Virus record (IMG/VR): IMGVR_UViG_3300007540_000050
Location: 1 to 32,671 of that record
Source of the DNA: a virus
Strand: one strand, 5' to 3'
DNA length: 32,671 bases
The position numbers and the translations under genes were made by a program. This document shows positions 1 to 32,671 of the stretch, piece by piece. Within the stretch, counting starts at the first letter, position 1. Every line of letters begins with the position of its first letter. The notes beneath the pieces were generated by a model. It did not search any database and was not told the DNA's origin. It saw only the letters and a list, made by a program, of their open reading frames with translations.

Positions 1-834
1 ATTAGGTACTGAAGCTCTGCCTGATATTAAATTGGAAAATGAATTTAAAGTAGTAGTTCTTATGCTACCATCTTTAACTTCTAGTTTCTCACTAGGACTA
101 GTAGTACCTATTCCTACGTTGCCATCTGTGTTTATATAAAAAGGAACAATAGCACCCTGTCTTATTCTAAAAGCATTACTTGCTGCTAAATCAATACTTG
201 CTAAAGAACCACTATAACCAAAAGTAAACGCACCACTATTGTTTCCAATTTTAGCAATATCAGAAGCAGTTCCGCTATTTACTTCAAGCGTTCTTGCAGG
301 ACTCGCAGTCCCTAGTCCCAACCTCGAAGTACTAGCATCCCAGTAGAAAGCTTCATTAGCTGAAGTATCACGGAAGGATATGTCGCCTCCGCTTGTAATA
401 TGCATTCGCTCTGTTTCGTTAGTGTAGAATGTTTGATAACCAGTTCCTGCTGCTGCTATTTGTAGTTCATATCCTGTGCCTGTGCTTGTTGTAGCGCCTG
501 TTTTATTTAGTGTCTTAATATAAGCCACTTCACTATCTGCATTGTTAAAAGAAGTTACAAAATGCGTACTATGGTTTCCTACTGCATTTTCTCTTGAAAA
601 ATTAACACCTCCAAAAGATGTAGTTTCAAATTTAGCCACATCTCCTGTCCCAAAGGAATGAAGAGCTATATCAGGACTATCAGTCCCTATCCCAACTCGG
701 TTATTTGTAGAATCTACATATAAAGTATTGGTGTCTACTATTAAATTTCCTGTAATGGCTATATTAGTATCCAGCTTTGCTGAGGTTACTGATCCGTCTT
801 TTAATACCGAGGTTGAAACTTGAGTTGTAGCCAT
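1..834 (-). CDS. Tail fibre protein, N-terminal part (runs off left edge)
   Basis: An open frame from ATG at 834 continues to the window edge for 278 codons without a stop. The product is low in complexity and rich in Gly, Ser, Thr and Asn. It carries three copies of the fibre motif VGIGTxSP or LGLGTxSP (near residues 47, 170 and 245), a repeat typical of collagen-like or beta-structured phage fibres that end in an S74 intramolecular chaperone. No such C-terminal domain is present before the edge. The first residues (MATTQVSTSVLKDGSVTSAKL) resemble an attachment segment. A -7 promoter box lies 15 nt upstream. It is probably the front part of the fibre whose C-terminus is at 32440-32671. Virion location and receptor-binding role are inferred from family and context. 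Confidence 0.82.
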   Translation of the reverse strand, partial: MATTQVSTSVLKDGSVTSAKLDTNIAITGNLIVDTNTLYVDSTNNRVGIGTDSPDIALHSFGTGDVAKFETTSFGGVNFSRENAVGNHSTHFVTSFNNADSEVAYIKTLNKTGATTSTGTGYELQIAAAGTGYQTFYTNETERMHITSGGDISFRDTSANEAFYWDASTSRLGLGTASPARTLEVNSGTASDIAKIGNNSGAFTFGYSGSLASIDLAASNAFRIRQGAIVPFYINTDGNVGIGTTSPSEKLEVKDGSIRTTTLNSFSNLISGRASVPN

Positions 835-848
835 TATTTTATTTTATA

Positions 849-856
849 CAAAATTA
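849..856 (-). promoter_or_regulatory. -7 promoter box upstream of the partial fibre gene
   Basis: The minus strand reads TAATTTTG, a perfect match to the Bacteroidota -7 consensus TAnnTTTG, 15 nt upstream of the ATG at 834 in a 29-nt intergenic gap. No clear -33 TTTG was identified. It probably gives the fibre gene its own transcript. Confidence 0.5.
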
Positions 857-863
857 AGGTTTT

Positions 864-1967
864 TTAATTGATTTTATAGTTATCATATTGACCAGCCGCA
901 ACTAAATCTGTACCATTATGATGCACTCCTATTGCTCCCTTGTTTGTTGTGGGGCTTCCAACTAATGGATTTGCGTTAAAATTAGATCCGTTATTTCCTG
1001 AACTATAAACCCCTCCAATTAAATTTCCAGCGTACGTGCTAGCAGCTATAAAAAACTTGCTATCCCCATAGGTTCCCTGGTTATATTTTATCGTAGTTCC
1101 ATTTTCATAACTTGGTAAATCCGTAGTTATGGCGCTCCAGGTGCTTCCATTATTAGTAGACTTTAACATCCTGCCTAATGGTATATATTTCCAAGCCAGC
1201 CACGTTCCTGAGCCGTTTGTTGCTATGTTATTAGGGGCGTATTTAGATCCATTTACAAAAGGTAAACTAATCACTGTTTTTGTAGCAAAGCCATTATCTG
1301 AAAGATAGAAATTTGCGTTGTCATTTATTATAATTCTTGATCCAGATTGAGCGCCTCCGCCATTTCCAGAAACACTAGGACTGCCTAAACTAAATGACCA
1401 ACTAGCTCCATTATCTGTAGAAATATAAGTCGTGTAATCCGAAAACGCAACCCAGCGATTACTGCCCTGGTAAAAAATATGGATATTATCTAAATTTGAA
1501 CTAAAATTCCCATCGACATCGGTGAAAATTGTACTCCAGCTCGTGCCATTATTTGTGGATCTACTAATCCTAAAATCACCAGCATTATCCGATAAGTCAA
1601 TACTGCAAACAGTATTACCATTAAAAGCTAAAGCCGCATTCTTTTTTAAATGAACAGCGCCCTGGGAAAATGTAGTGGCGTTGTTGTCAGAAATATCAAA
1701 TTGATTATCGTTTGAAGTAGTAACAAACCAGCGACTATTGTTATAATAAACCCTAAAAGGCGTGTAGGTTCCGCCCTGCTCAACAACTGAATAAGTTAAA
1801 GGTGTATAAGCTGGACCAGATGACAAGCCATAAAATTCACTTACAGCGTGTGGCGCTGTTAAACTAATATTCGTTGACATAGTTGCTAAAGAAATATTAG
1901 CCTGAGCGACACTATATTCCGTAGCGATTTCAGATAAACTCAAACTTCCGCTAGTAGGTAATGCCAT
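864..1967 (-). CDS. Tail fibre/tip protein with Asp-box (BNR) repeats
   Basis: This 367-residue protein has five sialidase-type Asp-box motifs of the form S-x-D/N-N-G-x-x-W (residues about 137-145, 183-191, 222-230, 270-278 and a degenerate one at 322-330). Such repeats mark the blades of a beta-propeller. The N-terminus (LPTSGSLSLSEIATEYS) resembles the short anchor found on many phage distal tail proteins. No catalytic residues of a sialidase can be identified from the repeats alone, so a carbohydrate-binding or glycan-processing receptor-recognition role is an inference. The start codon overlaps the stop of the upstream fibre gene (TAATG), which indicates translational coupling. Confidence 0.75.
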   Translation of the reverse strand: MALPTSGSLSLSEIATEYSVAQANISLATMSTNISLTAPHAVSEFYGLSSGPAYTPLTYSVVEQGGTYTPFRVYYNNSRWFVTTSNDNQFDISDNNATTFSQGAVHLKKNAALAFNGNTVCSIDLSDNAGDFRISRSTNNGTSWSTIFTDVDGNFSSNLDNIHIFYQGSNRWVAFSDYTTYISTDNGASWSFSLGSPSVSGNGGGAQSGSRIIINDNANFYLSDNGFATKTVISLPFVNGSKYAPNNIATNGSGTWLAWKYIPLGRMLKSTNNGSTWSAITTDLPSYENGTTIKYNQGTYGDSKFFIAASTYAGNLIGGVYSSGNNGSNFNANPLVGSPTTNKGAIGVHHNGTDLVAAGQYDNYKIN

Positions 1968-4648
1968 TATTTTTTATTTTCAAGTTGCTCAATACGCTTT
2001 AAAAGTTCTTTGTTAGTTTCAATTAGGAGCCCTATTACAGCATTGTAATCAACTGTTTTATATGTTTGCTCACCATTTAGTGAATTAACCTCTTTAACGG
2101 CTCCTGGAAGTACTTTCTCGACATCCTGGGCAATTACTCCGCCTCCATTTTTTCCGTTCTTTTTCCAGGTAAACTCAACTCCTTTTAGTTGTTTTATTTT
2201 ATCTGAGGCGTTTTCAATTGTTTTAATATTGTCTTTTAGGCGCTTATCTGAAGAGGTTGAGCTGGAGAAAGCTATCACATCGCCATCAACGTGCAAATCG
2301 CCATCCGATTCCATTTTAGTTATATACTGACCATTTACATAAAATTGAATAGAATTATCCTCTAAAAAGTAAATAAAATTAGATTGATCGCCAGTACCTA
2401 TTATCCTGATTCCATATATATCCTCACTTATTCTAAACTCATTTGATTGAGATAATTCTAAACCATTACCAGCGGTATAAATAGAACCCTCTCCAGCGGT
2501 CTCAGTTGCTGTAGTTACTCCAGTTAAATGTCCAAATTCATCTACTGTCACGTTTTGAATATACGTTCTTCCAGAATTTACAGTATCTGACAGCGTAGAA
2601 GTGTCGGAGTGACTAAATACAGTCCCAGCCAAATCCAGACCATTTCCAGTGGCGCTGTAAGTTGTATCTGTGACAGTTTCGGTTCCTGTGGTTAGTGCCG
2701 TAACGTGACCAAATTCATCTAAAGTTACTGACTTGATATATCTTCTTGTTGAGGCACTTACAGAGGAGGCATCTGAAGTGTTGGCGTGACTAAACTCATT
2801 AGCAGAAAGCGTCAATCCAGAGCCATTAGTATAGGTGTTTGATGTTACAGTTTCAGTTCCTGTAGTTAATCCAGTAACGTGCCCAAAAGTGTCTAGAGTT
2901 ACGCCTGTAACGTAAGTCCTAGAGCTTGCACTAATTGAGGATTGTGTAGAGGTGTCATCGTGACTCAGTCCACTGGTGTCTTGAGTTAATCCGCTACCAG
3001 CCGCAACTGTAAAAATATTATTAGCCACTGAGATACCATTCCCAGCGGTGTAAACGTTTTGTAAATCTACAAATGCAGAGCCATTATAAAGCTCGTATTT
3101 TGTTAATGTAGAATTATATCTAACCATTCCAACTCCAGGCGTTGCTGGTCGCTCTGCCGTTGTACCCATTGGAATAGTTAAGGCGCCAGTTAAATCAATA
3201 TCTAAAATTTCATTAGCCTCAGAAACACTAGAAGAGCCAACCTCTGCCGATTGTGTGAAAATTGGTAAATGATTCACTGATCCAGATCCGCCCACTAATG
3301 TAACGCTAGTGGATGTAAATAATACTACTTCAATAGCGACTCCAGTTGCTGGAGTATCAACAAGCGTCAAAGTCGTGCCGCTTACAGAAAAATTATCTTT
3401 TGTCTGGTAAACCCCATCCAAGTAAACCATTATATCATTCTCATCTGACATTGATACAGGAAGAATTACAGTATTGGCTGAATTATCGCCAGTTTGTGTA
3501 ACTGTAGTTATATCAACATTGACACTGGTTTCGCCACCTACTCCAGGAGCGTTTGTCCAGGAAAATGAGCCGTCTCCGTCAGAGATAAGCATTTGACCAG
3601 ACGTGCCATAACCAGATAAATCTAGCTGATCAGTAGTGATTGAGTTATTATTTAAAGAGATTGTCACAGCTCCAAAGGAAACATCTGCGCTCAAAACTGA
3701 GTCAGTTGATATTGAACTAACTATATTTGAATAAGAAAAAGTACCATCGCCATCGGATACTATCGCCTGGTTTGCATTTCCGTTTGTATCAATTTTTAAT
3801 TCTCTGGGTCCAATTGTATTGGCGGCTATTTTAACGCTTGTAATGGCATCATCTACTAATTGAAAAGTAGTAATTGTTGCCAGTCCAATTGAGAGCGCTA
3901 TGTCTCCTGTACTGTCATCCGCTACTATTATGCCGTCAGTTGTAATACTAGAAACGGAAGTTTGAAAGGAAAAGTTCCCATCACCATTTGAGGTCAAGAC
4001 TTCGCCTGAACTACCAATGTCACCGCCTATCTTCATCTCATTTGGTCCAATTGACTGATAAGCTATTTTATCATTTGTGATAGACCTGTCAGCGATTTGA
4101 TCGGTGCCTATCCCTCCATTTGGAATACTAAATTGATTTGATAAATTTAGAGCTATTGTAGATCCATCGGCTGTATAAACCTCGCCTAAGTCATCAACTG
4201 AAAAATTTAATTTTCCATTAACGTCGTCATAGGTTACTGTGATATTTGTTTCCGTATTTCCAGAAACCATAGCTCCTATAATATCCTGAAAACCTTCTGT
4301 ATTTAATGAGATAGTTACATCGCCCTGGCTAAAATCAGCATTTATTCCAGTGGTAGCTGTTAAGGATGTAACTGCTAGGCTAGAAACATCAACCCAGTCA
4401 GTTCCTGTTAGCGTACTTTTTAAAAGTTGCCCTGTAGTTCCTGGCGAGTTTAAAGAATCTTTTATTGCTCCATCAATTCTGAGATCACCCTCGATTCTAA
4501 AATCACCCTCTGTATTTACGTGTAGCCCTAACTCATTACCAACTCCATCGGTTAAAATTTTATCAGTTGCACCCACCTCAAGATTGTCAATAGCTTTTAC
4601 TATTGATTGATAGGTATCTTTTATTTTATTTCCAGTGAATGTAGCCAT
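1967..4648 (-). CDS. Long tail fibre with self-cleaving S74 chaperone domain
   Basis: This 893-residue fibre has three parts. Residues 1-370 are beta-rich with recurring SDGDGxFS segments (about 220, 299 and 357). Residues 551-726 hold three tandem repeats of about 58-59 residues with the core VTLDxFGHVTxLTTGTET. Residues 800-893 form a Peptidase_S74 intramolecular chaperone, beginning SDKRLKDNI and ending in a Leu-rich coiled coil. In this family a Ser-Lys dyad five residues apart performs autocleavage after trimerisation, and S800 and K805 fit. The domain helps the fibre fold and is then released. A -7 promoter box lies 15 nt upstream, and the gene is followed by the Asp-box fibre with a TAATG overlap. 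Confidence 0.87.
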   Translation of the reverse strand: MATFTGNKIKDTYQSIVKAIDNLEVGATDKILTDGVGNELGLHVNTEGDFRIEGDLRIDGAIKDSLNSPGTTGQLLKSTLTGTDWVDVSSLAVTSLTATTGINADFSQGDVTISLNTEGFQDIIGAMVSGNTETNITVTYDDVNGKLNFSVDDLGEVYTADGSTIALNLSNQFSIPNGGIGTDQIADRSITNDKIAYQSIGPNEMKIGGDIGSSGEVLTSNGDGNFSFQTSVSSITTDGIIVADDSTGDIALSIGLATITTFQLVDDAITSVKIAANTIGPRELKIDTNGNANQAIVSDGDGTFSYSNIVSSISTDSVLSADVSFGAVTISLNNNSITTDQLDLSGYGTSGQMLISDGDGSFSWTNAPGVGGETSVNVDITTVTQTGDNSANTVILPVSMSDENDIMVYLDGVYQTKDNFSVSGTTLTLVDTPATGVAIEVVLFTSTSVTLVGGSGSVNHLPIFTQSAEVGSSSVSEANEILDIDLTGALTIPMGTTAERPATPGVGMVRYNSTLTKYELYNGSAFVDLQNVYTAGNGISVANNIFTVAAGSGLTQDTSGLSHDDTSTQSSISASSRTYVTGVTLDTFGHVTGLTTGTETVTSNTYTNGSGLTLSANEFSHANTSDASSVSASTRRYIKSVTLDEFGHVTALTTGTETVTDTTYSATGNGLDLAGTVFSHSDTSTLSDTVNSGRTYIQNVTVDEFGHLTGVTTATETAGEGSIYTAGNGLELSQSNEFRISEDIYGIRIIGTGDQSNFIYFLEDNSIQFYVNGQYITKMESDGDLHVDGDVIAFSSSTSSDKRLKDNIKTIENASDKIKQLKGVEFTWKKNGKNGGGVIAQDVEKVLPGAVKEVNSLNGEQTYKTVDYNAVIGLLIETNKELLKRIEQLENKK
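2489..2998 (-). repeat. Tandem ~59-codon repeats inside the fibre gene
   Basis: Three consecutive in-frame units start at residues 551, 609 and 668 (each begins GSGL or GNGL) and share the cores SHxDTST, RTYIxxVTxDEFGHxT and TTGTET. A partial fourth start (GNGLEL) follows at residue 727. The units differ at many positions, so they look like old shaft repeats rather than a recent expansion. Confidence 0.75.
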
Positions 4649-4662
4649 CTATTTATTTTCTA

Positions 4663-4670
4663 CAAATTTA
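4663..4670 (-). promoter_or_regulatory. -7 promoter box upstream of the long fibre gene
   Basis: The minus strand reads TAAATTTG, a perfect TAnnTTTG, 15 nt upstream of the ATG at 4648 and just inside the 23-nt gap after the previous gene. The distance is the same as for the box in front of the 834 fibre gene. Confidence 0.5.
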
Positions 4671-4671
4671 A

Positions 4672-4959
4672 TCAATTTCTAAGGTATGCTATGCAAACTC
4701 CATTTGAGATAGTTATATCTGATATATCACCCTTAATAATATGAAAATCTTTTAGAGTTAAATCAGTCACAGTTTGATCACCTCCATCTGTATTACTAGT
4801 AAAACTAATTGTAGTTGCACTATGTAAAGACTCTATTAAACAGTAATTTTCACCACTTGGGCTGGTATCAGTTCCAGATGATGATAATATTCTAAATCCA
4901 AAATCGCCAAAAGACATTCTATGAAATAGGTTAGCGCTGTAAAGTTGTTTTGTTGCCAT
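4672..4959 (-). CDS. Small conserved phage protein next to fibres
   Basis: This 95-residue protein begins MATKQLYSANLFHRMSFGDF, a pattern I associate with small uncharacterised proteins beside fibre and lysis genes of marine phages. It has no membrane segment and looks beta-rich, with repeated Thr/Ser-Ile stretches and a C-terminal aliphatic strand. Its ATG overlaps the stop of the next gene upstream, so it belongs to the same operon as the holin and endolysin. A minor virion or tail-tip role is only a guess from position. Confidence 0.65.
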   Translation of the reverse strand: MATKQLYSANLFHRMSFGDFGFRILSSSGTDTSPSGENYCLIESLHSATTISFTSNTDGGDQTVTDLTLKDFHIIKGDISDITISNGVCIAYLRN

Positions 4960-5333
4960 TATTTAGTTTTATCTTTTAATTTCTCGTATGTTCTTAATCC
5001 GCCCAAACCTAGCATCCCCATAAGTACAGTAAAAAGACTATTGGTATCAAACTCTGGAGGATTAATGTCAGTATAAGATATAAGCAGCGGCATCACTATG
5101 TAATGAAATCCAAAAGCTAAACCGCAAATCCATCCTATAAAAGGTCTCCAAGCCGAAACAAACCAATGTCGACTCTGAGCCTCTACTTTATTAATCTCTG
5201 CCTGGAGTTCTATAAGGCGCTGAGGATCCATCTCTTTGCCTTTTATTGCCTCTCTTATATCCAAAGCTAAACCACCGATATTTGATTTACCGCTGTCACC
5301 TTTTCCTAAAAGAGATAATAACATTTTAAGCAT
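4959..5333 (-). CDS. Holin of the 3TM / gene-transfer-agent type
   Basis: The 124-residue product has an amphipathic N-terminus, a charged stretch (residues 25-55) and then RHWFVSAWRPFIGWICGLAF, which matches the WRPxxGW entry to the first membrane helix of the 3TM (GTA) holin family. Hydrophobic segments lie at about 61-87 and 99-115, and the end is LGLGGLRTYEK. Holins of this family form lesions in the inner membrane that release the endolysin. The start lies 8 nt inside the end of the endolysin gene, so the two are translationally coupled as a lysis cassette. Confidence 0.75.
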   Translation of the reverse strand: MLKMLLSLLGKGDSGKSNIGGLALDIREAIKGKEMDPQRLIELQAEINKVEAQSRHWFVSAWRPFIGWICGLAFGFHYIVMPLLISYTDINPPEFDTNSLFTVLMGMLGLGGLRTYEKLKDKTK

Positions 5334-5787
5334 AGAACTCGTATTTTGTCTTTTTACCTTTTTTAACCGCCTTTAAAATATTGCCTCTATTACCAGATGG
5401 TCCCACATAAGATACGTGAATCCAGTCTGGGTTTTCATCATCACCAAACTCCCATATTAACTGGTCAAAAGGTAGGTTGTCTTTTATGTAATGAAATAAT
5501 TCAGCGTTTGTTATCTCACCTGTAGCATCAATATCTATAGCTTGACCTTTAGTATGTTGTGAGTTCCTGGATGATCTTATTGCATCACATAAATCTGGCG
5601 ATCTATAAAAACTATTCACACGAATTGGCTCGCTTGCCCATTCTCTGAGCGGCTCGAATACATTTTTCGCAAGCTTTTTCATATTTACCACAGCCGATTC
5701 TGTCGGTGTGTTTTCGATTTCTTTTTTCTCCGCTGTCGCTGAGTGACTCGCCTCCCTCCAGCTGATATGTTTGCTGATATATCTCAT
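5326..5787 (-). CDS. M15-family peptidase endolysin
   Basis: This 153-residue protein is a complete single-domain peptidoglycan peptidase of the M15 (VanY/D-Ala-D-Ala carboxypeptidase-like) type. The signature SQHTKGQAIDID gives zinc ligands H78 and D85, and DWIHVSY gives the third ligand H124; FYRSPDL upstream is the usual substrate-side motif. There is no signal peptide or cell-wall-binding domain, which is normal for Gram-negative phage endolysins that rely on a holin. It is followed directly by the overlapping holin gene. The exact bond cut cannot be told from the sequence. Confidence 0.87.
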   Translation of the reverse strand: MRYISKHISWREASHSATAEKKEIENTPTESAVVNMKKLAKNVFEPLREWASEPIRVNSFYRSPDLCDAIRSSRNSQHTKGQAIDIDATGEITNAELFHYIKDNLPFDQLIWEFGDDENPDWIHVSYVGPSGNRGNILKAVKKGKKTKYEFYA

Positions 5788-5790
5788 TGC

Positions 5791-6042
5791 TTATTTTTTT
5801 AATTTTTTAATCTCTTCTTTAATATCTGAAAATTTATCCTCTAGCCAGTCTGGAATTTTATTTCCGTTGTCATCTTTGAGGATTTTACGTGACGCCAAAA
5901 TTATTGCAACCGCTGAAATCACTATAATAATTGCTAAAAAAATCATAATTGTATCCATATTATTTGTAACTATTTTTGTGTTTGTATTATTTAAATTTAA
6001 GGTGTTTCCTACAGTTCCTGTATTACCTACGTTTTTTATCAT
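5791..6042 (-). CDS. Small single-pass membrane protein of the lysis module
   Basis: The 83-residue product has an Asn-rich N-terminus (residues 1-28), one strong membrane helix (about 31-51) and a charged helical tail. Residues 57-68 read DDNGNKIPDWLE, a calcium-loop-like motif as seen in thrombospondin type-3-like repeats. The start overlaps the end of the preceding gene by 20 nt; an internal Met at residue 29 would remove the overlap and leave a 55-residue membrane protein. Position beside the endolysin suggests an accessory holin, antiholin or spanin-like role, but no family is recognised. Confidence 0.6.
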   Translation of the reverse strand: MIKNVGNTGTVGNTLNLNNTNTKIVTNNMDTIMIFLAIIIVISAVAIILASRKILKDDNGNKIPDWLEDKFSDIKEEIKKLKK

Positions 6043-6319
6043 TGTCTTTTTCTAGGTATTCTAAATCCTTCATAAAATCTCTAAGAGTCAGCTCAATTTG
6101 TTTCACCTGGTCCTCAAGCTCTCTTTGATTTTTCCAAGTGTACTCTTTTTGATTGTATTGTAATTTAGAAACCTCCTCCTCCAGTAAACTAGTTCTATTG
6201 TTTAGAGTGTAATATGATCCGATTACTGAGGCAAACATTGCTCCTATTGTAATTATTTGCATTGGCGAAATACTAAAATCCGCTTTTCCATCGTTATTAA
6301 TATCAATTTTTGGGGACAT
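6023..6319 (-). CDS. Membrane-anchored coiled-coil protein of the lysis module
   Basis: This 98-residue protein starts with an EF-hand-like loop DINNDGKAD (residues 6-14), followed by a membrane helix (about 20-38) and a long charged coiled coil (about 43-92). A membrane anchor plus periplasm-length coiled coil is the layout of an inner-membrane spanin or of phage proteins that bridge the envelope. No lipobox partner was identified, so spanin assignment is inference. It sits 3 nt downstream of a 46-residue two-helix protein and overlaps the next membrane protein by 20 nt. Confidence 0.65.
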   Translation of the reverse strand: MSPKIDINNDGKADFSISPMQIITIGAMFASVIGSYYTLNNRTSLLEEEVSKLQYNQKEYTWKNQRELEDQVKQIELTLRDFMKDLEYLEKDNDKKRR

Positions 6320-6322
6320 ACT

Positions 6323-6463
6323 TTATTTTATTTTTTTATAAATTGAAATTCCAGTGTATAATATTGCCAGCACTAGACTGATTGTTTGTAAAAATGGGTT
6401 TATAGACGTCACGCTTATCGCTAAAGCTATTCCATTAAAAAAATATATTTTCAATTGCTCCAT
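6323..6463 (-). CDS. 46-residue two-helix membrane protein (holin-like)
   Basis: A short frame from ATG at 6463 to TAA at 6323 fits exactly between its neighbours, leaving 1 nt upstream and 3 nt downstream. The product has two hydrophobic segments (about residues 7-18 and 25-42), a Pro-containing turn (INPF) and a basic C-terminus (YKKIK). The size and two-helix layout fit small class II/III holins or antiholins. The tight packing within the operon supports it as a real gene. No sequence family is recognised. Confidence 0.6.
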   Translation of the reverse strand: MEQLKIYFFNGIALAISVTSINPFLQTISLVLAILYTGISIYKKIK

Positions 6464-6464
6464 T

Positions 6465-6905
6465 TTAATTAGGTTGTTCTACTCTATTGGTAATATTTAA
6501 AATCGCTCTAAAATATGTTTTCTCTCCGCCATCCTCATATAGATAACTCGTTCCCTGGTTTGTGCAAGTGTAAACATTAAATCCATCCGCACTTAGATCA
6601 AAATAGGATCCAGAGCGTGTTCTAATTAGGGTTAAAATGTCCGATGCAATTTGATTCGCTTGCAACTCTCCGCCATCATCACCAACAAATGAAGTCACCA
6701 CCTCAATCCTAGTAGAGCATTCCAACATAAAAGTATCTGAATTTTGATCAACCTCTGTAGAGTCAACTGAATATACTCTTATATAAGGCTCAGAGGCATC
6801 GTTAGGCACTCTATTATAAATCGGTACAGTTACCCCATTGGATGTAATTGCGTTTGTTAGACGTATTATAATCGCCTTTCTTATAAAATGGATTGCCTCT
6901 ATCAT
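6465..6905 (-). CDS. Tail completion / tail terminator protein
   Basis: This 146-residue protein matches the pattern of the DUF3168/gp17-like tail completion family: an N-terminal helix, then PIYNRVPNDASEPYIRVYS, a beta-strand core and a C-terminal strand (FRAILNITNRV). Members cap the end of the tail tube and join it to the connector. It is the last gene of the head-completion series and overlaps the gp10-like gene upstream by 4 nt. In most siphophages the major tail protein gene follows directly; here lysis and fibre genes come next. Confidence 0.72.
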   Translation of the reverse strand: MIEAIHFIRKAIIIRLTNAITSNGVTVPIYNRVPNDASEPYIRVYSVDSTEVDQNSDTFMLECSTRIEVVTSFVGDDGGELQANQIASDILTLIRTRSGSYFDLSADGFNVYTCTNQGTSYLYEDGGEKTYFRAILNITNRVEQPN

Positions 6906-7264
6906 TTAAGTAGTTTTTTTATTGTTTTATCAATGCTGTCAATCATCTTTATTAAACCTTTATTTACAGCTGGATAAAAGAATGGAATCTCAGCCTGGGG
7001 TCGCTTTGGGTTTTTACCTCCAAATTCTACATAGCCAGAATAAGGTGCATCTGATCTGATTTCAGCTTGTTTATTATTAACCACTGCTTTTACTTGTTTT
7101 CTTAAATTACCAGTATCTACTGGCGCAATTTTTTTAATATCTCTAGCAATATTTAAAGCGCCTCTTCCTATTTCAGTAGACAACAGCGTTCTGTCAATAG
7201 CCTTTAATTTTGTTAATTTTGCCTGTAGTTTATTATAGTCGGATTTATTTAATTCTACTTTCAT
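6902..7264 (-). CDS. HK97 gp10-like head-tail joining protein
   Basis: This 120-residue protein has the hallmarks of the HK97-gp10 family: an N-terminal coiled region, then IAPVDTGNLRKQV (residues about 45-57), YSGYVEFGG (about 75-83) and a Pro/aromatic patch PFFYPAV near residue 95. The family acts at the head-tail interface. Its 4-nt overlaps with both neighbours are typical of this morphogenesis operon. Confidence 0.85.
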   Translation of the reverse strand: MKVELNKSDYNKLQAKLTKLKAIDRTLLSTEIGRGALNIARDIKKIAPVDTGNLRKQVKAVVNNKQAEIRSDAPYSGYVEFGGKNPKRPQAEIPFFYPAVNKGLIKMIDSIDKTIKKLLK

Positions 7265-7590
7265 TAATCTAGTTTTGTGGCTTTGATTACAGTAAAAAAA
7301 TCCTGGTCACTATCGTAAATACCATTTATACGATAATTCCCTGGTTTATTTTCTATTTTTAAAATGTCATTATCCTGGATTAAATCAGCCGCCTTTTTTC
7401 TAAGCTCTAATTCAATCATTGCTGATCGACCACGTTTGCCTTCAGTATCTGAAATATCGCCCTTCATATCCTTTTTATTTGCCCATAGAGTCTCTACAGT
7501 TGCTGTAGTCGAAGTGGTTCCTCCAAATCCATCTGGCGTCTTAGTTAATCTCTTAACCTCAACTCTAGTATTTAATTTTCCTGCATTCAT
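7264..7590 (-). CDS. Head-tail adaptor (SPP1 gp16 / HK97 gp7-like stopper)
   Basis: The 108-residue product follows the phage head-tail joining family: it begins LNTRVEVKRLTKTPDGFGG, continues with a VETLWANKKD strand and ends in a beta-rich YRINGIYDSDQDFFTVIKA segment. These proteins stack below the connector and act as the stopper that holds DNA in the filled head. It lies between the gp6-like connector and the gp10-like protein, the usual place. Confidence 0.8.
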   Translation of the reverse strand: MNAGKLNTRVEVKRLTKTPDGFGGTTSTTATVETLWANKKDMKGDISDTEGKRGRSAMIELELRKKAADLIQDNDILKIENKPGNYRINGIYDSDQDFFTVIKATKLD

Positions 7591-8096
7591 TAAAAATACA
7601 TTGTTTTATAGGATTGCAAAATGTTTTTTGCGCTGGTAGGTATTTCACTTATATTGCCCTCAATAAAATCCGCTCTATTATCGTAGTAAGTTGAAACCAA
7701 ATGCAAAATAGCCTCTTTGATTAAATCATCTGAAATCCCTGTAGTAATATAAGTCACCTTAACCTCATCCGCTGGGAGTGATCCTATTTCGATAATAGTA
7801 TCATCTAATCCATAGGACTCAAAAGCTATTGCAGTATTTTTGGAAGTTACTGAACTAATAGAAGCTATTGGCGAAAATGGTAGCGTAAATCTGTCATCAA
7901 CCTCCTGCAAGTAAAACGTTCTATTTTTAGCGACTATGTCCTTGCCTATGTAATTCTCACACCAGATTCTAGCAGTGACAATCATTCTGCTTATAATTGC
8001 ATCATCTGAGCTGGTGTCAATACGAACAAAGTCTTTTACCTCCTGAGTAGTAACTAATTCGCTACCAGTCGTAGAGTTGATTTTAATGTCGTGCAT
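7590..8096 (-). CDS. Head-tail connector (gp6/gp15-like)
   Basis: This 168-residue, mostly helical protein has the typical connector layout: an EVKDFVRIDTSSDDAIISRMI start of helix 1, an ARIWCENYIGKDIV helix, a beta insertion (about 60-115) and a C-terminal helix AILHLVSTYYDNRADFIEG. It matches the phage gp6-like/DNA-packaging connector family that forms a ring under the portal. It shares one base with both neighbours. Confidence 0.82.
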   Translation of the reverse strand: MHDIKINSTTGSELVTTQEVKDFVRIDTSSDDAIISRMIVTARIWCENYIGKDIVAKNRTFYLQEVDDRFTLPFSPIASISSVTSKNTAIAFESYGLDDTIIEIGSLPADEVKVTYITTGISDDLIKEAILHLVSTYYDNRADFIEGNISEIPTSAKNILQSYKTMYF

Positions 8097-8293
8097 TATT
8101 TCTTGGCTTTAGTTATGCGCTTTTTTGGAGTCTTAGCCTCTTTAGTTTCTTTGACTATTTTCTCCTCTTTGTATTCCACTCCTATGCCCCTGATTAAATA
8201 GTGGCGACCGATCTTTGGATCTACTTCTATAATGTCGCCTTCTTTGCGCCATCCTGATCCAGAATAAACGTCTTTTATGATTTGTATCTTCAT
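8096..8293 (-). CDS. Small basic protein before the connector genes
   Basis: A 65-residue protein with a beta-rich first half (residues 1-42, containing GSGWRKEGDIIEV) and a Lys-rich C-terminal tail (about 12 Lys in the last 23 residues). Small proteins of this kind often open the head-completion operon; the first half resembles a small beta-barrel. Its function is unknown. It is the first gene after a terminator and a new -7 box, so it probably opens the transcript that continues through the connectors. Confidence 0.65.
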   Translation of the reverse strand: MKIQIIKDVYSGSGWRKEGDIIEVDPKIGRHYLIRGIGVEYKEEKIVKETKEAKTPKKRITKAKK

Positions 8294-8309
8294 AATATAT
8301 TATTTACAA

Positions 8310-8317
8310 CAAAGATA
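8310..8317 (-). promoter_or_regulatory. -7 promoter box for the head-completion operon
   Basis: The minus strand reads TATCTTTG, a perfect TAnnTTTG, 17 nt upstream of the ATG at 8293. It abuts the T-run of the terminator at 8317-8350, so one transcript ends where the next would begin. A -33 TTTG at the usual distance is not present; that region is the terminator stem. Confidence 0.5.
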
Positions 8318-8350
8318 AAAAAAAAGCGCCACTGTAATTGTGACGCTTTT
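8317..8350 (-). terminator. Rho-independent terminator after the nuclease gene
   Basis: An 11-bp stem (8322-8332 with 8340-8350) closes a 7-nt loop. One pair is G-U on the minus transcript but C-A on the plus strand, which supports minus orientation. On the minus strand the hairpin runs into nine T residues. It lies 37 nt past the nuclease stop codon. Confidence 0.85.
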
Positions 8351-8386
8351 AGTGAAACCAAACAAACTATGAAATAGAAAAAATTT

Positions 8387-8761
8387 CTACTCAAATGCAA
8401 AGTTATTAAAAAATTTCTTATTCTTACCTGTTATTGAAACTCTTATTGATTGCATATCTCCAGTATTTTTAAAAACAAACCAACCATTAAAAAAATCAGA
8501 CCAGACAGCAAAGTAGTCAATCTTTTCTTTAGTGTAGTTACGCTTATTATTTTGCAGCGGAATATGTACATTACTGAGTCTATCATTTTCTGGAATTTTT
8601 GCGGATGATTTTATTTGTATTCTTAGTAGTTGTTTTCCTGTATCCACGATGCAATCATAAAGTGATGAGTCCATCAAAGGCATAGAGACCTGGTAATTTC
8701 TTTTTATACACTCAGTGGCGAATAAGTATTCTGCCAAACAGCCTTGTTGATTATTATCCAC
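8387..8761 (-). CDS. PD-(D/E)XK-type nuclease (group I intron endonuclease-like)
   Basis: The 124-residue product has a PD-(D/E)XK core in the PDDEXK_5/I-Ssp6803I style: E11 in the first helix (GCLAEYLFATE), D36 (LYDCIVD) and the QxK strand motif LLRIQIKSS (Q49, K51). The start is taken as GTG at 8761 because an in-frame TGA lies two codons upstream and the only nearby ATG is out of frame. The gene has its own -7 box 4 nt upstream of the start and its own terminator, so it is a separate transcription unit within the head cluster. It may be a free-standing homing-type or repair nuclease; the target is unknown. Confidence 0.75.
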   Translation of the reverse strand: MDNNQQGCLAEYLFATECIKRNYQVSMPLMDSSLYDCIVDTGKQLLRIQIKSSAKIPENDRLSNVHIPLQNNKRNYTKEKIDYFAVWSDFFNGWFVFKNTGDMQSIRVSITGKNKKFFNNFAFE

Positions 8762-8765
8762 ATAT

Positions 8766-8773
8766 CAAAGCTA
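8766..8773 (-). promoter_or_regulatory. -7 box, likely leaderless start of the nuclease gene
   Basis: The minus strand reads TAGCTTTG, a perfect TAnnTTTG, separated by 4 nt from the GTG start. A TTTA lies 19 nt upstream at the -33 position (three of four consensus bases). Transcription starting at the usual distance would begin at or very near the start codon. Confidence 0.5.
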
Positions 8774-8774
8774 C

Positions 8775-8806
8775 AAAAAAAACCCTAGACGTTAAATCCA
8801 GGGTTT
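8775..8806 (-). terminator. Terminator after the microprotein operon
   Basis: A perfect 7-bp stem (8780-8786 with 8800-8806) and a 13-nt loop are followed on the minus strand by eight T residues that include the stem end. It lies 24 nt past the stop of the 40-residue zinc-binding protein and one base before the next -7 box. Confidence 0.78.
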
Positions 8807-8830
8807 CCCTATCAAAATGAAACAAAGTAT

Positions 8831-8953
8831 TTATAGCATATAAGCCTCAAAACAACTTGAGCTACAAATGTCGTCACCATAACTAGGTCGGTCGCAAACT
8901 TTGCAATATCCTCCCTCGTAATCATCTGGCGGTGTGTGGTCGTAAAATTCCAT
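8831..8953 (-). CDS. 40-residue zinc-ribbon microprotein
   Basis: A short frame from ATG at 8953 to TAA at 8831 encodes an acidic N-terminus (residues 1-16) followed by C17-x2-C20-x9-C30-x3-C34, a complete four-cysteine zinc-binding set in the style of small Zn-ribbon proteins (FCSxxC type). It starts 1 nt after the stop of the preceding microgene and is the last gene before the terminator at 8775-8806. The target is unknown; such microproteins in phages often bind and modify a host enzyme complex, but that is inference. Confidence 0.65.
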   Translation of the reverse strand: MEFYDHTPPDDYEGGYCKVCDRPSYGDDICSSSCFEAYML

Positions 8954-8954
8954 A

Positions 8955-9089
8955 TTATCGTTTTTTAATTTCGTCTAATCTTTCTGTAAAATCCCATATC
9001 TTTTCACTGAGATACATATAATCTACTGCATTCATTTTGTCAGTCAGGTCTCTAATGCTGTTTAAATAAAAATCGTAAGGCTCATCCAT
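8955..9089 (-). CDS. 44-residue acidic helical microprotein
   Basis: ATG at 9089 overlaps the end of the preceding microgene (ATGGATGA), and the stop lies 1 nt before the next ATG, so its place in the operon is precise. The product is highly charged and probably all helical (LNSIRDLTDKMNAVDYMYLS). No family is recognised. The tight coupling on both sides is the main support that it is translated. Confidence 0.55.
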   Translation of the reverse strand: MDEPYDFYLNSIRDLTDKMNAVDYMYLSEKIWDFTERLDEIKKR

Positions 9090-9228
9090 TATTATATCGG
9101 TATAAAACAAATGATAAAATAAACATTACAAGAGCATCCCACAAAGCCTGGAATCTAAAGCCCAGGGAAAACCCCCAGGCGATAAACCCTATTATCAAGA
9201 CAACCCTTACCTTTTGCTGCAAATCCAT
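9082..9228 (-). CDS. 48-residue two-helix membrane microprotein
   Basis: A frame from ATG at 9228 to TGA at 9082 encodes two hydrophobic segments (about residues 8-24 and 28-43) joined by a short basic turn (FRFQ), with a positively charged N-terminus. It starts 3 nt after the upstream microgene stop and overlaps the next start by 8 nt. It may act in the inner membrane, for example in superinfection exclusion; nothing in the sequence proves this. Confidence 0.6.
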   Translation of the reverse strand: MDLQQKVRVVLIIGFIAWGFSLGFRFQALWDALVMFILSFVLYRYNNG

Positions 9229-9231
9229 AAT

Positions 9232-9396
9232 CTATAGGTCGTAGTTGATAAATAAAATAACATCTAGTATGGCATACATAAAAAAGAAGCCAGTTACATT
9301 TACGGCAAATGCGCCTAATAAAATCTTTGCTTTTGACATCTCAGCCAATACAATCCACTCAGTTGAGTTTGTGATTTTTTGAACTAATTTTTTCAT
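9232..9396 (-). CDS. 54-residue membrane microprotein, first gene of its operon
   Basis: The ATG at 9396 gives a 54-residue protein with a basic N-terminus (MKKLVQKI) and one long or two short hydrophobic segments (about 22-51). A longer frame upstream would have to start at TTG 9447, but that would place the start inside the operator and promoter, so the ATG is preferred. The leader carries AAACAAAC and follows a complete -33/-7 promoter. Function unknown. Confidence 0.65.
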   Translation of the reverse strand: MKKLVQKITNSTEWIVLAEMSKAKILLGAFAVNVTGFFFMYAILDVILFINYDL

Positions 9397-9417
9397 AATA
9401 TTTAAAGTTTGTTTCCC

Positions 9418-9448
9418 CAAATTTACAGATTTATTTGGAAATTCCAAA
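9418..9448 (-). promoter_or_regulatory. Complete Bacteroidota promoter for the microprotein operon
   Basis: On the minus strand a -33 TTTG (9448-9445) is followed after 19 nt by the -7 box TAAATTTG (9425-9418), the full consensus for the primary sigma factor of this phylum. The leader begins GGGGAAACAAAC, 22 nt before the ATG at 9396. The -33 box lies inside the palindrome at 9433-9449, so a bound repressor would block it. Confidence 0.7.
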
Positions 9449-9449
9449 T
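9433..9449. promoter_or_regulatory. 17-bp palindromic operator, copy 1
   Basis: The sequence ATTTGGAAATTCCAAAT is a perfect palindrome of two 8-bp arms around one central base. Read on the opposite strand, the site at 26057-26073 matches it at 16 of 17 positions. Both sites overlap the -33 region of a promoter and lie at the same distance from an AAACAAAC leader. A dimeric repressor is the likely ligand. Confidence 0.65.
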
Positions 9450-9476
9450 TTATGGGGAAATTATTTTATAAAGCAT

Positions 9477-9506
9477 AAAAAAAGGGTAACCAATTAAGGC
9501 TACCCT
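9477..9506 (-). terminator. Terminator after the capsid gene
   Basis: A 9-bp stem (9483-9491 with 9498-9506, one G-U pair on the minus strand) with a 6-nt loop is followed by a run of seven T residues counting the stem end. It lies 45 nt past the capsid stop codon and closes the capsid transcript. Confidence 0.88.
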
Positions 9507-9550
9507 ATTAAATAAAATTCTCACTATTAAATGAGCTGTATTAACTGTTG

Positions 9551-10756
9551 TTATGCAGTCTCTAAAGCAGCTTTAGCAGTTGAGAAAGTTCCCTGTACAA
9601 TTGCATTAGGTAGGTAGTTAGTTAAAGCTACTCTCTCCATTGCACGTACAGTCACGAAATTCTTTTGGAAGTTATCCGAATCCTCACGGCTAAACTCTAC
9701 AGCTAGATTCTCACGAATCCAAAGCTGAGACGCTTGACGTAAATTTCCACATAAGAATTTTCCAGCTGTAACGGCTGTATTAAGTGTTACAGGGATTCCG
9801 TTGATTGTTGGTTGTAAACCGCTAAAAATTTGATTTCTCAAATACTCATTAGCAGTAGATTTCAACAAAATCATTTTGTGTAAATCAGTTGGGTTTAATA
9901 CGATAGTATCAGCCTGGTAGTTAGCCAATGCAAGTTGGTTTAAAGCAACTGTAAGCACGTCAAACTCATTAGCAGACTCAATAGCGTTCGCAAATCCTCC
10001 AGCGGCAAAAGCAGCTCCGTCAGTGAATAATCCATCTAAGTTTGGCGATGATCCATCCCCATTTAAGATCTGGTTATCCTCTACAGATAGCACTTTTTCT
10101 GGAACTCTAGCAGAAAGGTAAGAAGTCAATTGCTTGATATCATCCAACATCTCTCCAGTGATTCTCATATAAGTACCGATTTTCTCAACGTTTACAGTTG
10201 AAGCAGCAAGATCAAAATCTGACTGTCCAAATGCAGCGGCTTCCGCAGTAGTTCCAGCGTTATCGCTATAAGCAGACTCTTTTGGGTAACGGATAGTCTG
10301 AGCATCTGTTGATCCTAAAGAAAGCAAAGAACGAATGTGAGTTGAACGACTAGGATCGTATTTGATTTGATCCACGATAGTTTCTCCAGCAACTACTCCA
10401 GTAACATCAGCACCAAGGCTCATATCAGCTTTTACTTCAAAACGAGCAGCGTTTGCATTACCTTTAAGCATTGCATCAATTGCGCCATCTTTTAAAGCTG
10501 TGTGAATAGCTGATTTAAATGTCTGTGGAGTAGCTCCAGAAATAGTTTTCTTTGCAGCCATTTCCATCTCATCCATTCTCTTGTTAAGAGCTTCGCTCTT
10601 CTCTACATACTGTGTAGTCAAGTTATCAATCTCTGATTTTAGAGATGATTCCATTTCACCTTTGGCGTTATCTTTAGCCTGGTTAAATGCTTTCTCGATT
10701 CTCTCGTCAACTATGTTTCCGATCTGATCAAGTTCTTTTTTTAAGTTATCCTCCAT
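9551..10756 (-). CDS. Major capsid protein, HK97 fold
   Basis: The 401-residue protein has an N-terminal charged coiled coil (about 1-90), the delta scaffold domain that the prohead protease removes in this family, followed by the HK97-fold shell domain. Recognisable shell features include the GVVAGETIVDQI segment, the IGTYMRITGEMLDD stretch before the spine helix, VLNPTDLHKM and the C-terminal VTVRAMERVALTNYLP strand. It lies directly downstream of the protease gene (2-nt gap) and ends before a strong terminator. Confidence 0.93.
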   Translation of the reverse strand: MEDNLKKELDQIGNIVDERIEKAFNQAKDNAKGEMESSLKSEIDNLTTQYVEKSEALNKRMDEMEMAAKKTISGATPQTFKSAIHTALKDGAIDAMLKGNANAARFEVKADMSLGADVTGVVAGETIVDQIKYDPSRSTHIRSLLSLGSTDAQTIRYPKESAYSDNAGTTAEAAAFGQSDFDLAASTVNVEKIGTYMRITGEMLDDIKQLTSYLSARVPEKVLSVEDNQILNGDGSSPNLDGLFTDGAAFAAGGFANAIESANEFDVLTVALNQLALANYQADTIVLNPTDLHKMILLKSTANEYLRNQIFSGLQPTINGIPVTLNTAVTAGKFLCGNLRQASQLWIRENLAVEFSREDSDNFQKNFVTVRAMERVALTNYLPNAIVQGTFSTAKAALETA

Positions 10757-10758
10757 TA

Positions 10759-11451
10759 TTATTTTTTTAGAGTGTTAAACAAATATTTAAAAATTTCGCT
10801 ATTGTCTGCCTTTACTACAATCGGCTCAGTGACTTCAATATCGGTCGGCTGAGTGACATTTATGTAAATAGATTTTAGCTTTAGTATTTCCGCCTCCAGG
10901 GCGTATCCCAAATCATCTGAGATCTCTCCCTTTCTGATTAATTGAGCCATTTTATCGAACCTTTTAGCAATTTTTTCTGGATCTATATTACCTTTTACAT
11001 CCATTATCATTGCCTGGTCGTTCGCTGCTAATGTTACAGCGCTAATCTCAAAAAGTTTTACTTCGTTGAGGTGTCTGTATCCATCGTGTCCCATTTCTTT
11101 TTGTAGAGGCAATATTCCCACTGAGTTTTCAGTGATTACTCCAGCTTTCATAAGTTCAACGACATCTTTCCCTAATTGTGTTTTAGGTATATGCGCCTCA
11201 AAAACTAAACCTTTGTCATCCTCTTCCAGGTGTACCATTTTGCCTAAAGGCTTATCCATATCGTGCTGATATAAATATTTAACTCTCTTAGCGTTTTCCT
11301 GGATTGTCTTTTTATATGCTCCCTTATTGATTATATCGCCATCACTGTCGACATTACCAAAAACAGATCCATATCCTTTAACTATCCCAGCGGAGGTGTC
11401 AGCATCTAACAGCTCGCCTATCTGGGTTGATTTATAAATGATTGTATTCAT
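10759..11451 (-). CDS. Prohead protease, HK97 gp4-like (S78)
   Basis: This 230-residue protein matches the caudoviral prohead protease family: VKGYGSVFGNVDSDGDII at the start, the catalytic His in LYQHD (H63), the catalytic Ser in ENSVGI (S110) and LFEISAVTLAAN near residue 133, where the third active-site residue would lie (E135). It cleaves the capsid delta domain and itself during head maturation. The C-terminal 80 residues are a likely scaffold-binding tail. A -7 box sits 4 nt upstream of its ATG. Confidence 0.9.
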   Translation of the reverse strand: MNTIIYKSTQIGELLDADTSAGIVKGYGSVFGNVDSDGDIINKGAYKKTIQENAKRVKYLYQHDMDKPLGKMVHLEEDDKGLVFEAHIPKTQLGKDVVELMKAGVITENSVGILPLQKEMGHDGYRHLNEVKLFEISAVTLAANDQAMIMDVKGNIDPEKIAKRFDKMAQLIRKGEISDDLGYALEAEILKLKSIYINVTQPTDIEVTEPIVVKADNSEIFKYLFNTLKK

Positions 11452-11455
11452 AATG

Positions 11456-11463
11456 CAAATATA
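11456..11463 (-). promoter_or_regulatory. -7 box, likely leaderless start of protease-capsid unit
   Basis: TATATTTG on the minus strand is a perfect TAnnTTTG ending 4 nt before the ATG at 11451 and filling the gap after the preceding stop codon. It would give capsid and protease a dedicated transcript, which fits the need for many capsid copies. Confidence 0.5.
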
Positions 11464-11652
11464 TTAATTAAATAATTTATCCTCCTCAGACTGACCTTTC
11501 TCAAAAACTATTTTGTTTTTTTGATCTGGTAGTGGTTTACTATGCTTATTAGTCATAATAATCTCTTTAGGTATTTCGTTAAATGCCTCACATCCACCAG
11601 AGATAGGTTTAAAGTGTTTGCATTTTTCGCATATTAAGTTAGTTGGTGTCAT
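11464..11652 (-). CDS. Small Cys-rich protein between MuF-like and protease genes
   Basis: This 62-residue protein has C8-x2-C11 and a third Cys at 21 (GGCEAFNEIPKEIIMTNKHS), followed by KPLPDQKNKIVFE. The spacing resembles a widespread small phage protein with the pattern CxxCxHx(n)CxAFPxGIPxxI...HxxPxPGDxGIxFE, usually encoded next to the head morphogenesis gene. Metal binding is likely (the three Cys plus one His); its role in head assembly is unknown. It overlaps the upstream gene by 4 nt. Confidence 0.7.
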   Translation of the reverse strand: MTPTNLICEKCKHFKPISGGCEAFNEIPKEIIMTNKHSKPLPDQKNKIVFEKGQSEEDKLFN

Positions 11653-13250
11653 TTTTTATAATATTTATCTACAAGCTCTCCTATTAATCTAGCGTATTTA
11701 CTGGGTTTAGAGAGTAACTGATACTCTTTAAAACCCTCAGCTAAAAACTCATCTATCTCAGTACCAGCATAAGATCCTAGATTTGTTTCATTAAATGCCT
11801 TAAAATTTCTAGCGTTTGCATACTTAACTCGATTATCTTTGTAGTCTTTAAATATAACTTTAAGTTCATCAAAGAAATCAGCATCTATTTGGTTATCAGA
11901 GTTCGCTATTATATGCGCAAACTCGTGAGTCAAAGTACCTATTTTTTGGTTATCAATATCTATAGGCGATTTAGATAATCTTTGAAATTTATCAGTATAT
12001 ACTTCTCTTGTTACATTTCCAGATAATTCAGATCTATCGCCTAGATTAATTCTCTTTAATCTCCAGGTATTATCACCCACTTTTTTACTTCTCTCTACAA
12101 ATCCATACATCCTTTTAGATGATTTAAATATTAATTTAACTGGACCTTGAGTGTTAGCAGCACTATTTATTTTATATTTATTTGTTAGATTATTAAGCTG
12201 CTTTAAATATAGATTTAGAGTTTCAATATCTAAACCGCTAGAAATAGTCACAGCATTAATATCGACTCCAGCATCTTTTAATATTTTACTAGCTACTTCT
12301 TTTCCCTCTTTAACTGTTCTAACATCTGGCAAATCATCTACCACTCTAACAGCCTCTCGAACTGGTTTAGGAGTTCTTAGTACGCTTTGAGTTGATGGTC
12401 CTGTAGGCTTAGTTCCAATGCCTTGCCCTGGAGGTCTTATTCCAAATCCCTGGATAGTTCCTGTAGCTTGAGCCTCTGGTTTAGGGAAAGGCGCTGTAGA
12501 ACATCTACAATTGACTACATTTCTGGCGCTTCCAGATGGATCACCAGGATGGAATAACTGTTCGCCACCTACTAAAAACCTTTCTTTAAAACCTACTATT
12601 TGCCCATCTGCAAACCTATGAGCTGCACGTTCTCTGCCATCTACTGAAGTCATCCACTCCTTTTGTAAACTTTCCTGTCCAAACATATCAGTTGCGCTCT
12701 GTAGCGTTGCATAATTAGCTGCATTAGTTGACTCAGTCCTAATTAATCTTTCTGCCTGGCTTTTACTGTATTGGCTAAACTTCTGGCGTAATAACTTTCC
12801 GCCTTCACGCTGTCCCATAGTCATAAACTCTGGATCTGAGGATAAACGTTTAAACACATTCACTAGAGTAGCCTTAGCAGTCCCCTGGACTAGTGTTACT
12901 CTCTCGGCTGCTATTTGCTGGCTGACTCTGTTAAAACGCTCCGCCCAAATATCATCATAGCCAGATACATCCACTTGCTTAGATATTACCTTATCAAAGT
13001 TTTGAGAATACCATTTTGCAAACTTGAGTCCTATGTTTACATAGACCTGGCGATATATTTCAGATAAATCCGCTAATCTAAATAACCCATCAAATCCAGT
13101 GGCTTTCCTAGTGTTTAAAAAATCATCTATTGCTTTAAGGTACTCACCCTCATAGTATCGTTTAGCATTAGCAAACTCTTTGCGCTCTGCACTAGCCAGA
13201 ACTTTATCAAAGTTATTTTTCCAGGATTCTTTAGCTTTTTTTAGTAACAT
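11649..13250 (-). CDS. MuF/SPP1 gp7-like head protein fused to an HExxH metallopeptidase
   Basis: The 533-residue protein is a two-part fusion. Residues 1-255 are a phage head morphogenesis (MuF/SPP1 gp7) domain: IRTESTNAANYATL (170-183), WMTSVDGRERAAHRFADGQ (199-217), HPGDPSGSARNVVNCRC (234-250). Residues 260-300 are a Pro/Gly-rich linker. Residues 300-533 form a second domain with THEFAHII (zinc ligands H442 and H446, catalytic E443) and EIDEFLAEGFKEY (499-510), whose ExxAEGF pattern resembles the third-ligand helix of anthrax lethal factor-like gluzincins. MuF proteins are packaged in the head, so the peptidase may be injected with the DNA. The target is unknown. Confidence 0.83.
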   Translation of the reverse strand: MLLKKAKESWKNNFDKVLASAERKEFANAKRYYEGEYLKAIDDFLNTRKATGFDGLFRLADLSEIYRQVYVNIGLKFAKWYSQNFDKVISKQVDVSGYDDIWAERFNRVSQQIAAERVTLVQGTAKATLVNVFKRLSSDPEFMTMGQREGGKLLRQKFSQYSKSQAERLIRTESTNAANYATLQSATDMFGQESLQKEWMTSVDGRERAAHRFADGQIVGFKERFLVGGEQLFHPGDPSGSARNVVNCRCSTAPFPKPEAQATGTIQGFGIRPPGQGIGTKPTGPSTQSVLRTPKPVREAVRVVDDLPDVRTVKEGKEVASKILKDAGVDINAVTISSGLDIETLNLYLKQLNNLTNKYKINSAANTQGPVKLIFKSSKRMYGFVERSKKVGDNTWRLKRINLGDRSELSGNVTREVYTDKFQRLSKSPIDIDNQKIGTLTHEFAHIIANSDNQIDADFFDELKVIFKDYKDNRVKYANARNFKAFNETNLGSYAGTEIDEFLAEGFKEYQLLSKPSKYARLIGELVDKYYKK

Positions 13251-13666
13251 TATTCCTGGTTTTTATTTATAACAATCGCTTGGGACTCATTAAGCAAATA
13301 CAACTCTTTAGTTTTCTTTTTTTGATCCCATAGAGTAGTGCTAGGGCATTCAATCTCTTTAATCCCTGGAATAGTTAAATCATTTAACCAGAATAGATAG
13401 TTGGCTTTAGGATCATCTACAAAATACAATTTAATCACATCATTTGGCAAAGCCATTATTTGATCATATTTGTATTTTTCTAAGATTTTAGTATTATAGT
13501 ATTTGTTTCGGAATTTCATTTCTATCACGCAATTACTACCATTTGGCGTCTTTCCTTTTGCATCATAATGATCATAACCGCCACCACACCACTGTAAATC
13601 CCAGCCATCGAGATTGAATAAAGTGACAATTGATTTTTCTAGGTTATGTACATCCTGGATTTGCAA
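13250..13666 (-). CDS. PD-(D/E)XK-like protein between portal and head gene
   Basis: This 138-residue protein has a plausible nuclease core: GGGYDHYDAKG supplies D35, and the next strand VIEMKFRN supplies E49-x-K51, the (D/E)xK pair. The following helix (ILEKYKYDQIMAL) is in the expected place. The C-terminal half contains LYFVDDPKANYLFWLND. It shares one base with the downstream MuF gene and lies 6 nt after the portal. It could be a packaging-linked nuclease, a cargo protein or an anti-competitor nuclease; the function is not known. Confidence 0.65.
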   Translation of the reverse strand: MQIQDVHNLEKSIVTLFNLDGWDLQWCGGGYDHYDAKGKTPNGSNCVIEMKFRNKYYNTKILEKYKYDQIMALPNDVIKLYFVDDPKANYLFWLNDLTIPGIKEIECPSTTLWDQKKKTKELYLLNESQAIVINKNQE

Positions 13667-13672
13667 ATGCTT

Positions 13673-21812: not shown

Positions 21813-22538
21813 TTAATTTTCAGATCCTAGAATTTCAAATTGCTCATTTCCAAAAATTCCAATGTATTTATTTAGATACATTTCGCCATCCCTGGATTTT
21901 CTTAATTTTAAAAGTGACTGAAAATGCTTTCCCCAAAAGCTGTCTCTTTTAACTTCATTGCATAACCACCAAAGTTGCTGAGGTTTTACTTTGTCTTTTA
22001 CATCACATAATCGAATTGCATCCAGCCATTGTATTTTTTGCCTGGTGTCTTTAGGTCTGTTTCTCTCGTGGAATAATTTTATAATATGATCATAAGCTAA
22101 AATATAATCTTTACGGAAATCTGACACCTTATTATAGGTGTCGGTATTATCTTTTATATTATTAATATTATTATTATATATATTAACCTCCATATTTTTA
22201 TTACCACCCTGGTCATTTTTTTGTGACCCCCTGGTCATATTTTTATTACCACCCCCTGTAGTGCAAATTGTAATGTTTCTTTGAGTTACTTGTTTAGTCT
22301 TTTTATCATATTCCAACTCAGTTTTTAAAAAGCCTTGTTCCTGGAGCTGCTTAATCCAATTAGATACAGTTTTCTTATCTACTTTGTATAGTTCAGCAAA
22401 ATAATTATTAGTTGCCCAACAAACGCCTTTTTTATTACATAAGGCGGTTATCTCTCCAAATAATAATTTGGAATTGGCGGTCAGTTTTTCGTTATACCTA
22501 ACCTCAGCTGGTATTACTGCATAATAGTTTGGTTTCAT
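21813..22538 (-). CDS. Replication initiator with winged-helix DNA-binding domain
   Basis: This 241-residue protein begins with a winged helix-turn-helix (residues about 1-95): VPAEV-type opening YAVIPAEVRYNEKL, ANSKLLFGEI and VDKKTVSNWIKQLQEQGFL (recognition helix). Next is a low-complexity linker (GGGNKNM and GGNKNMEVN, residues 95-118, then Asn-rich) and a C-terminal helical domain (130-241) of the kind that loads a helicase. The linker is encoded by the direct repeats at 22191-22254, like lambda gene O with its internal origin. It lies just upstream of the primase-helicase gene. Confidence 0.8.
   Translation of the reverse strand: MKPNYYAVIPAEVRYNEKLTANSKLLFGEITALCNKKGVCWATNNYFAELYKVDKKTVSNWIKQLQEQGFLKTELEYDKKTKQVTQRNITICTTGGGNKNMTRGSQKNDQGGNKNMEVNIYNNNINNIKDNTDTYNKVSDFRKDYILAYDHIIKLFHERNRPKDTRQKIQWLDAIRLCDVKDKVKPQQLWWLCNEVKRDSFWGKHFQSLLKLRKSRDGEMYLNKYIGIFGNEQFEILGSEN
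22123..22260. repeat. Candidate replication origin: iterons, AT-rich tract and hairpin
   Basis: Inside the initiator gene, catatttttattaccaccc occurs at 22191-22209 and again, identically, at 22236-22254. The 10-mer ccctggtcat occurs at 22207-22216 and 22229-22238 and links the two copies. Directly beside them 22143-22186 is almost pure A/T, a likely unwinding element. On its far side a perfect 7-bp inverted repeat (22123-22129 with 22136-22142) has a 6-nt loop. Repeats plus AT-rich DNA in the initiator gene are the layout of the lambda origin. Confidence 0.62.
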
Positions 22539-22541
22539 AAT

Positions 22542-22793
22542 TTATGCTTTATCTACTATATTTTTAATCTGGTCACAAAAAGATCTAATGTCTCCAAATA
22601 TTCTTTGGAACTCCTCCAGGGTTATTTTGTTATCATCAAATAATTCCCATAGCGTCTCAATCAACAAGTCATATTCAGCACCAGTCATTGTGCCGACATA
22701 CTCATATCTGACAGAAACATCACCTATTGTGGTTGTTGTACGCCACATACGCTGGTCAATTTCGCTCCAAAAAACATTTCTATATTCACTCAT
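22542..22793 (-). CDS. Hypothetical protein in the replication operon
   Basis: This 83-residue protein has a Trp/Tyr-rich beta N-terminus (FWSEIDQRMWRTTTTIGDVS) and a helical acidic C-terminus (ITLEEFQRIFGDIRSFCDQI). It overlaps the VRR-NUC gene by 8 nt and ends 3 nt before the initiator. No family is recognised. Confidence 0.65.
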   Translation of the reverse strand: MSEYRNVFWSEIDQRMWRTTTTIGDVSVRYEYVGTMTGAEYDLLIETLWELFDDNKITLEEFQRIFGDIRSFCDQIKNIVDKA

Positions 22794-23160
22794 AATTCAT
22801 AAAATTATCAATTATTTCTTTTGCATCCTCAAATGTATTGCACCAGTGCGCATCCCAGGAGGCGTTTTTAAGCCTCTCTAAGCAATTATATTGGTTTTCT
22901 GTAGGTTTATTATATCCGACTTTTAATTCAAGCGCTAAACCGCTGTAATTACTTTTTGCTACAAATACTAAAACATCTGGGATACCTGCATAACCTCCTA
23001 AGTATTTAAATTTGTAACGTTCAAATGGAGAACGCTTACCTTCATTAGGTACGTGAATTGCAAAAGTTCCTGGATATTGCATCTTAATATAATTCATAAC
23101 GCTGTTTTGGAGTCGGTCCTCTTTTGTTAAATACTTTTCGAATGGATTTTTTGTCTGCAT
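22786..23160 (-). CDS. VRR-NUC nuclease
   Basis: The 124-residue protein is a single VRR-NUC domain, a compact PD-(D/E)XK fold: Q18 in the first helix (DRLQNSVMNYI), the family motif VPNEGKRS (37-44), GIPDVLVF (59-66, catalytic D62) and LALELKVG (E78, K80), then the ENQYNCLERL helix. Phage VRR-NUC proteins are thought to act on branched or structured DNA, such as Holliday junctions. Its start lies 77 nt inside the DnaA-like gene. Confidence 0.88.
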   Translation of the reverse strand: MQTKNPFEKYLTKEDRLQNSVMNYIKMQYPGTFAIHVPNEGKRSPFERYKFKYLGGYAGIPDVLVFVAKSNYSGLALELKVGYNKPTENQYNCLERLKNASWDAHWCNTFEDAKEIIDNFMNYE

Positions 23161-23500
23161 ATCTTAAATATCCTGGGTGTATAAATTTAGGTATCGCTGC
23201 TTTTGGAATTTTCCATTTATCTAATCTTAACAGGTTTACCTCCCTAAACAAAATTATATAATTCCTTTTAAATTCTGGATCAGTTTGAAATAAATCTTTG
23301 CAGCTCCTAATGTTATGTAATACTGAGGCGTGATCTCGTTCCATAGACCTACCGATTTCTGTAAGTGATTTTTTGGTTAACTCTCTGCATAATTTAAAAT
23401 AAATTTTACGAGCATCTACTAAATGCCTTTTTCTAGATCTCACATTTATAAAGAACCCAAAATGATTTTCAACTTTTGTTTTTATTTGTATTAATTCCAT
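23084..23500 (-). CDS. DnaA domain IV-like DNA-binding protein
   Basis: Residues 20-70 of this 138-residue protein resemble the C-terminal DNA-binding domain of DnaA: KRHLVDARKIYFKLCREL, SLTEIGRSM and ERDHASVLHNI, the last being a close relative of the DnaA signature GGRDHSTVLHA. There is no ATPase domain, so it may bind DnaA-box-like sites or compete with host DnaA. The basic C-terminus (KRGPTPKQRYELY) overlaps the VRR-NUC gene by 77 nt in another frame. Confidence 0.78.
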   Translation of the reverse strand: MELIQIKTKVENHFGFFINVRSRKRHLVDARKIYFKLCRELTKKSLTEIGRSMERDHASVLHNIRSCKDLFQTDPEFKRNYIILFREVNLLRLDKWKIPKAAIPKFIHPGYLRYADKKSIRKVFNKRGPTPKQRYELY

Positions 23501-23502
23501 AG

Positions 23503-24267
23503 TTATAATATTAAAGCGCCATCATCCATATATCCAGCTGCCTGGTATCCTTTTTCTATTCCAGAGGCTAAATAAAAACCCCAGTCAGATAATGCCTTTT
23601 GATATGCCTGTCTCCCTATAGAAATCATATCATCATCTAAAGCATAAACCTCAACGCTGTAAGGATAGTTAGTCTCTACAGCTACAAAGCGAAAGTTTTC
23701 TGGAGGAAAACCTAGCACGTCAGAATAAAAACACGCCTGTAAATGATAAGCGTATTTAAAAAGATCTCTCCTAAATGCTATAGGCGAATTATCCTGACAC
23801 GTTTTAACATCACCAATCCAATTGTCGCCAAACACATCTGGGCGCACCCTAATAGGTATTCCATTCATTTTGCCATAGTGTGACAGCTCTACAGTTCCTG
23901 TACAATATTTTTGCGCTAGATCGTGCTGTCTTAGATTTTGCATTATTCCAGATATTTTATCCATATCCGCATCTCTTAATACTTTGCGACTCCCAGCTAA
24001 CTTTTCGTGTTTTGCTTTTATTTGCTTTCCCTCTTTTGTTCTGCCATCATAGTCAGGCATCAAATAGTAATCCTGGTCAAATTGTTTTTGACCTTCTAGC
24101 ATTATAGTATGAACAGCTGTACCCAGAGCCATTGCTGGCGTTTCTGTAAACTTTGCCTTTAAATAATGCTTTACTGATTTTTTATAAATCATTTTAAGTC
24201 CACTCGCTGAGATAGATTTGTGCGAGTGATACTCCTCATTTGTATCTTGTTTAGTAATCAATTCCAT
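23503..24267 (-). CDS. RecE-like 5'-3' exonuclease (PD-(D/E)XK)
   Basis: The 254-residue protein matches the RecE-type/DUF3799 phage exonucleases: SISASGLKMIYKKSVKHYL at the start, ALGTAVHTIMLE (H53), RVRPDVFG (D144), IGDVKTC (D153, K155) and AYHLQACFYSDVLG (H175, Q177). These enzymes resect double-stranded DNA ends to give 3' tails for annealing. Its partner is probably the annealing protein at 24756-25244, making a two-component recombination system. Confidence 0.87.
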   Translation of the reverse strand: MELITKQDTNEEYHSHKSISASGLKMIYKKSVKHYLKAKFTETPAMALGTAVHTIMLEGQKQFDQDYYLMPDYDGRTKEGKQIKAKHEKLAGSRKVLRDADMDKISGIMQNLRQHDLAQKYCTGTVELSHYGKMNGIPIRVRPDVFGDNWIGDVKTCQDNSPIAFRRDLFKYAYHLQACFYSDVLGFPPENFRFVAVETNYPYSVEVYALDDDMISIGRQAYQKALSDWGFYLASGIEKGYQAAGYMDDGALIL

Positions 24268-24436
24268 TTTGTTCTAGTTTGTTTCTTAAATATGCAATCT
24301 TTCCAGTTAGCATAGTTACCTCGTTTCTTGAATTTGCCAAGTATTCTAATAATACTGTAATTCTTTCCTCCATAAATTTTTTATCATCCTCTGGAGTGCT
24401 GTCGTATAAATCGGCTGATTTAAATTTATCTGTCAT
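24251..24436 (-). CDS. Small coiled-coil protein
   Basis: This 61-residue, charged and probably all-helical protein (ITVLLEYLANSRNEVTMLTG) overlaps the exonuclease start by 17 nt, so it is translated from the same message. It lies just after a hairpin that may reduce read-through from the SSB-like gene. No family is recognised. Confidence 0.6.
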   Translation of the reverse strand: MTDKFKSADLYDSTPEDDKKFMEERITVLLEYLANSRNEVTMLTGKIAYLRNKLEQNGIDY

Positions 24437-24450
24437 AACAGTAAAATAAA

Positions 24451-24474
24451 AGGGCAGCTTTTTACAGCCGCCCT
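24451..24474 (-). terminator. Hairpin after the SSB-like gene (terminator or attenuator)
   Basis: A 9-bp stem (24451-24459 with 24466-24474, one G-U pair on the minus transcript) closes a 6-nt loop and is followed by TTTATTTT. It lies 7 nt past the SSB-like stop codon. The broken T-run suggests partial termination, so more SSB-like and annealing protein would be made than exonuclease. Confidence 0.6.
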
Positions 24475-24481
24475 GGTTAAA

Positions 24482-24751
24482 TTAAAATGGCAAATCATTA
24501 TCCTGGGCTACAGGATTGACTTGTTTTACAGTTTGTGTATCGCCATTAGGCTCCCATTGATTTAATTCAATGTACTGCTTTCCGCTTTTAGCGGTTAAAA
24601 TGTCCAGGTTTACCCAGCCACCTTTTACATTCTTTTGTAGAAACGCTACAGCGTCATCAACTTTTACGCTAATGTTTCCAACTACAAAGTCTGGCGCTCC
24701 TGCTCTACGCTTGAAGCTAAATCCATCTGCAAATACTTTTTCTTGTGTCAT
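24482..24751 (-). CDS. SSB-like single-stranded DNA-binding protein
   Basis: This 89-residue protein contains an OB-like beta core (FADGFSFKRRAGAPDFVVGN, GGWVNLDILTAKSGKQYIEL) and ends in DNDLPF, the acidic-aromatic tail by which SSB proteins recruit replication and repair partners. It is about half the length of bacterial SSB. Its neighbours are the annealing protein and exonuclease, which fits a role coating ssDNA during replication and recombination. Confidence 0.75.
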   Translation of the reverse strand: MTQEKVFADGFSFKRRAGAPDFVVGNISVKVDDAVAFLQKNVKGGWVNLDILTAKSGKQYIELNQWEPNGDTQTVKQVNPVAQDNDLPF

Positions 24752-24755
24752 AATT

Positions 24756-25244
24756 TTAAATTTTAAATTTACTAGTTATTTGATTTTTGTACTCAGTTTT
24801 CATTTTATAGGCAGCGAGTACTTTTACCGCCTGTGCTTTAGTGCCTTTTTCAATAAGCGCTTTTAATTCAGTTTCTTTTAGCCAGGGATTGTCATCCTTA
24901 CTTTGATTGCTTACTGCATTTGTAACCTCATCGGCTGAAGCTATAGAAGTATCTATTCCAATACCTAAATATCCTAAGGCTCTTCCAAGTGCTGAGGTGA
25001 ACCCATTCTCTAAAAAAGACGTTTTATTTATGTAACTATTATCCCTGTACTCTTGAGCGTGCGCTGACGCAATAGGCTCTCCAGATGAGTCAAAAATTGT
25101 TACTTTAAAAATTCCCTCTTTTTCATTAAGGTCAATGACCTCCTCATTAATACGCCATCCATTAAAAGTTTCCTCACTTCTAAAGTATTTTAAGCGCTCG
25201 TTTACAGTAATATAATTACTGCCTTTAATGTTAATTGATTTCAT
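24756..25244 (-). CDS. ssDNA-annealing recombinase (Erf/Rad52-type)
   Basis: The 162-residue product has a beta-rich core (residues 1-75) followed by SFLENGFTSALGRALGYLGIGI (76-97), a motif shared by phage Erf- and Rad52/DdrA-like annealing proteins. A linker (100-120) leads to a helical C-terminal domain. It would anneal the 3' tails made by the RecE-like exonuclease encoded about 500 bp downstream. It overlaps the HTH gene by 4 nt. Confidence 0.75.
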   Translation of the reverse strand: MKSINIKGSNYITVNERLKYFRSEETFNGWRINEEVIDLNEKEGIFKVTIFDSSGEPIASAHAQEYRDNSYINKTSFLENGFTSALGRALGYLGIGIDTSIASADEVTNAVSNQSKDDNPWLKETELKALIEKGTKAQAVKVLAAYKMKTEYKNQITSKFKI

Positions 25245-25432
25245 AGTTTTAGTTGATTTAAATTTAATTTTAATTGTTTTAATTTCTGTAATTCTTTGAG
25301 TGTAAACCGCCCAGGATCCTGTAGTTTTCTCTTTAACGTCTCATAGGAAAAACCTAAATGATCCGCCACGTCTAACCTTTTAAGCCCTAAGCGTTTTATC
25401 TCGTTTACAAATTCTAGTTCTAAGTTGTTCAT
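25241..25432 (-). CDS. Small Cro-like helix-turn-helix protein
   Basis: This 63-residue protein is little more than a helix-turn-helix: RLDVADHLGFSYETLKRKLQ (about 19-38) gives helices 2 and 3 of a Cro/C1-type fold, followed by a Leu/Lys-rich helix (43-63). It is the only clear small DNA-binding regulator seen in the early block and is the best local candidate for binding the palindromic operators at 9433-9449 and 26057-26083. That pairing is inference. Confidence 0.72.
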   Translation of the reverse strand: MNNLELEFVNEIKRLGLKRLDVADHLGFSYETLKRKLQDPGRFTLKELQKLKQLKLNLNQLKL

Positions 25433-25438
25433 ATGTAA

Positions 25439-25771
25439 TTATTTATATTTTAAAAGGTTGTTTTCCTCTTTATGAATTTCACTCTCAAATTTATGTATGA
25501 CATCTAATAAATCATACAATAAATCCTCATTTAAAAAAATATGCGTGTATTTTCGTGTGTCTATTTCTATACCATCAACATTACATCTACAGTCATAAGG
25601 ATCAGCCTCTGCATCGTGAAAATGAAATTTATAACTTATTAATTCATTATTTTTATTTCTTTTATGATTAAAAATACTTCCTCCTTTGTTAGTTTCCTCA
25701 ACAAATGTTTTTTCTATCTCCCAATCTTTACTGTCGTCAAAAAAAGGAAAAGGTAATACTGGTGCTTTCAT
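25439..25771 (-). CDS. Hypothetical early protein
   Basis: This 110-residue acidic protein has a cluster of His, Cys and Asp residues in the middle (FHFHDAEADPYDCRCNVDG, about 48-66) that could bind a metal, and a C-terminal helix. No family is recognised. The leader has AACAAACAAACAAAC immediately upstream, and a hairpin terminator lies before it. Confidence 0.62.
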   Translation of the reverse strand: MKAPVLPFPFFDDSKDWEIEKTFVEETNKGGSIFNHKRNKNNELISYKFHFHDAEADPYDCRCNVDGIEIDTRKYTHIFLNEDLLYDLLDVIHKFESEIHKEENNLLKYK

Positions 25772-25800
25772 ATTATATATTAGTTTGTTTGTTTGTTAAA

Positions 25801-25818
25801 AGGGGAGTTGCCTCCCCT
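25801..25818 (-). terminator. Short GC-rich hairpin after the first early gene
   Basis: A perfect 7-bp stem (25801-25807 with 25812-25818) closes a GCAA tetraloop on the minus transcript and is followed by four T residues. The short T-run suggests partial termination or processing between the first and second early genes. Confidence 0.62.
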
Positions 25819-25824
25819 GGGTTA

Positions 25825-26007
25825 TTATTGTATTGTTTCTCTTTGGTCTGTTAAAGCATCTAGAAATTTTACAGACTCTATAGCTTTAGATACACTTTCT
25901 CCAAATTGTTGATAAAAAAATATATATGCAAACTCCATATCCTCTTTGCTAATAGTTTTGTAGTCTATTCCTTTTGTTGCTTCGGTGTAAAATTCTTGGT
26001 AAGTCAT
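25825..26007 (-). CDS. First early gene: 60-residue hypothetical protein
   Basis: This 60-residue acidic, aromatic-rich helical protein (DMEFAYIFFYQQFGESVSKA) is the first gene after the early promoter and operator region. First early genes of phages commonly encode host-takeover proteins, but no family is recognised here. Its leader has five AAAC units in a row. Confidence 0.6.
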   Translation of the reverse strand: MTYQEFYTEATKGIDYKTISKEDMEFAYIFFYQQFGESVSKAIESVKFLDALTDQRETIQ

Positions 26008-26016
26008 AATTTATAT

Positions 26017-26083
26017 TTGTTTGTTTGTTTGTTTGTTTCTGTAAAAGTACGCAAAAATTTGGAATTTCCGAATATTTTCGGAA
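26017..26083 (-). promoter_or_regulatory. Early promoter with operator and AAAC leader
   Basis: On the minus strand, TTCG (26072-26069) is followed after 19 nt by TACTTTTA (26049-26042), which fits a weak -33/-7 pair, and then by five AAAC units (26038-26017). The operator at 26057-26073 (attcggaaattccaaat on the minus strand) matches the copy at 9433-9449 in 16 of 17 positions. A second overlapping palindrome, ttccgaa-tatt-ttcggaa (26066-26083), gives three half-sites in total. Operator, -7 box and leader are spaced exactly as at 9408-9449. Confidence 0.62.
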
Positions 26084-26091
26084 TTATTTTT

Positions 26092-26132
26092 AAAAAAAAA
26101 ATCCCCATTCAAGTCGAAACTATCCTGGGGAT
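26092..26132 (-). terminator. Terminator of the tail operon
   Basis: A perfect 7-bp stem (26101-26107 with 26126-26132) with an 18-nt loop is followed on the minus strand by ten T residues. It lies 28 nt past the stop of the tail-tip gene and separates it from the early promoter. Confidence 0.8.
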
Positions 26133-26160
26133 CAGCAAACAAAAGGGAATCTTTGTGCTG

Positions 26161-28239
26161 TTATTTTGTAAGTTTTACGCTAAATGTAGAATCAACGTCA
26201 TTGGTTTGGTTTGGTACGTGCATAGATATCTCATATTCATTAGCCTTCACATCATAAGTCATAGAATCTATATAACAGCTGGCGCCTTCTCTGAAAGTTC
26301 CTGAACCAAAATCAATCCATATTTTATTATGCAGTGATACTGGTATTGGCTCGCTTATTAAATTTCGAAATGTACCCTCATAGCGCTTTACAAAGTCTCT
26401 AAAATCGTTTAATATTTCCTGTGATACAATATTGTCAACTGTAGGATAGTCAGACGCCTGTATAGTGAAATCTCTAGGGCGTGAAAAATATCCATCATAG
26501 CCACCTTGGGAGGCGTTAGATCCTAAATAATTTGAAATAAATATATCTTTCACATCGTAAACAGCGGTAGTAGTTTTATTGACGTTTTGTGTGTTTGTGA
26601 CAATCATTTCACTGGCGTTGTCATTAACCTCTGAAATAAATATTTTATCAAAATAAGTTGCGCTAATTAATCCCAAACCAGTCTCAGTTGGATAAACTGT
26701 AAATCTTGGATAGTGTATGTTTATAGTAACATCTAAATCACCCTCAACCTCCTCGTAAGCATTTAACTCTAGCTCTACATTTTGCCAGGTCCCTACCTTT
26801 TTAAATTGTGGCAGTTTAGTTCTGTTTTTTTCATTAATAGCGCCAACTCCAGTTCCTGTTTGCCACTCATCTGTTTTCCAGTTGTAATAAATTAAATCAT
26901 TATTTGCATCGTAAGCGTAGACAATAACAGCTATCTCATATTCAAAAACATCCGAGAAATTAATCAAATTATAATATGGATCAACTAAAAACGAAAACCC
27001 AACTTTTAATTTTTTACTGTCATCTGTAGTTACTGTATTTAAAATGACTTCATAAGTCTCATCAAAATCAATATTTTCCCTGGCGTGTATAGTAGTTTTT
27101 ATTGATTTACTACCTACTAGCGCATAATTTGGATCAATACTTATAGAGGTGTTTGGTCCTAGTGTATAATCGTGATCATCGTATAGGAGCTGAGGATTTA
27201 GATTAATTATCTTGTCATTTGTCAGCTTGACATCATATTTTACTTTATGATAAGGGCGCAAATATTCTCTATAAAAATCAGCACCGACTGGCTTCAAATC
27301 GGTTGGCGCTTTTAACAGTATGTTTTCTGTAGTAGTAAATAAATAATTCCCTAAGCGGTCAAAAGCTTTGTATTCGATTATCTCCTCTCCAGTTGTGGCT
27401 AGTTGATCCTCAATAGAAAACCCTATGTCATAATTAAAAAGCTGATCAATATTTACATCTATTAAATTACTATTTGATATAATATACCAGCGCCCCTGAG
27501 ATTGGAAAACCCTGGAATTTGTAGCTCTTAAAAAAGACTCTAAAACATCTTTGGCATTTCTAAAATCTAAGTCATCAAATACGCCATATTCATTTAAAAT
27601 AATGTCGTGATAAAGCGTTTCATTAGCGTTGCCGTTGCTTTCTCTTATAGCATTTGAAACATAAATATCAAAATCCAGCTGCAAATTATTTAAAATATAA
27701 TACAGATAAAAAAACATCGAATCTGTATTCCCATCATATCCGCCATCTGGAGCATTAGAATAAGGCGCATCAAAAGCGTCTAAAGTCCCTAAGCCATCAT
27801 AGGCAACCAATTTTATTGGCACTGGATATGGCTGCAAACTTTCTTGATATTGATCAACCTGAAGCCAGCCCTCCCAATAAATCTCAAAACTTTTTTCCTC
27901 ATCCCATTCATAATTGGCTTGCTCCCACTGGTCAGATTCTGTATTCCATATTTTATCCTCATTTGATCCAGTTGAAACACGCACTTTATACTCACGCTCT
28001 CCAGATAAAAAAAATTGATCGTATTGAGTTGTCTCAGTTTCAAATAAATTTAACTCACAACTTGAACCTATTATAGGTGAATAAAAGTCATCATCGCCAT
28101 CCCATTTTATCACCACTGGATTGCCTTGCCCAACTAAAGGAAAAACATCACCCTGGTAATCTTTCTGTAGTATTTCGACCCTCCTTAGATTCCCTTTTAC
28201 ATCGGAAAATACTAATCTGAATTTTGCTCCGTATGCCAT
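26161..28239 (-). CDS. Distal tail / baseplate protein of the Bacteroidota phage type
   Basis: This 692-residue protein starts MAYGAKFRLVFSDVKGN and continues with PVVIKWDGDDDFYSPIIGSS, WEGWLQVDQYQESLQPYP and LVAYDGLGTLDAFDAPYS. I recognise this series as typical of a large tail protein encoded just after the tape measure in phages of this phylum. The N-terminal 200 residues resemble a Dit/hub-like beta domain; the rest is beta-rich and includes a possible carbohydrate-binding region (about 330-560). It starts 4 nt after the tape measure and ends at a terminator. A role as tail-tip hub or adhesion platform is inferred from order. Confidence 0.75.
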   Translation of the reverse strand: MAYGAKFRLVFSDVKGNLRRVEILQKDYQGDVFPLVGQGNPVVIKWDGDDDFYSPIIGSSCELNLFETETTQYDQFFLSGEREYKVRVSTGSNEDKIWNTESDQWEQANYEWDEEKSFEIYWEGWLQVDQYQESLQPYPVPIKLVAYDGLGTLDAFDAPYSNAPDGGYDGNTDSMFFYLYYILNNLQLDFDIYVSNAIRESNGNANETLYHDIILNEYGVFDDLDFRNAKDVLESFLRATNSRVFQSQGRWYIISNSNLIDVNIDQLFNYDIGFSIEDQLATTGEEIIEYKAFDRLGNYLFTTTENILLKAPTDLKPVGADFYREYLRPYHKVKYDVKLTNDKIINLNPQLLYDDHDYTLGPNTSISIDPNYALVGSKSIKTTIHARENIDFDETYEVILNTVTTDDSKKLKVGFSFLVDPYYNLINFSDVFEYEIAVIVYAYDANNDLIYYNWKTDEWQTGTGVGAINEKNRTKLPQFKKVGTWQNVELELNAYEEVEGDLDVTINIHYPRFTVYPTETGLGLISATYFDKIFISEVNDNASEMIVTNTQNVNKTTTAVYDVKDIFISNYLGSNASQGGYDGYFSRPRDFTIQASDYPTVDNIVSQEILNDFRDFVKRYEGTFRNLISEPIPVSLHNKIWIDFGSGTFREGASCYIDSMTYDVKANEYEISMHVPNQTNDVDSTFSVKLTK

Positions 28240-28243
28240 TTAT

Positions 28244-30619
28244 TTATTTTATTCTGCTTCGATTTCTGTCTGCTCTTTGCAGTGCAACGACTAAATCCTG
28301 TCCATTAATTTTGAACTGTCCGCCTACGTTTACGTTTTGACTTTTGCCTCCCATCATTCCCTGTAGTTTATCTAGTGGAGCAATTACTTCTGGATTTGAT
28401 TTAGCTCCTGGATATTCTCCCATCAGTCCCATAGTTGGACCAGATACGATACCTCCATTAGCAAATTTTGGAACTGAGGCAAATTGTGATTTAACAAGTC
28501 CTACCATACCAGCTATTAACGCTGGCAAAACTATTGGCGCTACTGGTCCAGCTAATAAAGATCCAGCGGATGCTCCAGCGATTGCATTAGCAACTGATAC
28601 AGATAATGCAGCTCCTACAGCATCCAAAGCAGCTGCTAAAAATGAAGCTGTAAAGGATCCTAAAGCACCCTCTCCCAATCCTAGAGATGCGACCATACTA
28701 TTTCCAAGTTCTGAAAATGCTCCAGATAATTGACCGCCTACCATATTGCCAAGCTCAGATAATGATTTTTGACTTTCATTTAAGTTATTTATAGCATTTG
28801 TTGTTGCATTAGCCTGATTTTGCATTGCTAATAAACCCTCTAAAGCAGATCCAACAGCATCACCACCTGGAGCCTCTATTCCAGCAATTCCAGTTGTCTC
28901 AACTTGTTGAGCTCCTACAGCGATATCAGCTTGAGCAAATTTACCAGTAGCATAGTCAAGATCACCAGTTTCAATACTTAATGTAATTGCAGATGCTTTT
29001 GAAACTTCTTTTAAGGCAAATCCAAGTTTTTCAGTTTCTTTTGTTGTTTTTTGTATTGGTTTTTGTAGATTTTCTAAAATGTCTTTAAACTCTTCTTTTG
29101 CCTTTGTTGCTTTTTCAGTTTCTTTTTTCTCTTGATTAATTGCTTTTGCAGCATCCTCAGCCTGTAAAGTAGCAAACTTTAAAGGATTACCTAAAGATTT
29201 TAATATATTAAAGAACGTTTTAGTTCTACTAACAGCTGGCTCTAATCTATGTAAGTACTCCACAAAACCAGCAACTAATGTTACAACAGCTGCAGCAATT
29301 AAACCTACTGGATTAGCAATCATAGCTACAGTCAAAGTTTTAAAAGCGCCAGCAACTTTTAAGATAATAGGTAGTGCGGTGCCAAATGCACCAACCAAAA
29401 CACCAATTCCAGATGACATCGCTCCTAAAATCATTAAAAATGGTCCTAGCGCAGCAACTAAAGCGGTAAAAATTACAATAGCTTTTTTAACTCCAGGATC
29501 TAATGATTGAAACTTTTGGCTTAGACTTACCAGTACACTAGAAATTTCCTGGATAACTGGCGTAAATGTTTCTAATAAAACAGAACCAATTTCAGTGAAT
29601 GCAACTCTAAGATCATTTAAAGATTTTTCTAATTTAAAAGATGCTGATTTTTCAAGTTCAGCAAATGCCTCCGCTGTAATTCCAGCAGTAGTATTCATTC
29701 TGTCAAAAATCTCTTCAGTAGATCCAAGGTTTTTTCCCATTAAATCTAAAACCCCAGAAAGCGCCCTGGTGTTTGCAAATACTTTCCCCTGGGCTTCTTC
29801 ATTATCACCAAAGGCATTAGTTAAAGTTTTTAAAGTAGATAATAAACCTTCTTTGCCTAATTGATCTCTTAATCCTTCAGCCGATAAATTAAACTGCTTT
29901 AAAGTGTCTTTTGCTTGTTTTGTTGGTTTTAATAATGCAAAAAGTACCCCCCTTATTTGAGTTGCTGCCATTGAGGCGTCTGTCCCTGTTCTGGACATTG
30001 CTGCAAATGTAGCACCGACCTCGCTAAATTTAACTCCTAATTGTGAGGCAACTGGTAAAACAGTGCCCATTGATTGTGATAATGAGTCTGCTTCTAATTT
30101 ACCCTCTCTAATTGCAGCGGTTAAAACATCGGTAGCTTGTGAAGCTGAAAGATTTTCTACTCCATAGGCATTAAGAGCGGAGGTCGCTAAATCAGCAACT
30201 GTTTTAGTATCCCCTAAGCCTATTGCAGAAGCCTTTAGAGACTGTTCTAATACAGCCATTGCATCAGCCCCACGCAAACCAGCGGAAGTAATAAAAAACA
30301 AGGCATCAGCCGCATCCTTGGCGCTTACTCCAGTATTTTTTGCCATCTCAATGGCTACTTTTCCCATTTGATCAACCTCATCCGAGGCGATACCAACTAA
30401 AGTTTTAATCTTAGTCATTGACTTATCAAAGTCAAGTCCCATTTTAATTGCAGCTCCTCCAGCTAATGCTAGAGGCAAAGTCAATTTAGTTGACAAATCT
30501 CTGCCTAGTGCGGAAACCTTAGATCCGAATGATTGTAGTTTGCCAGATGCAGTGTTAAGCGCCTTAGTCAGCTTAGTTGCATCCCCTGTAATTTGAAATC
30601 TTAATTTTTGATCTTGCAT
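28244..30619 (-). CDS. Tail tape measure protein
   Basis: The 791-residue protein has the order expected for a TP901-1-type tape measure: LQSFGSKVSALGRDLSTKLT at the start, the conserved core GLDFDKSMTKIKTLVGIA to TGVSAKDAADALFFITSAGL, hydrophobic membrane-like helices at about 385-470 (with NPVGLIAAAVVTLVAG), a Glu/Lys-rich coiled coil (495-545) and a C-terminal FANGGIVSGPTMGLMGE segment. Its length sets tail length; by the usual rule of about 1.5 angstrom per residue the tail would be near 120 nm. A -7 box and a terminator lie just upstream. Confidence 0.92.
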   Translation of the reverse strand: MQDQKLRFQITGDATKLTKALNTASGKLQSFGSKVSALGRDLSTKLTLPLALAGGAAIKMGLDFDKSMTKIKTLVGIASDEVDQMGKVAIEMAKNTGVSAKDAADALFFITSAGLRGADAMAVLEQSLKASAIGLGDTKTVADLATSALNAYGVENLSASQATDVLTAAIREGKLEADSLSQSMGTVLPVASQLGVKFSEVGATFAAMSRTGTDASMAATQIRGVLFALLKPTKQAKDTLKQFNLSAEGLRDQLGKEGLLSTLKTLTNAFGDNEEAQGKVFANTRALSGVLDLMGKNLGSTEEIFDRMNTTAGITAEAFAELEKSASFKLEKSLNDLRVAFTEIGSVLLETFTPVIQEISSVLVSLSQKFQSLDPGVKKAIVIFTALVAALGPFLMILGAMSSGIGVLVGAFGTALPIILKVAGAFKTLTVAMIANPVGLIAAAVVTLVAGFVEYLHRLEPAVSRTKTFFNILKSLGNPLKFATLQAEDAAKAINQEKKETEKATKAKEEFKDILENLQKPIQKTTKETEKLGFALKEVSKASAITLSIETGDLDYATGKFAQADIAVGAQQVETTGIAGIEAPGGDAVGSALEGLLAMQNQANATTNAINNLNESQKSLSELGNMVGGQLSGAFSELGNSMVASLGLGEGALGSFTASFLAAALDAVGAALSVSVANAIAGASAGSLLAGPVAPIVLPALIAGMVGLVKSQFASVPKFANGGIVSGPTMGLMGEYPGAKSNPEVIAPLDKLQGMMGGKSQNVNVGGQFKINGQDLVVALQRADRNRSRIK

Positions 30620-30623
30620 AGTA

Positions 30624-30631
30624 CAAAAATA
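30624..30631 (-). promoter_or_regulatory. -7 box, likely leaderless start of the tape-measure unit
   Basis: TATTTTTG on the minus strand is a perfect TAnnTTTG ending 4 nt before the ATG at 30619. It lies within three bases of the T-run of the terminator at 30634-30661. Confidence 0.52.
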
Positions 30632-30633
30632 CT

Positions 30634-30661
30634 AAAAAAAAAGGCGTTAGAATTTAACGCC
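30634..30661 (-). terminator. Terminator at the end of the tail chaperone gene
   Basis: A perfect 7-bp stem (30643-30649 with 30655-30661) with a 5-nt loop is followed by nine T residues on the minus strand. The stop codon of the frameshifted chaperone lies inside the hairpin, so translation up to the stop could affect folding of the stem. Confidence 0.85.
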
Positions 30662-30982
30662 AGCTGCTATAGCTTTCTCTTTAAACGACTCATAATCCTG
30701 TTTTGTGCCTTTAGGTTTTTGAATCTTGTTAAATTTATCCTGGGGCAATGGAAATAATTTCTCTGGTTTAATCATATGCTGGCGCTTTTGACAATTTACA
30801 TTGTGTAGCATAGTCGCCAAATATCTAATCCGCTCCCATTCCAGATTCTGTTTTATCATATAGGACTCGCCTAGTAGTTGATTTTCTCTCCAGGTGTAAA
30901 TCCAGAACTTATCTGGATCTATGCCGACTTGCCCAATATAATAATCCTCTAAGTCATCCCAGGTCAGGGAGTCGGCTACTGC
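30647..30982 (-). CDS. Tail assembly chaperone, -1 frame extension (gpT-like part)
   Basis: This frame has no start codon of its own near its beginning; it is open from the slippery site at 30982-30988 to the TAA at 30647. Translation after a -1 slip continues GKAVADSLTWDDLEDYYIGQ and adds 111 residues to the first 126 of the upstream frame, giving a 237-residue fusion, the analogue of lambda gpGT. An ATG at 30859 also exists within this frame, but the coding signal extends upstream of it. The Asp/Glu-rich start and WERIRYLATMLHNV helix fit tail chaperones. Confidence 0.78.
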   Translation of the reverse strand, partial: AVADSLTWDDLEDYYIGQVGIDPDKFWIYTWRENQLLGESYMIKQNLEWERIRYLATMLHNVNCQKRQHMIKPEKLFPLPQDKFNKIQKPKGTKQDYESFKEKAIAAGVKF

Positions 30983-31359
30983 TTTCCCTTAGTATTGGAA
31001 ACAGTTTTAGCCTGGCGATCAATTCCCATATTAAGGTCATTCCCTAAAATACGAGATTCCATCATTGCGCCTATCATTTTTTCAAGCCCTTCCTGGTTTA
31101 TATCTTCAAGCCAGGAACCTACTTTAAATTCATTATAGTCTATCTCATTACCCTCCTCCTGGTCAAATGCTAAAATAGCACTGTAAACCAAAGCTCGAAT
31201 AGCTGAAATAGAAACGCCACCAGAAAATAGCTCTCCTATTTTATCCAGTGGCACATCCATAATATCTGTGAAGTTAGCCCAGAAATTCATACTAAAGTGA
31301 AGCGTTCGTTGACGCCCACCCAGTTTAGTGGTATAATACCCTCTCCTTTTGTTTGCCAT
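30976..31359 (-). CDS. Tail assembly chaperone, short form (gpG-like)
   Basis: The 127-residue product (TKLGGRQRTLHFSMNFWANF, then VPLDKIGELFSGG and a C-terminal helix) fits the tail assembly chaperone family of phages from this phylum. It lies between the major tail protein and the tape measure, the fixed place for these chaperones, which coat the tape measure until the tail tube forms around it. The terminal codons contain GGGAAAG, so a fraction of ribosomes should slip into the -1 frame before the TAG at 30976. Confidence 0.82.
   Translation of the reverse strand: MANKRRGYYTTKLGGRQRTLHFSMNFWANFTDIMDVPLDKIGELFSGGVSISAIRALVYSAILAFDQEEGNEIDYNEFKVGSWLEDINQEGLEKMIGAMMESRILGNDLNMGIDRQAKTVSNTKGKQ
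30982..30988 (-). promoter_or_regulatory. Programmed -1 frameshift site GGGAAAG
   Basis: The minus strand reads G GGA AAG in the zero frame, a correct X XXY YYZ heptamer identical to the one in the lambda G-T genes, 3 codons before the zero-frame stop. The -1 frame is open for 111 codons beyond it, while the +1 frame stops after about 11 codons. Confidence 0.85.
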
Positions 31360-31376
31360 AATGTAGTTGCTTTATA

Positions 31377-31787
31377 TTAAGCGTTGATAGACTTAGTGAT
31401 CGCTCCTGTCAATGTGATAGATCCGCTGTAGCTCACTGGTGACTCCATTTCAGCGCTCATTTCTACAGAGCTAAGGAATCCCTCAGCGGTGTAAACAGCG
31501 TCGCCAGTTACCTCTGTTCCAAAAACGCAGGTAAGTTGAGTCCTACCTAGTAAGTAGTCAGCTAATTCTATACCATTGGCAGTGTCATCATAAGCCACTA
31601 ACCCATCAAATGAAAGTTCTCCAGACATTACTCCAGCAATAACCTCCTGGAATCCGCTACTGTCTTTAGTAGTCGCCTCTGGTAAGTCATTACTTAGGGA
31701 TAATGAGCAGCTAGTTGTGTGTCCTAGTGCTGTGTCCTCAATCTTCAATATTAGGTTAGTTCCGTTGAATACTCCTGTAGTCGCCAT
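31377..31787 (-). CDS. Major tail tube protein
   Basis: This 136-residue protein fits the TP901-1-type major tail protein family: VFNGTNLILKIEDTALGHTT at the start, SLSNDLPEATTKDSSGFQEV in the first loop, MSGELSFDGL strand, and a closing SPVSYSGSITLTGAI. It forms stacked hexameric rings around the tape measure. It has its own -7 box, which fits the large amount needed. Confidence 0.88.
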   Translation of the reverse strand: MATTGVFNGTNLILKIEDTALGHTTSCSLSLSNDLPEATTKDSSGFQEVIAGVMSGELSFDGLVAYDDTANGIELADYLLGRTQLTCVFGTEVTGDAVYTAEGFLSSVEMSAEMESPVSYSGSITLTGAITKSINA

Positions 31788-31804
31788 TAGTTATAAATTT
31801 TATA

Positions 31805-31812
31805 CAAATATA
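31805..31812 (-). promoter_or_regulatory. -7 box upstream of the major tail protein
   Basis: TATATTTG on the minus strand is a perfect TAnnTTTG, 18 nt before the ATG at 31787 in a 38-nt intergenic gap. No -33 TTTG was found at the usual distance. Confidence 0.5.
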
Positions 31813-31825
31813 GTTATTTTATTAT

Positions 31826-32068
31826 TTATGATTTGATCTCTTCAGCAACGCCATCAACTTCGCCAGCTTCATTTTCCATACTTTCTTTTAATGCTTTTAT
31901 AAAGGCAGCTTTTCCGAATTCTAGTTGTTGTAAGTTAAATTGAGATCCGTTAATTTTTCTCTCTAGGTCAGCAATATGATTTATTATGGTTTGCTGCTCC
32001 TGGTTTAAATCTTCGAAATTGTGTTCTACTCCGTCAATTGTAATGGTGTTTTTTTCTTGTTTTGCCAT
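31826..32068 (-). CDS. Small coiled-coil protein (DUF6447-like)
   Basis: This 80-residue protein begins with a beta turn ITIDGVEHNFEDLNQEQQTI followed by a long helix (ADLERKINGSQFNLQQLEFG). The ITIDGxEY/H-x-L pattern plus coiled coil resembles a common family of small proteins in marine and cyanobacterial phages near fibre and tail genes (DUF6447-like). The function is unknown. Confidence 0.68.
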   Translation of the reverse strand: MAKQEKNTITIDGVEHNFEDLNQEQQTIINHIADLERKINGSQFNLQQLEFGKAAFIKALKESMENEAGEVDGVAEEIKS

Positions 32069-32105
32069 TTTAGTTAAATTTAAAGGTTAATAATTAAGTT
32101 TGTAT

Positions 32106-32438
32106 CTATTCAGATACGGTTTCTCCAATAGTTTTTGTAACTACTGTAGGGTTTACTTGCTCTGCAATTTGAGCATCAATAGCATCTTTTTTAGCTTGTA
32201 CATCTTCTTCACCCATTGCTGTTTCTACCCAGCCATTGATTTGCTCTTCGGTAATATCTGCAAAGGAAGTGAAGCTAGAAAGGTCTGTAGTGTCTAAAGC
32301 AATAGTTCCATAGGTACTTCCTACGTTACCGTTGTCATCTTTTCCTGTTAATCTCCAGTGTACGTTGAAGATTACATCATTATTACCCTCTAATGAAGGA
32401 TAAGTGTCTACTGTTTTGTTATTCCAAGTGTAAGTCAT
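32106..32438 (-). CDS. Small conserved tail-region protein (DUF7936-like)
   Basis: This 110-residue protein has an N-terminal beta sandwich (VDTYPSLEGNNDVIFNVHWR, GSTYGTIALDTTDLSSFTSF) and a helix with EEQINGWVETAMGEEDVQAK. The WNVxxxxTYP...VHWRLTG...GxIxL...FxdiTEExVxgWVxxalG pattern is one I know from small proteins encoded directly after fibres in marine phages. The function is unknown; a fibre-assembly role is possible. It starts 1 nt after the fibre stop codon. Confidence 0.7.
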   Translation of the reverse strand: MTYTWNNKTVDTYPSLEGNNDVIFNVHWRLTGKDDNGNVGSTYGTIALDTTDLSSFTSFADITEEQINGWVETAMGEEDVQAKKDAIDAQIAEQVNPTVVTKTIGETVSE

Positions 32439-32439
32439 T

Positions 32440-32671
32440 TTAGTTATTTATTTGTGATTTTAAAGTTTCTATTTCTGCTCGTAGTTCTTGAATTGCGCCA
32501 ACTAACAAAGGTACTAATTTGCTTTGGTCGATTCCTTGATAGATTGCGTTTCCTTCTTCATCTACTGCATCTTTTTCTCCGCTAATAGCTTCAGGTACTA
32601 CTTCCGCCACTTCGTGAGCCAAGAATCCATCTACTGTTTTGTCAGCATCTGCAATAAAGTTAAAGCGACTA
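32440..32671 (-). CDS. Fibre C-terminus with S74 chaperone domain (runs in from right edge)
   Basis: The frame is open at the window edge and runs for 76 codons to TAA at 32440. It reads SRFNFIADADKTVDGFLAHE, VAEVVPEAISGEKDAVDEEG, then QSKLVPLLVGAIQELRAEIE, the second half of a Peptidase_S74 domain including the C-terminal coiled coil. The front of the domain with the catalytic SDxRLK motif is missing, so the gene continues past the edge. It is probably the end of the fibre whose N-terminal part is at 1-834. Confidence 0.82.
   Translation of the reverse strand, partial: SRFNFIADADKTVDGFLAHEVAEVVPEAISGEKDAVDEEGNAIYQGIDQSKLVPLLVGAIQELRAEIETLKSQINN

Follow-up and report, generated by a model that had tools for sequence, protein, structure and literature searches.

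A conserved microprotein operon behind the capsid gene of uncultured phages has an operator in common with the early promoter

Imm of phage T4 is a superinfection exclusion protein of the inner membrane. P22 SieA also acts in superinfection exclusion at the inner membrane and, in the accessible part of its description, has 162-164 residues and three segments and is expressed from the prophage (PMC10883804). These small inner-membrane proteins outside the structural programme, which occur in sequence-diverse types, resemble two predicted membrane proteins of the operon described here, but SieA as given in that partial source differs from the microproteins in its larger size, its segments and its prophage expression, and no sequence similarity between them was found. 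Cluster A mycobacteriophages, as far as the accessible part of the source describes them, use an immunity repressor with dispersed operators, or stoperators (PMC6550527). Our phages have in common with them an HTH repressor candidate and a site type that varies between related phages and matches the repressor of the same phage; in the same partial source the stoperators are many and mostly lie away from promoters, whereas here there are two operators, both at promoters, a microprotein operon in a structural block appears to be controlled, and no integrase was seen among the genes scanned in the window (the whole stretch of DNA analysed, a virus record from IMG/VR of 32,671 bases). Cro/CI-type repressor-operator systems are alike in their HTH fold with a recognition helix and in an operator specificity that matches this helix, and palindromic operators overlap the promoters at both sites in the window, a feature of such systems. 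Phage morons share with the operon its own promoter and terminator, its small size and its place between structural genes, but the operon is universal in close relatives, has an average G+C and has an operator in common with the early genes.

The recognisable genes of the window lie on the minus strand. On this strand an HK97-type capsid gene (10756-9551; PHROG 10, E 1.4e-51) is followed by m1 (9396-9232), a hypervariable, hydrophobic protein of 54 residues with one membrane segment by hydropathy, m2 (9228-9082), 48 residues with two hydrophobic segments flanking a short R..D loop, m3 (9089-8955), 44 residues, acidic and probably helical, and m4 (8953-8831), a putative zinc-binding protein of 40 residues. 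The junctions are +3 (m1/m2), -8 (m2/m3) and +1 (m3/m4), and the operon spans 9396-8831 on the minus strand. The initial annotation had reported four packed frames of 54, 48, 44 and 40 codons with these junctions, one of them encoding a four-cysteine protein; all four are present and exceed chance, and m4 holds the motif C-x2-C-x9-C-x3-C. It had also placed them between capsid and connector genes, which is right on the capsid side, but on the other side a PD-(D/E)XK nuclease gene (8761-8387, minus strand; Pfam PDDEXK_5) and a small L9-like gene precede the connectors. The base composition of the cassette is not atypical (G+C 0.350 versus 0.352 for the window).

A capsid scan gave 55 loci and a scan with m2 a few more. 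After exclusion of loci whose contig stopped inside the capsid-to-nuclease interval, 50 remained that reach from the end of the capsid gene to the start of the nuclease gene, and together with the window they made up 38 distinct intervals. Clade A comprises 30 of these, including the window, and clade B the other 8, with capsids 70-75% identical. All four genes are present, ordered and unbroken in each of the 30 distinct clade-A intervals, among which no frame was lost to a stop codon, and m1 to m4 are therefore core genes rather than a sporadic moron. Median dN/dS was 0.41 for m1, 0.20 for m2, 0.26 for m3 and 0.16, the lowest of the four, for m4 (148, 289, 265 and 217 pairs, respectively); the low nonsynonymous change that had been proposed as a check was thus found, and on these comparisons the genes are under purifying selection in close relatives. 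The position -3 from the start codon is A in 30, 29, 24 and 23 of the 30 sequences of m1, m2, m3 and m4, and the accessible part of PMC6847099 describes A at -3 as a Kozak-like signal in Flavobacterium. Where capsids are 88-97% identical (293 pairs, capsid median 93%), the median amino acid identity was 50% for m1, 79% for m2, 68% for m3, 82% for m4 and 84% for the nuclease. In the eight intervals of clade B, m2 is recognisable, and the first and third genes occupy the same places without being recognisably homologous; m1 and m3 have no detectable homologue there, m4 is missing, and the third gene is basic whereas m3 is acidic.

A Bacteroidota-type promoter, TTTG-N19-TAAATTTG (-33/-7), was found by sequence match at 9448-9418 on the minus strand and is conserved in relatives; the consensus, TTTG/TANNTTTG, is that given in the accessible part of PMC6847099. 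The full pattern TTTG-N19-TAnnTTTG matches once in the window, before m1, against 2.42 matches expected by chance. As this count is not significant, the promoter rests on its conservation, with a full match ahead of m1 in 27 of the 30 distinct clade-A intervals (L028, L034 and L053 are the exceptions), and this makes convincing a promoter that the initial annotation had singled out as the only complete -33/-7 promoter of the window. The spacer was 19 nt in 22 intervals and 20 nt in one; for L009, L010, L023 and L055 an overlapping upstream match with a 22-nt spacer was reported, and the 19-nt match is in the sequence as well. A scan of the window for bacterial sigma-70 promoters gave 6 sites, against 10.8 by chance. 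Between capsid and m1 lies the intrinsic terminator of the capsid gene (9506-9483, minus strand; -15.3 kcal/mol, z -3.8), a hairpin with a T-run that is seen in 27 of the 30 distinct intervals and would isolate the operon from capsid transcription. The intrinsic terminator of the operon itself (about 8810-8776, minus strand; -16.9 kcal/mol, z -4.2) follows m4 in 30 of the 30 when all T-runs are examined. The operon is therefore self-contained, having a promoter and a terminator of its own as had been proposed. The promoter type and the start-codon context make a Bacteroidota host probable for the phage.

At 8766-8773 of the window, just ahead of the GTG start codon of the nuclease gene, lies TAGCTTTG, which is kept in most of clade A. 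A leaderless nuclease mRNA from this possible promoter was considered and dropped because its G is disfavoured at that place by the Flavobacterium johnsoniae consensus TAHHTTTG, as given in the accessible part of PMC6847099.

An operator with three half-sites, TTCC-N10-GGAA-N-TTCC (9437-9459, minus strand), overlaps the -33 box ahead of m1, and a second exact match to this pattern lies in the early promoter region (26061-26083, minus strand). These are the only two occurrences in the window, where 0.02 would be expected, and the suggestion that the operon and the early genes have an operator in common was well founded. Of 187 collected loci, many of them the same contig repeated, 65 carry the exact pattern, once each. 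The clade-A m1 promoters, with a spacer of mostly 19 nt, fall into two types that were defined after the sequences had been seen, type 1 with the palindrome and type 2 with TTTGCAATRTG; L033, which differs, and L053 were assigned by eye. Early promoters were taken from 13 relatives, of which 8 from clade A also show the m1 promoter, giving nine records with the window (the m1 promoters of L012, L037 and L052 were read from the identical intervals of L009, L036 and L031). The same type is found at both promoters in all nine, type 1 in five (the window, L003, L052, L034 and L037) and type 2 in four (L012, L017, L020 and L021). The promoters of four clade-B records are of other kinds, but in these too the m-slot promoter resembles the early promoter of its own record. 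When m-promoters were compared with the early promoters of their own records in 13 records, 1 of 100,000 permutations, which ignore relatedness, was as good. Mapped on the capsid tree of 30 rows, the type of the m1 operator shows 6 changes, of which at least 4 fall on starred branches. The nine records with both promoters hold only 2 of such changes, 1 on well-supported branches, which leaves a sign test without power and provides no independent-contrast test. We consider the operator at both promoters to be real, and the case for co-regulation read from these sequences to be strong but not conclusive because the nine records hold about two independent switches.

The candidate regulator is a 63-residue HTH protein encoded in the early operon (25432-25241, minus strand; PHROG 4583 'transcriptional repressor', E 4.8e-5), a relative of which was found in 28 of 28 records searched (E 7e-43 to 8e-9). 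Its AlphaFold model (pLDDT 85) has the recognition helix at residues 30-38, and the best Foldseek matches to this model were mostly HTH regulators, none at E < 0.001. Helices 2 and 3 separate the two operator types, the protein carrying VA[D/N]..LG[F/I/Y]SY[E/D]TLKRKL with type-1 operators and VTDHLGITYxTLRSKL, or a variant of it in L172, with type-2 operators. Helix type and early-operator type agree in 25 of 25 clade-A loci (16 distinct combinations) and in the window, although these 26 of 26 records span few independent switches; one locus with a type-1 HTH protein and no readable promoter and 14 more distant loci were left out. The neighbouring protein at the Erf position is independent of operator type, the type-1 records L067 and L068 carrying the version of type-2 records. 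The HTH protein is thus the probable repressor of both promoters, and the position of the operator points to repression rather than activation. This would make a concrete two-promoter regulon in uncultured phages, with one 63-residue regulator and an operator in two interchangeable types.

Alternatively, the operator match could reflect a common promoter architecture whose types are inherited by descent, with no common regulator. This is in line with the small number of independent switches that the nine linked records contain and with the 16 deeper or clade-B/C records, 4 of which had their own early region as the best promoter match and 1 as the worst, but it does not account for an exact three-half-site pattern found at two places and nowhere else in the window, for the agreement of the type with residues of helices 2 and 3 in a single HTH protein, or for the 6 changes of m-operator type (at least 4 of them on starred branches) that the tree of the adjacent capsid gene shows, and we consider it unlikely.

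A hydrophobic 17-residue segment with a mean hydropathy of at least 1.6 was found in 29 of 30 sequences of both m1 and m2; by hydropathy these are candidates for the two membrane proteins claimed at first. The protein then described as acidic, m3, has a median net charge of -3, but m4 is the more acidic of the two (median -7). The four cysteines of m4 are invariant in 11 aligned sequences. Together with its distant relatives, m4 resembles DUF2116-like treble-clef or zinc-ribbon microproteins in a CxxC...CxxxC or CxxC arrangement, but its best Pfam match, at E 0.043, is not significant and its AlphaFold model has a pLDDT of 61, a model too poor for a fold search, which was set aside. The homology search that had been proposed for each microprotein led to no known family; nothing significant was found for m1 to m4 in Pfam, PHROGs, PADLOC and NCBIfam, and no similarity to a known superinfection-exclusion (Sie) family was found in the same databases. 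Cultured phages gave no DNA match to the window, no match to m2 and one irrelevant match (E 3) to clade-B m2; the capsid has matches in 805 of their records, all under 60% identity. No match to m4 was found in 84,980 prokaryote genomes, and no literature on this operon in a licence-limited set of papers. A seemingly empty stretch between virion genes can therefore be a conserved, separately controlled microprotein operon without a family match.

More distant relatives were collected with a capsid profile that included the distant contig L188; from its 525 confirmed matches the best 80 were taken, making 81 loci with L188. Among these best 80 plus L188, the interval could be read in 69 of 81 loci and has the nuclease at its end in every one of them, and at least one hydrophobic microprotein is encoded in 61 of the 69. 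A profile of a two-segment hairpin protein, built from 15 of those same proteins, matched in 59 of the 69 intervals and in no reverse-strand decoy. This protein is a possible homologue of m2 (hhalign E 2.4e-4 but probability 43%). Six loci (L188-L193) encode a four-cysteine protein of 39 residues related to m4 (hhalign probability 89%, E 2.5e-6), and no deep homology was found for m3. In distant clades, variable accessory ORFs precede the conserved part of the slot.

We think it somewhat probable that m1 to m4 form a second early operon under the HTH repressor, with microproteins that act at the host inner membrane. Host RNA polymerase would transcribe this operon, an outlying one among virion genes and insulated by terminators, from the Bacteroidota-type promoter. 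The 63-residue HTH protein, a product of the early operon, would bind the three-half-site operator that overlaps the -33 box at each of the two promoters and shut both, so that the microproteins would appear together with the replication proteins rather than with the capsid; the binding, the repression and the early timing are what we infer from the arrangement. In the membrane, m1 would be the variable component facing the host or a competitor, with m2 beside it and with m3 and the Cys4 protein m4 as soluble partners of the pair. The operon appears to share its repressor with the early replication genes, which suggests that its products take over or guard the membrane of the host cell. The microproteins may act in host takeover or in the exclusion of a second phage; superinfection exclusion, like anti-defence, had been suggested at first. 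A more far-reaching and rather doubtful proposal is that a large group of uncultured phages has a fixed slot for early cargo behind the capsid gene, here holding a repressor-controlled operon for a new membrane-acting exclusion or takeover complex, in which m1 would be the exchangeable specificity factor and the Cys4 protein its partner, with expression set by the hairpin inside m2. The slot is in any case a fixed place to look for anti-host proteins, in a capsid lineage with more than 500 matching contigs.

The action might instead be soluble, with m3 and m4 targeting host RNA polymerase or a defence system and m1 and m2 secondary. The conservation of m4, the most conserved member with its four cysteines kept, would suit this, as would the differing accessory ORFs in the slot of other clades, which are expected of early anti-host cargo; it is nevertheless improbable given that PADLOC, Pfam and NCBIfam gave no match and that m2, a predicted membrane protein, is the only member whose sequence can still be recognised in clade B. 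Still less probable is a service in virion assembly, for example in anchoring the prohead to the membrane, which would explain the capsid neighbour and a place between capsid and nuclease that is the same in all intervals that could be read, those of 69 of the 81 deeper loci (the best 80 of 525 plus L188) among them, but not the terminator and the separate promoter with an early operator that divide the operon from the capsid gene, nor the variable accessory ORFs in the same slot of distant clades. Holins are typically small, and two small hydrophobic proteins, one of them a two-segment hairpin, could assist in lysis as antiholin or pinholin, with the early repressor setting their timing; this is very unlikely and a lysis cassette was rejected, since a holin (PHROG 3427; Pfam GTA_holin_3TM) and an endolysin (PHROG 894; Peptidase_M15) are already together at 4959-5787, the operon being neither beside the endolysin nor a replacement for a missing holin, and early-type control would be odd and m3 and m4 left unexplained. 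A membrane role against host or competitor seems to us preferable to lysis or assembly because of the membrane pair, the variable m1 and the accessory-gene neighbourhood. The moron of the initial annotation is not supported, given the presence of the operon in 30 of 30 distinct intervals of close relatives, its average G+C and a slot kept in distant relatives, and the idea would fit only the variable ORFs ahead of the cassette in distant clades.

The coding sequence of m2 contains an RNA hairpin (9149-9191, minus strand) with a stem of up to 19 pairs. Codons 12-30 form it in 28 of 30 clade-A rows, with -17 to -30 kcal/mol, and in the 8 rows that were scanned no other element of the operon is as stable. 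Compared with synonymous-codon shuffles, z was -2 or lower in 18 of 19 distinct sequences (median -4.5). In the alignment 93.4% of cells are paired, 3 pairs are changed on both sides and the covariation score is above that of 500 of 500 shuffles; a register shifted by -2 has four double-changed pairs, yet 51.5% of cells paired. The hairpin is missing from L026 and L027 and is not shown by the clade-B m2 genes, and its four Rfam matches are all under the gathering score. Judged by the shuffles and the covariation, it is a selected RNA element that had not been noticed before, with codons chosen to preserve the stem, and it probably tunes the translation or stability of the mRNA.

Hairpins with GNRA-like loops (GGGGAGGCAACTCCCC; GAGGGCGGCAACGCCCTC) were seen at 25801-25820 of the window and in the m-slot of clade B (L043-L047, L056); in the early operon, as in the clade-B capsid slot, they come after the variable ORF that stands first. 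In almost all distant relatives (L039-L048, L056, L138-L147, L188-L268) the capsid terminator is immediately followed by differing small ORFs, and the capsid-to-nuclease interval of these relatives is an accessory-gene hot spot ahead of the conserved microproteins. One accessory family (MENLFIQSTIND...) is found in both operons, at the capsid slot in L041 and among the early-operon genes in L076 and L077, as if cargo moved between two early transcription units. L188 (PBPJ01000031.1), the one contig found in the genome scan with the capsid profile, is a tailed-phage contig with this gene order that was binned in a Candidatus Woesearchaeota MAG and is probably a misbinned phage contig. The 51-kb record IMGVR_UViG_3300026187_000022 (L012 and L055) has two different capsid/microprotein regions about one genome length apart and is a chimeric or concatemeric assembly. 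At 17663-19693 of the window, a TET/JBP-type 2OG-Fe oxygenase gene adjoins genes for an FkbM methyltransferase and a ParB-like protein, a set that possibly serves DNA or glycan modification.
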